Shown one piece after another: positions 1 through 64,000 of a stretch of DNA of 64,000 nucleotides. The translations under genes were made by a program, and so were the position numbers. The notes under the pieces were generated by a model. The model had not been told where the DNA came from and searched no databases. It saw only the letters and a program-made list of their open reading frames with translations. Source of the DNA: Candidatus Altimarinota bacterium (GTDB taxonomy: Bacteria > Patescibacteriota > Gracilibacteria > BD1-5 > UBA2023); assembly GCA_028713325.1 (NCBI GenBank), contig JAQTON010000002.1, positions 1-64,000 of the forward strand, given 5' to 3'. Positions within the stretch are counted from its first letter, which is position 1; every line of letters starts with the position of its first letter.

Positions 1-109
1 GGTGTTTAATACGCGTGAGGTATACCTGTTCCCATCCCGAACACAGAAGTCAAGCCACGTCGTGCCTATGGTACTGCATTTCATGATGTGGGAGAGTCGG
101 TAAACGCCA
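1..109 (+). rRNA. rrf: 5S ribosomal RNA
   Basis: The 5S core block GTTCCCATCCCGAACAC is present, followed by the usual AGAAGTCAAGCC segment. The 5' bases GGTGTTTA pair with TAAACGCC at 101-108, so the molecule is complete or lacks one or two bases at the window edge. A rho-independent terminator lies about 45 nt downstream, so this is probably the 3' end of an rRNA operon entering from the left. Confidence 0.93.
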
Positions 110-151
110 AGACAGTGAGGAGAAAGAAAGAAATTGAGTGTGAAGCGAAAC

Positions 152-184
152 AATAAAAAAGACCCGTTACGGGTCTTTTTTATT
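152..184 (+). terminator. rho-independent terminator after 5S rRNA
   Basis: The stem AAGACCCG-ttac-CGGGTCTT is flanked by an A tract on the left and a T tract on the right, so it can work in both directions. It serves the rRNA operon and probably the convergent recX. The same GACCCG/CGGGTC stem recurs at 36465-36512. Confidence 0.85.
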
Positions 185-232
185 GTGTAGAAAATCTGAA
201 AGGTTATAAAGAATTTGCACAAAGATAGGGGT

Positions 233-847
233 TTAATCCACATTATTCATTGTCTTCCGTATGAGATCATAGGGAAATCCCTTCAAATAGAGTTTCTGTA
301 TGACTTTCTGTCGTTCTTTCTGATGAGTTACATCATATTTCTGAGAAAGTTTCGCAAACTCTTCTTGAACAGCTTCCGTTTCATCTGGAGCGACATCGTT
401 GAGAAGTATATATATTTCATTCTTAAAATTTGGATACCCTTGAGTAAGAGTCCCGATGATATATTTCTTCGATTTATTTTTCTTGAGGTAGTCGTTCATC
501 TTTCTTGTTATCACCTGTTCATAGGCATACCAAGAGATGAAAGAATCTCGGTAAGATTCAAGAGTGACAGTGATAATATCTTCCCCGAACTTTTTCAGGC
601 GAAGTTTTCGTTCTATATAGGGACGAGTTTTGCTTTGTTCCGTATACATTCGTACGAGCCCATCCACCGTTCGTTCTTCAGAGATATATTCTGACATTTC
701 TTTCATAACGGAAACAACGAGTGCTTCATTGCCGAGAGATTTTTTCATAAGTGCTTCATGGAGCTTTCGAAGTGAAGGGAGATACCTCATCGCGTACCAT
801 GCAGCATAGTTGAGAAGAGATTCTTTGGTTGTGAGAATTCGTGACAT
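233..847 (-). CDS. recX: RecX-family regulatory protein
   Basis: 204 aa. RecX proteins bind RecA filaments and inhibit recombinase activity in the cytoplasm. The order of short helical blocks fits the family: an N-terminal 'LLNYAAWYAMRYLPSLRKL' stretch, a central 'RPYIERKLRLKKFG' (about residues 75-88), and a C-terminal 'VIQKLYLKGFPYDLIRK' (about 182-198), the usual final RecX repeat. It ends with TAA and needs no TGA codon. It stands alone, convergent with the rRNA operon, and recA is not visible. The assignment rests on motif pattern because RecX is poorly conserved. Confidence 0.72.
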   Translation of the reverse strand: MSRILTTKESLLNYAAWYAMRYLPSLRKLHEALMKKSLGNEALVVSVMKEMSEYISEERTVDGLVRMYTEQSKTRPYIERKLRLKKFGEDIITVTLESYRDSFISWYAYEQVITRKMNDYLKKNKSKKYIIGTLTQGYPNFKNEIYILLNDVAPDETEAVQEEFAKLSQKYDVTHQKERQKVIQKLYLKGFPYDLIRKTMNNVD

Positions 848-912
848 AGGAGAGATTATTATAAAGATTTGACTATCCTCGATTTTCTATATAATAGGCA
901 GGCAAATATTAT

Positions 913-980
913 GCCAATGTAGCTTCTGTGGTGCGAGCACGAGTATTCATACTCCTCGCGGACGGTAGTTAACTGCCGAC
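913..980 (+). pseudogene. decayed tandem copy of tRNA-Met
   Basis: This begins with the same 19-nt stretch (ATATTATGCCAATGTAGCT, 906-924) that starts the functional tRNA at 994. It keeps a CAT anticodon loop in a good stem (GAGTA-ttca-TACTC) and a T-arm-like GGTAGTTAACTGCC. The 3' acceptor strand that would pair with GCCAATG, and the CCA, are missing, so it cannot form a mature tRNA. It is best explained as a tandem duplication under decay. Confidence 0.6.
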
Positions 981-1000
981 ATATTAAATTCATATATTAT

Positions 1001-1075
1001 GCCAATGTAGCTCAGTGGTAGAGCACAGGATTCATACCCCTGCGGTCGGTAGTTCAATTCTACTCATTGGCACCA
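1001..1075 (+). tRNA. tRNA-Met (CAT anticodon)
   Basis: Acceptor GCCAATG pairs with CATTGGC over 7 bp, followed by ACCA, so the CCA end is encoded. The D stem is GCTC/GAGC, the anticodon loop TTCATAC carries CAT, and the T loop is TTCAATT. Position 1 pairs, unlike the initiator at 28598, so this is an elongator Met tRNA. A lysidine-type Ile tRNA with CAT cannot be fully excluded by eye. Confidence 0.88.
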
Positions 1076-1088
1076 ATTAAGCAATATT

Positions 1089-1124
1089 AAAAAACTCTCT
1101 TTCTTAAATGAAGGAGGGTTTTTT
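1089..1124 (+). terminator. terminator after tRNA-Met
   Basis: An A-rich AAAAAACTCTCT arm is followed by a short loop and GGAGGGTTTTTT, giving a stem with G-T wobble and a T tract just downstream of the tRNA. Confidence 0.6.
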
Positions 1125-1243
1125 AATGAAAAGAGAGATTTTTAAGGTTTGTTTAGGATTCCTCCCTATATTTGCTTGTGTAATATTCATTTACCAAATC
1201 ACACAGAAATCACTTCTCTTTTATATTTTAAAAATATCATTTT

Positions 1244-1435
1244 ATGACAAATATGAATAATTCTTCTCCAGATACAGGAATCAATACCGGAATTTATCGT
1301 TTTTTCACACCTCAGGAAATACAAACAGCTACGGAGCAAATGAACAAACTTACCTCTTCTAGGGGTGTGGGTTATGATATGCTTATGGAACATGTACGTT
1401 ATATGGTTGCTAAAAACGAGCGAACTAAATTATAG
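1244..1435 (+). CDS. small hypothetical protein
   Basis: 63 aa, starting at an ATG in an AT-rich leader and ending at TAG. The product is hydrophilic (TNMNNSSPDTGINTG start, FFTPQEIQTATEQMNKL centre, KNERTKL end) with no membrane segment or motif I recognise. It is convergent with moxR, whose stop lies 27 nt away. Short length and lack of homology keep confidence moderate; a second in-frame Met at residue 4 is another possible start. Confidence 0.4.
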   Translation: MTNMNNSSPDTGINTGIYRFFTPQEIQTATEQMNKLTSSRGVGYDMLMEHVRYMVAKNERTKL

Positions 1436-1461
1436 TATACTGTGTTAATATAGTTTACTAT

Positions 1462-2439
1462 CTAGACAACAACGATATTCTCAAATATATCTCTGATAAT
1501 CTCGTCCACTCCTATATTCTGTCCGATGGCCTCAAAGGTTCGACCGATACGATGCCTGAGTACGTCATAAGCGATGGATTTGATGTCATCGGGAGTTACG
1601 TAAGAACGTCATTCAAGAACCGCCATAACTTTGGCGGTTCTTATGAGAGCGATAGAGGCACGCGGAGAGGCTCAAAAATCGATGAGATCCTCCCCTTTGA
1701 TGTATCCGAATTGTTCAGGGTTTCGTGTTGCGAGAACGATATTTGCGACATATTCGTAGATTTTTTCATCCACATGCACCTGTTCGGTGATAATCTTCTG
1801 AATGGTGATAATCTCATCACGTGAAAGTATCTGATGAATTTCCGAAAGTTCTCCGGAATTCGTTCGCTTCATAATCTCTATCTCCTCAGATCGAGTCGGA
1901 TAATTCACCTCCGTTTTCAACAAGAATCGATCGAGTTGCGCTTCGGGAAGCGGATATGTTCCTTCCTGTTCGATAGGATTCTGCGTTGCGAGAACGATAA
2001 AAGGAGAGGGGAGCGAAAATGTCTCTCCGCCGATGGTCACCTGTCGTTCTTGCATCGCTTCGAGAAGAGCGGATTGCACTTTAGCCGGTGCACGATTAAT
2101 CTCATCCGCGAGGAGGAAATTCGTGAAAATCGGCCCTTTATTCGTATAGAATTTCGATTCCGCCTGATTGTACATCTGACCACCGGTCAAATCTCCGGGC
2201 AAGAGATCGGGAGTGAATTGAATACGGGCGAAATCGAGTCAGAGAGTACGAGAGATGGTTTCTACGGTGAGTGTTTTGGCAAGACCAGGAACTCACTCCA
2301 GGAGAATATGCCCTCCTGAAAAAAGAGCGATAAGGATATTTCGGACGAGAATATCTTGACCAACCACCCGTTTTCACACTTCTCTGCGAATGTCAGAGAT
2401 CCGAGAAGTAATATCTTCGATGGAAATTTGTTGTGTCAT
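1462..2439 (-). CDS. moxR: MoxR-family AAA+ ATPase
   Basis: 325 aa with five in-frame TGA codons read as Gly. MoxR ATPases act as chaperones with VWA and DUF58 proteins to mature or insert partners. Visible are the P-loop LLE(G)VPGLAKT (about 46-56), the segment '[18 protein letters not shown]', Walker B '[10 protein letters not shown]' (about 108-118), sensor 'VLATQNP', and the C-terminal lid 'F(G)[16 protein letters not shown]' with 'LE(G)RSYVTPDDI'; bracketed G residues are TGA. Each falls on a family-invariant glycine. The start is the ATG of MTQQISIED. Partner genes lie far away: batA at 49430 and DUF58 at 51495. Confidence 0.95.
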
Positions 2440-2592
2440 AGAACTTTGTATATAAAAATAGGATATGAAGAGTATAGAGAAAATTTCCTTTTTTTCAAAT
2501 CGAGAAAACGGTATACGAAAAATCCCTACAAAGAGTTTAATTAACAGAGGGATTCTTCCTTTCGGCTGAATGCCGATTCGGACGCGGAAGTC

Positions 2593-2656
2593 GGACGACA
2601 AATCGTTGTCGTCCTAAAATCCGTTGGATTTTCCCTCCGTTCGAATCCCCCATCTC
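2593..2656 (+). other. tandem hairpins with a tRNA-3'-like end
   Basis: Two perfect 7-bp hairpins sit side by side: GGACGAC/GTCGTCC (2593-2614) and AAAATCC/GGATTTT (2616-2632). They are followed by GTTCGAATCCCCCATCTC, which resembles the T-loop and acceptor 3' strand of a tRNA such as the Ser tRNA next door. No complete cloverleaf forms and CCA is absent. It could be a degraded long-arm tRNA; the function is unknown. Confidence 0.3.
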
Positions 2657-2674
2657 AATCTTCTTATGAAAAAT

Positions 2675-2697
2675 AAAATACCCACAAGGGGTATTTT
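2675..2697 (-). terminator. terminator downstream of tRNA-Ser
   Basis: The inverted repeat AAAATACCC-acaa-GGGGTATTTT lies just 3' of the Ser tRNA on the minus strand and is flanked by T-rich sequence. Confidence 0.65.
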
Positions 2698-2707
2698 TAG
2701 TTTTTCA

Positions 2708-2799
2708 TGGCGGAGAGAGGGGGATTCGAACCCCCGATGATGGAAAACCACCATACTGGATTTCGAGTCCAGCGCGTTCAACCACTCTGCCATCTCTCC
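2708..2799 (-). tRNA. tRNA-Ser (CGA anticodon)
   Basis: Class II tRNA of 92 nt including an encoded CCA. On the minus strand acceptor GGAGAGA pairs with TCTCTCC, the anticodon arm CTGGACTCGAAATCCAG carries CGA, a long variable arm (TGGTGG-ttt-CCATCA type) is present, and the T arm is GGGGGTTCGAATCCCCC. Confidence 0.95.
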
Positions 2800-2852
2800 G
2801 GAGAACGGGGAGGAGTATACGAGGAAAATATATTTTGCAAATAAAAAAACAG

Positions 2853-4103
2853 CTAAGAAAGATGTGTTTCTGTGTTTCCCTCGGAAGGAGAGATATTCTT
2901 CGAAGTTTCATCGGAAAGAGGTGCTTTCGCTGTGTTTGAGAGAAAACCTTCAAGAATTTTATCGATTTCTCTGGATATATCCTCTTGCGTATCTTTCTTT
3001 ATAGTCACCGTAAACTTTCCCGTTTTTTTACTGAGAGAATCGGAAAGCATCACCGTAACGTTTCCGGTATACAGTTTTTTGATTTCCATGGAAACAAAGC
3101 TATTTTTGGAAAGTCCTATATTTTTCGATAGGGCAACAGATTGAATTTGCTCAACCAATAACAATTGATCAATGGAAAACTGTATCCATGAACTCATTCC
3201 TTCTTTTGTAAGACGATTTTGATTTTTAATGCTGTCCGCATAAAATCCAAGAGACCCCATCCCTTTGTATTCCATCCAAACAAGAATTCATCCTCCTGAT
3301 TGTTCTTGAATTTTCATCTCGATATTTTTATCGGGAAAACCCGCCATTATCTCGCTTCTCAATTTCGAAAGAGTTGCATAGATTTTGGAATTATCCGCAC
3401 CAACAAAATTTTTGGATTGTTTCTCCTCTTCTCTACTTCCTACAAATTGCTTCTTTCTTCGAAGATTGCAATTTTCCGATTTTTTTTGTTCTTCCAGCAA
3501 TTCAGCGGAGAGGTTGTTTATTCTACTCTCATCCAACCCTATTATAACCCTATAGGTGCCCATAATTTCTTCTCATTTTACAACAGCTTCTTGAAGGGTT
3601 CCGTTTATTACGGAACACTTATTTAGTTCTTTCGCTTGTGTTTTTACAATCAAAATATTCTCTTTCCCTTTCTGGATGATATCATATCCCGTTTCCTCGT
3701 CGGAAAATACTTTCGCGAGAGAAGAGGTGTATTCTTGTACCGAAGATTCTGGCGAAACTTGTCAGTAAAAAGCGGTTCCAGTTCATCAAACGACCCCGCC
3801 CGTAACGCAACTTACGGCGAGAACAAGTCATGAGGCACGAGAATCGCGTTTGATAATATGCCGTTGCCCGCTAATGATGCGTTGTTGCTCTTCGATAGTA
3901 CTCTGTTGTTCTGATATAAGACCCCGTAATACTTCTGTTTCATGCCCGCTTTTTCCAGCAAAATCCAGAACATCGGATATTTTTCCGCCAATTCTCCCAC
4001 GAGTGAAATCGGATTGTGAATCAACGGTAGCGGATCCCTTTTTTCTTTTCCGGAGAATCTTCCCTACCAACTCTCATGCCTTATCGAACAACTGATTTTT
4101 CAT
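2853..4103 (-). CDS. anchored coiled-coil protein of unknown function
   Basis: 416 aa, continuous only if seven TGA codons are Gly. The N-terminal 90 residues are charged and helical (EEQQRIISGQRHIIKR just before the membrane). One hydrophobic Gly/Val/Ala-rich segment (about 93-118, beginning SGLVLAVSCVTGGVVGG) follows. The rest is a soluble domain rich in Lys, Glu and Ser, with coiled-coil character around 190-260 and a C-terminal part containing 'GKFTVTIKKDTQEDISREI'. I recognise no family. Alternate reads in other frames stop often. The ATG start (MKNQLFDKAG) faces the M23 gene across an intergenic inverted repeat, suggesting divergent control. Confidence 0.75.
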
Positions 4104-4113
4104 AATTTGATTA

Positions 4114-4155
4114 TTTTAGTATAAATACATGAATCACCCTCTATTTATACTAAAA
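4114..4155. promoter_or_regulatory. 13-bp perfect inverted repeat between divergent genes
   Basis: TTTTAGTATAAAT (4114-4126) and its exact reverse complement ATTTATACTAAAA (4143-4155) are separated by 16 nt. The site is 11 nt upstream of the start of the 2853-4103 gene and about 175 nt upstream of the M23 gene at 4330. Spacing of about 29 nt between arm centres fits a dimeric operator; a structured leader RNA is the alternative. Confidence 0.45.
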
Positions 4156-4329
4156 AAATAATTTTGTCAATAAAAAATATTATTTCTTTTGTCGCTGTTG
4201 CAATGGTGAGATTTGTATTTGCCTTACTGGCAGGATATAGAGAAACTTTCTCCCCCTTCTTCAAATTTTGCTTTTCAGGAAAAGATATGTTATTATAAAG
4301 GAAATTATTACATGTAAATATACATACCT

Positions 4330-5952
4330 ATGCGAAAAAACCATTTTTCTCCTCTCTCGGTTATTTGGATTTGCAATTTGATTCTCCTTATTACCTATGT
4401 TATAGGCGGACCGAGTCTTTCCTTTCTCAAATCCTCCATACTGGAATACAACAATATTGTTTCAGATCCTTTTGACGGGGCAATTTCTCCTATCGCTTAC
4501 GTGCCGGATTGGTCAAAAACGGAAAGTATGAATAAATCCCGTCTGTTTGAGAGTTTTGATATCTCCGATTTTATGGATATTCCGGAGTATGACACCGAGC
4601 TTCTTGCTGATACTGTACAAAAAAATACAGCTTCTTTTCTGTTGCATTATACCTATCCCGTAGTTTATATGGGGAGTTATAGAGGAAATTATGCCGAATA
4701 TGATGGAAGTCACGGTGCGATCGATATTCGTGCACCCATCGGAACGCCGGTACTATCCGTTGCTAACGGCGTGGTAGTGAAAGTGAAAAATATAGAATCC
4801 TGAGATGGGAAATATGTTATCATCCGACATGACGGCGTGGATGTGGATGGGGTAAGAGAAACACTCTATTCCGGGTACCAACACCTCTCGGAAATCATCG
4901 TTATAGAAGGAATAAAAATTAAACGTGGAGAAGTTCTTGGAAAAGTGGGAATGACGGGTATAACCACCACGCCACATCTTCATTTTCAGATTGACAAGAG
5001 CACCTCACCATTTCATATGTACTGGCCGTATAGTTTCCGTGAAGCGGCCGATCTCGGACTCGATTTTTTTGGAGCCATCAACGTATGACTTGGAAAAGAA
5101 AATACCATCCGTTATACAGTACATCCGATGAATTTCATAAAAAATCACCCATTCCTGAGTTCCGCACCAAAAGAAATGAACATAGCTTCTGAAACAAAAC
5201 AAGATTCTCTCGTTGTATCCTCCGAAATAATCGCCGATATCACTGTTCCAGATACTACTACGATAGAAACGGTGGCACCAAAAATAGAAACTATCAATCC
5301 TCCCGAGACCATCGCACAAACAGAGATAATTATCCCCGCACAAGCAACGCCGGTTACTGTAGAAAAGGCAGTAGAGTCGCCGAAAATCATTCCGACATTC
5401 GTTCCGGATGCTACGCATATTTTCAGTGATATTCCCGTAGATTCTCCCTTTTATGCCGCAACCAAGTATCTGAAGAAGGCGGGGGTAACTCATGGATATA
5501 CCGACGGAGGATTCCATCCGAACGATCGAGTTTCCCGAAGCGAGACTATTCTCCTCTATGACAGACTCTTTAATGTCGGAGAAGTTAATACGGGGGTTGA
5601 TATTCCTTTTCTCGATGTGCTCCCGTCAGATGAACTCACACAGGCACTCACCAGAGCCTTTGTACGGAAAATCGTTGTAAAAGGCAAGTATTTTCGTCCC
5701 AACGATTCGCTCACCAGAGCAGAAGCTATAACTCTTCTCATTCGAACCTCCGAAATCCCTCTAGACACATGAAAATATTCTCTTTTCAAAGATATAAAAG
5801 CGAGTAATTCTCATATGGCGTACATCAATACTTTTGCGAAGTATCTCGGAATACAAGGTACGAATTTTGAACCAAACAAAGACATTACCCGCGGAGAGCT
5901 CGCGAAGATACTCTATGTATTCGACCAAAAGAAGCAAAAAGAGAGCAAATAG
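4330..5952 (+). CDS. M23 peptidase with C-terminal SLH repeats
   Basis: 540 aa with three TGA-Gly codons. A membrane segment at residues 9-28 suggests export. The LytM/M23 peptidase core carries the zinc ligands HG-AID ('GSHGAIDIRAPIGTPV', about 126-141) and 'PHLHFQID' (about 215-222). A Pro/Thr/Val-rich linker (about 285-350) leads to S-layer homology repeats from about 360, including 'FSDIPVDSPFYAATKYL', 'GFHPNDRVSRSETILLY' and 'FRPNDSLTRAEAITLLI', with a final 'FEPNKDITRGELAKILY'. The domain order suggests a wall-bound murein hydrolase. The stop codon lies inside the terminator hairpin. Confidence 0.92.
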
Positions 5953-5962
5953 CTCTCTTTTT
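5936..5962 (+). terminator. terminator overlapping the M23 gene stop codon
   Basis: AAAAAGAGAGC-aaata-GCTCTCTTTTT forms an 11-bp stem with T tracts on both strands. The gene's TAG is in the loop and stem. It can also serve the convergent galU transcript. Confidence 0.8.
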
Positions 5963-5966
5963 TTCG

Positions 5967-6004
5967 CCTCACCCCCGACCCCTCTCCTTTTGAAGGAGAA
6001 GGGG
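5967..6004. repeat. CCTCACCCCC...GAAGGAGAAGGGG repeat fragment
   Basis: A C-rich stretch ends in the hairpin TCTCCTTTTGAAGGAGA and then GGGG. This resembles a class of C-rich/G-rich intergenic repeats seen widely in bacterial genomes, and it is related to the segment lodged inside batA at 49995-50045. Confidence 0.45.
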
Positions 6005-6053
6005 AAATAAAGAATGAGAATTAAATTAATTTGGTATAAAACTAGATTCTCTG

Positions 6054-6173
6054 AAAATATGAAAGAACGATAGAATTCACGTGAAAAACGAGTACCGAAA
6101 TGAGACGTACTCATGTACGACGAATGAAGGAAACGGAATTTTGAACGCGAAGTCTGAAGTTACTTCATATTTT
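6054..6173 (-). repeat. 3'-end structured repeat, copy A (after galU)
   Basis: First of four related elements. Outer arms AAAATATGAA (6054-6063) and TTCATATTTT (6164-6173) are exact complements and the second overlaps the galU stop. Read with galU, the interior has TTCAAAATTCCG and a central hairpin CGTAC-atga-GTACG, shared with copies at 20346, 26203 and 44980. Confidence 0.7.
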
Positions 6174-7041
6174 ATACCCGTGTTTTCATAAACTCGCGTA
6201 GCTTCGGCCCCAAATCCTCGCGATCAAGAGCGTAATCGATGGTGGCTTTCAGAAATCCGAATTTATCCCCAGTATCGTACCGAGCACCTTCGAGTTCCAG
6301 TCCATAGATATCGCGATCCGACACCATAGCGGCAAAGGCATCGGCAAGTCGGAGCTCTCCGTCCCTGCTCGCTTCTCCTCCGGAGCGTTCGATATAATCG
6401 AAAACTTCGGGAGTGATGATATATTTTCCGATAACCCCGAGTCGTGAGCTTGTTTCCGTCGCTTTTGGTTTTTCGAGGAATTTATCCACCAGGTGGATAC
6501 CGTGTTCCGAGGAACTCGATTCGATGATACCATAGGACGATACCCTCTCGTCCGATACTTTCTCCAGAGCGATAATAGGAGTCTGTTTGCGGGAAAAAGC
6601 TTCGATGAGCTGGGATGCTCCTCCTTTTTCTCCCTTGATAAGATCGTCTCCAAAGAGGACCAGACAAGGCTCGTCTCCGATAAAGGGCCGAGCACGGAGA
6701 ATCGCATCCCCATCTCCTCGCGGTATCGGTTGTCGCACGTAGGCGATGCGAGCGAGATTCGGGATACCTTCCACCGATGCGAGGAGATCGTGTTTTTTCT
6801 TTTCGACCAATGTATATTCGAGCTCAAATGAAGTATCGAAATGATCTTCGATGGAGTGCTTTCCTCGTCCGGTAACGATAACGATATCGGTAATACCCGC
6901 CGCAACCGCCTCTTCCACGAGGTATTGGAGAACCGGTTTGTCCACAATCGGAAGCATCTCTTTCGGCATAGCTTTCGTGGCAGGAAGGAACCGGGTTCCG
7001 TACCCCGCCGCCGCGATGATGCACTTGCGAATCTTTTGCAT
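6172..7041 (-). CDS. galU: UTP-glucose-1-phosphate uridylyltransferase
   Basis: 289 aa from the ATG of MQKIRKCIIAAAG; a longer upstream reading exists but lacks family sequence. The enzyme makes UDP-glucose from UTP and glucose-1-phosphate for envelope polysaccharide. The nucleotide-binding motif GYGTRFLPATKAMPKEML, then VDKPVLQYLVEEA, 'VLFGDDL' and 'FLEKP', are all present in family order. No TGA codon is needed and the stop is TAA. It stands alone, followed by element copy A. Confidence 0.95.
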   Translation of the reverse strand: MQKIRKCIIAAAGYGTRFLPATKAMPKEMLPIVDKPVLQYLVEEAVAAGITDIVIVTGRGKHSIEDHFDTSFELEYTLVEKKKHDLLASVEGIPNLARIAYVRQPIPRGDGDAILRARPFIGDEPCLVLFGDDLIKGEKGGASQLIEAFSRKQTPIIALEKVSDERVSSYGIIESSSSEHGIHLVDKFLEKPKATETSSRLGVIGKYIITPEVFDYIERSGGEASRDGELRLADAFAAMVSDRDIYGLELEGARYDTGDKFGFLKATIDYALDREDLGPKLREFMKTRV

Positions 7042-7237
7042 AATGAAAAAAAGGAAAATACTATGTCGGTAAATATAGCGAAAAAGGGGATTTATGCAAG
7101 AGATTCGGGAAAATTTGACAAAATCCCCCATTTCCATATCATCCTCTTGTCTTTCAGTCTTTCGATTCCGAGGCTAAATAGCTCGTTTTCGAAGAAGGAT
7201 ACATCCCGTGCAATTCCACCGACTCAAGGAGAATATC

Positions 7238-7684
7238 ATGAAAAAAATTGTTTTGGGCTTCATCGCCCTCGCCATGTCCGTGGCATTTGCCACGGCCGCC
7301 GTGGCGTCGATTCCCGACGGCGACGGCATCAGTCCGGCAGCACCGCCGGGTTTGATCGCCTCGAGTACTGAGACGATTATTTCTGATACTGTGCTGGCCG
7401 GTATCACCAAGCTTACTCCCGCTCTCGCGTCCGTCACCATGGGCACGAAAGGCGAAAGTCCGCAACTGATGGCCGGTATCAAGGGCTCCAGTCCGCAACC
7501 GTCCGTCCTGGGCGACAAATTTTCACCGCCACATTCAACCAATATCGTTCTTTCCGTGATGACGATCGGCGGGGGCAGTGGCGATTCCAAGACCGATCCT
7601 TCTTGGGTGCAAGCTCAGGCGTCTCCCGGCGGCGGACTTATCCTTGCCAAGGAAGATTCCGGCTACATCAGGCCGGAGATTTAA
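7238..7684 (+). CDS. GC-rich small secreted protein
   Basis: 148 aa from an ATG eight bases after an AAGGAGAA ribosome site. A signal peptide (MKKIVLGFIALAMSVAFA, cleavage near AVAS) precedes a low-complexity mature part rich in Gly, Ser, Pro and Thr with two similar segments ('GTKGESPQLMAGIKGSSPQP'). Base use is unlike the neighbours: GC-rich, glycine mostly GGC, no TGA. That suggests recent acquisition from a standard-code, higher-GC donor. No function is recognised. Confidence 0.7.
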   Translation: MKKIVLGFIALAMSVAFATAAVASIPDGDGISPAAPPGLIASSTETIISDTVLAGITKLTPALASVTMGTKGESPQLMAGIKGSSPQPSVLGDKFSPPHSTNIVLSVMTIGGGSGDSKTDPSWVQAQASPGGGLILAKEDSGYIRPEI

Positions 7685-7765
7685 TCCAGGGGTGCTGAAA
7701 ACAAAAAAATACAGCATTTATCTGTCGTGTAGATACGAAAAGGCTATCCCGACAGGAAGTAAAAC

Positions 7766-7799
7766 AAAAAACCGCACCGGTTCATCGGGGCGGTTTTTT
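7766..7799 (+). terminator. terminator of the GC-rich secreted gene
   Basis: AAAAAACCGC and GCGGTTTTTT pair around a loop containing ACCGGTTCATCGGG, followed by the T tract. Confidence 0.75.
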
Positions 7800-7811
7800 C
7801 GTGACCGATTT

Positions 7812-8480
7812 TTACATTCCCAAAACATTCTTCTTGCACTTTATGTATATCTTCTCGTTCACTTTTTCCAATCATGCAAAAATCTCGGAAACGGCTCCGT
7901 CGAGGAGGAGTCCGGTCGCATCGTCTCAGGAAAATCCGCGACTTCGGAGATAGAAGAGTTCCTCGTCGGATATGCGGTCGATGGCGAGTGCATGGCTTGC
8001 TTCGATTTGGTCGGAATGCACGATGAGTGCGGGAATTCCGCGAATCTTTCCTGAGTTCCCGAGAAATATGTGGCGTTCTTTCAATCGTCCAACGATTTGT
8101 TTCGTCCCCTCCTGAATTTCTATCGCACTATCGAGGAGCACTTCTCCGAGAGAATCCGCGAGCGAAAGGATGTGAATCTCGCTCGTGGCGTGACTTGCCT
8201 CGAAAGAGCTCTTGATAACCGCCTCAATTTTCCCATTTTCGGAGGCATGGAATCCGCACTGAATCCGAGAATGACTGTTCGATCCTTGATGAACAACGCT
8301 CAGATTCAGTTTCTTGCTCGTTCGGGCACTGTAGAAATCGAGTTTCGCTCCTTCTGCGAGAATTATAACTTGCTCGGTATCGTTATTCTTGGAGTCCAAA
8401 ATAATCCAGGATTCGTGAGAGGGAATCCGAATGGTTTGAGAGAGTGTGTGAAGGTATTGGATTTTCATTTGACTTTTCAT
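7812..8480 (-). CDS. sufD: SufD-like Fe-S cluster scaffold subunit
   Basis: 222 aa with two TGA-Gly codons near the C terminus. SufD pairs with SufB in the SufBC2D complex that assembles Fe-S clusters. The beta-helical core ends in the SufB/SufD signature 'IPALIVHSDQIEASHALAI' followed by 'ISDEELFYLRSRGFS(G)DDA', where bracketed G is TGA. At about 220 aa it is short compared with typical SufD (about 400), lacking most of the N-terminal region. It is third in sufC-sufB-sufD, but separated from sufB by a small opposite-strand gene. Confidence 0.85.
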
Positions 8481-8572
8481 GGGGTTTAAATATAAAGATA
8501 TGGAATAATTATTCAACACCTATCATACTGATGGTGTGCTTTGTGATAATTATCAAAATAATGGAGGAGATT

Positions 8573-8842
8573 ATGAATAGTAAAACAAAAAAACTTCTTG
8601 AATATCTCAGGGGGCAGGATAGTAGAAAATTTGCTATTGAGATTGCAAGAACTGTTCAAAAGATAGAGCAAAAAATGAAGGAACAGATTTTGATAGAAAG
8701 CAATCCTGTGCTTGAATTCGATATTACTGCTGTTTGTGAAAGTAATACTACGATGTTCAAAGATGCCCTGCTTTATGCCCTCAAAATTATCGGATATAAA
8801 AATTTCTGGAGAGATTACAAAACTTTTTTGGTTCAAGAATAA
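8573..8842 (+). CDS. small hypothetical protein inside the suf cluster
   Basis: 89 aa, with a strong GGAGGA ribosome site six bases before the ATG. Lys/Glu-rich N terminus ('SKTKKLLEYLRGQDSRKF') and a mixed C-terminal half ('MFKDALLYALKIIGYKNFW'). No known motif. It is transcribed against sufB and sufD between which it lies, has its own terminator at 8871, and is AT-rich relative to the suf genes, which suggests a later insertion. Confidence 0.6.
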   Translation: MNSKTKKLLEYLRGQDSRKFAIEIARTVQKIEQKMKEQILIESNPVLEFDITAVCESNTTMFKDALLYALKIIGYKNFWRDYKTFLVQE

Positions 8843-8870
8843 AAAATTTTCCCTCCTTTCCAATACATTT

Positions 8871-8892
8871 CCCGAGCAATCGGGTTTTTTTT
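8871..8892 (+). terminator. terminator between the small gene and sufB
   Basis: CCCGA-gcaa-TCGGG is followed by eight T residues. It terminates the plus-strand small gene; the sufB stop codon lies in the T tract. Confidence 0.75.
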
Positions 8893-10282
8893 ATACCTCT
8901 TTCTCCATCTCCATCGCGATGAGTATATTCATCTCGGCGGCATATTCGAGCGGGAGCTCCCGGACGACGGGCGAGAGGAATCCGTTCACGATCATCGTCT
9001 TCGCCGCATCCTCGTCGATTCCTCGGCTCCGCATATAGAAGAGTGCTTCTTCGGATATCCTCCCGGCACTCGCCTCGTGTGCCACGGTTGAGGAACTGTT
9101 GGCGACCCGGATATCGGGGAATGTATCGCTCTTGGACTCTGAATCGAGTATGAGTCCGTCGCACTCGATCTTCGCGACCGACCCGATAGCGGAGGGTTTG
9201 ATATCGAGGAGTCCGCGGTACGTCGCACGACCTCCGTCCTTGGAGAGGGATTTCGAGAGAACCTTCGAGGTAGTGCATTCTCCGATGTGGATGACTTTGG
9301 CTCCCGTATCGGTATCCTGTCCAGCTGCTGCGAGTGCCACGCCGATGTGGGTTGCGGAACTCCTGTTTCCTTTCAGAACCGAGCACGGATAGAGCATCGT
9401 TACGCCCGAACCCATATTCCCCCCGACCCACTCTATGAACCCCTCCTCTTCCACAATTGCGCGCTTGGTGTTGAGGTTGTAGGTATCGATAGACCAGTTC
9501 TCGACTGAACTATATCTCATTTTCGCTCTCTTACCGACAGAGATTTCCACACAACCGGCATGGAGGCTCGCCGTTCCGTACTTTGGTGCCGAGCACCCCT
9601 CGATGTAGTGTGTCTGTGCCTCGTCTTCGAGAACGATAATCGTATGCTCGAACTGCCCTCCGGCACGGGCGTTCATACGGAAATACGCCTGAAGCGGATC
9701 GTCGATGACGACGCCTTTCGGAATATAGAGAAATGTTCCCCCACTCCACACCGCGGCATGAAGGGCGGAAAATTTGTGGTCGTTCACTGGAATCGCTTTC
9801 ATGAAATGTTTTCGTACCAATTCTTCGTGATTTTTAATTGCCACGGACATATCTTCAAATATCACTCCAAGGTCTTTGAGTTCCTGACGGAGATTGTGGT
9901 ACACCACTTCGCTGTCGTATTGTGCCCCGACTCCCGCAAGCATTGCCTTTTCCGCTTCGGGAATACCGAGGCGGTCGAAAGTTCGTTTGATATCATCCGG
10001 GACATCTTCCCAACTCTTCCGGTCTCCTTCCACCTGAGCTTTCGCGAAATATCGAATGGACTCGAGATCGAGTCCGCTCAAATCCGGACCCCAAGAGGGG
10101 AGAGGTTTACTGTTGAATATTTCCAGAGCTTTCAACCGAAGTTCGAGCATCCAAGCGGGATCGTTGTTTGACTCCGAGATTTTTCGCACTACTTCCTCCG
10201 AGAGACCGGCATCGGAAATATCGCGATAAACGATTTTATCACTCTGGTCGAGATGGGATTGGAGAGAATTATTTTTCTGCAT
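8891..10282 (-). CDS. sufB: Fe-S cluster assembly protein SufB
   Basis: 463 aa, the usual length. SufB is the main scaffold of the SufBC2D complex. Conserved stretches appear throughout: 'NNDPAWMLELRLKALEIF', 'GVGAQYDSEVVYHNL', 'HAAVWSGGTFLYIPKGV', 'YIEGCSAPKYGTASLHAGC', 'GECTTSKVLSKSLSKDGG' and 'HEASAGRISEEALFYMRSRG'. The Cys near the conserved 'EGC' and the late 'ECDGL' are retained. No TGA codon occurs in 463 codons, unusual here for a Gly-rich protein. It starts 11 nt after sufC. Confidence 0.97.
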   Translation of the reverse strand: MQKNNSLQSHLDQSDKIVYRDISDAGLSEEVVRKISESNNDPAWMLELRLKALEIFNSKPLPSWGPDLSGLDLESIRYFAKAQVEGDRKSWEDVPDDIKRTFDRLGIPEAEKAMLAGVGAQYDSEVVYHNLRQELKDLGVIFEDMSVAIKNHEELVRKHFMKAIPVNDHKFSALHAAVWSGGTFLYIPKGVVIDDPLQAYFRMNARAGGQFEHTIIVLEDEAQTHYIEGCSAPKYGTASLHAGCVEISVGKRAKMRYSSVENWSIDTYNLNTKRAIVEEEGFIEWVGGNMGSGVTMLYPCSVLKGNRSSATHIGVALAAAGQDTDTGAKVIHIGECTTSKVLSKSLSKDGGRATYRGLLDIKPSAIGSVAKIECDGLILDSESKSDTFPDIRVANSSSTVAHEASAGRISEEALFYMRSRGIDEDAAKTMIVNGFLSPVVRELPLEYAAEMNILIAMEMEKEV

Positions 10283-10293
10283 AAAAATTAAAT

Positions 10294-11022
10294 TTAAGAT
10301 TCGAACCCTCCCACTCCAATCTTCTCCACCAATTCTCCACCCCCTCGCTCGGCAATCTCTCCGTTTTTCAGGATAATTACTTCATTCGGTTTCACGAACT
10401 CGGTCATACGGAAGTTGTGGGTGATGATAATGAGGGTGTTATCAGGGGTTTTTACCCGTGAAAGGAGCTCCGCAACGGTACGGAACGCATCGACATCGAG
10501 CCCGCTCTCGATCTCGTCAAGGATAATGTACCGAGGATTCAGGAGTTTCATCTGAAGAATCTCGATTTTTCGTTTCTCCCCACCCGAAAATCCGACATTG
10601 AGATCCCGATCGAGGAAAGATTCGGGCATAGAAAGTTCTTTCGTGAGTGTTGTGAGATATCTCCGACAGAGAAAAGGGGAGAGTGCTTTGGTTCCAGCAG
10701 AAAGATTCCTGTTATAGATCGTTCGGAGATACTCCCCGAGCCGAACTCCTCGTACTTCCGGGATATTCTGAAGGGAGAGGAAAAGTCAGCGATGACTCCG
10801 TTCGTCGGGAGTCATGGTTGCGAGATTTTCCCCGTCGATCGTCATACTTCCTTCTTGTATTTGGTACTTCGGGTGTCCCATAAGAGTCAAGGCGAGCGAG
10901 GATTTTCCGCTCCCGTTCTGTCCGAGGAGATAGTAGGTTTTTCCTGTTTCGAAAGCGATATCGATGTTTCGGAGAATCTCTTTTCATTCCACGGAAACTC
11001 GGAGGTTCTGTACTTGTATCAT
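10294..11022 (-). CDS. sufC: Fe-S cluster assembly ATPase SufC
   Basis: 242 aa with two TGA-Gly codons. SufC is the ABC-type ATPase that drives SufB-SufD. Walker A 'LGQNGSGKSSLA' (about 35-46), the Suf-specific 'R(G)LFLSLQNIPEVRGV' with G from TGA, the signature 'VGFSGGEKRKIEILQM' (about 140-155), Walker B 'YIILDEIESGLDVDA' and the H-loop 'IIITHNFRM' are in order. The ATG (MIQVQNLRVSVE) is the first in frame. First gene of the sufCBD group. Confidence 0.97.
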
Positions 11023-11157
11023 TGCAGTAAATTAAAGATGACTAAATTGGTCACATATTATGAAAAAATGAGCGGAATGCAAATGAAAAAAGGTTTTTCT
11101 TGCTATCCTCGTATTTTCCTTATAATGCTCTATATTATTCATTCTTCACTCTTTTTT

Positions 11158-12336
11158 ATGTCCAATACCATCACCTGTCCGAATTGCCGAAAAGTCATCG
11201 ATCTCTCCGATATCGCAAAAAGCGAACTCGAAGGGGAATTCGCCAAGCGCGAGGCGACCATGCAGGAAGAGCTCAAGAAACGCGAAGAGGAAATAAAGAA
11301 AGAGATGTGGGGAAAGGCAGTCGCCGCCGCGAAAGCCCAATCCGACGAGGAAAACAAGAAGCGAGAGATAGAACTCGAAACGCTCCGAAAACGGGATGAA
11401 GAGGGTCGTAAAAAAGAGATGGATTTCCTCCGAGAGAGACAGGGATTCGAGGATAAGATGAAGGCAAGTGAATTTGAAAAAGAGAAAGCGATTTTCGAAG
11501 CAAAAAAACAGATGGAAGAGGAACTCAAAGTACAACTTCGCAAAGAACAGAACCTCGAACAGGAAAAATCCCAGCTCGAGTGGGAGAAGAAGCTCGCCGA
11601 ACGAGACAAGCAGATGGAGATTCTTCAACGATCTCTCGCGGAAGCCAACCAGAAAGCGAATCAGGGTTCTATGCAGATCCAGGGAGAGATTCAGGAGAAT
11701 GCCCTGAAATGACTCCTCGCGAGCGAATTCCCGTTCGACCTCATCGACGATGTTCCGACCGGTATCAAAGGAGCGGATCTCATCCACACCGTCCGCAACC
11801 AGTTTGGTCACTCGGCCGGCATCATCGCCTGGGAATCCAAAAACACGAAAGCATGGTCGGACTCCTGGGTCGACAAACTCAAAGAAGACCGCCTCCGTGT
11901 GAACGCCTCCATCTCCGTCATCATCTCCAATGTTCTCCCCGAAGGAGTCAATCACTTCGGACTCTACAAGGATATCTGGGTTACCGAGTGGCGTTATGTC
12001 GTTCCGCTCACCATCGCCCTTCGAGAGCAGATGATTACTATGGAACATGTCAAGAATTCTCTCAAAGGCAAGGACGAAAAGATGGATATGCTCTACTCCT
12101 ATCTTACCTCCACCGAGTTCCGCGACAAGATCCAGAACGTCATCGAAGCGTTCCAGTCCATGAAGGAATCTCTCGAAACTGAGAAACGCTCCATGGAGCG
12201 GATTTGGGCATCCCGCGAGAAGCAACTCGACCGAGTCATCTCCAACACCGCCCGTCTCTACGGCGATATGCAGGGGCTTATCGGAGCTCAGCTTCCGAAA
12301 GTGGAGTATTTGGAACTAGGGAGTGGAGAGGAATAA
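11158..12336 (+). CDS. DUF2130 coiled-coil protein
   Basis: 392 aa with one TGA-Gly. The N terminus has a zinc-ribbon-like 'CPNCRKVIDLSD', then about 150 residues of Lys/Glu-rich coiled coil (45-180), then the DUF2130 core: 'FPFDLIDDVPTGIKGADLI', 'WESKNTKAWSDSWVDKLKE', 'ASISVIISNVLPEGV' and 'WRYVVPLTIALREQMI'. The core looks like a restriction-endonuclease-type fold, with D and E-x-K residues present; cellular role unknown. Start is the ATG of MSNTITCPNC. Its last 57 nt recur at 12915-12971 beyond a toxin-antitoxin pair. Confidence 0.92.
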
Positions 12337-12398
12337 AAAAACTTGCATTTTACGTAAAATCCGTAATATACGGATATGTACTTATTAACTCCAGAAAT

Positions 12399-12635
12399 AT
12401 GGAAACTCTCACCGCTACGATAGTGCAGAAGAATTTCGGTGCCGTGATGCGCAAGATTGGTCGATCACCCGTATTTGTGAGCCAACATGGCGAGCCACGG
12501 GCAGTCATTCTCGGACTCGAGGATTTCCGGGATCTCATCGATGGTAAGATGGCGACAATTGCATATGAGTCGCGGGATTTTCTCTCCGTAGAAGAGTCGA
12601 CTGATTTTATCGCTTCTCTTGCACGACATGCTTAG
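12399..12635 (+). CDS. Phd/YefM-type antitoxin
   Basis: 78 aa. Starts METLTATIVQKNFGAVM, followed by 'PVFVSQHGEPRAVILGLEDF', the Phd/YefM DNA-binding pattern, and an acidic C-terminal tail for toxin binding. The TAG stop overlaps the start of the downstream toxin (ATGCTTAG, 8 nt), as expected for translational coupling. A palindromic CCGTAATATACGG (12361-12373) sits in its promoter region, a plausible autorepression operator. Confidence 0.85.
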   Translation: METLTATIVQKNFGAVMRKIGRSPVFVSQHGEPRAVILGLEDFRDLIDGKMATIAYESRDFLSVEESTDFIASLARHA

Positions 12636-12906
12636 TATACAACTTTCCCGCCGTGTGCGGGATTTTCTTGAGGCTATTCCGAAAAAGCACGCATGACAAA
12701 TCGCTCACAAGATCCAGGAGATCGCGACCGATCCGAATGCTCGTCCACCCCATCCGCTCCGAGGATTTCCAGGATACTATCGTGTCAAATCGGGCGAATA
12801 TCGATTCATCTATCGGATCGAGAACGATCACATCTTGCTCGTTCTCATCGCCGGGAAACGAAACGATGACGAGATTTATCGGGATTTTTTAAAGATGATG
12901 AAATAA
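12628..12906 (+). CDS. RelE/ParE-family toxin
   Basis: 92 aa, revealed only by reading TGA at codon 23 as Gly (PKKHA-G-QIAHKI). Family pattern: 'LEAIPKKHAGQIAHKIQEI' helices, 'HPLRGFPGYYRVKSGEYRF', 'IYRIENDHILLVLIAGKRND' and a final 'EIYRDF'. RelE-type toxins cleave ribosome-bound mRNA, ParE-type act on gyrase; the sequence does not decide between them. Coupled to the antitoxin by an 8-nt overlap. Confidence 0.88.
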
Positions 12907-12914
12907 GGCAGTTT

Positions 12915-12971
12915 ATCGGAGCACAGCTCCCAAAAGTGGAGTATTTGGAATTAGGGAGCGGGGAGGAATAG
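12915..12971 (+). repeat. second copy of the DUF2130 gene tail
   Basis: 57 nt matching 12280-12336, the last 18 codons plus stop of the DUF2130 gene. 50 of 57 bases agree, and all seven differences are silent (including TAA versus TAG), so both encode IGAQLPKVEYLELGSGEE. The copies flank the toxin-antitoxin pair as direct repeats. Confidence 0.85.
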
Positions 12972-12996
12972 TTTTTTTATAATTAAGATTATAAGT

Positions 12997-13986
12997 ATGG
13001 TAACGAAGAGAAAACAAATACATCCAAAAATAAAAGAAGTTCTTGGTTTTGATTCATGAATATCAGACAAAGAATTTCTAAAAAACTGGAAAAATAAAAC
13101 TACTCAGGTTTGCAAGCCCTGCTGGGAATTAAAATATTGTCCATATTGACCATTCGTTGAACAGTCTCCAATATTACCACCACTCAGAGATAGTTCCATA
13201 GAGCATAATGAGTATCTAAAAAAATGTCTGGAAACAAATAAGATGGGGAATGTAACTCAATTATCTCCAGAGGAAATTAAAAAAGAAAAGGAATTTTTAT
13301 CTATATTAGAAGAATATCCAAAATTTTTACTACCCGAAATCTTTCGTGAACTAAATGACGAGGAATTGGTTCAAGAAGGAATAAAAGAAAACTTGAAATT
13401 AATTGATTTATATCAAACTCCTTATGGTAATTTCGAAAGTTATAAAGTTCCTTTTCCTCTTGATGAAGAAGACGAAAAAGAAAGAATCTTTGAAGAACTT
13501 GATAATATAATTATAACACCTGAATTAACCAAGAGATTAAAGGAAAAAATCAATAAAATCAAAAAAGCAATAAAAACTGGTCATAGAGATGATACTAAAC
13601 CACTAGACCCAATCAGAAGAAAGTACTTTGAAGAATCAGTGATCGAATTCAATCTGGAGGATTACCCAGAGGATATTCCAGAAAATATAACAGAAGCTGC
13701 GTGTAATATTTTTGGGCATATTTGTCCAGTTTTCTTTGTGGGAGAATCAATCACTGAAACTTCAGAGAAGCGAAGGAAGGGAAGATATATCTCTTTTAAT
13801 ACAAAGATGCGTGTAGTTAGGAGAGATAATTATACATGCCAAGAGTGTACTATGCACCTAAAGGATGACGAAGTTGAATTTGATCATATAATCCCAGTTT
13901 CTAAATGAGGAAGTTCAGAAGAGCATAATATTAGATTAACATGTTTTGATTGTAATCGAAGTAAACTTGATGATGTGAGGATATAG
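12997..13986 (+). CDS. HNH endonuclease family protein
   Basis: 329 aa to the TAG, with three TGA-Gly codons. N-terminal Cys cluster 'CKPCWELKYCPYGPF' (about 39-53). A long charged helical middle is followed by the HNH domain: 'RRDNYTCQECTMHLKDDEV', 'FDHIIPVSK(G)GSSEEHNIRL' and 'CFDCNRSK', giving two CxxC zinc knuckles and the DH/HN catalytic pair; bracketed G is TGA. AT-rich compared with both neighbours, so probably acquired, but from a donor with the same code. The frame continues past the TAG for 36 sense codons to TAA at 14095, so the C terminus may be truncated. Confidence 0.9.
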
Positions 13987-14099
13987 TACATTGAAAAAGA
14001 TAGAATTTACTGAACGATAACTGATACTTGGTTTACATATGAATGTGAAACAGGTAGTAATTGTTTTATAAAACGAGTTCCTTCAATTGGAAAATAAAT

Positions 14100-14129
14100 A
14101 ATACCCTCACGAATTTCGTGAGGGTATTA
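14100..14129. terminator. bidirectional terminator between HNH gene and xthA
   Basis: AATACCCTCACGAA-t-TTCGTGAGGGTATT is a near-perfect stem with A and T rich flanks, placed between two convergent genes. Confidence 0.85.
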
Positions 14130-14135
14130 TTGTCT

Positions 14136-14900
14136 CTACTCTATCTCCACTCCCACCGGACAATGATCCGATCCTCGGACCTCCTGTCGGATAAAGGCAC
14201 TTTGGAGTCTTGTTCGGAGTGACTCGGAAACGAGGAAATAATCGAGACGCCATCCGATGTTTCGGTCTCGTGCGTGGAAGAAGTTACTCCACCAGGTATA
14301 CTCTCCCGTTTTCTCGGAATAAAAATGCCGAAACGAATCAATAAAACCACTGGAGAGAAATTTCCTGAATCCGTCTCGCTCCTCGTCGGTGAATCCGGCA
14401 TTTCCCCGGTTCTCGCGAGGATTCGCGAGGTCGATATCCTCATGGGCGACATTCAGGTCTCCGCAGACGATGACTGGTTTCTCGACTTCTAAACGCTTGA
14501 GATAGTCGAAGAAGAGACTATCCCAGAGCTGACGGTATTCGAGTCGTTCGAGTTCCCGTTTGGCGTTCGGAGTGTAGACCGTGACGAAGAAATACTCCTC
14601 GAATTCGAGCGTGATAATGCGCCCTTCGGTATCGTGTTCCGCCATACCGTAGCCATAACGAACGGAGAGCGGTTTTATCTTCGAGAAAACAGCGGTTCCG
14701 GAGTATCATTTGCGTTCGGCGGCATTCCAATATTTTTGGTATCCGAGGGATTGGAGGTCGAGTCCCGCGGGGAATTGTTCTTCGGTCGCTTTCACTTCCT
14801 GGAGTCCGATGATATCGGGGGATTCTTTTGCGAGGTATTCGAGGAAACCTTTTGTGAGCACCGATCGGACTCCGTTCACATTCCAGCTGACAAATTTCAT
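14136..14900 (-). CDS. xthA: exodeoxyribonuclease III
   Basis: 254 aa with one TGA-Gly. This AP endonuclease and 3' repair exonuclease nicks abasic sites in base-excision repair. Motifs: 'MKFVSWNVNGVRS' at the start, 'DIIGLQEVKA' (catalytic Glu), 'ERK(G)YSGTAVFSK' with G from TGA, 'TVYTPNA', 'CGDLNVAHEDIDL', 'RLDYFLVS' and the terminal 'SDHCPVGVEIE' with the catalytic His. The ATG of MKFVSW is chosen over upstream ATGs because it matches the family start. Confidence 0.97.
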
Positions 14901-14960
14901 AGACGATTGATGAGAATATAACTTCCCTAATAGTAGGGGAAAACCAGAAAAAATCAATAA

Positions 14961-14986
14961 AAAATCCTCGAATTCGAGGATTTTTT
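14961..14986 (-). terminator. terminator of rplA
   Basis: AAAATCCTCGAATTCGAGGATTTTTT, a perfect palindromic stem with a T tract, lies 16 nt beyond the rplA stop. Confidence 0.85.
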
Positions 14987-15001
14987 ATAAAATACTTATT
15001 A

Positions 15002-15688
15002 TTAGTTTTCAATACGAATGGAAGGCCCCATAGCGTTACATACATAGATACTGTTGATGTACCCTGCTCCGCTCTTAAGTCCGGTTGGTTTTACGTCACG
15101 AACGGTCTTGAGGAAGAATTCGATATTCTCCTGAAGTTTTTTCGGTCCGAAAGAGAGTTTTCCCACGAGGGAGTGAACATTTCCTTGTTTGTCGTTTTTG
15201 AATTCGAATTTACCACCCATAACCTCTTTTACGATAGCGATAAGATTATCGCCTACCGTACCGGTCTTTGGATTAGGCATAAGTCCCTTTGGTCCGAGAA
15301 CCTTTGCGATCTTACCCATCTTTCGCATCATAGCGGGAGTGGCGATTGCCACATCGAAATCGATTTTACCGGTCGCAACGATATCTACGAGGTCATCACC
15401 TCCGGCAACAGTCGCACCGAGAGCGAGGAGCTCTTTTTCATTTCCTACGTCAGTAAAGGCTCCGATTCGAACCGTTTTACCGCTTCCGTTCGGAAGACTG
15501 ATAGTCGAACGAATCATCTGATCGGCGTATTTTGGGTCGATATTGAGATTAAAATGGATTTCTACCGTTGGGTCGAACTTCACCGTGTTCGTTCGTTCGA
15601 GAAGCTCTACCGCTTCGCCAACCGTATATATGCGTTCTTTTTCAACGAGGGCGATAGCCTGGTTGTACTTCTTTCCGTGTTTCTTCAT
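15002..15688 (-). CDS. rplA: 50S ribosomal protein L1
   Basis: 228 aa, normal length. L1 binds 23S rRNA at the stalk region and represses its own operon in other bacteria. 'DPTVEIHFNLNIDPKYADQM', 'GAFTDVGNEKELLALGA', 'LGPKGLMPNPKTGTV' and 'GPKKLQENIEFFL' match the family. Usually paired with rplK, but here monocistronic, with its own terminator. No TGA codons. Confidence 0.97.
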   Translation of the reverse strand: MKKHGKKYNQAIALVEKERIYTVGEAVELLERTNTVKFDPTVEIHFNLNIDPKYADQMIRSTISLPNGSGKTVRIGAFTDVGNEKELLALGATVAGGDDLVDIVATGKIDFDVAIATPAMMRKMGKIAKVLGPKGLMPNPKTGTVGDNLIAIVKEVMGGKFEFKNDKQGNVHSLVGKLSFGPKKLQENIEFFLKTVRDVKPTGLKSGAGYINSIYVCNAMGPSIRIEN

Positions 15689-15861
15689 GAGAATGATAAT
15701 GATAAAAAATAAATTGGTCCAAGTGAAAGTTTATGAGCTTTCTCCCAATTTGTAGTTTTTGGACGCGCGAATTATATGGAAAATGAGAGGGAATGCAAAT
15801 TTAAATAGGATTTTTAGAATTGCTTCAAAAACACGAATTTTTATCACCATCCTTATAAATC

Positions 15862-17469
15862 TTACCAAGAAATAACAAATCCTGGTGATGAACAGGTATA
15901 GCCAGCAGCACATTCGCTTAGAACACCAGGGATATAATTTCCCTCTGAATCGTGTGATGAGGGGGTCATGCAGGGTCTTGTCGCAGGAATCATATTGGAA
16001 CGATTACACCATTGCGGAACCCACATACTAGTGCCCGCCCCACTTACCGTAATGGTTTTTTGTCCGTTGTAGGAGATTGTCGGATAGTTCCAAACAGAAT
16101 TCATTCCAGAATCTTGTCAGCTCGAAGCGGTATTTTTAGCTATCCCTGGCGAAAATACATAATCTTTATTGCTATAATTACACGCAGGAGTACACATACC
16201 ACAATCGCCATATCCATAAACGGGTAATCTGACATTAATCGTTCCATCCGAGTTGGTAGATACGGTAACGCTCCTGTTGCATGAAAGTTTTGTCACTCCT
16301 TCATCAATGATCTTAACCATAGGACCTCAATAAAGGGAACCATAGTAATCATCGCTATCATAAGTTCCATTGTCATACATTACGGCTACTTGAGAAATTG
16401 CCGTTGCCGGACCAGCGCTACTACAATTTATCCCATCCCACGCATACCCATTGTCACACTTATAATTACAAGCAGTTGAACTGGCTGTCGTATTATAGAC
16501 AGTGGCGGAGTTAGCCGGAGACCAAGCGGTTCCGTCCCATGTCTGGGTATAGCTTGATACAGAATTCCAGGTAGTTCCAGTTGCCGGTTTGGCGGTACAG
16601 GTATGGATTTGAGAATCGGCCACACAGGAAGTTCCATTCCATGTGTAGTGTACATTACAAGTAAATCCACAACTTGTGACCGCATTTGTCCATGAAGTCG
16701 GGGGTTCCCATATCGAACCATTCCAAGTTTGAACATACGTATTTACGGTAGAAGCGGTTGCATTTGTAGGAATAGAACCTCAACAGGTAAGAGTTTGCTT
16801 ATTGTTTACGCAGATTGGGTTTCCATTCGCAGTAAATCCCTTTACCACCTGAACTCATGGACAAGTTGTAGACATATTGGTGAAAAAATCTTGGAATTTC
16901 CCTCAGGTAGATTGTTCGGATGGAGTGGAGGGCAATGTAAGACCTGATGGGATAAGAGGAGTATGGGGTGTGATATCTGTAGAAATATCGGGAGTGACAC
17001 AATATTTCCATCCGTCAGAAGCAAAACCTTTAACAATCTTGTTTCCAGAACAGAGTCCGGAGAGATTTTCGAAATATTTTGCAAACTTACCCCCTTTGAT
17101 TTGTCCTGTCGGAGCGTTGGTTGGATACGCTCCAGAAGTAGCGGGAGTGGTAATGGAAATTACCGGCCCACCGTACGTCCCGTCCGATGGGACGCAGATT
17201 CGATTCAGATTTGCATCAAATCCTTTGAGAAACTCATTTGCAGGACAGGACACAAACATATTGGTAAATCGAGTGGAAAAAGAACCGTTTGTTATAAATG
17301 ATGAGGGGGTAGTGGTTGGAAAAACAATCACTGCTGCATAGACAAGACCTATGAGGAGAGAAAAAGATCAAAAAACAAGAAGGAATTTGAAAGAAAGGGT
17401 CTTATTGATTAATCACTTTTGTTGTTTATCTTGCATATAACGAGAGGATAATATATTTTTCAAGTTCAT
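15862..17469 (-). CDS. secreted Cys-rich repeat protein
   Basis: 535 aa; seven TGA-Gly codons. An N-terminal hydrophobic segment (about 24-44, FLLVF-G-SFSLLIGLVYA) should export or anchor it. The exported part has a motif 'PTGQIKGGKFAKYFENL', repeated later as T-(G)GKFQDFFTNM, and two Cys-rich repeats of about 60 aa sharing 'YVQTWNGSIWEPP' / 'YTQTWDGTAWSPA' and C-x-F/Y-x-C then Y-x-W-D/N-G-x-x-C. The C-terminal part is also Cys-rich. Paired cysteines suggest disulfides outside the cell. Start is the ATG of MNLKNILSSRY; a second ATG lies 11 codons in. Related at its N-terminal motif to the 50546-51370 gene. Function unknown. Confidence 0.8.
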
Positions 17470-17543
17470 GGTACCTGAAAATTATATACCAAAATAAAAA
17501 AATACAAAAAGATTTTTCTTCTCGGTATGATTTTTAATCTCGA

Positions 17544-18566
17544 TTAAAACTGCTTCAAAAAAGCCAAATTCGGATTCTGAAAATAGCGCATATCAGGTAT
17601 TCCATAATTAATCATAACGAGACGATTGAGTCCGAATCCGAAGGCGAATCCGGCGTATTCGTCCGGGTTGATTCCTCCTTCTCGAAGGACATTCGGATGG
17701 ATGAGCCCTGCTCCCATAAACTCTATCCATCCGGACTTCTTACAGATCTTGCACCCGGTTCCCGAACAGAATGGACAAGAGAAATCCACCTCCACTCCCG
17801 GCTCTACAAATGGAAAATACCCGGGACGCATACGGATGGAAACTTCTCGACCGAATATATCGGAGAGCATCGTTCGAAGTGTGTATTTCAGGTTCGCAAG
17901 GGTAATGTTTTTATCGATCACCATTCCTTCCACCTGATAAAAAGTATTCTCGTGCGTCGCATCGATATCCTCATTTCGGAACACTCGCCCGGATATGATT
18001 GCCTTAATCGGAGCTCCTTTGGATTTCATGATGATATTCTGCATGCTCGAAGTCTGCGTCGCGAGCACATTCCCGGTTCCCTCGAGCCAAAAAGTATCCT
18101 GCATATCGCGAGCCGGGTGGGTTTTCGGGATATTGAGCGAGTCAAAATTCCAGTACTCGGTCGTCACTTCGTTCGATTCGTAAATATCGAATCCCATGCG
18201 TTTGAAACTATCCTCGACCTTCATAAGCGTCCGAGTGATTGGATGAAGATGGTTTCCTGTATCCTCGGAAACCGGCAAAGTTACGTCTTCGAACTCGTTC
18301 GCGAGCCGATCAGCGATGATCCGGTTCTTGATAACCGTGAGCTGTGTCTCGAAAGCGGCAGTAATGCGAATCTTGCATTCGTTGATGGCTTTTCCGACCG
18401 TTTTCTTCTCTTCGTCGGAAAGGTCTTTCACTCACTTGAGGAGTTCCGTCAAAGACCCGTTCTTCCCGAGAATGGCGTTACGGAGATCGATGAGAGTGAC
18501 TTCGGACGTGAGGGCGGATATCTGAACGAGAGAGTCTTGTTCGAGGGATTGGAGAGTATGGAGCAT
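17544..18566 (-). CDS. pheS: phenylalanyl-tRNA synthetase alpha subunit
   Basis: 340 aa with one TGA-Gly (LLK-G-VKDLSDEEK). It charges tRNA-Phe together with PheT, which is not in this window. Class II motifs are visible: 'HLHPITRTLMKVEDSFKRMG', 'THPARDMQDTFWL', 'RVFRNEDIDATHENTFYQVE', 'GYFPFVEPGVEVDF' and 'FGFGLNRLVMINYGIPDMR'. A CxxC-CxxC insertion (CPFCSGTGCKIC) is typical. ATG start nine bases after the dnaN stop, so the two are co-transcribed. Confidence 0.97.
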
Positions 18567-18575
18567 AGGATTATT

Positions 18576-19694
18576 CTAGATCTTAAGTGGCATAATGATG
18601 TGTCGGTAGGTGCTCTTTCCATCGGTTTCGGGAACTCCCTTAATCATTATGGGAGAGAGGGGAGTTTCGAAATCGATACTCACGTAATCCTCCTTGATAA
18701 CTCCGAGTACTTCGAGCATATAGACGGAGTTGAGTCCGATTTGTGCATCTTCGCCCTCTACAGAGGCAATGACGCGGATATTCCCAGCTCCGATTTCGGT
18801 ATCTCCGGTGGAGATTTCGAGTCAGGACTCGCTTCGAAAAGCGATGCGGGTGTTGTAGTTATTTTCACGACTGATGAGGTTCGCCCGTTTAAGAGCGATG
18901 ATGAGGTCGTTTCGCATCACGACTCACTTTGTGGCATATCCTTTCGGAAAGAAGTTTCCGTAATCCGGAAAATGTCCGTTGAGAAGACGGGAAAATACCT
19001 TGATGGTTCCGAATACCACGAGAAATTGATTTTCCGAGAGAAAAAGTTCCACGGAAACATTTTCCGGGAGAATTCGTGAAAGTTCCATAGCAGTCTTCGA
19101 TGGGATGATAATCGAAGTAGAGTCGGTCGATTGTATAGCATTCACGAGAATATATTCGGAGAGTCGGAAACTGTCGGTTGAGGCAAAAACGGCGTTTTTA
19201 TCCTTGAGGGTGAAATAGATTCCGGCAAGAGTTGGACGGATATTTCCTTCGGCGGTGGAGAAGAGAGTATGATCGATCGCTTTTTTCAAGTCTCCGGAGT
19301 TGATACGAAACGGTTGTTCTACTTTGAAAACCGGAATGAGCGGAAATTTCGACGCTTCGATACCCTTTACTTTTGTTTCGGAAGAAGGAGTGGTAAATTG
19401 GAGAGAACCACCGGAGAGAAGCTCGATAGTTACCCGATCATCCTGTACGAGCGAGATAAAAGAGGCGAGAAATTTCGCAGAAACCGTAAAATTCCCTTCC
19501 AGTTCGATGTCAACACCCGTATCAACCACGTATTCCATTGCCATCTCTAGATTATTGGCAGTGAGTACGATTTTCTTGTATTGAGCCGAGATGAGAATGT
19601 TCTCAAGTATGGGTGTCATATTGGACACCGTGCTCGCATGACTCACTACATCAATTGCTTCCTTGAGAATTTTGGTGTCAATCGTAAAACGCAT
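18576..19694 (-). CDS. dnaN: DNA polymerase III beta subunit (sliding clamp)
   Basis: 372 aa with two TGA-Gly codons. The clamp forms a ring dimer that tethers polymerase. Start 'MRFTIDTKILKEAIDVVS', then 'ANNLEMAMEYVV', 'FPLIPVF', 'LAGIYFTLKDKNAVFASTDSF', 'FSRLLNGHFPDYGNFFPK' and the C-terminal 'IMPLKI' (family MPMRL). No dnaA neighbour or clear DnaA-box cluster is seen, so this is not obviously the origin region. Followed directly by pheS. Confidence 0.97.
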
Positions 19695-19887
19695 GAGGAA
19701 ATGGTGGTTAATTATGATGAAAATTTTTACATATCTCTCCGATATGATTATTTTACAAATTATTTTGAATCTCAATTTCCCATACAGAGTACAAAAAACT
19801 TGGAAAAAATCAAATAGAAATGATTATTTTTTGTATTTTTCTAAAAAATCACTATAGTACCCAGGATTTTACCCACTTATCACTCCC

Positions 19888-20343
19888 ATGAGCATGAATC
19901 GAATTTTCGAAAAAAGCTCCGGAGGAATCGTTTACAGAAAACAAAAAGGCAAAATTGAAGTACTCCTTCTCGAATGGGAAAATGCCAAGAGAGAAAGGGA
20001 ATTCGTACTGCCAAAAGGGCATATGGAAAATACTGAGACCGCCAAGGATACAGCGCTCAGAGAAATCAATGAGGAAACCGGGCTTGCTATAGAGGATCTT
20101 GAGATTATAAAATTTATGTCCAAGATAAATTATAGCTTCATAGCAACATACAAGGAAGGATCTCCAGTTATAGAAAAGGATGTCTATCTCTTTCTCGTGA
20201 AGTACAACGGTAATGCCAATCCTGTTATAGAAAAAGATAAACGATTCTACGGATTTCGATGGTTTAGCATCGAAGAACTCAAGACAGCTAATATTAAGCC
20301 AGATATACATGGTTTTGTTAAGAAGAATATCCAATATATGTAA
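19888..20343 (+). CDS. NUDIX hydrolase
   Basis: 151 aa. The Nudix box GHMENTETAKDTALREINEE, continuing TGL (residues 47-69), fits GX5EX7REUXEEXGU fully. 'SSGGIVYRKQKGKIEVLLLEW' precedes it and 'FYGFRWFSIEEL' follows, as in Ap4A-hydrolase or MutT-like enzymes. Substrate not determinable. A start at residue 3 (MNRIF) is equally possible. Element copy B begins at its stop. Confidence 0.92.
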   Translation: MSMNRIFEKSSGGIVYRKQKGKIEVLLLEWENAKREREFVLPKGHMENTETAKDTALREINEETGLAIEDLEIIKFMSKINYSFIATYKEGSPVIEKDVYLFLVKYNGNANPVIEKDKRFYGFRWFSIEELKTANIKPDIHGFVKKNIQYM

Positions 20344-20345
20344 AG

Positions 20346-20467
20346 AGAAATCTTTGAAAAACTCGTTCTTCGAGATTAAATCTCCGCTTCTTCGTTCTCC
20401 GTACAGTCGTACGGTTCGCTTAGATACTCGATTTGCACTCGAATTACTTCGCTTTTGAAAGATTTCT
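20346..20467 (+). repeat. 3'-end structured repeat, copy B (after NUDIX gene)
   Basis: Outer arms AGAAATCTTTGAAAA (20346-20360) and TTTTGAAAGATTTCT (20453-20467) pair at 14 of 15 positions. The centre has GTTCTCCGTACAGTCGTACG with the CCGTAC/GTACGG hairpin, nearly identical to copy D. It starts three bases after the NUDIX stop codon. Confidence 0.75.
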
Positions 20468-20512
20468 GTACATCAAAAATCTTTTAGTTTTATATTTTAT
20501 ACTTTTGTTCCT

Positions 20513-20977
20513 ATGGACATAACTTCTCGAAATAATCAGATAGTTATCACTTCTGATAAAAAAGAAATTATCTTTCAGAGTCCCAGTTCCATCCTACTTG
20601 ATGGTATGATGATTGATTTTCATGGTGAATATGAGAAATCCGGATTTCTTGCGACTTTTCATGAAGTGGAAGGAAAATCTCTTTTCACTCTTCGGGTGGA
20701 AGGGAAAAACATCGCCTATGTTCCAACCGATACACTTGAAGTTACCGAAAAGGTAGTCGATTTTCTCGGAAATATCGATATATTGATACTTCCCGGAGAC
20801 AAGAGTGCGACGAAGATTTTCGAGAATCTCGAAGCTCGCATGGTGGTTCCCTATGGAGAAGAAACTCCGATATTTCTTTCCTCTCTCGGACAGAACATTG
20901 AAATGGTGGAAAAATACAAAACGAAAGAGAGTGATTTTGAAGGCGAAGCAACGGTATTTGTGCGAGTGGGAAACTAA
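20513..20977 (+). CDS. small metallo-beta-lactamase-fold-like protein
   Basis: 154 aa. Beta-rich pattern 'LLDGMMIDFHGEYEKSGFL', 'FTLRVEGKNIAYVPTDTL', then 'NIDILILPGDKSATKIFENL' and 'ARMVVPYGEE' recall the strand order of small MBL-fold proteins (as in UlaG-like relatives). The metal-binding HxHxDH motif is absent, so catalysis is unlikely. Family placement is tentative. Its terminator follows at once. Confidence 0.5.
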   Translation: MDITSRNNQIVITSDKKEIIFQSPSSILLDGMMIDFHGEYEKSGFLATFHEVEGKSLFTLRVEGKNIAYVPTDTLEVTEKVVDFLGNIDILILPGDKSATKIFENLEARMVVPYGEETPIFLSSLGQNIEMVEKYKTKESDFEGEATVFVRVGN

Positions 20978-20992
20978 TAATGAAAAGTTAAT

Positions 20993-21026
20993 AAAAAATA
21001 CGGGCTCGTACGAGCCCGTATTTTTT
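20993..21026. terminator. bidirectional terminator, 20513 gene / cation exporter
   Basis: AATACGGGCTCGTACGAGCC continues as a perfect palindrome through CGTATT with A and T tracts on the two sides. It separates convergent genes. Confidence 0.85.
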
Positions 21027-21975
21027 ATTTTCCCGAATGCTCTCCCTGGATATCTGAAAGGACTTCTTTCCCGTTTGGCAGAAATCTTCTTATATCACAT
21101 GCCTCTATATTGCTGTCATCATAAGGGTCCAGATGGATGGTCACGAAAGAATTCGGGAAAATTCCCTTGAGCCTGCATTCGATCGTATCGCTCACGGTAT
21201 GCGCTTCAAGAAGAGTGATTTTCGTGTCGAAAACAAGATGGAACTCGATAAAGATATCTTTACCGGAACATCGAGTTTTGAGAAAATGATAGGATTGAAC
21301 GTCCGAAGAAGTTTTCTTTATGATGTCGATAATTTTTAATATATCAGATGCACACAAAGCTTTGTCCATAAGCATCTCGTAAGCGGAGCGTATAATCTGA
21401 CTCGCACCGTAAAGGATATATGCCGATATGACGAGAGAAACAACCACATCGATAACATACCATCCGGTAAATTTTATAATGATGATGGTAATGATAATTC
21501 CGACATTGGTAAAGAGATCCGTTTTATAATGAAACGCATCCGATTTTATGATGAGATTATTGGTTTCCCGAGCGACCCGATTTAGATATCATACGATTCC
21601 AACGGTAAATATAATAGATACGACCATAAAAATAATCGAGGTATCGGCATCTATAATAAAATCTTTACTTATAAACTTTCGAATCGCAAAAAAGGAGATA
21701 AGAAACCCCGAAATAATAATAATCAATCCTTCTATAAGTGCCGCAAGCCCTTCTATCTTCCCATATCCGTAGTGATACGTATCATCATCGCCCTGCATGG
21801 ATTTCTGGAGAGCGAAGAAATTGATGATGGAAACGAAGAAATCCAGAAGAGAATCGATGGAACTCGAAATAACCGTCAAACTTCCCGTCATAATACCTCC
21901 GGTAAATTTAATAACAGCAAGAATAAATGCCGTGAGACTCGCGATAATAACCGCTTGTTTGGGAGAATGGGACAT
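21025..21975 (-). CDS. cation diffusion facilitator transporter
   Basis: 316 aa with one TGA-Gly. CDF exporters swap Zn, Fe or other divalent cations for protons. Six membrane segments; the intramembrane metal site is formed by 'SSIDSLLDFFVS' in TM2 and 'SDAFHYKTD' in TM5 (the D-x3-D and H-x3-D pairs). The cytoplasmic C-terminal domain 'EFHLVFDTKITLLEAH' carries the usual dimer and metal site. Start at MSHSPKQAV, since the preceding 53 residues do not look conserved. Divergent from polA. Confidence 0.93.
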
Positions 21976-22073
21976 ACAGATCGAGAGAAAAGAGTATGAA
22001 ATTCGGGGAAAGAGTACGAATTTTCCGAGAAAATACAAGAAGAAAGCAGTATTTTTTTTCAAAATTTTGCTCT

Positions 22074-22103
22074 TTGAGATTTTTCCGTATACTTCTTTAT
22101 AGA
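22074..22103 (+). promoter_or_regulatory. candidate sigma-70 promoter of the polA-like gene
   Basis: TTGAGA (22074-22079) and TATAGA (22098-22103) are 18 nt apart, placing a start of transcription about 15 nt before the ATG at 22127. Confidence 0.4.
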
Positions 22104-22126
22104 ATTTTTTAGTCTCAAATATTCTC

Positions 22127-23320
22127 ATGTCCAAAAAAATCTACATCATCGACGGGTACAATTTCCTCTATCGGGTCTTCTACGCCATTCCTCCATTTTC
22201 CCTCAAAGACGGGACTCCCGTGAATGCGGTTTTTGGTATGGCGAAAATACTTCTCTCCCTCCATCGGGAAGATCGACCGGATTATCTCATCTTCACGCTC
22301 GACTCCAAGAGCAGGGCACGACTGGAACTCTATCCGGAGTACAAAGGAACCCGCGACCGTATGCCGGATAATCTGAAGACTCAGGAATCCATTATCATGG
22401 AGATGCTCCGAATTATGGGAATCAAGCACCTGAAAGTCGACGGATTCGAGGCGGATGATATCATCGGAACACTCGTTACCGACCTTGGGAAAGATAAAGA
22501 AAATAATATCTTCATATTGTCTGGAGACAAAGATCTCTACCAGTTCATCGATGGGAATGTTGCCATTTACGACACGATGAAGCATAAGATCTATCATACC
22601 GCCGAGGCACGGGAAAAATTCTCGGTCGATCCGAAACATATCGTGGATTATCTCGCCATCTGCGGAGATTCCTCGGACAATATCCCCGGGATTCCTGGCT
22701 TCGGGCCGAAAAAAGCGGAATCTCTCATCAATGAATATGGGACTTTGGAGAATATTTATGATAATATAGAAAGCATTTCTGGGAAAACTCGCGAAGTGCT
22801 CGAAACCAATAAGGAAATAGCTTTTGTCAGCAAACAGCTTGCCACGATAGATACTGCGGTTCCGCTCGATAATTTCTCGCTTGATGAGCATATATTTGCT
22901 GAACGAAATTTTCTGACTCCCGAAGTCATTTCGTTTTTTACCGCTTACGATTTTCGTTCTCTTCTCCCGAAAGAACACGTTCAGACGAAGGATTTTTCGT
23001 CCCTCAAGCTGAAGCAGATTTCTCTTCTCGAAAGTTTAGAAATAGACAAATGTCTTGAACTTTTGAAAAAAAATCGGAAAATATCTCTCGCCACTTATGG
23101 GGAGCGATTTTCTCTCACGGGGGGAAGTATCTATTTTGGAGGTGATGAGATCTATGTTTTTGAGACAAATATTGTTCATCTCAAGCCTTTTTTTAAAGAA
23201 ATACTCTCTGGTAACTACGAAGTTATCGGATACGACCTAAAAAAAGACCTCGAACGAATCGAGGCTTATTTGGAGGGAAGCATAGACGAAATAAAAACCG
23301 GACAGATGGGATTGTTCTAA
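22127..23320 (+). CDS. PolA-type 5'-3' exonuclease without polymerase domain
   Basis: 397 aa, versus about 850-930 for full DNA polymerase I. The 5' nuclease domain is complete: 'YIIDGYNFLYRVFYAIPP', 'TPVNAVFGM', 'FTLDSKSRARLELYPEYKGT', 'DGFEADDIIGTL', 'ILSGDKDLYQFID' and the helix-hairpin-helix 'GDSSDNIPGIPGFGPKKA'. It is followed by about 110 residues like the start of the 3'-5' exonuclease domain ('VIGYDLKKDLERIEAYL'), then TAA. No polymerase motifs follow on either strand. Either it is a stand-alone flap endonuclease or a truncated polymerase. It overlaps the next convergent gene by 4 nt. Confidence 0.9.
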   Translation: MSKKIYIIDGYNFLYRVFYAIPPFSLKDGTPVNAVFGMAKILLSLHREDRPDYLIFTLDSKSRARLELYPEYKGTRDRMPDNLKTQESIIMEMLRIMGIKHLKVDGFEADDIIGTLVTDLGKDKENNIFILSGDKDLYQFIDGNVAIYDTMKHKIYHTAEAREKFSVDPKHIVDYLAICGDSSDNIPGIPGFGPKKAESLINEYGTLENIYDNIESISGKTREVLETNKEIAFVSKQLATIDTAVPLDNFSLDEHIFAERNFLTPEVISFFTAYDFRSLLPKEHVQTKDFSSLKLKQISLLESLEIDKCLELLKKNRKISLATYGERFSLTGGSIYFGGDEIYVFETNIVHLKPFFKEILSGNYEVIGYDLKKDLERIEAYLEGSIDEIKTGQMGLF

Positions 23321-24615
23321 TAATTCGTCCAAATTTGCAGGTACTGGTTTGAAGTGTTGTTGGATTCATTGGATTCGTCGACATTATTATTCGCATCAAC
23401 TGTGGCACTCAGAGAATAATAGCTTCCATTGGAGAAAATATTGAGTTCCAAAGGACTTGTAAATATATGAGAACTCGTACATTGTCCCCGGGTAAGCTGA
23501 AGGGCAGTATATGTATTCGCAGTAATATTATCTGAAATAAAAGTCGTTCTTATGGAAGCGGAATTTCTCATATCGCCTCCTTGATTGCAGATCTCCGCCA
23601 CGATATGTCTATCTGAAGAGTTTTGGTATATTCTTTGAATAATTAGGTCGGATCGATCATATTGTGGAGGGGGGTAATAATAGTTGGAGTTATATGTATT
23701 GCAGTAATTATTAGCGGGAGTGCAATAATAGATATTATTGGAGTTATAGTTCGTATTAAAATTATTGCAGTAATTATTGGAAGAGCTACAGTAATTGGTA
23801 TTGTAGTAATTATTGGGATACTGTGAAGAATTATTATAGCTATTGCTGGAACAGTAATTATTGGAAGAATTACAGTATATAGTACTATTATTTTGGTAAG
23901 AGGTATTTGTAGAATTGTAGTAACTGTTATTGCACGCAGTATCCCAAGAAGGACAGATATTATTACGGTAATAACTAGTGGCACTATTACTGGAACAATA
24001 ACCATTACTGGAATTACAGTAATAGGTATTGGAAGAGGAATTATAACTATTGCAGTAACTATTGCTCAGATTGCAATAATTGGAGTTATTCGTATTGCAA
24101 TAGTTGTTGGAAGAAGTGCAATACTGGGCATTGCTATGAGAGTTGTTGTAGTACGTGGGGGTTGATGTAACGACAGGTGAGTTTTTTGATGGGGAGATGA
24201 TATTCACCGTCTTTACTATCTTGTTATTGCTCTTCATTTTTTCAGTTCTCCCGTTTTTGAGAAGTGCCCCCGCAGCGATATTATATGTTCCAGATGTGGT
24301 GATTCCAAGCTCTCCGATCGAAGCAACCTGAAAATTGTGACAATTGTTTGTATCCAAGGCAATAGGTTCGACTAGAGAGATGATTCATCCATCAAGTTTC
24401 TTGATAGCAAGAACGAGAGTATTTTCAGAATCAGTGAGAGCTCAACCGAGATTGCAGACTCTCAAATATAGGAATCTTGTTTCTTGATATACATCAGCAA
24501 CAGCAATATCGGGAAGGTATTTAGTCAGAATATCGAAAGGAGAGGCCGCAGAGACAGAGTTGTAAAGAATGCTCACGAGCCACAGAAACAAGAATATTTT
24601 AGGAGTGATACGCAT
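23317..24615 (-). CDS. secreted Asn/Tyr/Cys repeat protein with CARDB-like domains
   Basis: 432 aa with two TGA-Gly codons. A signal peptide (MRITPKIFLFLWLVSILY) precedes a CARDB-like beta segment ('YLRVCNLGGALTDSENTLVL'). Residues about 165-320 are an extreme low-complexity region of Asn, Tyr, Ser and Cys with units such as 'YCNSSNNYCSSNS' and 'YCTPANNYCNTYNSN'. A second CARDB-like domain closes the protein ('HIVAEICNQGGDMRNSASIR', then 'VDANNNVDESNESNN'). The regular cysteines suggest a cross-linked or metal-binding surface stalk. Its TAG overlaps the polA-like TAA in the tetramer CTAA. Confidence 0.85.
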
Positions 24616-24676
24616 ATATTTGACAATAAATGGTAATATCCCATTATTATAGACTTTTTATGGAAATAGCAAGAAC

Positions 24677-24709
24677 AAAATAGGCCTCGAACGAATCGAG
24701 GTCTATTTT
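24677..24709 (-). terminator. terminator of the transglycosylase gene
   Basis: AAAATAGGCCTCGA-acgaa-TCGAGGTCTATTTT, an interrupted stem with T tract. The core CCTCGAACGAATCGAGG also occurs identically at 23249-23265 inside the polA-like gene. Confidence 0.7.
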
Positions 24710-24736
24710 GAAGAGGGTATGAAAAATACAGTTATT

Positions 24737-26089
24737 TTAAACAGACATATATTCCGTTACTCCGTAGTACTTTGCAGCAGCCATAACATAATCTTCTGCA
24801 GTTGGACTTTTTGGATTTTCCATACGCGCCACAATGGGAGCATTTACTGCCATGGCAGCACGAACATTTTTATCACCAAAATGCTCTCCTGCATGATAAT
24901 ATACGATGGATTCTCACCAACTACAATTTCTGAAGTTTTTTACATAATTGAGATATTCACATGTTGCAATAATCTGATCCTCCGGATTATTTCTATCCAA
25001 ACGTCGTCAAAGAGTGAAACGAAGTCTATTGGAAATGTCTACCCATGTTCCATCGGTAATCTGTCCGAGTCCATAAGCACTTGACTCTGGATTTTTAATA
25101 AATGGATCGAATGAACGGTTCTCCTTTTCAAAAAGATTATTCACGAGCATATCTTTTGGTATCCCGTATTTGGAAGTCTCTCGATCGAGTACTTCGCCAA
25201 AAGTTTCAAGAAAATTCTTTTTACTCTCAGGATTATATTTTTCCCATTTTTTTTGACGTTCTTTCTGTTTTTTTATTTCTTCTTGTGCCTCTTCTTCGAG
25301 TTTCCTATCCTCTGGAAGTCCAGAAAGAGCCTTTCCGTCATTGTCGATCATATCCTCGATTCTTCGCTCATGGAGCCATTTATCCTGTGCTTCATTCGCT
25401 TCCTGAAGTCCCTTTTCATCAACCGCTCCTATTTTCACTACCTCAATTGTATCTCCATCATAAATCGGGAGATATCCTCCAGTTTTGAGCTCATAATATC
25501 CGGGACGAGGGGTGTATTTCCGTTCTCCTTCCACTCCATTGATTTTGACACGACTCACAGTCGGTGGAAGGACATCTCCTGCACCGATGATATGGTTAAT
25601 GTTTTTATTTTCTCCGAAATTGACGATAAAGTTCTTGTGTTCACCACGTTCGATAAATTCTCGCGTTGTGGATTTCGTAGGATCCGTTCCGACCGGAACG
25701 AGGAGAAGATTCGCAAGATCCACTCATTTTTTCTTGAGAAGAAGAATATCAGATGCTTTGAGTTTTTCGAGAGTATCTTTTTCTTTGAGAATTTCTTTCT
25801 GCTCTGATGTCGCTCTTGTTTGAAGCAAAGAAAAACGGGCAATTCGTCCTCGTTGTCTCTCAAGATCTACTATTTTTCGTGTACGTTCTTCAGTCGGATT
25901 CATGACTTGTAACCCCTGAAGTGTTGCAAGTTCCGTCCGAACAGGACTAGTAGCTTTATCAAGAGAACGTGTAGCATCGGACATCCCATTGGGAAATACC
26001 ACTTTTGAACTCGTGGACTCCACAGTTTTAGGTATTTTTTTTGAATCAATAGAGTTTTCTGTTTCAAGAGAAGTAATGATACTTGTCAT
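24737..26089 (-). CDS. SLT-type lytic transglycosylase
   Basis: 450 aa with three TGA-Gly codons. The N-terminal 340 residues are hydrophilic, with Lys/Glu-rich helices (for example 'EEAQEEIKKQKERQKKW') and no clear signal peptide. The C-terminal lysozyme-like domain has 'LVNNLFEKENRSFDPF' with the probable catalytic Glu, 'SSAYGLGQITDGTWVDI', 'NPEDQIIATCEYLNYV' and 'SIVYYHAGEHFG'. It should cleave peptidoglycan glycan strands if exported. Ends with TAA; own terminators on both sides. Confidence 0.85.
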
Positions 26090-26149
26090 ATGTTTTTATA
26101 GTAAGTAATAATTTCCTCCATCATACTCTATCTTTCGAGAAAAAGCAAA

Positions 26150-26178
26150 AAAAGTACCCGATAATTCGAGTACTTTTA
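26150..26178 (-). terminator. terminator after the STAS gene and element C
   Basis: AAAAGTACCCG-ataatt-CGAGTACTTTT with A/T flanks. On the minus strand it lies beyond element copy C, so the STAS transcript would include the element before terminating. Confidence 0.65.
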
Positions 26179-26202
26179 AAAAGTTTTTCTATGAAAGTGT
26201 AG

Positions 26203-26345
26203 AAAAATGAAAGAATGATAATTTTCGTATGAAAACTGCGGATTCGAGTGAACCGTACGACTTGTACGGAGAAGCTATTTAGCTCCCCTCGTGGGCCAGA
26301 GAAACGTAAAGTTTGAATATGAAGATTGAAATTATTTCATTTTTT
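26203..26345 (-). repeat. 3'-end structured repeat, copy C (after STAS gene)
   Basis: Outer arms AAAAATGAAAGAATGATAAT and ATTATTTCATTTTT pair, overlapping the STAS stop codon. The centre holds CCGTAC-aagtc-GTACGG (as minus or plus strand palindrome). This copy has about 25 extra bases (near 26270-26297) compared with the others. Confidence 0.65.
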
Positions 26346-26697
26346 ACCCGCCGATTGCAGCGAGTGCCTGTTCCTCGGTATCAGTGATGCTGATAATGGA
26401 GGTGATGCCTACAAGCTCAAGAGTGTCTTTCACTTCCTCAGTCATATTCGTAATATACATGATACCGTTCCCGTCCTCGATATTGGAAAAAATATCCGCG
26501 ATATATCCGATAGATTTACTGTTGAGGTATTTGAGTCCCATAAAATTGAATATAATCTTTTTTCCAGCGAAATCCCCGATAGTATTATAGACGGCAGTAA
26601 ACGTCTTGTCTGCATTGGTTTCATCGAGTTCCCCGTGGAATTCGAATATATCGACAGATCCGACATTTTTTTTCTTGATATCAATAGGCGTGTTCAT
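26344..26697 (-). CDS. STAS-domain anti-sigma factor antagonist
   Basis: 117 aa. STAS proteins of the SpoIIAA/RsbV type are phosphorylated by a HATPase kinase and dephosphorylated by a PP2C phosphatase. 'VDIFEFHGELDETNADKTF', then 'IIFNFMGLKYLNSKSIGYI' with the usual phospho-Ser position (N-S-K-S-I-G), and a final 'LVGITSIISITDTEEQALA'. A longer upstream reading is unlikely because the ATG of MNTPIDIKKK fits the family. Likely partners lie at 47712 (kinase) and 60195 (phosphatase). Confidence 0.9.
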   Translation of the reverse strand: MNTPIDIKKKNVGSVDIFEFHGELDETNADKTFTAVYNTIGDFAGKKIIFNFMGLKYLNSKSIGYIADIFSNIEDGNGIMYITNMTEEVKDTLELVGITSIISITDTEEQALAAIGG

Positions 26698-26830
26698 ACA
26701 AAAACATAAATTAAAAGCTAAATACACGGGTATTATAGCACTTTCTGCCTTTCTTTGCAAATTTATTGCAAAAAAATCTTTTTTCCATACGCTAATGGAA
26801 AGTTTCATATCGTAAAAATTTCCTTTTCCC

Positions 26831-27868
26831 ATGTTTTCTCCTCTTATACTTGAAATAACCAATAATTTCCCGACAAACATAAAAAAGGATATCGAAATTC
26901 TCATATCTCCGCTTTATTATAATCCTATTTGGCAAACGATAGAGTGGCAGATAATGCTTCTTAAAACCAAGTATGCAAAGAAGAGCTTCTTCGTCGGACT
27001 CTATGAAGATAAAAAGCTTCTCTCCTATATGCTTGTCGAGAAGCGGGATATCGGACTTGGATACGATGGCTTTTTTTGTATCGGTGGACCGATTGTCGGG
27101 GATGAAAAATCTCTGCAGATACTCTCGAAAGTTCTCAAAAATCTCTCCATAAAAGAAAAAGTGGTATTCGTTCAGATGGAATCGCTTTTTCCTGTTGCTC
27201 TTCCGAATTTTAAAGAAGGGTTTTACAAAAATTTTATAGAAAAACATACTGCCATCATTCATCTTAATCAAGACAACGAGGCTATTCTCGCTCATATGAA
27301 ACCAAAGGGGCGGTACAATATTCGCGTAGCGGAAAAAGCGGGGGTGCAAGTGGAACAAGTTTCCTATACAGAGGAACATCTCGATTTATTCTATGAGATT
27401 CTCGGAGAAACCCTGGAACGAGATGGATTTGCGGCAAATTCCAAAGAATATTTTCGGGTATTTCTTCAGTATCTTGAAAAACAGGAACTTGGCGGACTCT
27501 TTATCGCCAAACGAGAAGAAGAGGTGATCGCCACCGGTATTTTTATATTCTACAAAAAAACGGCCCTCTATTATTACGGAGCATCCAGCTCGGATAATGT
27601 AAAGAGAAAATATATGGCGAGTTATTTATTGCAATGGAAAGCTTTAGAGGAAGCGAAAAATCGAGGATGTGAGATATTTGATTTCCTCGGGATTGCCGAC
27701 CCAAATGAGCCTGATTCGCCTCTCGCATGAGTTACTGATTTCAAACTCAAGCTCACCGATGAAACGAAGGAGTGGCCAAAAACCCAGATACTGGTACTGA
27801 GAAAGGCATCTTTCCTGCTTCTTAACATAAGAAAGATGCTGAAAAGATGCAGAAATTATTTTTTTTAA
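26831..27868 (+). CDS. FemAB-family peptidoglycan cross-bridge ligase
   Basis: 345 aa with one TGA-Gly. FemX/A/B enzymes add amino acids from aminoacyl-tRNA to the lipid II stem peptide. The double GNAT-like pattern is visible: 'NPIWQTIEWQIMLLKTKYAK', 'MKPKGRYNIRVAEKAGVQVE' (about 157-176), 'LFYEILGETLERDGF', 'ATGIFIFYKKTALYYYGASS', 'YLLQWKALEEAKNRGCEIFD' and 'FLGI', then the closing 'VTDFKLKLTDE' right after the TGA. Family members with Gly-adding activity would use the same tRNA-Gly pool. Stop overlaps the convergent neighbour (TTAA). Confidence 0.92.
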
Positions 27869-28425
27869 AAAGAGAGCTTATATCTGACAGAAGCATAATT
27901 TTTTGCTAATTCCGCATTTAAATTCCCCACATTCCCCGAAAAGGTATGGCTGAATTGGAGTTTTGGTCCATTTTTTGTCAACTCCGCCTTCATCGCTCCT
28001 GACTCTGACTGGAATTTCAATCCGCCCTGCATAACCGATATTCGAGTATTTCCAGAAGAGAGCGAGAGGATTGCGTTTATATTTGCCCGCACGCCATCGA
28101 TTGTTTCGATCCTCTTAGGAGCAAGATTTGTTTCCGTAGTAAAATTATTCTCTAGCTTTATCTCTGTCGGTTTCAACGATGGTAAATTTGGTGTACGAAA
28201 GATAAGACTATCGACTCGTCCTGTAATCACGTTTGCTGTCTGATTTATATCGGAAACTTCCAGAGAATTTGCCACGACGGGATTATTCGACTTGAATACA
28301 GGGACTATCTGTTCCATCGCAACTCCCGCTCTGATATCCGCCGCGAGGCAAGTATTCGGTGTGGAAACAAGAGCGGCTTGTCAAAGCATCATAGTAGTTC
28401 CAACAATCCACCCGCGTGTATTCAT
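27865..28425 (-). CDS. hypothetical secreted protein
   Basis: 186 aa with one TGA-Gly in the signal peptide (MNTRGWIVGTTMML-G-QAAL). The mature part is beta-rich and Asn/Thr/Ser-rich ('LENNFTTETNLAPKRIETID', 'NTRISVMQGGLKFQSESGA', 'ELAKNYASVRYKLSF'), ending in an aromatic residue like an outer-surface beta-barrel strand, though this phylum is not expected to have an outer membrane. No family recognised. Its TAA shares the tetramer TTAA with the FemAB stop. Confidence 0.65.
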
Positions 28426-28559
28426 AGGGTATGTTTTATATATATACTCTCCTGAATATAATCAATATTGTCAAAATGTAAAATGATTTTGTTAAAAACT
28501 TGTTAAATTCTAAGGAGAGACTCTTGTTTTTTTCTAAAATGAGAGAAAAATTTAAAAAA

Positions 28560-28585
28560 AAGATACCTCCTTTCGGGGGTATCTT
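28560..28585 (-). terminator. terminator after tRNA-fMet
   Basis: AAGATACCTCC-ttt-CGGGGGTATCTT, a stem of about ten base pairs followed by A/T-rich sequence, 13 nt beyond the tRNA. Confidence 0.75.
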
Positions 28586-28597
28586 GTTGAGTTTCTT

Positions 28598-28672
28598 TGG
28601 TTGCGGAGGTACGAATCGAACGTACGACCTCAAGGTTATGAGCCTTGCGAGCTACCACTGCTCTACTCCGCG
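28598..28672 (-). tRNA. initiator tRNA-fMet (CAT anticodon)
   Basis: 75 nt with encoded CCA. On the minus strand it begins CGCGGAG and ends CTCCGCAACCA, leaving the first C opposite A, the unpaired 1-72 position that marks initiators. Anticodon arm AAGGCTCATAACCTT carries CAT. The T arm is GTACGTTCGATTCGTAC. Confidence 0.95.
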
Positions 28673-28746
28673 ATATATTTCTCCTAAAGAGAAGTAGGGC
28701 TAGTATATGGAAAACATGAAAAAAGCAAAAGTTTTTTCGATTTTGT

Positions 28747-29403
28747 CTATATCCCAACTTGTTTTCTTTTCCATTCTTCGATTCTTTTGTGATTCCCCGA
28801 GGTAAGCTCTTCAGGGACTCGGAGTCCCTGAAATACCTCTGGACGAGTGTAGTGCGGATATTCTTGTTTTCATCCGAGAGCTTTGCTATAGGATTCTTCC
28901 ACGAGCGATTCTGGGCTGATAACCCCAGGAATAAGTCGAACCACTCCATCGATGAAAACAAGAGAAGAGAGTTCTCCAGAAGAAAGGACATATTCGCCTA
29001 TAGAAATTTCCTCGACATGAAACAGGTCTATAATTCGTTGATCAATACCTTCGTAATGTCCACAAATAATTATCAGATCCTTGTCTTCTTGAAGAGAAAA
29101 ACCTTCTAAAACTTCTTGATTAAGCAATCGTCCACGAGGAGTCAAAAAGACTTTGTGAATCTGTTTTCATTCTTTTTTTTCAATCTCGGTAATGAGATTA
29201 TAGAGTGGCTCGGGAGCAAGGATGGTTCCAGGAAATCATCCATACGGACGATCATCCGAGCGACGGGTGTTTTTGACGGAATAATCCGCGAGATTATAGA
29301 GATGGAAGCTCGCAAATCCCCCTTTCTCTGCACGTCCCATAATACTCGTAGAGAGGTAGGGTTTAAGAACTTCTGGGAAGAGAGTGATAATGTGAAAGTG
29401 CAT
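28747..29403 (-). CDS. trmD: tRNA (guanine-N1)-methyltransferase
   Basis: 218 aa with three TGA-Gly codons. TrmD methylates G37 next to the anticodon and prevents +1 frameshifting. '[17 protein letters not shown]', 'DDRPYG(G)[12 protein letters not shown]' with G from TGA in the knot region, '[13 protein letters not shown]', '[15 protein letters not shown]' and '[20 protein letters not shown]' all match. The TAG stop follows '[12 protein letters not shown]'. It starts one base after the FKBP stop, so the two genes are co-transcribed. Confidence 0.97.
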
Positions 29404-29404
29404 A

Positions 29405-30325
29405 TTACTTTATACTCTTAATTTCTACATCAAAAATAAGGGTTTTTCCGGCAAGTTCGTGAGTATTGGGAACTCCGATAGTGATAGTTTCTGTTGTGAT
29501 TTTAAGTATCTTCATCTTGCTTCCATTGGGCATAGTTCCTTCCATTCCTTCCTTGATCTTCTTTCCGTAGAACGGATTTGCTTTGTTTACGACCTCGAGA
29601 GTCACTTCCGTGTCAGTGAGTTTTTTCACCGTTACGTTATTCCCTTCGAATGTTGCCTTGAGTCCAACTACCATCTTCTTTCCGTAGAACGGATTTTGCG
29701 TATTGTCGATATCGACCGTCACATTGTCTCCTTCGATTTTTGTTACTTTTGCTTGGACACTTCCTGCTTCTATGATTTTACCAACGGATAAATCCTTTCC
29801 TTTTTCACCGAGAGCACTCATGGGAACAGTTTGAGTGATAGTATCTTTGAAATTTTCACGGGGAACAGTTTCGCTGAAAACATCTTGGAAATATTTAGCA
29901 GGCACTTCCTGTTCCGTGTAAGCTTCTCCGTATGCATCGACTGGAGCAAGTGTGAGGGTTTTTTTCTCTCCGAGTTTCATCCCGACTACTCAGGAGTCAA
30001 ATCCCTTGATCATCTGACCGGCACCGACCGTAAAGGAGAGTGGTTCGTATTTTCGTCCGGAATCCGGAGAATAATTCTTCGTCTTTTTTGCGAATTCTTC
30101 GATGGATGCATCGAATACCGTACCATCTTCAAGAGTTCCAACATAATCTACTTCGACCGTATCACCCGATGATACCACTTCTTTCTTTGTAGAAGTTTTT
30201 TCCATTTCACTCGAAACTTTTTCGGAAGTTGCATCCAAGTTTTCAGTTTTTGTATTTTCCGTACTATTGAAGCAGGATGTAAGGACGAGAGGAGTTATAG
30301 CGAGTATCGCGAGAGCTTTTTTCAT
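29405..30325 (-). CDS. FKBP-type peptidyl-prolyl isomerase lipoprotein
   Basis: 306 aa with one TGA-Gly (GFDS-G-VVGMKLGEKK). A lipoprotein signal 'AILAITPLVLTSCF' with Cys at about residue 18, and a Thr/Glu/Lys linker, precede the FKBP domain 'GDTVEVDYVGTLEDGTVFDA', 'FTVGAGQMIKGFDS'. Unusually the insert-in-flap part seems repeated: 'NPFYGKKMVVGLKATF', 'NPFYGKKIKEGMEGTM' and finally 'NTHELAGKTLIFDVEI', the standard SlyD-like end. It would fold exported proteins on the outer face of the membrane. Precedes trmD. Confidence 0.9.
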
Positions 30326-30465
30326 AAACGAAAGAAAGATAGTAATAAAAAGTGACAAATCCCATTGTTCGACGCTTACACGAAGTGCGAGTGAGTATCT
30401 CATAAAAGGCATTTGCAAGAGAAAAACAGAAATTCATCTGTATTTTCGTATAATCCTATGGATTT

Positions 30466-31485
30466 TTAGTTTTTTTGCAAACATAAAATCGCTTTTTCGA
30501 GACCGAGTCGGAGTGCATCATCGGTATCACCGATTCCTTCTCCTGTTTTCATACGTTTATCCAAGGTGATAAACTCATAAAACAAAATCTCTATTCTTTT
30601 GGAATGCTTCATATTTTTCCGCATTTTCTCGAAAGCATACGGGTGGATTTTCAGAAGGGACTGCACTTCGCTTGGTTCATAGCTCGATGAGAGAAGCTTC
30701 GCTGCGTAAAGAAACGTTCGAAGCGTGGAAACGAGAGTTGAAAAAACATAATGAATATTATGTGTTTCCAAAATATTTATCAATTCACGGTGAGCCATAG
30801 AACTATCCAGAAGGAAAATAGCATCCGTCAGGGAAAATATAGAGGTTTCGATCGTGGGAATTACGGTAGTTTTAATATCCTCCTCGGTGATCCATCCATC
30901 CTGCTTATAGAGTGCGAGTTTATCTATCTCGCTCTCGATGCGATTGATGTCGGCTCCTGTGTATTCTATGAATCTTACGAGTGCTGTCACATCAATATGA
31001 GGAAGTTTCTTACGAATATATTCACGAAGAGCATTTCACTCCAGTTTCTCGTATTCCTTGAGAGTAGCAACGCTTATAAGGTGCTTATATAGAGCCTTTC
31101 TCTTATCGGGTTCGGTAGAAACGAAGAGTACCACGGTTGTTTCTGGAATCTGATCGAAAGCTTCGAGGATAATGGATTCTGGATCAAGAGTTTTGGAAGT
31201 GGATTCTTCCGTTTTTTCTTTCCGCAAGGGACTGTCCTCACGAATATCGTCTTTTTGGATCGTGGCAAACGGCACATCTTCCAGAATAATGAGTCGCTTT
31301 TCTCCGAGAAAAACGGGAGTCAGAAGTTCCGCTTGTATATTCACCTTCGCGAGACTTTCCTTATCAAGTCGAGAGATATTGTATTCCCCGTATTTTTTCG
31401 CGAAAATATCAATCCAGGCATCGAGGTCGCGCCGGAGGAAGATATGGTTGGAACCAGTGAAAAATACGATATTTGGACGAGACAT
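30466..31485 (-). CDS. holA: DNA polymerase III delta subunit
   Basis: 339 aa with one TGA-Gly (KLE-G-NALREYI). Delta opens the beta clamp in the clamp loader. 'IVFFTGSNHIFLRRDLDAWI' at the N terminus, 'KRLIILEDVPF', 'LVRFIEYTGADINRIESEID' and the C-terminal 'IPTIETSIFSLTDAIFLLD' and 'VFSTLVSTLRTFLYAAKLL' fit HolA. A charged insert (about 85-105) is unusual. Monocistronic, with TAA stop. Confidence 0.88.
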
Positions 31486-31580
31486 GGGGATGAATTGAAG
31501 TTATTTCATGAGATTATATTCAAAAATTGCAAAAATTAAATTTTAAATTAAAGCAAACCATTTACTGATTAATAATCAGA

Positions 31581-31608
31581 AAAAAAGGCCCCATAAATTA
31601 CATGGGGC
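31581..31608 (-). terminator. terminator of the small membrane protein gene
   Basis: GGCCCCATAAATTACATGGGGC on the plus strand; as read on the minus strand it ends in a run of T, about 45 nt beyond the stop at 31653. Confidence 0.75.
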
Positions 31609-31652
31609 GATCTACGAGATAAAAAATTTGTTTACTCGTAAGAATTACTTAT

Positions 31653-31940
31653 TTATACCATCGTTCCAATACTCTTCTGTACCCTCATTCCATACTTTAT
31701 TGCTTGCCAAACCAAAAAAGAGAGTGACAACAAATAAAGCAGAAAAACTGAAAGATTTGGTTCCAGATGAAGAATCATTGTATGACCCCCAGAGAAAAGT
31801 ACGGTTAGTATGACCATTATTCCAGCCATATTTGCCCGCTCTTTATTATTTTTTCGGAAATTCTCATCCCGAATAGCGTAAAGATAGAGCAGACTTGGAA
31901 ATACTGGAATAAATATTGCAAAAATAATTGTAAATACCAT
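31653..31940 (-). CDS. small integral membrane protein
   Basis: 95 aa. The ATG (MVFTIIFAIF) follows an AAGGAGATC ribosome site. Three hydrophobic segments (about 2-22, 39-57, 62-80) separated by a charged loop 'RDENFRKNNKERANM'. No family recognised. Own terminator; the gene lies alone between holA and pepF. Confidence 0.65.
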   Translation of the reverse strand: MVFTIIFAIFIPVFPSLLYLYAIRDENFRKNNKERANMAGIMVILTVLFSGGHTMILHLEPNLSVFLLYLLSLSFLVWQAIKYGMRVQKSIGTMV

Positions 31941-32090
31941 GATGATCTCCTTTTTTAAAAAATCATGTATTCTCTTTATAATCACTTTAATTTAAAAGTC
32001 AATATTTTATAAAAACACTATTATTAAAACTTTTGCCTTTTCTCCCGTCTCGGGTACAATACCGCACGTTCTAATTCATCACCAAATACT

Positions 32091-33878
32091 ATGACTCTTC
32101 AAACTAACTGGAATCTCACAAAATACTTCTTCACTGGACTTGATGATCCTCGTCTCAAAGCAAATATCGATGCCATCCTCCCGCTCGCGGAGACTTTCGA
32201 GAAAAAATATCACAATATTATCAAAACTTTTTCTCTTCCCGAACAGGTTCTCGAATACTATGCGGATTACGAAAAAATGTCCCATGAAATGGGAACGGGG
32301 AGCATTTATCTCTCCTATCTCCAATCGCTTGATACTCAAAACGATGCGGTTATCAAGAAGATGGGGGGACTCGAATGTGTCTTCATCGAAGCTTCCTCCA
32401 AGCTCCTCTTCATCTCGCAAGAGTGGAAGGAACTCGGATACGAGAAAATAATGTCGTTTGCCAATAATCCTGTTCTCGCGGACTACAAAAACGTGCTTGT
32501 TTCCAAGGCAGACAATCTTCGGTATGTTCTCGGAGAACGAGAGGAATTTGTACTCAATGAAAAGTCCCGAGCTCTCGGCGTTGTTGAGGGACTCAGAGAG
32601 GAACTTACGAACTCGTATTCGTTTGAGATAGAGATAAACGGCGTGAAAAAAACCATGACCGATGAAGAAATCCGAAGTCTTCGAACGAGTCCTAATCGTG
32701 AAATCCGTCGGAAATCCTATGAATCGCTCCGTGCAGTCTACAATAGTAAACAGGCACAGATTACTCTCGGGAATATCTATGCTGGAATCGTCAAAGACTG
32801 GGCTTCTGATGTGAAGCTCCGTGGTTATAATACGGTTATGGAGCCACGAAACACTTCTGAGGAACTCGAAAACGAGGTCGTAGATATGCTCTTGCAGGAA
32901 GTTCAGTCTGCCTATCCTCTTTTCAGTCGTTTCATCGAAGCGAAACGGAAGCTTCTCGGTCTGGAGACTTTCTATAATTATGACACGAGTGCTCCGCTTT
33001 CTACGATAGAAAAAGAATTCTCGTTTGAAGACGGAATGAAGCTCCATCTCGCGACCATGAAAGACTTCGATCAGGAGTTCTATGACTACTCGGTTGATAT
33101 GCTCGAATCCGGGCGAATCGATGTATTTCCAAAGTTCGGGAAACGAAACGGTGCTTTTGCGAGCTCTCGTCCAGGAGAACCAAGTTTTGTACTTCTCAAT
33201 TATACAAACAAACTTCGGGATGTTTCCGTTATTTCTCACGAGCTCTGACATGCGATCCATGGTCACCTCTCACAAGGACAAAAACCAGCGGTATACGACA
33301 GTCCGCTTTCTCTCGCGGAAACCGCTTCCATATTCAACGAGATGCTCCTCTCCGAGAAAATTCGAAAAGAACTCTCGCAGGAAGAATACAAGGAATTCCT
33401 CAATGAAAAACTCTCGGATACGTTTGCCACTATCTTCCGTCAGATTCAGTATGTGGCATTCGAGCGCCGAGTTCACGAGGCGATTTTCGCAGGACAGGAA
33501 CTCACCTATCATGATTTCAACCGCATGTGGCGAGAGGAACAGGTTCGTATGACTGGGGGGAAGGTTATTTACGATGTGGATGCAGAAAATGAATCCGGTT
33601 GGTCCATGATTCCCCATATCTTCGCGAGCCCATTCTACTGTTATGCCTACGCCTTCGGAAATATCCTCGTATTCGCCCTCTATAACCGCTACCAGAAAGA
33701 AGGTCAGGGTTTTGTCGAAAGCTACAAGGATATCCTCCGTTCGGGAGGTTCCAAACGTCCAAAAGATTTGCTCGCCGAACATGGATTCGACATTACCTCA
33801 CCGAAGTTCTACCGAGATGCGATGGAAGAAATAGAGAAAATGGTGGTGGAGTTTGAGGGGTTGGTAAGAGAGAAATAA
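32091..33878 (+). CDS. pepF: M3-family oligoendopeptidase F
   Basis: 595 aa. A zinc metallopeptidase that cuts short peptides in the cytoplasm. The active site reads 'SVISHEL-G-HAIHGHLS', where H383 and H387 are ligands, E384 the catalytic base, and G386 is encoded by TGA, so the standard code splits the gene inside the HEXXH motif. 'YDSPLSLAETASIFNEML' carries the third ligand Glu. N-terminal 'WNLTKYFFTGLDDPRL' and the 'LRTSPNREIRRKSYESLR' segment match the family. Start is the ATG after a TACAAT box. Confidence 0.96.
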
Positions 33879-33940
33879 AGTGACAAAACAAAAATATATA
33901 ATAGACTGTTCATAGAATCTAATAAATTAAAGCCTCTCCT

Positions 33941-34702
33941 ATGGCTCAACTTGATGCTATCATCGCACAAATTTCCCTCTCCCTCTCGATTACATCGTTC
34001 GATGTATATATCTTTTCTGGATTGCTCATAGCAATGGGAATAATCGCAGCTCTGGGGCTCGCTCGGATATATAGCGTATTCTTCGGAACGGTTCTCGGAA
34101 TCGGGATATTCGTTCTGTTCTCGACCATCCTCTCTCCCGAGCTTCAGACTCCGGAGACCCTCAGTCTCGTGAGTGATACCTTTGCGAAAGTTCTTATCGG
34201 ATCTTCCGTGTATCTGATCTTCATTCTCGCGATTCTCGTTCCTATGAATGGAGGTGTCAATGTTTCACTTCCGAAAAGTGCTCTGGGGATGGTATTTCAG
34301 ACCCTTACGCTTTCGCTTATTCTCATACTTTTTCTGCTTGCGGTATTCCTCTGACTTGCGGAAAAAAGCTATATCTTTCTTCATACGGACAGTGCTTTTG
34401 CTCTCATGAAGAAACTTAATTTTTATGGAGAACTTCAGAGCTCGCTTCTTTTTACTTTTATCGGTTCTCATCTTCCAACGATTATCATAATCTCTATCGG
34501 ATTTATCATCTACAAGATGCTCTTTTCCGACATCGTAAATACTCTCGTTGCATCGCTCATCGAGAATATAAAGAAACGAAAAACTCCTTCGTGAGAATCC
34601 CATGATGACGGGTGACACGAGGAACATGAAAATTATAACCATTGATCTGAAGAACATGAAGAAGAACAACATGGAAGTCACGGATGACACAGACATCATT
34701 AG
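33941..34702 (+). CDS. polytopic membrane protein with His-rich tail
   Basis: 253 aa with five TGA-Gly codons. Four or five membrane segments (about 20-43, 44-65, 88-105, 113-138, 165-188) and then a positively charged stretch 'SLIENIKKRKTPS'. The last 35 residues are almost only His, Glu, Asp and Gly (pieces such as 'ESHDDGGHEEHENYNHGSEE' and 'GSHGGHRHH'), a likely metal buffer or sensor on the cytoplasmic side. The standard code would remove this tail. No family assigned. Confidence 0.75.
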
Positions 34703-34744
34703 AACAGAATTCATCAATGAATATTCTATAAAATCAAACATATG

Positions 34745-34780
34745 AAAAATCCCATCGCGAGTACTCGCGATGGGATTTTT
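34745..34780. terminator. terminator between 33941 gene and FN3 gene
   Basis: AAAAATCCCATCGCGAG-ta-CTCGCGATGGGATTTTT: near-perfect bidirectional stem between convergent genes. Confidence 0.88.
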
Positions 34781-34811
34781 CAGAGATGTTATGGCCTAGA
34801 AAAACTTTCTA

Positions 34812-35789
34812 TTATATGAGTTTTCTTCGGTAGATATATACAATCCCAAGAGAGAGAATAAGTGCTATAAAAACAATCAAATTTTCCTTTGCTCCCGTTG
34901 CAACCTTCGTTGCAGACTCTGGAGAAACAGAACCCGAAAGAGCTGTAATATCGGCAGTACTTGTTGGAGCTACTACTGATGTACTTGTTTTAAGAGTTTC
35001 GGCAGTGGTGAATTCTTTTAATCCGCTTACTCCTTCCTGAATCGTATTTCCGAGAGAATCTTTTGCTGAAAGCACTGTAAGTGTATAGGAAGAAGCGGGA
35101 CTTAAAGCAGAAAGAGTAGTAACTACTACGGTATTCAACATTGTCGGATCTTGAATTACTGTTCCTACGAGCACCGAAGAATTATCGCTCGTTTTTGTAA
35201 TCTTTACTTGAACGGGATCAACGGAAAGGTCTGAATTAAAAGAAAGAGAAAGAGTTTTATCATCAGAAACCACGAGATCTTTGATAGCAAGAGCAGTAAT
35301 AACATCGGAAGTAGTAACACCGGAAGAAACGGTCACCTCGGTAGCTTCGGTAGTTACCATAAGCTCATCAGAGAAAGTGTCTGATTCTTTTCCGTCTTTA
35401 TCGATAGCAACAAGAGAGAAATAATAAGAAGTTGCTGGTGCAAGCTTTTCGTTTGTTGAAGAAAGCTTGGTAATAACTGCACCGGTAGTGGTTACCTGAT
35501 CGGTTTCATTGTCATATTGAGCAACAGGGTCTGTGGAATTTGCCACAGAAGATTTAGAATACTTAACAATATATGCAGATGCATTAAGAACACTATCCCA
35601 TTCAAGCACTACGGAATCAGTGGTCTTTTTTATGAGACGGGGTGCTCCTTTTACTTCAAGAGTGGAAGTGGTCGTCGGAACTATAGTAGTACCGGTGGCA
35701 GTAACATCACCTGTTGCAGCGGATGCAAGAGCAAATATGGAGAGGAGAGAAAACGTTACTCCCGTAGCAATGTATTTTGTATATTTCAT
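34812..35789 (-). CDS. surface protein with fibronectin-III-like domain and C-terminal anchor
   Basis: 325 aa from the ATG of MKYTKYIATGVTFSLLSIFA (signal peptide, then ALASAA). An FN3-like domain covers about 35-125 ('APRLIKKTTDSVVLEWDSVL', 'PATSYYFSLVAIDKDGKESD'). A second beta-rich domain resembling bacterial Ig-like repeats follows ('LSLSFNSDLSVDPVQVKI', 'SYTLTVLSAKDSLGNTI'). It ends with a membrane helix and 'YIYRRKLI', a stop-transfer or sorting-type tail without an LPxTG box. No TGA codons. Confidence 0.8.
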   Translation of the reverse strand: MKYTKYIATGVTFSLLSIFALASAATGDVTATGTTIVPTTTSTLEVKGAPRLIKKTTDSVVLEWDSVLNASAYIVKYSKSSVANSTDPVAQYDNETDQVTTTGAVITKLSSTNEKLAPATSYYFSLVAIDKDGKESDTFSDELMVTTEATEVTVSSGVTTSDVITALAIKDLVVSDDKTLSLSFNSDLSVDPVQVKITKTSDNSSVLVGTVIQDPTMLNTVVVTTLSALSPASSYTLTVLSAKDSLGNTIQEGVSGLKEFTTAETLKTSTSVVAPTSTADITALSGSVSPESATKVATGAKENLIVFIALILSLGIVYIYRRKLI

Positions 35790-35922
35790 AAAAAATAGGA
35801 AAGGAAATAAATAAAATTGTATATTGGGGCATCTTGGATATACTCCAAAGAAAACACCGTACAGTACCAATTGTATGAGACTTTGTATTTTTTGCAAATT
35901 ATTTTCAGTAAAAGTCCTTGCT

Positions 35923-36465
35923 ATGCCAAAAAAAGGTTTCACTCTTATAGAACTCATGGTTGTGATAGCTATTATCGGCATACTTGCGATAACTACATAC
36001 AGCTTCGATTTTAATAAAAAAACGGATATGGAAAAACGAGATCGTTTCGTAGAAAAAATAAGTTCCATGATTCATTCCACTCTCCTGAGTACATCAAGCG
36101 GAAGGGGGGTAAAGTTCGGTACGGGAATTGTCAATCCCACGAGTACGCATATCAAATTTTCGACTGGTTCCATTGGAGTTTATTATTATTCCGGCAGTTC
36201 TATCATAGGAACCGGCGAAGTCATGAAGAGTCCGTTTTTTTGAGAAATCGGATATATCTTAACCGGAGCTTATTATAAGGAGAAAAACCTTACCAATACC
36301 GGTCTCATAGATTCTGTAGAAATTATATTTAACAGCGGTAATGATATTGTTTTTTCTTGATCAAGTTCGGAAAGTTGAGTTATCGTAGGAATGGATGTCG
36401 GTTTTCATGATTCTATGAAAACGATTGAATTCGATCGAAGATTCGGGAGGATAACTCTCCAGTAG
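35923..36465 (+). CDS. type IV pilin-like protein
   Basis: 180 aa with three TGA-Gly codons, all after residue 107. The prepilin site is MPKKG/FTLIELMVVIAIIG, with the N-methylated Phe and Glu5, followed by a long hydrophobic helix. The rest is a small globular domain with several aromatic and Gly/Ser stretches. The standard code would truncate it at residue 107. No minor-pilin neighbours; the assembly genes are at 57.8-63.4 kb and pilM at 40.6 kb. Confidence 0.9.
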
Positions 36466-36512
36466 ATACACCAATAAAAAAGACCCGAGCGGGTCTTTTT
36501 TATTGGTGTATC
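36465..36512. terminator. 48-nt palindromic bidirectional terminator
   Basis: A near-perfect palindrome running from GATACACCAATAAAAAAGAC through the CCGAGCGG centre to TTGGTGTATC. It begins at the last base of the pilin stop codon and ends 8 nt from the dsbA stop, so it serves both convergent genes. Confidence 0.88.
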
Positions 36513-36519
36513 TGGAAGA

Positions 36520-37455
36520 TTACTTTACTCCGAGAAGCTTATTGATTACTCGCTCAAATTCACTTACCGGATAAGCTCCGGCGATAAGTTCATATTCTCC
36601 TGTTTGGTTATTGATAACCACGGTTCCGGGAGTTCCTTGAACACCCATTTTTTGCCCTTCGGCGGTTTCTGCGTCGAACCGTGTTATATTCTCTTTAGAA
36701 TCCATGCAAGCTTGGAATTTCTTTCCGTCAAGCTTTAACTCTTTTGCAAGAGGCAAGAGGGCATCTTTGGAAAATCCGGTTCCATTTCCTCACTTGGATC
36801 GCGTAAAGATAGCGGTATAATAGGCAACGTATTTATCCGTTCCTCCAAGCTCTCCGGCACAGAGCAGTGCATTCGCTTCGGCTTCAGAATTTTCATGAGG
36901 AACTCCACGGAAGTTTTTGAAGATAGAGTTCACTCTGTCTCCGAATTTTTCCTGTGCTTTTTTGATCGTACCTTCAGTAAATTGCCGGATACAGAACGGA
37001 CATTCGAGATCGCTGTATTCCACGAGGGTAATAATCGCATCTTTGTTTCCTTCGATATAGGCAGTTTTTTTAATAGCCGCAATATCGTCTTGAGTAAGTG
37101 TTTTTACTGCAGGTGCAGTCTCGCTTCCACTGGAAGTGCTGTCGGTACTTGGCTTCCCACCCTCCTTACTTGCTATGAATTGTTTAATCTGAGGAATCTG
37201 ATCTTCCATCTGGAGGCGTTGAGCCTTCGCAAGAAGATCATAGTTCTCTTTGCTGCCAGCTTTTTGGTATTCATTACTCAAATAACTCTCCATTACCGTG
37301 CTCGCTATGGAAGATTTCAGATAATAGCCGGTTCCGATGCTCGTGAATATAGAAACGAGAAGAAGGAAAATCACTAATCCTTTTCCACGACAACCTTTTT
37401 TCCCTTCCGAAGAACAAACTTCTTTCTTTCCTTCATTATTTTCACAACATGACAT
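36520..37455 (-). CDS. membrane-anchored DsbA-like thiol oxidoreductase
   Basis: 311 aa with one TGA-Gly. A Cys-rich cytoplasmic start (MSCCENNEGKKEVCSSEGKKG), one membrane helix (about 27-46, 'GLVIFLLLVSIFTSIGTGYY'), a helical linker, and a thioredoxin-fold domain of the DsbA/Thioredoxin_4 type. The active site is 'EYSDLECPFCIRQF' (CPFC) and the cis-Pro loop is 'GVQGTPGTVVI'. It would form disulfides in exported proteins, useful given the Cys-rich surface proteins at 15.9 and 23.3 kb. Confidence 0.93.
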
Positions 37456-37580
37456 AATATAAGATAGATAAAAAATAAGATAGTCCCCATAGGATACACA
37501 TATTTCCCATAATGCAAGCAAAAAGTATTGACGTTAGATAAAAAATACGGACAATTTTTTGGACTCGGTACTTATTGTGT

Positions 37581-37597
37581 GCATATTGTCAATATGC
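37581..37597. promoter_or_regulatory. 17-nt perfect palindrome
   Basis: GCATATTG-t-CAATATGC lies 126 nt upstream of the DsbA-like gene and 122 nt upstream of the lipoprotein gene, in the 263-nt divergent promoter region. It is a candidate operator; no regulator is identified. Confidence 0.35.
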
Positions 37598-37718
37598 TTT
37601 TCTGGTTTTTCGTTTGCATTCACAAAAATATATCCTATACTTGACTTTCAGTTGTATCTGTAATAGAAATCTTCCTGTACGGACACTCGATATTTTTTAT
37701 TTATTATTCTTTCCCATT

Positions 37719-37994
37719 ATGATGAAGCTTTCAATACTCTCTTTTATAACATCCCTGATGCTTATTTCCTGTAGCGTACCCGGTTTTCCATCGTCTTTTG
37801 AGGAGATGAAAGAAAGAGAAATTCCAGAAACTTCCGTAATCCCCGTTTTAGAAATAATTGATCCGGTTGTTCCTGAAGCAACGGTCACATCTGCTCCGGC
37901 AACCCCAGATACAACCGTTCCAGAAACCCCCATTTCTCCAGTGGTCTCACCTATTGATTCGGTAACTCCAGAGCCCGTCCCTCCGGCTAAATAG
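37719..37994 (+). CDS. small Pro/Thr-rich lipoprotein
   Basis: 91 aa. Two adjacent ATGs start a lipoprotein signal ending in the lipobox 'LMLISCSVPG' (Cys about residue 18). The mature part is an unstructured Pro, Thr, Val and Glu-rich stretch ('PETPISPVVSPIDSV') typical of surface linkers. No domain is recognised. It is convergent with tsaD. Confidence 0.65.
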   Translation: MMKLSILSFITSLMLISCSVPGFPSSFEEMKEREIPETSVIPVLEIIDPVVPEATVTSAPATPDTTVPETPISPVVSPIDSVTPEPVPPAK

Positions 37995-38020
37995 TTCCAT
38001 AAATAGAATAAATTTCTCCT

Positions 38021-38998
38021 CTAGGAGGATTTCATATATCGATGATGGGCAAGAATTCCTACCATAGCGGCATTATCCTGCGAATATATTTTTGATATTG
38101 GTGCAAGAAAATGGTATTTTTTTTCCTTTGCCAATTGCTCTATGGTTTCCCGAAGTCGATCATTCGCACTCACTCATCCCGCGAGTACGAGAGAGGATAT
38201 ATTGTGCATCTCCGCTGCATGAAAGAGTTTGTGAGAGAGAATATTCACGACTGTTTGTTCGAATTCAAAAGCAATCTCGCGAATATCGTTTTCGTTTAAT
38301 GATGGAGAGTTCATCATTCTCTTGTCCACCTCTCGTTTCACGGCACTTTTTAATCCTGAAAAGGAGAAATCATGGCTATTTTTGTCGAGAAGTACTTTCG
38401 GAAAAATACCTCGAAATTCTCCGGCATATTCTCCTGCGAGCTTCCCGATAATCGGACCACCTGGGTATTCGAGCCCCATCATCTTCGCCACTTTATCAAA
38501 AGCTTCTCCCGCAGAATCATCGAGTGTTTCACCGATTTTTTCCCGTTCGAACATACTTTTCCAAAGATAGAGCTCGTTGTGTCCGCCCGATACGGTTAAA
38601 CATACCGAAGGGAAGGGGATGTCTGATGTTTCCCGTCCGATATAGTTCGCGAACATATGTGCCTCGATATGATCAATCGCAAGATAGGGTTTACTCAGAG
38701 TTTTTGCGAGAGTTTTTGCGACACTCATCCCCACGAGGAGCGACGGCATGAGTCCCGGAGATTGTGTGCACGCGATGACATCTATTTCCCGGAGACTTAT
38801 TTTTGCTTCTCATAAAACTTCTTCCAAAACTCCGAAGATATTATTCGCGTGAAGTCTCGCCGCCACTTCGGGCACGACTCACTTTGTCTCATTGTGCTCC
38901 CGAATCTGCGATCTCGTCTTCATCGCGATAAGTTTTCCATCGCAAAATATCGCAATGGAGGTGTCGTCACAGGAGGTTTCAAAAGCGAGAAGATACAT
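38021..38998 (-). CDS. tsaD: tRNA N6-threonylcarbamoyladenosine transferase subunit
   Basis: 325 aa with three TGA-Gly codons. TsaD puts the threonylcarbamoyl group on A37 of ANN-decoding tRNAs. 'MYLLAFETSCDDTSIAI', 'K(G)VVPEVAARLHANNI' with G from TGA, 'IDHIEAHMFANYI' (metal-binding His pair), 'LTVSGGHNELYL', 'EAFDKVAKMMGLEYPGGP', 'DFSFSGLKSAVKR' and 'CSQDNAAMVG'-like C terminus 'QDNAAMVGILAHHRYM'. Last gene of the TPR-pilM-membrane protein-tsaD run, starting two bases after its neighbour ends. Confidence 0.96.
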
Positions 38999-39000
38999 AA

Positions 39001-40632
39001 TTATTTTTGTATTATAAACTCGATATTATCCGGATTGCTGGAGACTCTCGTCAGCCAAAATGGCGAGAAACTGATTTTCACACTCGCGATATTATTGTCA
39101 TTCAGCAGAAGGGATTTAGCTTCCTTCGGTGAAGTATTTGCAATCAAATTCTTGAGTTTCTTGGTAAGATTATTTGACACATCCTCGAAGTTATAGGAGA
39201 TGGTTGCGTCCAACTCGGTTGTTGCTTTCATGGAGAAATTGGGAGCGATGTTTTTGGAGACGATATTAGTAATGCGGAAACTCTCGTCATTCACTCTTAT
39301 GAGTTTCTCCGTACCAAAAAGGAGGCTCTCGTTGAGAATGGTTTTGAGATAAAAGAGAGCAGCGCTTCTGTCATAGACATACGTACTGATTTTTACTTTT
39401 CCGTTAATGGTCACTTCCTCATTTTTATCTCCTATTTTCGCATCCTTTCCGAGCAGGAGATCGCCCATGGTATAAATGATATTTTCATTGATGGGGAGTA
39501 TTGCATAATTTTCGCCGTTTTCTGTGTTGGTTTTTTTGATGACTTCTTTCATGGATTCCAGGGCTTTGCTTTTCAATTTTTCTGCGAGAATATCTTTGAA
39601 GCTCGTCACTTCTTTGTCGGTCAAAATGTGAATTTTCGGATTAATTCCCCCATTGAAGGAAGTGGAAGTTTTGGCATAGATTTTATCACGATTGAATTTG
39701 AGTCCGGGAATAGTGAGAGTGGTTCATTCTCCGATATTTCCCCGTACTCCAATAATCTCTCCTTTCAGATCATATGTATCGGCTATGAGAGTTGTCATAG
39801 TCTTCCCAATAACGGTTACTCCCGAGAGTGTTCGAGTTGGAGGAACTTTTATCCATTCACTGGTTTTAAATACCACCCCATCCTCTGTAGCAAAGCGAGT
39901 GGCCGGACGAAAAACCTGTTCCTGCCGGAGTTCATTGTAGATATCCACGGTTCCATATGCATTCTTCGTGCTCATCTGGTCGATAGTTGTCACATTGAAG
40001 GTATATTCCATCGGTATCTCGAGATTTATCGGTCGCACATTAACGGTATTTTTGCTATCGAGCACACTGGCTTCCTTTTGGGAAAATACGATATTTCTCG
40101 ATACCGTCTTGATTCACAGTTCCGGTGTTATCGTCACATAGGTTTTTGATACCGCGAAATAGAATATGAACGCAAGGAGCGAGAGGGAAGTGATGAGTCC
40201 TATGATGAGAAAAAATACATTGGAATCCTGTCAAATTTTCTTATTTTTATAGAGGAGAGTTTTCTTTTTGGAAAAGAATACGAATTTCAAAAAGAGTTTA
40301 TTTATCTCATAACGAGTGTATTCGAGGAAAGTAAAATTATGCCTCAAAATATGATTTTTCGCATATTCTTTTTCAAATTCTATATCGTCATTTTTTTGAA
40401 AAAATCGGATCCCGAGAGATTCTCCCAGTCTCTTGAGTTCACTATTGTTCGTGATAAAAGAGAACCGCTTCATCGGAAAACGGTAGAGAAGGAGTTTAAG
40501 ATTCAGGTAGTTGGTAAGATGGATGTTATCCTCTATCTCCATCTGAATCTCCCCGGATTCCATCTTGGATACTTTTTCAAATATCTCGATGATGGAATCG
40601 TATTTATGGATATGGAGTCATTTTTTATTCAT
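39001..40632 (-). CDS. membrane protein with baseplate-J-like extracellular domain
   Basis: 543 aa with four TGA-Gly codons. About 130 mostly charged N-terminal residues (cytoplasmic, 'NLKLLLYRFPMKRFSF') precede a membrane helix (about 137-158, 'FFLIIGLITSLSLLAFIFYF'). The outer part has 'KNAYGTVDIYNELRQEQVF', 'PATRFATEDGVVFKTSEWI' and 'GLKFNRDKIYAKTSTSFNGG', a pattern I associate with the baseplate J-like proteins often annotated in CPR genomes. It begins inside the pilM stop (ATGAATAA, 8-nt overlap), so it is translationally coupled to pilM and may be a pilus alignment or docking protein. Confidence 0.7.
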
Positions 40633-41830
40633 ATCGGTAGATTATGTAGCGGAGTATACGAGCTATAGGGTCTTTTTTTAAGAGAAGCATTTCTTCGGTA
40701 GCTTTTGCTAAACTGAAAACTTGAATGAAACTTCAGGTATCATGGGGGGATATATTTTCTATCGTGTCGAGCAATTGCTCTATATGAATATCATTTCCGA
40801 TGTTTTTTGTTCCGAGATACTCGGAGAGTTTCTTTTGGAGGAATTCGGAAGCTCCTCATCCGGAGAGGAAAATATTTTTCAGAAAGAGTTGCTTCGTGAT
40901 ATCTGTCATAGCAACAAATATCGCGTCAAAGAGAACTTCGAAAAATACATCGAACACTTCTTTGTGTTTCTCGTATGTCTGTTCGATGTGAGTAATGTTG
41001 TGTTCAATATCAAGATATCAAAGTTTCGGTTCTTTTTGTTTGAAAGTCTCTTCGAGAAGTCCAAATCCGAAATTGAGCGTATTTCCTCCGAGAATTTCTC
41101 CTCTGTTGAGCACGACTATAGTCGTTTTTGATGCACCGAAATCGATGCAACAGTTGAAATCGAAATTCTCCTCTTTCTCTTCGAGAAACTTCGGAAGCGT
41201 AACGATAGATGGAATGAGGGAAATAACATTTTTCGAGAGACCCCGTCCGATGTTTTGAATCATATTGACGTACGAGAGCGGCACGAAGACATTGATAACT
41301 CCGAGCTTGATGTTTTTCCCGGTAAATCCGATGGGATTTCCGAGTTTTTTCCCATCCACCACTATGGAGATAATAGAAGTGGTGACAAGCTTCATCTCGG
41401 ATTCTATAATTCCGGTTCGTTCTCGTATCTTTCCTTTTACCCTATCGAGGGATGTATGTTCCACTTTTTTAACGATATGGTCAATCTCATCCATAGTGAT
41501 GGGGTTTTCTGGATTCTCTCGGATGTAATTCATATGAATGATATCCGAGAAAGTGAGAACCGATCAGAGCGATATGACGATATCCGACGGTATCTCATCG
41601 AGATTTTCTCCTGCCTTATTGATGGCTTTCTTGATAGTTTCAGAAACTCCATAGAGATCGGCGATTTCTCCGTCGATGATATTTTTCTTACTCTGTCGCA
41701 GAGTAGCCGAACCGAGTATCTTAATCCCTCCTCCTTCAATCGAACAAATAAGAACCTTAATCTTGGAGGTTCCTATGTCGAGAGCGATGAATTGATGGTA
41801 ATCAACAATGTTGCTTATCTTGAAGGACAT
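40625..41830 (-). CDS. PilM/FtsA-like actin-fold ATPase
   Basis: 401 aa with four TGA-Gly codons. 'FIALDIGTSKIKVLICSIEG' (about 14-33) is the phosphate-1 motif of the FtsA/PilM family. 'FNCCIDFGASKTTIVVLNRG' is the phosphate-2 loop and 'IFLS-G-(G)AS' with TGA is the adenosine motif. The family scaffolds pilus assembly (PilM) or the divisome (FtsA). The extra segment 'FSLAKATEEMLLLKKDP' follows the last TGA. Neighbouring genes favour a pilus or envelope role, but FtsA cannot be excluded. Confidence 0.82.
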
Positions 41831-41855
41831 GAATGGAAAAGTTACTTATCTATAT

Positions 41856-42404
41856 TTACATTCCCATCATCATTTTGAGTTCGTCGAGACGACTTTCTTT
41901 CCCGGCCCTTTTGAGCATAGATGCCCCTTCTTCCACATTCCCTTCCGAGATGAGAGTAACGCCGAGATCTTCCATGATGAGTTCATCTTCCGGCGAGAGA
42001 TTGAGGGCTCGTTTCATGACGGCCACTCCCTTGCTCGGATTTCCGAGCATAGCGTACCCCCATCCGAGATTTCGAAGAATCTCCGGGTTATTCGGAAAGA
42101 GTTCATTGGCTTTTTCCAGGAGTTCCACTCCGATACGGAAATTGCTCTTGGAAATATGGATGAACCCCATGAGGTACATTCCCGTTGCGGATTCCGGATG
42201 GAGCTTCTGAGCGACCTTGAGTGCCGCTTCCGCAGCGTCGAGATTCCCCTCGTAGAGTCCGATATCAGCGAGCTCCTCATAGAGTCGATAATCGTCCGCG
42301 TTTTTCAGGAGATATTCCTGTACTTTGATTTTCGCATTCGCATACAACCCCGAATACTTGAGTTGCTCGATTTCTTGAATCTGTTTTGCATTGGTTTCTC
42401 GCAT
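41856..42404 (-). CDS. tetratricopeptide repeat protein
   Basis: 182 aa. Helical TPR units are visible: 'YSGLYANAKIKVQEYLLKNA', 'ADIGLYEGNLDAAEAALKVA', 'MGFIHISKSNFRIGVELLEK', 'LGWGYAMLGNPSKGVAVMKR' and 'LGVTLISEGNVEEGASMLKR'. Such proteins mediate complexes, and position before pilM suggests a pilus or cell-envelope partner. No TGA codons. The 277-nt AT-rich region upstream, to 42681, holds no coding sequence I can support. Confidence 0.88.
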   Translation of the reverse strand: MRETNAKQIQEIEQLKYSGLYANAKIKVQEYLLKNADDYRLYEELADIGLYEGNLDAAEAALKVAQKLHPESATGMYLMGFIHISKSNFRIGVELLEKANELFPNNPEILRNLGWGYAMLGNPSKGVAVMKRALNLSPEDELIMEDLGVTLISEGNVEEGASMLKRAGKESRLDELKMMMGM

Positions 42405-42681
42405 GATTGTTTTTGTTACTGATTACTATTGGTTAATTTTGATGATTATCTATATCGAAAATTTTTACAGTATTTCATTCTATTTTACAGAAAGCTCGGA
42501 ATTGTTTATTTATACGAAAGTAATGTATTTTATCTTTTTTAGGTTCTCTCATCTTGAAATCTATCTGTTTGAAATTTCATGATAATAAAAACTTCTTACA
42601 TTTCTGGTATTGTTTTTGCAAGTTTCTAGACTCTAGATATATGATTAAATCATCTGAGATGAGAACTGTATCTATCATATA

Positions 42682-42882
42682 CTAATAATCAACAAAATTT
42701 AAAGTATTTACAGTATCTAGTTTCGCTCTCGTTTCCTTTGGTATATCATTGATTGATATTTGATAGAGTTCAACTTGATTTTCTTTTAACTCTTTCTCTA
42801 AAAAGTAAAGGAATTTCAGTTGTATTTCATAAGCAGAGTATTTTTGTTCTATCTGAGGATTATCTATAGTTACAGTGGTCAT
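42682..42882 (-). CDS. small hypothetical protein, antitoxin-like start
   Basis: 66 aa ending in TAG. The N terminus (MTTVTIDNPQIEQKYSAYEI) has the beta-strand look of ribbon-type antitoxins. The rest is helical and charged ('LEKELKENQVELYQISIND'). No toxin gene is adjacent, so the role is unproven. Confidence 0.4.
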   Translation of the reverse strand: MTTVTIDNPQIEQKYSAYEIQLKFLYFLEKELKENQVELYQISINDIPKETRAKLDTVNTLNFVDY

Positions 42883-42959
42883 ATTCGCTAAAAATTATAT
42901 TTTATATATTTACTCTGCTATCATACCCAAAAAAAGTCTTTTTTCAATAGATAATTTTC

Positions 42960-44018
42960 CTATTTTTGCTCCAGTTTATCGAGCCGTGTTTTGAAAGAAT
43001 CAATCTCCTTCTGTTGATCGATATACTTCGTAAAAAGTTCATCGAGTTTATGAGAGAGTTCTTTGACTGCTTCTATGAGGGGAGCAACCAATGCTGAATA
43101 ATTTACTGCTTTCATTCCTTGTTTATCTGTATTTACTAGTTCAGGAAAGACTTGTTCCACTTCTTGTGCGATAACTCCGACTTGAGAACCACTTCCTTTT
43201 GATGAATCTTTCCATTCATAGGTTACACCACGAAGTTCTTCTATTTTATCCAAAGCTCCTGAGAGTATTTGAATATTTTTCTTGAGATTACGATCAGAAG
43301 CAGTCCAGGAAGTTCCACGTACACTTCCATTAACATCGAGTTTATAACCTACATCAGTAGTAGTGCCAATCATAACATTACCATTACTAGCTATTACCAT
43401 TTTCGTATTTCCTGCAGATATTCCACCAATACCTAAGTTTAATTGATTAGAGCCCCCGGCCCATATCCATGATTGAGTGGCTCCATTAAAAGAATCAGTA
43501 AGTTGGACAGAGTTATAAAATTTTGAGTCTCCGGCAGACAAGGAGCCTCTTATATCTAGTAAAGCCCCAGGACTTGTTGTCCCAATACCAATGTTTCCAA
43601 CGTTATCAATAACAAACGGTGTTGACCATGAGGCCCCATTATAGGAATCTATAGCAAAACCATTAGCGGGCACGGCAGATGTTACACGAAAACCGTACTT
43701 CTGTGTTCCGTTCAGAGTCAATGCACCGGATCCTGCTATATCCGTCCTAGTTAATGCGATTTCGAGCTGACTTCTTGGATTCACTGTCCCAATCCCCATA
43801 TTTCCTCCCGAGAATGAAAGATTCGAAAGATTTGTATCCAATGTCTGAAGTCCTGTAACCATCTTATTCCATTCTGTTGCAGTCAATCCCGAGCCACTTC
43901 ATACATTTGCCGGATAACTTGAGATATAGTTTGAATATCCGATGGTCAGTACTATAACCGTCCCAAAGAACACCAGCCCAGAATAGAATGATTTCTTCCA
44001 GAAAGAAAGAGTTTTCAT
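42960..44018 (-). CDS. surface protein with C-terminal S74 chaperone domain
   Basis: 352 aa with one TGA-Gly. One N-terminal membrane segment (about 14-31), then 'SGLTATEWNKMVTGLQTLD'. The middle is a beta-rich repeat region with 'GNIGIGTTSPGALLDIRGSL' and related 'MGIGTVNPRSQLEI' and 'VMIGTTTDVGYKLDVNGSV' units, as in trimeric tail fibres. The end is the intramolecular chaperone (Peptidase_S74): 'SDRNLKKNIQILSGALDKI' with the Ser-Lys dyad, 'YEWKD', 'QVGVIAQEVEQVFPELV', then a coiled coil. A self-cleaving trimeric fibre is expected. It is cellular, since no other phage genes are near. Confidence 0.88.
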
Positions 44019-44179
44019 AGAAAAGAAAAGTAAGAAATTAAATTTGTTTCATTATCGCATTTTTCTTCTGCAAATCAAGTTTCGTTTCTGAAAAATCCCC
44101 CATTTCCAAAGTTTGATTTTTATTTTTTCGATGTTTTCGTATAATTACCCGCAATAATCTTATTTATAGTACTATTTTT

Positions 44180-44980
44180 ATGAAGATTCTTATTCTCTGA
44201 GACATATTTGGACGAACCGGTCGTAGGATGGTAGAGGAGAATATCGGTGCACTCCGTACAAAATACACTCCCGATTTCATGATCGCCAATTCCGAGAACA
44301 TCACCGGCGGGAAGTGACCGATTGAGAAACACGTTCTTGCTATGAAAGACCTCGGTTTCGATGTCTTGACCGGAGGGAATCATGTTTTCTCGAATCTGAA
44401 GGATTCCGGGAGTGTGTTTTCCGATCCCGAGTCCATACAGATTCGTCCGGCGAACTATCTGGAACTTAGAGAATATCCCATCCCGGGAAAGGGATGGAGA
44501 ATAGTCGAGAAAAATGGACAAAAGCTCTTGGTAATCAATGTTATGTCGAATGTTTTTATGTATGATGGTCTCGATAATCCGTTTCAGAGCATCGATCGGA
44601 TTCTCTCGGGGTTTACCGAAAAATTTGATGCGATTGTAGTGGATTTTCATCGGGAAACAACCGCGGAGCTCGTGAATATGGCGTATTTTCTCGATGGACG
44701 GACAAGTGTCGTATATGGAACCCATACGCACGTGCAGACGAATGACGAACGGATATTTCCGAAAGGGACGGGGATGATTACGGATCTCGGTATGACCGGA
44801 CCTCTCTGGAGCTCCATCGGACACACTTTCGAATCCCGTCTGCCTCAACTTTTGACCGGCACCAAACTCTTCGGCCCGAAAGCGGAACAGGTGGTTGGAG
44901 AAGGGGTACTGACCGGAATTTTCGTGGAGATACGGGAGGGGAGGTGTGTACATATCGAGAAAATCCGAATCCAGGAGTAA
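44180..44980 (+). CDS. YmdB-family metallophosphoesterase
   Basis: 266 aa with two TGA-Gly codons (LIL-G-DIFGRTG and GK-G-PIEKH). The family hydrolyses 2',3'-cyclic nucleotides and affects RNA turnover. The dimetal-site motifs are 'GDIFGRTGRR', 'ANSENITGGKG', 'LTGGNHVFSN', 'DFHRETTAE' and 'VYGTHTHVQTND'. 'GTGMITDLGMTGP' and the C-terminal strand fit. The standard code loses the first Asp. Element copy D starts at its TAA. Confidence 0.94.
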
Positions 44981-45099
44981 GAACCTCTGAAAAGCTCAAT
45001 CTTTGCATTCAAAATTCCGCTTCCTCGTTCTCCGTACAGTCGTACGGTTCGCTCCGGTGCTCACTTTTCATACAAATCTCATCGCTTTTGAGAAGTTCT
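44980..45099 (+). repeat. 3'-end structured repeat, copy D (after ymdB)
   Basis: Outer arms AGAACCTCTGAAAAGC (44980-44995) and GCTTTTGAGAAGTTCT (45084-45099) pair at 14 of 16 positions. The interior has GCATTCAAAATTCCGCTTCC and the hairpin CCGTAC-agtc-GTACGG. It begins with the last base of the ymdB stop codon. Confidence 0.75.
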
Positions 45100-45230
45100 T
45101 GGTAAGGAGAAATTCACTGAAAAATCTACTTTGTCAAACGAAAAATATTCGATTTATTTGTATCTTTTTTCCCGATATGCTATACTGGTTTTTGTCGGGG
45201 AATCAAAATATATTTTCTCTATAACTTCCC

Positions 45231-45533
45231 ATGACCACACAAAACACCGAAATACTGAGAAGAATATCCGTCGCAGGACTTCACTCGGATGACGCTCGTG
45301 AGATTATACGAATATTTCCGGTACTGACCGAAGAAAAACAACTTCAGATACTCGAAACTTGGGATTCGGTTGTTGCAAGCATTAAGCTTCATCGCGACGA
45401 ACTGGAACAGGAAAAAGAGATTCTCCTCATCAGAGCTCTTGAAAATATAGAATCCGATTTGGAGGAATACGGACGAACTCTCGTTCATGGTGGAGCCAAG
45501 AAGGATCTCTCCGGACTGAAGTTTCAAATATAG
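45231..45533 (+). CDS. small helical hypothetical protein
   Basis: 100 aa. Fully hydrophilic and helical ('DAREIIRIFPVLTEEKQLQI', 'LHRDELEQEKEILLIRALEN'). No family recognised. It is followed 26 nt later by another small gene in the same direction, so the pair is probably one operon. Confidence 0.6.
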   Translation: MTTQNTEILRRISVAGLHSDDAREIIRIFPVLTEEKQLQILETWDSVVASIKLHRDELEQEKEILLIRALENIESDLEEYGRTLVHGGAKKDLSGLKFQI

Positions 45534-45559
45534 ATACTATCTTTTAAACAAAAACACAT

Positions 45560-45919
45560 ATGACACAGATGAACGGAATGAACGGAAGCGAAACTCTCAA
45601 TGGGATTTTTCAAAAAGGTCCAAAAATTCCGGAATTGCAGGCAAAAATTGATGCCATGTTACTGCAATTTTCTCCGGAAGGAAAAAACAGCCCAAAAGTG
45701 CAAGAAGCATTGAATCGTATCGGTTCGATTTCAGAAACTCTCACTTCTCTTGTGGGAGGAACTCGTGCCGAAATAGTAAGTCTGTATACGGAAACGGTTA
45801 CTACGACACGTCTTTCAGAATATTCCAACAAAGTGGCTATTTTAGAATCACACCAACGAAATCGTGTTTCAAATATTCTTGGTGCATCCAATGATGAATC
45901 ATATTCTCAAGTCGCATAA
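45560..45919 (+). CDS. small hypothetical protein
   Basis: 119 aa starting MTQMNGMNGSETLNG, hydrophilic, with Glu/Lys/Ser-rich helices ('KVQEALNRIGSISETLTSLV'). No recognised domain and no TGA codon. It ends 10-15 nt before a strong terminator, so it closes the two-gene unit. Confidence 0.6.
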   Translation: MTQMNGMNGSETLNGIFQKGPKIPELQAKIDAMLLQFSPEGKNSPKVQEALNRIGSISETLTSLVGGTRAEIVSLYTETVTTTRLSEYSNKVAILESHQRNRVSNILGASNDESYSQVA

Positions 45920-45927
45920 TTTAAAGA

Positions 45928-45965
45928 CAAAAAAACCCTCTCGAGTACTCGAGAGGGTTTTTTTG
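45928..45965. terminator. bidirectional terminator before rpmG
   Basis: AAAAAAACCCTCTCGAG-ta-CTCGAGAGGGTTTTTTT: near-perfect stem between convergent genes. Confidence 0.9.
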
Positions 45966-45975
45966 TCTTTTTGTC

Positions 45976-46152
45976 TTAATGCTTTGTTTCTTTCAGTTTG
46001 AAAATAACATGCTTTCGGAGTTTCTTATCGTATTTTCGAAGTTCGAGCTTTTCTCCGGCTGCGAAGTTTCTCTTTTGTACATTCGTGATGTATCCCATGA
46101 TTCCTGACTCAGTAGAGATACAAGACATGTATGTTCGTTTTCCTTTTGCCAT
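45976..46152 (-). CDS. rpmG: 50S ribosomal protein L33
   Basis: 58 aa. 'MAKGKRTYMSCISTESGIMG' start, then 'YITNVQKRNFAAGEKLELRK' and 'YDKKLRKHVIFKLKETK', close to the family consensus. The zinc Cys pairs are absent except one Cys at residue 10, as in C-minus L33 types. A separate small gene, convergent with the 45560 unit. Confidence 0.93.
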   Translation of the reverse strand: MAKGKRTYMSCISTESGIMGYITNVQKRNFAAGEKLELRKYDKKLRKHVIFKLKETKH

Positions 46153-46178
46153 AAGTAGAGAGTATTAGAAGTAATTAA

Positions 46179-46208
46179 TTGGATCCCCGCCTTCGCGAGG
46201 ATGACGAA
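46179..46208. repeat. GGATCCCCGCCTTCGCGAGGATGAC repeat unit
   Basis: A short hairpin, ATCCCCGCcttcGCGAGGAT, of a type met as a dispersed repeat in many bacterial genomes (TCCCCGC...GCGGGGATGAC). A single copy here between rpmG and obgE. Confidence 0.45.
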
Positions 46209-46306
46209 TTTATAGGGCACAGTATATGTTTTTTTTTAAATTTACAAATCTTTTTGTAAAAAAGGGTTTTTTGGATAGAATGCGGGAAATTTCTAACCCC
46301 TTGTTT

Positions 46307-47668
46307 ATGTTTATCGATGAAGTAAAAATCACTATCAAAGCCTGAAAGGGTGGAAACGGAATCGTTTCGTGGCGTCGTGAGAAGTGTATCCCGAACGGAG
46401 GTCCCTATGGATGAGACGGAGGGTACGGCGGAAACGCCTATCTTCGTGCCACCTCTAATATGAATACCTTATCGGATTTTCGTCACACTCATACGCTCAG
46501 GGCCGATAACGGTGAAAATGGAGGAACAAAGGAAATGCACGGTGCAAAAGGAGAAGATCTTATCATCAAAGTTCCCGTTGGAACGATCGTAACCGATGCG
46601 GAAACAGGCGAAATTATCGTAGATTTGAATCACGAAGGAGAGACTTATCCGCTTTGCCAATGAGGACGCGGAGGATTTGGAAATGCCCATTTCCCATCGA
46701 GTGTTCGTCAGGCTCCGGCTTTTGCAGAACTTGGAGATATCGGAGAAGAAAAGTGTGTTAATATGGAGCTCAAGCTTGTCGCGGATATCGGGATTATCGG
46801 ACTTCCGAATGCAGGAAAATCCACTCTCATTCAGAGTGTGACGAATGTGCGTCCAAAGATTGCCGATTATCCGTTCACCACGCTTATACCCAATCTCGGA
46901 GTCATGGAGTATAAAGGACAGAGCCTCATCCTCGAGGATGTTCCGGGACTTATTAAGGGGGCCTCGGAAGGGAAGGGGCTTGGTATTCAGTTCTTGAAAC
47001 ACATCGAACGAACCCATGTACTTCTTCATCTTTTGGATATGAGTCAAGGTGAGGAAGCGGTGGTACAAAATTATAAAGACATCCGAAAAGAGTTGGAACT
47101 TTTTTCGGATACTCTTGGAAAAAAAGAGGAAGTGATTGTCTTTTCCAAAGCCGATATCGTTCCTCCGGATGAGATAATACCCCTCTCAAAGAAGCTTGCA
47201 AAACATTTTAAAGGGAAAAGGTATTTCACTATATCGGCGGCAGGATTCCAGTGAATCGACGAGCTTAAAGATTTTTTGATTTCGGAATATGCCGGAAAGT
47301 CATTTTCGGTGGAAGGCGGAGAAGGAGACGGGGAGGATACTCCGATGAAATTCTACGATCTCAAGGATTTTCAAAAAAACGACAGTTTCAAGATAACGAA
47401 GACGGGAGAACGAGAGATAACCGTGACGGGAGAACGAATCGAACAAATCGTTCGTATGACCGATATGAAAAATTTCGAAGCGGTTGCTCGCGTGTATGAC
47501 ATCATGGAGAAACTTCATATCCTCACAAAGGTTCATTCCATGCTCCGAGCCAATATAGAAGAGTACTTCTTCGAAGGATCGGATAATGAAGATTTCGGGA
47601 AAATCATTATCGCCGGACGGGCATTTCCTTTGGAAAAAACGATTTTTCAGAAGAAATCGAAGGGGTAA
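46307..47668 (+). CDS. obgE: GTPase Obg
   Basis: 453 aa with four TGA-Gly codons. Obg is a large-subunit ribosome assembly and stress GTPase. The Gly-rich N-terminal domain uses TGA at conserved glycines: 'IKA(G)KGGNGIVSWRREK', 'GPYG(G)DGGYGGNAYLRA' and 'CQ(G)GRGGFGNAHF'; bracketed G is TGA. The G domain has 'GIIGLPNAGKSTLI', 'DYPFTTLIPNLGV', 'DVPGLI' and 'SKAD'. The C-terminal OCT domain is present ('REITVTGERIEQIVRMTDM'). It ends TAA. Confidence 0.97.
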
Positions 47669-47675
47669 AAAATAA

Positions 47676-47712
47676 AAAAATAGATACACGATTAATCGTG
47701 TATCTATTTTTT
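47676..47712. terminator. bidirectional terminator after obgE
   Basis: AAAAAATAGATACACGATTAATCGTGTATCTATTTTTT: near-perfect stem, shared with the convergent HATPase gene whose stop it touches. Confidence 0.88.
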
Positions 47713-48242
47713 TATAAAATTTCCATTCTCTTTCTGACTCCGACTATGAGTCCACCATTGGGGTTATCCCGAAAATAGAGTTCGTCGACGAGATTGGTCA
47801 CGAGTTGGAAGAGTCCGCGACCCCGTTTTCCGAGGTATCATTCAAATCAGACAGGTGACTTGGATTTTTTCAACTCTTCCATCTCCTGGCTCGTCTTTGA
47901 TTCGGGTCCTCGCCCGGTATCGCACACTTCCATATTGATAGCGAGAATCTTCTCTAAGGTTTTGAAATGTACGATGAAATGATTTTTATCAAGCGGGAGA
48001 CTTCCATACTCGATGGAGTTGTTGACGAGTTCATCTGATATCAAGGCAAAACGATTTTTCCACGGCACATTGATATTGTTTTTCTGAAATAAGAGTAACA
48101 TGAGATCACGGATGATTTTTGATTGGTTGTAGTCTGCCTTAAAAATGAGTTCCAAATCAAAATTTCCAAAATCAGAAACATTCTTGTTTATGAAATCGAC
48201 CAGTTCGCTATATTCAAGATGGGAAATATCTATCTGGAGCAT
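47712..48242 (-). CDS. anti-sigma-type HATPase kinase
   Basis: 176 aa with two TGA-Gly codons. A GHKL ATPase like RsbW/SpoIIAB, which phosphorylates STAS proteins and can bind a sigma factor. N box 'ISDELVNNSIEYGSL', G1 'EVCDTGRGPES', G2 'YLGKRGRGLFQLVTNLVDEL' right after both TGA codons, and 'GGLIVGVRKRM'. Start MLQIDISHLEY. The STAS substrate may be the 26344 gene. No sigma gene adjacent. Confidence 0.85.
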
Positions 48243-48303
48243 TGTTAGGGGGGTAAATCCATAAATATACTGGGTAATTATACCTATTACCCTACCTAAA
48301 GTC

Positions 48304-48342
48304 AAAAAAAAAGACCATTTGTACAAACAAATGGTCTTTTTC
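48304..48342 (-). terminator. terminator after HU gene
   Basis: AAAAAGACCATTTGT-acaa-... pairing with ACAAATGGTCTTTTT, a 15-bp stem just beyond the HU stop. Confidence 0.85.
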
Positions 48343-48351
48343 CTATAAAAA

Positions 48352-48624
48352 CTATCTTACAGATTCCTTAAGAGTTTTACCTGCACGGAATACAGGAGAC
48401 TTCATAGCTGGGATCATAATCTTCGCACCAGTCTTAGGGTTAACTCCATTTCGTTTTGCACGAGCAGAAACTTTGAAGGCACCAAAACCAGTAATATTAA
48501 CCTCTCCACCTTTTTTGAGTTCAGCAGTAACTACTGAAATCATAGAATTAAGAGCTTTTCCAGCAGCATCTTGTGAAAGACCTGCAGCAGTAGCTACTGC
48601 TTTAATAAAATCCTGTTTTTTCAT
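48352..48624 (-). CDS. hup: DNA-binding protein HU
   Basis: 90 aa. Histone-like nucleoid protein. 'MKKQDFIKAVATAAGLSQDA', then 'NITGFGAFKVSARAKRNGVN', the DNA-gripping arm 'GVNPKTGAKIMIPAMKSPVF' and terminal 'RAGKTLKESVR' are characteristic. A single highly basic chain; no TGA codons. Its terminator also sits next to the anti-sigma gene upstream of which it lies. Confidence 0.97.
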   Translation of the reverse strand: MKKQDFIKAVATAAGLSQDAAGKALNSMISVVTAELKKGGEVNITGFGAFKVSARAKRNGVNPKTGAKIMIPAMKSPVFRAGKTLKESVR

Positions 48625-48945
48625 AAAAATTGTTATTATAGAGATAAAATAACAAGAGCGATTATATGAAGCCTAAAGCAAAAAGCAAATGTTTTTTTGT
48701 TTTTTTATCTAAAAATCTCATTTTTCTGCTGAGAAAATGAAACAAATTATCTTATATTTTGCTTTAACAGAGAGGTTATCGATTAATTAGCATTGATATG
48801 CTTTTTCTTCTATTTTCTGAGGTATTTTCTTCATAAAACCAGTAAGATACTGTTATATAAGGGGGAATTATTTCTTTATTCTTCTATTTCTTATCCTTAT
48901 ATAAACTTGATTTTTCACCCATTTTCCATATACTTCTTAATACAT
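48625..48945. other. 321-nt AT-rich gap before tmRNA
   Basis: Holds the HU promoter side and the tmRNA promoter. It shows no open frame with coding character on either strand. Apart from the -35/-10 pair at 48907-48934 I see nothing else defined. Confidence 0.5.
48907..48934 (+). promoter_or_regulatory. candidate tmRNA promoter
   Basis: TTGATT (48907-48912) and TATACT (48929-48934) with a 16-nt spacer, 11 nt before the 5' end of the tmRNA. Confidence 0.5.
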
Positions 48946-49395
48946 GGGGATGATATAGTATTCTACTTGGAGACTTCGTCATACTTCGTACCGCTATCCG
49001 GGAGGTGCTTATAACTTCCGTAATCAATAATAAGCACCACAATCGCTAACACTCGTGTTGCTAAGGGTCTTGTAGCTTTCAAGAAAGCTCTTGCTCCTTC
49101 TTTTAGCCCAGCTTTCGCTGCCTAATCGAAAATCGTAGCCTCTCCTTCGGGACTGAGTGCCGGCTGGCCTGCTACCGCCCTGCAATAGTATCTATCTAGT
49201 GCTTTGCTTGTATCTATAGGTCTCTCCTCTCCGAACCCCGATACTTCCGGACAGAGAACGAGCAGTATATTCGGTCGTATTCTCGGAAATATTTTTGATT
49301 CTATTCGAATTTCAGAGTACCAGAAAAGAATCTATGATAGTAGACGTCGAGGGTGACCTCTAAGGACATGGGGGCGGTTCCCATCATCTCCACCA
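48946..49395 (+). ncRNA. ssrA: transfer-messenger RNA (tmRNA)
   Basis: 450 nt. The 5' end GGGGATG pairs with CATCTCC at 49385-49391, followed by ACCA, giving the acceptor stem. The tag reading frame runs 49045-49125: resume GCT codon, then ANTRVAKGLVAFKKAL plus APSFSPAFAA, then TAA, 26 aa, ending in the AFAA degradation signal. The tag stops at TAA, never TGA, as the code requires. The T-arm region reads ATGGG-GGCGGTT-CCCAT, so the loop GGCGGTT lacks the usual TTC start. A pseudoknot-rich middle is likely but not mapped here. Confidence 0.93.
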
Positions 49396-49429
49396 TTTTT
49401 TCAAAAATTAACAACAAAGGACTATCTCT

Positions 49430-50506
49430 ATGATTTTCCTCTCCCCTTATCTTTTCCTTCTTCTCCTTCTCCTTCCATTTCTTATCTGGACGGATTTTCG
49501 CTCTCGAAAAAAATGAGCATATTTCCGAGCTTCTGTGCTCCTTGAGAAAATCTATGGACAGAGTCAGCGGAAGTATTTTTATCTGCCGCTTTTTTTGAAA
49601 ATAGTTCTGTTCTCCCTCTTCGTTTGTATCCTCGCAAATCCCGTGAGTTCGTCGGTACGGACGGATATCTCCAAGAAGGGAATAGATATCGCCATCGTGT
49701 TCGATATCTCGAAATCCATGCTCGCCGAAGACATCAAACCGAACCGTATCGAAGCGGCGAAGCGAGTAATGAGCGATTTCGTGAGCCGTTTCACGAGCGA
49801 TAGACTCGCCATCGTGCTTTTCGCCGGGAAGCCGTTTCTTTCCACTCCGCTCACTTTCGATTATACCGCCCTCGTAAACGCGGTGGAACAGATGACGACC
49901 GACTCTATCCGTCAGGATATACCGGGACTTTCGGGAACTGCCATGGGAGACTGACTCCTTGTGGCACTCGATACTTTGAAAGAAGACGAAAAAACCTCTC
50001 CTCGCCAGCCCTCGCTCCCAACCCTTCTTCCAGAAGGAGAGGGGAGTATGAAGAGTGAGAGACGAAAAGTAATTATCGTTTTGACCGATGGTGAGGCGAA
50101 TATGGGAATCAATCCCACGATCGCAGCGAAACTTGCGAAGGAACAAGAGGTGAAAATTTACACGCTCGGTATCGGAGATCCCGTCGGTATGGAACTCTAT
50201 GTGACGGATCGGTTCGGCGAGAAACAGTATTTTCTCGATCAGACAGGGAAACCTATCCGTGCCACTTTGGATGAGAAGATGCTCACGAGCATTGCAAACA
50301 TAACCGGAGGGATGTATTATAACGCCAAGGATGAGAATTCTCTCATGAAGATATTCAAAGAGCTGGAGAAGCTCACGAAAACGGAGATGAAAACCACCTC
50401 CGTCATCGTGCAACATCCCGAGTATCGATGGTTTCTCTGGGGTATTATTTTTCTTCTGCCGTTTTGGTTGTGGTTGTCGTTTGGGAGGTTTCGGGGGAGA
50501 GAATAA
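49430..50506 (+). CDS. batA: BatA-like von Willebrand factor A protein
   Basis: 358 aa with two TGA-Gly codons. Membrane segments at the N terminus (about 1-20 and 50-70) and C terminus (about 333-352) flank a VWA domain. MIDAS motif: 'FDISKSMLAEDIKPN' (DxSxS), 'LTDGEANMG'. The Bat family works with MoxR and DUF58 proteins in envelope or stress functions. Residues about 189-205 ('SPRQPSLPTLLPEGEGSM') come from a C-rich repeat lodged in frame at 49995-50045, between the two VWA halves. DUF58 follows at 51495 on the same strand. Confidence 0.9.
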
Positions 50507-50541
50507 AAAAGAACTTCTTCCGTATGGAAGAAGTTCTTTTT
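50505..50541. terminator. bidirectional terminator after batA
   Basis: AAAAAAGAACTTCTTCCGTA-tgg-AAGAAGTTCTTTTT: a 12-bp stem shared with the convergent glycine-rich gene. Confidence 0.85.
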
Positions 50542-50545
50542 GAGT

Positions 50546-51370
50546 TTACCATTCAATTCTAACACTTCATGGATTTCATAGAGCACTATTGTCACCGTCG
50601 AACGTATGTCCTAATCCATTTCCGTTAGCTGGGATAATGGAAGATGGTGGTGTAAAATATGTTGAAACCCCCGTAATTCATCAGTTAGCTCCGGTAGTCC
50701 ACCATCCATTACCAGGACTACCACCTCATACGGTAACTCAAAAAGCAGAGGAGTTATTTCCAGATAATCCAACATAAATACATGTTGCACAATCTACTTT
50801 TGGAGCAGCAACAATAGCATATGTTTGTCCTGGTATTACTGATGTAATAAATAATGCTCGTCAACCATTTCCTGGTGTTCCAACGAAATGCCAATAAAGT
50901 GATTCTACTGCCCCACCTCCAATCATTGAAACAACAACACTCGTTACTCATGGTGGTGCAGTCCAAGAACTTGTGCCATCGATTAATTGCCATGATCCAG
51001 CATTTACGGCACGATACGCATCTGCTACAACACCACCTTGCGGGACTATTCCTCATCCACCTATTCATATTGGAGCACTGGAAGTACAGTCTATCTTTGA
51101 CCCGCTCGCAGTACACCACTTTCCCTCTGTCAAAGCCCCTATCTGTTCAGTAGTAAGAGACTTATGAACCGTTCCATCCGTTGTTGTTCCAGTATTCACG
51201 AGCATCTTATTGAAATACGCCATAAACTTCCCCCCTGTGATTTCTCCCGTTGGAGGAGTACTTGGATAATTTATGGCATAAACAATTCAGAGAACTGTGA
51301 CAATAAGAAATATTCCAGTTACTATTCCATTTATTATTCTTTTCCCGATCCATGAAAGAAATTGTTTCAT
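50546..51370 (-). CDS. glycine-rich surface protein (11 UGA codons)
   Basis: 274 aa, visible only with TGA as Gly: eleven TGA codons spread over the whole chain, and only short fragments otherwise. One membrane segment (about 13-32, with TGA inside: IVTVL-G-IVYA), then 'PPTGEITGGKFMAYFNKML', the motif shared with the 15862-17469 gene. The remainder is Gly, Ser and Thr rich with segments such as 'NGSWQLIDGTSSWT', 'PGNG-G-RALFITSVIPGQTYA' and 'APKVDCATCIYVGLSG'. It looks like an exported Gly-rich beta fold. Start is ATG; the stop is TAA after 'SVRIEW'. Function unknown. Confidence 0.85.
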
Positions 51371-51494
51371 ATGAAATTATTTTTAATTATAAGATAACAA
51401 GAGAAAGTATATCATTTTTTTTGTAAATCAAAAGTTTCGTTTTGAGAAAAAGTTCATATACTGTTTGTGAAGTAATAATTATAAGAAAAAGTTT

Positions 51495-52355
51495 ATGAAA
51501 CATCCATTTCACCTCATCGATCTCGTCGCATCGGGAAAAGTCTCCTCGCTCCTCGCGGGGAATTACAAGACTTCTTTTCACGGATCGGGGATAGAGTTTG
51601 CAGGCATACGTGAATATAGTCTCGGGGATGATACGACAAGTATCGACTGGAAATCGACCGCTCGAACGGGGAAAACCTACATCAAAAAGTACGAAGAGGA
51701 TCGGGAACGAAAAGTGCTCTTCGTCGTGGATACGGGTTCGAATATGCGGTTTGGAAGCGGAGACAAAACGAAGCAAGAAACTCTGAAAGAAGTTTTCTCT
51801 CTCCTTCTTTTCTCCTCAGCTCAAAACAATGATCCGAACGGAGCGTGGTTTTTTACCGATGCGATTCAAAAAACTTGCAAGATAGAGAAATGAATGGCAC
51901 ATCTTCAAAAAATACATACCGACTTCGATACACTTCTCGCCCTGAGCGACCGAACGAAGTCTTCTCTCGGAATAATAATAGAGACTCTCTGTCAGAAACG
52001 AATCAAGAACCATCTTATATTCATATTCTCCGATAGTTTGGAACTCCCGAAAGAATCCCAGTTTCGCTCAATTGCCGAGCAGAATGATTGCATCTTCATT
52101 CACATCTTCGATTCTTTCGAAAATACGATTGAGGGAGAGGGGGAACATATTATCAATCAAAAAAAAGATATATTTATTGACAGTTCGGATAAGAAGAAGA
52201 GGGAACAGTATGTGCGGGAACGAGGACTGGAACTCGAAAATTTTCGCCATACTATCACAAAACTCGGAGGTTCCTATCTCGCTCTGGATGAATCGAAAAA
52301 TGTATATAAAGAACTATTCTTATTTTTCAAAAAGCGACAAAATAATGGATTATAG
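51495..52355 (+). CDS. DUF58 protein
   Basis: 286 aa with one TGA-Gly (KIEK-G-MAHLQKI). DUF58 proteins are VWA-like partners of MoxR and Bat proteins. Signature 'IREYSLGDDTTSIDWKSTAR' (about 37-56), then 'LFVVDTGSNMRFGSGDKTKQ' (degenerate MIDAS) and 'FIFSDSLELP'. Located between batA and murA but separated from batA by the opposite-strand Gly-rich gene. The standard code cuts it at residue 132. Confidence 0.9.
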
Positions 52356-52412
52356 GGAATATTATTTGAATTTTCCAACTTTTTCGATATCCTCTCATCC
52401 GTCATACTCACT

Positions 52413-52418
52413 TATAAT
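52413..52418 (+). promoter_or_regulatory. TATAAT box five bases before the murA ATG
   Basis: CTTATAATCAAATATG: the -10 hexamer (52413-52418) ends five bases before the ATG at 52424, so the transcript would start at or near the start codon. No clear -35 or ribosome site is seen. Leaderless translation is implied if the box is used. Confidence 0.4.
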
Positions 52419-52423
52419 CAAAT

Positions 52424-53677
52424 ATGCTTAAAATCACCTGAGGACAAACTCTTTCCGGAACGGTCGAAATCAGCGGATCGAAGAATGCGAGTCTTCCGAT
52501 TATCGCAGCGAGCCTGCTCCTTGAAAAAGTGACACTTCATAATGTTCCTCGAATTGGGGATATATTTTCACTCCTTGAGATCATCCAGAGTCTCGGGGTA
52601 GTCGTGAATTTTACGGGAAATACTCTCACGATGGATATGTCTCGAATCTCCCTCGAGAATATGAATCGCGAACTTATGAAGAAGATTCGTGCTTCCATCC
52701 TCCTTTTGGCACCGCTTCTCTACCGTTTCGGTTCGGTGGATATCCCGTTTCCCGGTGGGTGCAATATCGGAAAACGTCCGATTAATGAGCACCTCAATGG
52801 GCTCCGTGAAATCGGATACGAATCCAAAGATGGAGATGAAAGCATTCATCTTTCCGGGAAACTTCAATCGGGGGATAAGAATCTCTATGCGGGTTTCGCG
52901 GTTACCGCCACCGAGAATCTCATAACTGCCAATATACTTCGCCCCGGACACACTCGCATACATCTCGCTGCCATCGAACCACATGTGGTGAATCTGGTCG
53001 ATTTTCTCAAAAAACAGGGAGCAAATATTGTTATGAATTATGATCATACGATCGATATAGTTGGAGTGGAGAGGATTCTCACAATTGGGGAATTCTCCAT
53101 CGTTCACGATTACATAGAATCCGGAACTTTCGTGGTACTTGGGGCACTCGCAAGCGAGGGGTATATCGATATTCACCATGCTTGCATATCCTGACTCACG
53201 AGTTTTCTCGCGAAGTGCCAGGAAGTGGGAGTACGATTCGAAGACAGGGGAGAAGATACGCTTCGTGTATACCGGAGCGAACACCTGAAAGCGGTAAAGT
53301 TTCAAACCAATATATTTCCGGGATTTCCGACGGATTTACAATCCGTGTTCTGTATTCTCCTCTCGCAAGCGGAAGGAGTTTCCCGAGTACAGGAAATCAT
53401 GTTTGAGGGACGACTCAACTTCCTCGTGGAACTCGAGAAGATGAAAGGACACCCCGCCCTCATGAATCCGCACGAAGCACTTATCTTCGGACCGACTCAC
53501 CTGCGTGGATCGACGGTTTCGAGCTGGGATCTGCGAGCCGGAGTCGCTATGATTATAGCGGGACTCGTTGCAACGGGGGATACCTATATTACCAATGTCG
53601 AGTATATCGAGCGAGGATACGAGGATATTATCGGGAAGATAGGAAAACTTGGGGTAGTGATAGAGAAGACGGAATAA
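52424..53677 (+). CDS. murA: UDP-N-acetylglucosamine 1-carboxyvinyltransferase
   Basis: 417 aa with two TGA-Gly codons (KIT-G-GQTLSGTVEI and CIS-G-LTSFL). MurA adds enolpyruvate to UDP-GlcNAc, the first step of wall synthesis and the fosfomycin target. 'ISGSKNASLPIIAASLL' and 'PGGCNIGKRPINEHL' carry the catalytic Cys. 'GFPTDLQSVFCILLSQAEG' and 'DLRAGVAMIIAGLVATGDT' fit the C-terminal half. The Cys rather than Asp at the active site implies fosfomycin-sensitive chemistry. Confidence 0.97.
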
Positions 53678-53685
53678 TCGCAAAC

Positions 53686-53721
53686 AAAAAAACTTTCGGA
53701 AATTTCCGAAAGTTTTTTTAT
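53686..53721. terminator. bidirectional terminator after murA
   Basis: AAAAAAACTTTCGGAAATTT plus CCGAAAGTTTTTTT form a near-perfect stem that also ends the convergent 583-aa gene. Confidence 0.88.
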
Positions 53722-53726
53722 CATAG

Positions 53727-55478
53727 CTATACGCTCAGTATCATGGGAGTTTGCACTTCTTCCAAAAATTCACTCACTTTCTCGAAATCATCATATATTG
53801 AGAATCATAAATGTATCGGTGATAAAATTCCCCAGCACCTGACTTTATAAATATCATGTTCATATGTACGAAGCTTGAATCATTTTTTTAAATCATAGAG
53901 TTTTCATTCGTGAAAATAAAAACTCTCCTCCTCTATTGAATCTTCTTCTATTCAATTAAATGTTAATCAAACAATATTTCCGTCCATTTCCAGAACAGGA
54001 CATATCGTACTTCGTATTTCTATCAAATTCCTCGCAGTATTCGTTTCTCTGTCAAATACTTTTACAAATGTCTTTCCATCTTCCCGTACAAGACTTGGAA
54101 TACCGGCGAGAAAATCATTGTTAATAGTCCCATCTAACCGTTGCAGTCAATCTATAGGAGTAATGGATTGTCGGGTTTTGTTGAGTATGTAACAATTTTG
54201 TCCTTTGACGGTTCAGACAGAACATATATTCGTGCTGTCATAAAACTTTACTCGGTTGAAACCACTGTAATCTGCCACCTGAGACCATGGCAGATCCCAC
54301 AGAACCCCTTGTTCTCCCAGGAGTGTTTTCCCTGTCAATTTATCCTCCGGGTATGCACTGTCGTCCCACGATTCGGCATGGATTCCTATAATCATTTCTT
54401 TTTTCACTTCACTGTTCTCTTGTATTTCCTCGTCCTCTCTCTCTGTCACGATAAATCCGTCTGGTCACATATAGATTTTGTCATAGAGTTCGTGCAAGAT
54501 TTCTGAAACCTTCCATTCATCCGTCTCTGTCTCCACTATTTTTACGACTCATTTTTTTCCGGATTCGCTCGTAGTCTGGAAGAAACCGTACTCGTGATCG
54601 AGTTCTTCTACAGAAACGATACCTCCTTTACTGTAAATTTGTTCTAGTTGGTTTGTTTTCGAATCGAATCCATACAGTGTTCAAACTCCTGAATAAAAAG
54701 GATGTCCGTTATTTTCAAACGCTCGCATTATCGCCGATATGCTATTTCCCTTGTCGTCCCTTATTCCTCTCTCTTTTACTCACAAAACGAGCCCGTTTTT
54801 CAAAATTTTCGGTGCTTGCTCAAAACTTTCCCCGTAATATATGATTTTTTTATCTTTTTTTATAAGAAATATTCTATACGCACCTACAGAATCCGTATAG
54901 AAATACAATTCTCCCATTCATTCAATTGAATCTAAGTGTTCTATATTTTCTCATCCAACTAAATCGATATTAACGACAAAAGGATAATTCTCTAATTCTT
55001 GGAGTACATATCATATGAATTTTGTACCTTCATAATCTCAAGATTCGTCTTCCAGAAATCTTCGTATAAATTCTTTGTTTATATTCGCTTGCAATAGAGA
55101 TATATCTGCAAGTAGGGTATTTCCGATCGTTAGAATGTCTTTTCTTGAAAAGAAATCCCACAGATATTTCCTCTCCGTATCAGTAATAGGGAATCATTTA
55201 ACAAATACCGCTCTGTAAAGAGATAAAATCTGGTCAATATTTATTTGCAAAGATAATTCCTTTCCTCTGTTTATCTGCTTTCCAATCACTTTTAAAGCTC
55301 TTTCAGCTGTCTTCGAGCGAACAAGATCCGCCTCAAAATTGCAAAATTCTCGGGTGGAAAGTTCGTTTACTCACTCGGTATCTCACTTGGACACCGGAGC
55401 TTGCGATACTCGCATCATCCTGTTTCGTCATAAAACCACGGTTTTCACCTCTGGAATCCTCCCGATACATCCGCCCAT
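53727..55478 (-). CDS. unrecognised 583-aa protein (19 UGA codons)
   Basis: 583 aa with nineteen TGA codons by hand count; no frame is open for long under the standard code. The chain is continuous from an ATG (MGGCIGRIPEVKTVVL, or a GTG 11 codons later behind GGGAGG) to TAG. Residues about 1-150 are helical and charged ('AERALKVIGKQINRGKELSL'). From about 170 it is beta-rich with repeated aromatic strands ('MGELYFYTDSVGAYRIFLIK', 'GTLYGFDSKTNQLEQIYSKG', 'EQGVLWDLPWSQVADYSGFN'), as in a beta-propeller. No signal peptide, membrane segment or family motif recognised. It follows murD by 44 nt. Confidence 0.8.
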
Positions 55479-55522
55479 ATGTTGTTAAATTACAAGTTAA
55501 TGATATAACTTATAATTTTATA

Positions 55523-56809
55523 TTACGAAAAGTCAAGATTTTCTACCGATTCTCGGAACTTCTCTGCCCGATCCAGATAGTCTTTGAACATCCCGAAGCT
55601 CGCACATCCGGGAGAGAGAAGGACGATATCTCAGGCTTTCGCAGTTTTCGCGGATAAAAGAACCGCTTCATTCATGCTTTCGCTGTAATAGTACGAAACT
55701 CCGTGTCGTTCGCAGATTTTCCCGAGTATTTCCCGAGTTGCCCCGATAAGTGCGGCATGTTTCACTTTTTGTCCTAAAATCGGTCCGAGGTGTTCAAACG
55801 TGTCTCACTTGTCCGATCCTCCCGCGATGAGAATTACTTTTTTATCTGCAAAAGAACCGAGTGCGGCGATGAGACTCTGTGCCGAAGTGGATTTGGAATC
55901 GTCGACAAAAGCCACTCCATTTTTAGTGGTCACGAGTTCCAGACGATGAGAAAGTCCGGATATATTCTTCAGATATTCTCGGGTTCTTTTGGAACAAATT
56001 TTGAGAGTATTGATTACAAGCGTACAGGAGAGGATATTCATCGCATTGTGCATTCCCGAAAATCGCGTTTCGTTCAGAAGATATTTTTTCCGCCCGGAGA
56101 GAATGATATTCTCACCATCCGTCCGATCTTTAAGATTTTTATCTGTTCCAAATATCCGCACATTTGGGATATTGGTCGGAAGTCTGAGTCCAAACTCTTT
56201 GGCTCTCGAAAATACTTGCTCGTTGATAATGGAAACGCCGGTAGTATGCTCGAAAAGTCGCATCTTGGCATCGAAATAATCTTGAATATTCGGGTGCCAA
56301 TTGAGATGATCGGTTTCGAAGTTGGTGAAAATAGAATGGGTGGATTTAAATGACCCTATGTTGTAGGACATAAAACTCGAAACTTCGAGGACGATACATC
56401 CGCCCTTGAGTCACTTTTCTTGAATGGTTTGTACCGTCTCTGCGAAAGGAATTTCAAAATTCCCGGAGAGGAAAACTTTCTCTTCTCCGTATTCCTGTTT
56501 CAGGAGATTGTAGGCAATCCAGGCGGTTGTGGATTTTCCGTCGGTTCCGGTAATGGAAATAATCTTGAATCCTTTTGGAAGATAGGGAGAGATGAAATCC
56601 AATTCTCCTACAATCTTTCCCGTTGTATATATCCTGTGGGACGGATTGATTCCCGGCGATGGGATAATGATGCTGTATTTATCAAAGCTCTCTATATTAT
56701 CCGAATCATCCCGAATATCTGAAGGAATTTTATTGTATTCGCAAAAATTCTTAAGTGCAGTTCCGACTTTTCCTTTTCCGTAGATGAGCACTTTTTTCTC
56801 TTGGGACAT
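55523..56809 (-). CDS. murD: UDP-N-acetylmuramoylalanine-D-glutamate ligase
   Basis: 428 aa with three TGA-Gly codons. MurD adds D-Glu to UDP-MurNAc-L-Ala, consistent with the glutamate racemase next door. 'VLIYGKGKVGTALKNF' N-terminal fold, ATP loop 'ISITGTDGKSTTAWIAYNLL', 'VLEVSSF', 'TNFETDHLNWHPNIQDYF', 'FVDDSKSTSAQSLIAAL' and 'A(G)DIVLLSPGCASFGMFKDY' with G from TGA all match Mur ligases of the MurD type. Start MSQEKK. Confidence 0.96.
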
Positions 56810-56892
56810 TTGTAAAAAATGAAATAACATATAATTACACAGATTATATGGAAATCTCATTTTTTAAGAAATATTTTTAATAATCGAAAATA

Positions 56893-57678
56893 CTACAGGG
56901 GAAGGGAAATGATATGAGCGATATCTTTCTCTAGTATTTTGCTTCCGGTTTTCATGAAGTTTTCTGTGTTTCCACTCGTAAAAAACATCGTCTTTCCTCA
57001 TCGGGAAAGGTTTTTTTCAATACTGGGGTGGCGTATAAGATATTCCCGAAATTTTATGGCCGATTCATATCCCGGGTCTATAATAGGCAAACGGGGGAGT
57101 ATCGTTTCGATATGACGACGGATAATAGGGTAGTGCGTACACCCAAGAATGAGAGCTTCGATATCGGCATCGAATTTACCTAGATGATTGGAAAGTATTT
57201 GTTCCATCGCTGTTCCTTCAAAAATCCCCGCTTCGATGAGAGGAACAAGTTCCGGTGCCGCAATTTCTTGAATATGAATAGTATCGTCGATGATGTGTAC
57301 TCGTTCCTTGTAGGCCCGATTACGAACAGTTGATTCCGTTGCAAGGACACCAATTTTTTTATAACCCCCTTCAGTAACGCACTCTGCACCGGGAATAGTC
57401 ACACCGAGGATTTTTTTATCAGGAAACCTGACCTGTTGGAGATATCGAATAGCGTGGGCAGTCGCCGTATTGCAGGCGAGTATGACGATTTCTGCTCCTT
57501 GATCAAAAAGAAATTCCACCCCTTCTTCCGTATATTGCCGAATCAGGGCATCGTCAAGATCTCCGTACGGACAACGGGCATTGTCTCCAAAATAACAGTA
57601 ATCATACTCGGGGAGTATTTTCTGAAATTCTCGGAGGACTGTGAGTCCGCCAATTCAGGAATCAAAGAATCAAATCAT
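56893..57678 (-). CDS. murI: glutamate racemase
   Basis: 261 aa with three TGA-Gly codons. MurI makes D-glutamate for the stem peptide. 'MI(G)FFDS(G)IGGLTVLREF' (bracketed G from TGA, including the DSGIGG motif), 'ILACNTATAHAIRYL' and 'LILGCTHYPIIRRHI' with both catalytic Cys. The standard code would leave no start. The gene lies upstream of murD in the same direction, 83 nt apart, so D-Glu supply and use are co-transcribed. Confidence 0.97.
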
Positions 57679-57827
57679 AAAAGTATTTTGTAGAGTGTAT
57701 TAGATAAGAATTTCGTGGATATATATTCTTTTCTCGTCCATATGAAGCCGATACATACTGAAGTATACCAAGGCCATATGAACATCGAAAATGAAAACAT
57801 ATCCACTTCTCTATAAATTTAATCCCT

Positions 57828-58913
57828 TTAACTGTTCACATTTTCTTTAATAAATTTCGGCATGTTTGCATATTTGAGACCTTCTTCAAGAGTGATGTCG
57901 CCATCATTGATAAACTGCAGAAGATCGTGCTCGATAATTTGCATCCCCTCACGACTGGACGTTTGCATGATAGAAGGAATTTGATGAAGCTCATTTTCTC
58001 GGATAAGATGAGAAATGGCGGTATTCTTCACGAGAATTTCTTTTGCGAGTTTCATCCCGCTTCCATCGCTTTTTTTGAGAAGACGCTGTGAAAAAACGGC
58101 GACAAGCGTATCGGCGAGTTGGAGGCGTACTTGATTCTGTTGTCCGGATGGGAAAGCATCGATGATACGGGAAATAGTCTGATAGGCACTTCTCGTATGA
58201 AGAGTGGAGAATACTAAATGCCCTGTTTCGGCAAGCTTCAATGCCATCTCAATTTCGTGCATATCACGCATTTCTCCAAAGAGGATAACCTGTGGATTTT
58301 GACGCATCGCTCCGATGAGTGCAGTATTGTAATCAGGAACATCTCGCCCTATCTCTTTTTGTTCCATAATGGATTTTTTGTGGACATGTATGTATTCGAT
58401 AGGATCCTCGATGGTGATGATATGTTTCGCATAATTCGTATTTATTTCATTTATCATCGCAGCAAGGGTGGTGGATTTACCGCTTCCCGTCGGTCCTGTT
58501 ACGAGGATAAGTCCTTGCCCTGTTTTGGTTATATCTTGGTAAATAAGCGGAAGACCCAAGTCTTGAATGGAAGGGATATTTTGTGACAAAAGACGGAGAA
58601 CCGTCATATAACATCCATTCTGAAAAGAAATATTTCCACGAAATCGGGAATCTTGGAACTGAAAGGAAAAATCCAGATTTTTAGTCTCCAGAAGTTTCTC
58701 GTGTTGATCGTTGGTGATGAGCGATTGGGCAAAATCTCTCGCGGCAACGGGACTGATGATCTCAACCCCCTCATTTATGAGAATGATTTCCCCGGAGATT
58801 TTAATAGCGGGGTAGGTTCCGACAGTATAATAAAAATCAGATCCCTTATTATCGATAACAACACCGAGAAGAGCATCTCGATCGGGGTATTCTAAAATCA
58901 GAGTATTGAGCAT
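57828..58913 (-). CDS. pilT: type IV pilus retraction ATPase PilT
   Basis: 361 aa. A hexameric ATPase that retracts pili. Walker A 'LVTGPTGSGKSTTLAAM' (about 138-154), Asp box 'TIEDPIEYIHVHKKS', Walker B 'ILFGEMRDMHEIEMAL' and His box 'LVFSTLHTRSAYQTI', then 'QLADTLVAVFSQRLL'. The C-terminal AIRNLIRE-type motif appears as 'AISHLIRENELHQ'. No TGA codons. Last gene of the pilus operon. Confidence 0.96.
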   Translation of the reverse strand: MLNTLILEYPDRDALLGVVIDNKGSDFYYTVGTYPAIKISGEIILINEGVEIISPVAARDFAQSLITNDQHEKLLETKNLDFSFQFQDSRFRGNISFQNGCYMTVLRLLSQNIPSIQDLGLPLIYQDITKTGQGLILVTGPTGSGKSTTLAAMINEINTNYAKHIITIEDPIEYIHVHKKSIMEQKEIGRDVPDYNTALIGAMRQNPQVILFGEMRDMHEIEMALKLAETGHLVFSTLHTRSAYQTISRIIDAFPSGQQNQVRLQLADTLVAVFSQRLLKKSDGSGMKLAKEILVKNTAISHLIRENELHQIPSIMQTSSREGMQIIEHDLLQFINDGDITLEEGLKYANMPKFIKENVNS

Positions 58914-58954
58914 AAAAACAAAAATAAAGGGTAAGTAAAAAATTTATGTACATT

Positions 58955-60181
58955 CTACAAGTTTTTTGCAACTTTTGCAAGCTGAAAGAACGGAAGCATG
59001 ATAGCGATGATAATGGTTCCAACCAACGCTCCGACAAAGACGATGATAAACGGTTCCAGTGCGGACATCAGGTTTGCGATAAAACGCTTCAATTCCTTCG
59101 TATAATTCACCCCCACTTTTTCTATGTTTTTTCCGATAGTACCGGTTTCTTCTCCGACACTGACCATGTGTACCAAATCTTCCGGGAAGAAACTATTGGT
59201 AAAAACAGTTTCCTTATTGTTTCCGATGGCGAGTCCCATGGCATTACTGAGCTTGATTCCCGCCTCCACTTCATTTTTTATACGAATGATGTCTTTCTTG
59301 AACTGAATATTTGGGACGATATTGGCGGTCGTTTCCAGGGCTTCCAACATCAGTACCCCGGAATCGAGAAGGAGTTTAAGCGAGTTGATGAACAGTATGG
59401 TATTCTCTTGTCGTTTAATATATCAAAACACGGGAATTCGAAGGGATATATAGGAAAGTATTATCTGTCCGAAGTAAAACCTTCTCATGGCCCAGAGGAC
59501 TGCAAAAAAACCGGCGATGACGAGACCCAGGAAGATATAGTGATGAAGAATGAACTGTGACAAATCCATCATAAACTGGGTGAGTCCCGGTATTGCCACT
59601 CATGTTTTTGTAAATGATTCCGTGATTTTTGGAAGGATGAAAGTAAGCATGAATACCACCATAATGAGGGCGAGCGAGACGAGAATGATGGGATATATCA
59701 TAGCTCCCCGTATCTTTGACTTGAGCTCGATACTATCGAGAAGGCTCACTTCCAGTTCCGCGAGCACCTTGGGAAGAGCACCGGTTTTCTCACCTACCTC
59801 GACAAGAGAGATGATAAGAGGATCAAAATATTTTTTATACTGCTTTAGGGTATCGGATATGGAGAGTCCATGATCGAGATTCAAGCGAATTTCATTGACA
59901 ATCATTCGAAGTTTCGGATTTTTCACCTGTTTATATACTATGGAAAACGCAGATTTGAGATCGATACCGCTCGAAAGGAAACTGGAGAGCTTATTGATAA
60001 ATCCCCATATTTCTTTCGGGGCGATACCGCCAATAGAAATAGATTGAGGTTCTTTTCTTACAAAATGTCCCGGTTTTTTTCCTGTTTTTATGGCATATCT
60101 TGCATCATTCAGGAGTTGCTGAAAAAGGGTACTATCGAAAGTACCGTCCGGTTGTATGAAATGTTTTTTCCGAAACAACAT
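58955..60181 (-). CDS. pilC: type IV pilus inner-membrane protein PilC
   Basis: 408 aa with two TGA-Gly codons. The GspF/PilC platform has two similar T2SSF halves: 'FINKLSSFLSSGIDLKSAFS' with 'GEKTGALPKVLAELEVSL' and 'FINSLKLLLDSGVLMLEALE' with 'GEETGTIGKNIEKVG'. Membrane segments occur near 180-200, 225-248 and 375-400. It starts 13 nt after the PP2C gene and precedes pilT. Confidence 0.95.
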
Positions 60182-60194
60182 AGTTTTTTGTGGG

Positions 60195-62156
60195 TTATAT
60201 CTTTCCGTTCTTAAAAAGAACATCTATGACTTCCTTTGCAACGAGTTCGTATTCTCCCTTTTTGTACAATTCCTCCAATACTTCGTATTTTCTCTTGAGT
60301 TTCTCATCCTGTTTTCTCATAATGGATCTATGTTCATTTTCCAGGGCTTTTTCCAGATAGAACCGCATTCGATCGTGTGCAAATCCTTCACGGAAGTAGA
60401 GATAGACTTCCTGCTTCAACTTCGTAAACTCCGCCATCTTATAGAGTCGATCCAGTCGATCCAGTTTGATTTTTAAGTCTCGTTCGTATCGCTCTTTTTT
60501 CAAGGTTTCTATGACCTGTTGTTTTGTTTTGTTCGTAAAATCAATTTTTTTATTGTCCGTTTCTTTGATTTCCATTTCCTTTAAGATAGCCGCCAATGCC
60601 GCCTGATTTATGATGATGTCTTTTGCGGTATTTCTTGAGAAGATAAAGAAAGACATATCATCTTCAAAGGGAACGTCTCAACGAAATTCATTCACATCCT
60701 GCAACATCATCTCGTAAATTTTTTTTGGACTATAAACTCATCGCTCTGCATGTGTTTTGAAACTTTTCTCCATTCTTTCGAGACCATACATGGTGTTGGT
60801 ATCATCCTTTACTTCTATGATTCCATCGGTGTATCCAAACAATATATCACCGTTTGCCATTTCAATTTCTTTGACTTTTATAGAAGCTATATTCGGAATG
60901 AGACGCACTCCGAGAGCAAGTCATCATGGAATGATTTTTTCTATGGAATTTGTTTTTCTTCTGTACACGAGCATAGGATCGTGTCCCGCTCCGATAAAAG
61001 AAAGCTTTTTATTCGTGGTATTGAATTCAAAAAATACGGATGTAACGAATATACGCCCTTTAAGCTTCTGCTTCAACTCGTTATTGAGAATAACGAAAAG
61101 TTCTTGAAGTGGTCGAATTTTTTTTGAAAATTCAAAGAAAAGTTTGGAGAGAAGAGCAACCGTGAAACCAGATTGAACACCATGTCCTGTCGCATCGCCT
61201 ATATAAAAAAGAGTTTTGTTTCATTCCTTATAGTATCCAAACGTATCCCCGACAATCTTGTCTTTTCCATGAATTTTCCCGAAAAAATCAAAACCATGGA
61301 GAGAAAAATCATTGATATCCTTTGTGAGTCCGCTGTGTGTAATGGAGAGAAGTTCACTGTTGAAAAGTTCATCGGTTATATTCTCTATCGTTCCTGATTG
61401 CGTAAGAAGGCGTTCCACATCCTTTAGTGCCTTCTGTCTTTTGAGATATTCTTTTTTTTCTAGATTCTTCTCTGTAAAACTTTTTATGAAAGCGGAAAGA
61501 TTGTTAAAAATGGAGACATTCTTTTTTTCCTTTGAATCAGGTAAATCTACCCCTATTTCTTGGAGAATATTTTTAAATTTCCCCTCTTTTGCATATTCTT
61601 TCTCTTGTTTTATTTTTTCACCATCGTAGAGTTTTTGAACCTTTGTGAGTATTTTGATGGCTCCGGCTTCATTTGGAAAGTCCGATACGAGTTTTTTCGC
61701 AAAAGAGAGAGCGTGGACATAATCTTTTTTCGTGAGGATGTCATTTATCTCTTGCGAACAAAGCTTGAATTTTAATTTTTGTGCCTTTTGATGTTCCGTA
61801 TCTTGTTTATCAAGACGTTCTTTTTCTATCTCCACGATGATATTCTCCAGATTGTTGAGCTCTTTATAGAGACCGGTGAGGATAACATTTATTTTTTTAT
61901 GTTTCTCTCTTGCTCACGTTGCGATTTTCTCAATATTGGAATTCTCCAGAGCTGCAATCTTTCTACTGGCATTTTCATAGTAGGTGATACCTACCTGATT
62001 TTTTAAAATGAGCTCTTTTGTCGCAATGATGGCCGTGTCGAAATTAAGAGCTTTTCTGTATGTTTTAATCCATGCCAAAGCATCCGAAATATCAGTGATA
62101 TTTTCGGATATTTTCGTTCCTACAGAAAAGATTTTTTTAATTTTCGAAAATATCAT
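60195..62156 (-). CDS. PP2C/SpoIIE-type phosphatase with coiled-coil arms
   Basis: 653 aa with six TGA-Gly codons. About 300 N-terminal residues are helical (Lys/Glu-rich with TPR-like parts). The phosphatase has 'LFYIGDATGHGVQSGFTVAL' (metal Asp), 'FIGAGHDPMLVYRR', 'IIP(GG)LALGVRLIPN' with both G from TGA-TGA, 'ILFGYTDGIIEV' and 'FRGDVPFEDDMSFFIFS'. A C-terminal helical domain follows. Such enzymes dephosphorylate STAS proteins. Lies between pilB (10 nt) and pilC (13 nt), tying signalling to the pilus. Confidence 0.9.
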
Positions 62157-62166
62157 ATGTATATCA

Positions 62167-63405
62167 TTATATAAGTTTCATAATTTCTTCAACAGTTGTC
62201 TTTCCCGTTGCCGCTTTTATGAGACCATCTTGCATGATGGTAATCATACCGAGTTCCCGAGCTTTTTGTTCGATTTCATGCACGGGTGCTTTTCCGAGAA
62301 TGAGCGGATCGAGTGCTTCGTTCATAACCAACACTTCATGCGTCCCCATTCTTCCGGAATATCCGGATGAATCACATTGCTCACATCCCGTCGCTTTATA
62401 GAAATCAATATCTGCAATATCGTCCTCGATGATATGACTCAAATATCCGGATACTTTTGATTGCATTGCCGGTTCAACTATCTTATAGGGAGTGTTGCAA
62501 TGGGGGCAGAGTTTTTTCACGAGACGTTGTGAGATAACCATCTTGAGGGCCGATGATATCAAAAATGGCTCTATATCCATGTTGATGAGTCGTTGAATCG
62601 TTCCAGCGGCACTATTGGTATGAATCGTTGAGAGTACCAAATGACCGGTAAGAGCTGCCTCTATGGCAAGCATAGCAGTTTCTTTATCACGGATTTCTCC
62701 GACCATAATGATATCGGGATCTTGACGAACGAGTGATCGGAGTCCACTCGCAAAATCAAAGCCAATCTGTGGCTTTACCTGTGTTTGGTTGATATGAGGG
62801 ATATTGTACTCGACAGGATCTTCGAGAGTGGTGATGTTGTGTGCAAGCGGATCAAAGGATCGAAGCATGGAGAAGAGTGTTGTGGATTTTCCCGATCCGG
62901 TAGGACCGGCAACGAGAATCATCCCATACTTGCTTGCGAGACTTTTTTTAATTTTTTCGAGATTTGTATCGAGAAAATCGAGTTTTTCGAGGGAGAGCAT
63001 ATCGGCATTCTGTCGGAGAATTCGCATAACGATTTTTTCTCCGTCTACAATGGGCATAATGCTTACGCGTATGTCGATCAGCTCATTCCCGAGTTTCTCC
63101 GAGGTAAATGCTATCTTTCCATCCTGAGGTTTATGTTTTTCATCGATACGCATATTTGCAAGAATCTTCATTCGAGAAAGAAGCTTAGCGTATTCTTCAT
63201 GGGTAATCTTGTCAACGAAGAGAAAATCACCACTTTGACGAAAACGAATGGTGATGAAATCTTTGCTCGGTTCGATATGGATATCGGAAGCACCGGTTTC
63301 CAGAGCAAAATCAAAGAGTTTATTTGTGTAATCCACTATATCTCCAATATCACTTTTGAGTGGCATAGAAAAAAAGGTAGCAGAATCTTTTATCTTACGA
63401 AACAT
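62167..63405 (-). CDS. pilB: type IV pilus assembly ATPase PilB
   Basis: 412 aa, shorter than typical PilB (about 560) because the N-terminal MshEN-like domain is absent. 'GASDIHIEPSKDFITIRFR', Walker A 'LVAGPTGSGKSTTLFSML', 'TLEDPVEYNIPHINQTQV', Walker B 'DPDIIMVGEIRDKETAML', 'GHLVLSTIHTNSA' and the zinc-binding 'CPHC' and 'CEQC' pairs. First gene of the pilB-PP2C-pilC-pilT operon. No TGA codons. Confidence 0.96.
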   Translation of the reverse strand: MFRKIKDSATFFSMPLKSDIGDIVDYTNKLFDFALETGASDIHIEPSKDFITIRFRQSGDFLFVDKITHEEYAKLLSRMKILANMRIDEKHKPQDGKIAFTSEKLGNELIDIRVSIMPIVDGEKIVMRILRQNADMLSLEKLDFLDTNLEKIKKSLASKYGMILVAGPTGSGKSTTLFSMLRSFDPLAHNITTLEDPVEYNIPHINQTQVKPQIGFDFASGLRSLVRQDPDIIMVGEIRDKETAMLAIEAALTGHLVLSTIHTNSAAGTIQRLINMDIEPFLISSALKMVISQRLVKKLCPHCNTPYKIVEPAMQSKVSGYLSHIIEDDIADIDFYKATGCEQCDSSGYSGRMGTHEVLVMNEALDPLILGKAPVHEIEQKARELGMITIMQDGLIKAATGKTTVEEIMKLI

Positions 63406-63543
63406 AGAAATTTTGTGAGAAGAAATATATTACTTGTTGAGTATTATACACCATAGTTGGGTATTATGCAATATAAATGCACGCAGAAAGTATTGACAAA
63501 GTCTATATGATGAGTTATATAAATTTCTATGTTTTTTTATCCA

Positions 63544-63580
63544 AAAAATACACTCTACGAATTATTCGTAGAGTGTATTT
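63544..63580 (-). terminator. terminator after gatA
   Basis: AAAATACACTCTACGAA-tta-TTCGTAGAGTGTATTTT, a near-perfect stem about 14 nt beyond the gatA stop. Confidence 0.88.
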
Positions 63581-63593
63581 TCTATTTCAGACA

Positions 63594-64000
63594 TTAAAAC
63601 ATATTTGGTTTTTTGCTCTCTATATACTTTTTCAGAGTTTGTTCCAGTACATGTGCCACCTCAAAAACTTTCTCTTCTCCGAGTTCCGGTCCGAGAATCT
63701 GGAGTCCGACCGGAAGTTCCGTCGTTCCTCCGTCTTCGGGAAGCGAGTACCCGACAGGGAGAGAAAGTCCGGGTATTCATGCAAGACTTCCGTTGACCGT
63801 GAATATATCCGAAAGGTACATCTTGAGGGGATCGTCCGTCTTTTCCCCGATTTTCCATGACACCGACGGAGCGGTGGGAGTGACGATGATATCCACCTCT
63901 TTAAAAGCTTTTTTGAAGTCATCCTTGATGAGTTCCCGAACGAGGGATGCTCGACGGTAGTAGGCATCGTAGAATCCGGAAGAAAGTACGAAGGATCCGA
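63594..64000 (-). CDS. gatA: glutamyl-tRNA amidotransferase subunit A, 3' part
   Basis: About 135 C-terminal codons; the gene continues off the right edge. GatA supplies ammonia for converting Glu-tRNA(Gln) or Asp-tRNA(Asn). '[20 protein letters not shown]', '[19 protein letters not shown]', '[18 protein letters not shown]', then TGA-Gly in 'A(G)[17 protein letters not shown]', and '[19 protein letters not shown]'. One TGA codon at a conserved Gly. Confidence 0.95.

What the first reader, a model, noticed from the sequence alone, without database searches (positions are those of the whole stretch)
53727..55478. A 583-aa gene invisible to standard-code gene callers
A single frame runs 584 codons from ATG to TAG with 19 TGA codons. 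No fragment above about 80 codons survives in the standard code. I recognise no family; the second half looks like a beta-propeller. It sits directly after murD, inside a wall-synthesis gene run.
Basis: partly seen in the sequence, partly recalled or inferred. Interest (0 to 1): 0.68.

Follow-up and report, generated by a model that had tools for sequence, protein, structure and literature searches.

The report
New two-domain protein family in Gracilibacteria
[quoted passage not shown] its front domain also occurs in front of other interchangeable binding domains, one of them hypermutated by a retroelement, so it looks like one build of a modular recognition protein.

Summary
The frame is real and lies on the minus strand: 55478 to 53727, 583 codons under code 25, 19 TGA, TAG stop. 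The organism is a Gracilibacterium with a tRNA(UCA) of glycine type, so a known unusual code explains the TGAs; many other genes in the window carry a few. This gene is the most TGA-rich long ORF in the window: 37% of its glycines against 10% pooled for the others. Ten full-length homologues in nine other genomes align over the whole length. They show purifying selection and have Gly at 33 of 54 residues opposite TGA. No Pfam, NCBIfam, PHROG or PDB sequence matches. AlphaFold gives an N-terminal helical domain plus a C-terminal, propeller-like beta domain. The gene is its own transcription unit, and in one congener the murA-murD junction is empty, so the cell-wall link is probably positional. 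The main new result: the helical domain (invariant C-x8-S) also fronts other C-terminal halves in Gracilibacteria: repeat proteins, a lectin-like protein, and the variable protein of a diversity-generating retroelement. Best reading: one architecture of a lineage-specific modular recognition family. Function is inferred, not shown.

The parts
53727..55478 (-). Target gene, 583 codons in code 25 with TAG stop; probable true start at 55448 (GTG with GGGAGG upstream) or 55418/55415 (ATG ATG)
54963..55418 (-). N-terminal helical domain (about 150 aa) with the motif C-x8-S, shared with proteins that have other C-terminal halves
53730..54962 (-). C-terminal all-beta, propeller-like domain (about 410 aa)
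55503..55535 (-). Promoter-like site TTGACT, 16-nt spacer, TATAAG at the 3' end of murD (approximate coordinates); same arrangement upstream of the homologues in L002 and L003; not reported by the consensus scan because of the last base of the second hexamer
55480..55520 (-). AT-rich hairpin or palindrome overlapping the end of the promoter-like site (-11.2 kcal/mol, z -5.5), operator-like
53679..53722 (.). Bidirectional terminator-like hairpin with A-tract and T-tract between the convergent target gene and murA (-22.4 kcal/mol, z -7.2)
55523..56860 (-). Upstream neighbour murD-like (Mur_ligase_M, Mur_ligase_C)
52424..53677 (+). Convergent downstream neighbour murA-like (EPSP_synthase)

Best explanation
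A real accessory gene of a code-25 Gracilibacterium. It encodes a soluble two-domain protein: an N-terminal helical domain of about 150 aa specific to this lineage, and a C-terminal all-beta, propeller-like domain of about 410 aa. The same N-domain is joined to other C-terminal halves in related genomes: tandem repeat domains, a lectin-like domain, and a domain hypermutated by a diversity-generating retroelement (DGR). The best mechanism is a modular recognition protein in which the N-domain docks to a common partner, surface or export route and the C-terminal half is an interchangeable binder. Shown: the gene, the code, the family, the constraint, the shared N-domain and one DGR linkage. Predicted: the fold. 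Inferred: binding, docking, location, and any role in contact with other cells.
For: Ten full-length homologues in nine other genomes, 44-47% identity in the genus and 18-26% in the sister family. Genus pairs with the window gene: dN 0.43-0.47 with dS 2.3 or more, near saturation; 33 of 54 residues opposite the window's TGAs are Gly, 13 of them GGN. tRNA(UCA) with G1:C72, C2:G71, G3:C70, U73, the glycine criteria of PMC8629427. Models at pLDDT 73 and 86 agree on helical plus all-beta. N-domain sharing: profile A4, built without the other architectures, finds L086 at 8e-9, L053 at 1e-7 and L087 at 6e-5, best of 1400 shuffles 0.023; profile against profile 4.6e-10; reciprocal search with the other architectures finds target-family members G110 at 1.8e-7 and G032 at 1.5e-6. 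DGR in G040: TR and VR copies with 22 of 27 mismatches at template adenines, an RT fragment and a MutS_I-like ORF. No membrane segment: highest 19-residue hydropathy 1.26.
Against: No ligand, location or expression data. The family is patchy: 11 genomes of 353 in the class in the strict search (13 at E 0.1, the two extra not convincing), so it is not a core function. Only one DGR-linked member was proved; L086 has a lectin-like C-terminus but no direct repeat of 40 nt or more in the surrounding 7 kb. A beta-propeller can equally be an enzyme or a scaffold. Without an export signal, a role outside the cell is unsupported. In family f2 comparisons synonymous and nonsynonymous differences are often similar, which for very AT-rich, diverged pairs says little.
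Confidence: 0.42

Rival explanations
1. Cytosolic scaffold or regulatory protein: the propeller binds an internal partner such as a kinase, a pilus-assembly or a division protein, and the N-domain is a generic helical oligomerisation or adaptor module. Nothing is exported or diversified for contact with other cells.
For: No signal peptide-like or membrane segment; soluble, mostly acidic proteins; propellers are common scaffolds (general knowledge); most members have no DGR cassette in view.
Against: The N-domain sits on a DGR-diversified protein in G040, and DGR targets studied so far act mainly in cell-cell, cell-particle and virus-cell contact (PMC8144416), although that paper leaves open whether CPR targets without membrane domains differ.
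Confidence: 0.3
2. A cell-wall gene: the product works with MurD, MurA and the Asp/Glu racemase in peptidoglycan synthesis or recycling.
For: It lies between murD and murA in the window and directly after murD in G006 and G001.
Against: Own promoter-like site and terminator; G002 has adjacent murA and murD without the gene; G004 carries it elsewhere; sister-family members have other neighbours; murD is 73% identical between window and congeners, the target 47%.
Confidence: 0.06
3. Propeller-fold enzyme, such as a hydrolase or lyase, with a helical accessory domain.
For: Many propellers are catalytic domains (general knowledge); Foldseek and VIA list peptidase and dehydrogenase propellers among the rows.
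Against: The positions invariant in the 11 sequences are, in the beta half, mostly Gly, Asn, Pro, Leu, Ile and Tyr, without an obvious set of polar catalytic residues; the best structural matches cover part of the domain at Z 7-9.5, the level expected of a common arrangement.
Confidence: 0.15

Closest known systems
DGR variable proteins of the candidate phyla radiation (PMC8144416, clade 2 targets)
   Same: Modular: an unrecognised N-terminal domain plus a C-terminal binding domain, no membrane segment; the N-domain is homologous to that of one proven DGR variable protein, L053/L070.
   Different: The window protein has no variable repeat or template repeat, no reverse transcriptase on its contig, and its C-terminal half is a long all-beta repeat domain instead of a C-type lectin.
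Beta-propeller proteins (prolyl oligopeptidase, DDB1, sortilin and WD40 propellers in the match lists)
   Same: Predicted succession of antiparallel strands over about 350-400 residues.
   Different: No sequence relationship; low TM-scores (0.1-0.3), partial matches, ring closure uncertain.
WG_beta_rep (PF14903) and similar repeat proteins of the same genomes
   Same: Tandem beta-rich repeats stand behind the same N-domain in L087, L096, L105-L107 and L109.
   Different: The target family does not match PF14903 (one of 11 members at E 0.38) nor an HMM of the 40-residue repeats.

Membership tests
Genetic code 25 (UGA = Gly) protein-coding gene | In-frame UGA aligned with glycine in homologues | tested here: met
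   33 of 54 residues opposite the window's TGAs in three congeners are Gly, 13 of them GGN; the next residue occurs 3 times
Genetic code 25 (UGA = Gly) protein-coding gene | tRNA with UCA anticodon and glycine identity elements in the genome | tested here: met
   tRNA at G000:C1:506736, anticodon TCA, G1:C72, C2:G71, G3:C70, U73 (criteria from PMC8629427)
Genetic code 25 (UGA = Gly) protein-coding gene | No release factor 2 | not tested
DGR variable protein | Variable repeat in the 3' end with a matching template repeat and a nearby reverse transcriptase | tested here: not met
   The genome's three RT hits lie on C3 and C1, none on C5; the genome's own template repeat has no match in the window beyond chance
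DGR variable protein | C-type lectin fold in the C-terminal domain | tested here: inconclusive
   The models show an all-beta domain of about 410 residues and no lectin-like rows at the top; a missing row is no proof
N-domain family defined here (C-x8-S helical domain) | Significant match to a profile built from the other architectures only | tested here: met
   A6 finds target-family members at 1.8e-7 and 1.5e-6 (other members, not the window gene itself at E 0.001); A4 against A6 4.6e-10
Beta-propeller | Closed ring of four-stranded blades | tested here: inconclusive
   Strand pattern fits and Foldseek lists propellers at E about 1e-6, but TM-scores are low and matches partial
WG_beta_rep (PF14903) | Match over the curated cut-off | tested here: not met
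   Best of 11 members E 0.38; none for the window protein
Cell-wall synthesis gene run | Conserved linkage and co-transcription with murD/murA | tested here: not met
   Promoter-like site and terminator of its own; linkage lost in G004, absent gene in G002. Transcription itself was not measured

The most novel reading that the evidence does not exclude
Gracilibacteria own a dedicated delivery or docking domain (C-x8-S helical domain) on which they mount a set of exchangeable binders, some fixed (propeller and repeat types) and some hypermutated by retroelements, for recognising host cells, phages or rivals. The domain would be the missing functional part of otherwise blank CPR diversity-generating proteins.
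Probability: 0.2. Interest if true: 0.8.

Novelty: new variant of a known kind. Interest (0 to 1): 0.5.

Why it matters
A survey of DGRs left open whether CPR targets lack functional domains or carry domains that are not recognised (PMC8144416). The family found here gives one such domain a profile, ties it to DGR-diversified and fixed C-terminal halves alike, and makes the question testable in a lineage thought to depend on host cells. It also shows a gene that would be lost wholesale in standard-code annotation.

Tried and rejected
WG-repeat membership: rejected by Pfam and by an HMM of the 40-residue repeats of L087/L105/L106, which scored no better than shuffles. Wall-synthesis operon: rejected. 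Phage origin: no relatives among phage records, PHROGs or IMG/VR scans; the IMG/VR scans use degenerate DNA patterns and may miss code-25 relatives. Defence system: only a marginal PADLOC hit (E 0.0097, 35 residues) to a control-protein model. L007 and most weak N-domain hits above about 1e-4 (L033, L055, L057-L069) were treated as chance: short, in other frames or inside other genes; not all were examined one by one. Spread outside the class: 362 genomes drawn from the phylum gave nothing convincing. Genome-contig scans returned only the three congeners already found. TGA enrichment from low GC3 alone: other genes in the window with equally low GC3 have 2-25% TGA among Gly.

Full report
Observation. 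The interval 53727-55478 holds one long frame on the minus strand, 583 codons from ATG at 55478 to TAG at 53727, with 19 TGA read as Gly in code 25. In the standard code the frame breaks into pieces of at most 78 aa. A frame of this length is only moderately unlikely by chance once TGA is open: simulated windows reached 502 codons. The case for a gene therefore rests on conservation.

Organism and code. The nearest named relatives are Candidatus Gracilibacteria genomes. The genome has a tRNA with anticodon UCA and the acceptor-stem and discriminator bases used to call tRNA-Gly(UCA) (PMC8629427). UGA as glycine in this group has been shown by proteomics (Hanke et al., as cited in PMC6851277). 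Residues opposite the window gene's TGA codons in three congeners are Gly in 33 of 54 cases, 13 of them written GGN; no other residue exceeds 3.

TGA enrichment. In the window 19 of 52 glycines of this frame are TGA against 124 of 1216 (10%) in the other long ORFs (Fisher p 9e-7); it is also the top or second ORF in the 15-18-kb stretches around the homologues in G006, G001 and G004 (p 3e-5, 4e-6, 2e-4). The list of other ORFs contains some spurious frames, which probably raise the background and make the test conservative. Low GC3 alone does not account for it.

Family. Search of 353 genomes of the class finds homologues in 11 genomes: full-length in 10 of them, including the window's own and with two tandem copies in G117, and an N-domain-only ORF in G032. 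Genus members are 44-47% identical over the whole length, sister-family members 18-26%. Genus pairs with the window gene have dN 0.43-0.47 with dS at or near saturation, so the protein is under purifying selection, though it evolves faster than murD (47% against 73% identity). There is no match in Pfam, NCBIfam, PHROGs or PDB sequences.

Structure. AlphaFold models of the window protein (pLDDT 73) and of the compact homologue L016 (pLDDT 86, pTM 0.70) agree: helices over the first 150-165 residues, then almost only strands. Foldseek lists propellers at E about 1e-6, but TM-scores are low and VIA Z-scores of 7-9.5 are at the level of a common arrangement. Propeller-like is the fair word.

Transcription unit. 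A TTGACT-16-TATAAG site lies at the end of murD and recurs before the homologues in L002 and L003; a hairpin with A and T tracts, -22.4 kcal/mol, separates the gene from convergent murA. In G002 murA and murD end within 20 bases of each other with nothing between. G004 has the gene elsewhere and the sister family has other neighbours. The locus is an optional slot, not a wall-synthesis operon.

The N-domain is shared. A profile of the family's N-domain alone found weaker matches in the same order. One, in G040, is the first part of a 303-aa protein whose last part is the variable repeat of a DGR: a 191-nt repeat pair, 22 of 27 differences at template adenines, an RT fragment and a MutS_I-like ORF nearby. 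Iteration added proteins with lectin-like (L086) or tandem-repeat C-terminal halves (L087, L096, L105-L107, L109) and, more weakly, L092/L093/L095/L111. Controls: the profile without any of these scores L086, L053 and L087 at 8e-9, 1e-7 and 6e-5 (for 1000 sequences), against 0.023 for the best of 1400 shuffles; profile comparison gives 4.6e-10, 5e-5 for the weaker group; the reverse search recovers target-family members G110 and G032. Across 19 sequences two residues never change, C and S nine positions later. The phylum-wide sample gave only the window's own genome and two matches near E 0.001.

Interpretation. The sharing of one front domain by fixed and hypermutated C-terminal halves suggests a modular recognition family. 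What the front domain does is not shown; docking or export are guesses. There is no signal peptide-like or membrane segment, which is also the usual state of CPR DGR targets (PMC8144416).

Noticed in passing
L119 (G000:C3:25000-37500), ORF 2395-4689 +, RT 5525-6724 +: The window's own genome has a DGR: RT, a 184-nt repeat pair at 4508-4691 and 5285-5468 with 15 of 16 mismatches at template adenines, and a target with a prepilin N-methylation motif plus a Fib_succ_major C-terminal domain, so a pilin-like protein is diversified.
   Followed up: partly
L099 7722-9092 -: Another pilin-like protein (N_methyl) with a weak Lcl_C-like C-terminus in G117; no cassette looked for.
   Followed up: no
L121 1-807 +: ORF in the window's genome with a lectin-like C-terminus (WSSSSEEEEGIRCVSLD...), possibly a remote DGR target.
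   Followed up: no
L108 (G077): A 941-aa protein that seems to carry the N-domain internally, between two long stretches of other sequence.
   Followed up: partly
window 50546-51370 -, 42960-44018 -; L156 2721-3629 +: Proteins starting with a short basic stretch and a hydrophobic segment (MKxxxxWxK...); one of this kind occupies the slot after murD in G004.
   Followed up: no
L098 851-965 and 2403-2516: Duplicated segment of a small thioredoxin-like ORF, the second copy apparently degraded, next to the L087 gene.
   Followed up: no
window 55480-55520 -: AT-rich palindrome overlapping the promoter-like site; a similar inverted repeat is seen upstream of the homologue in L002.
   Followed up: partly
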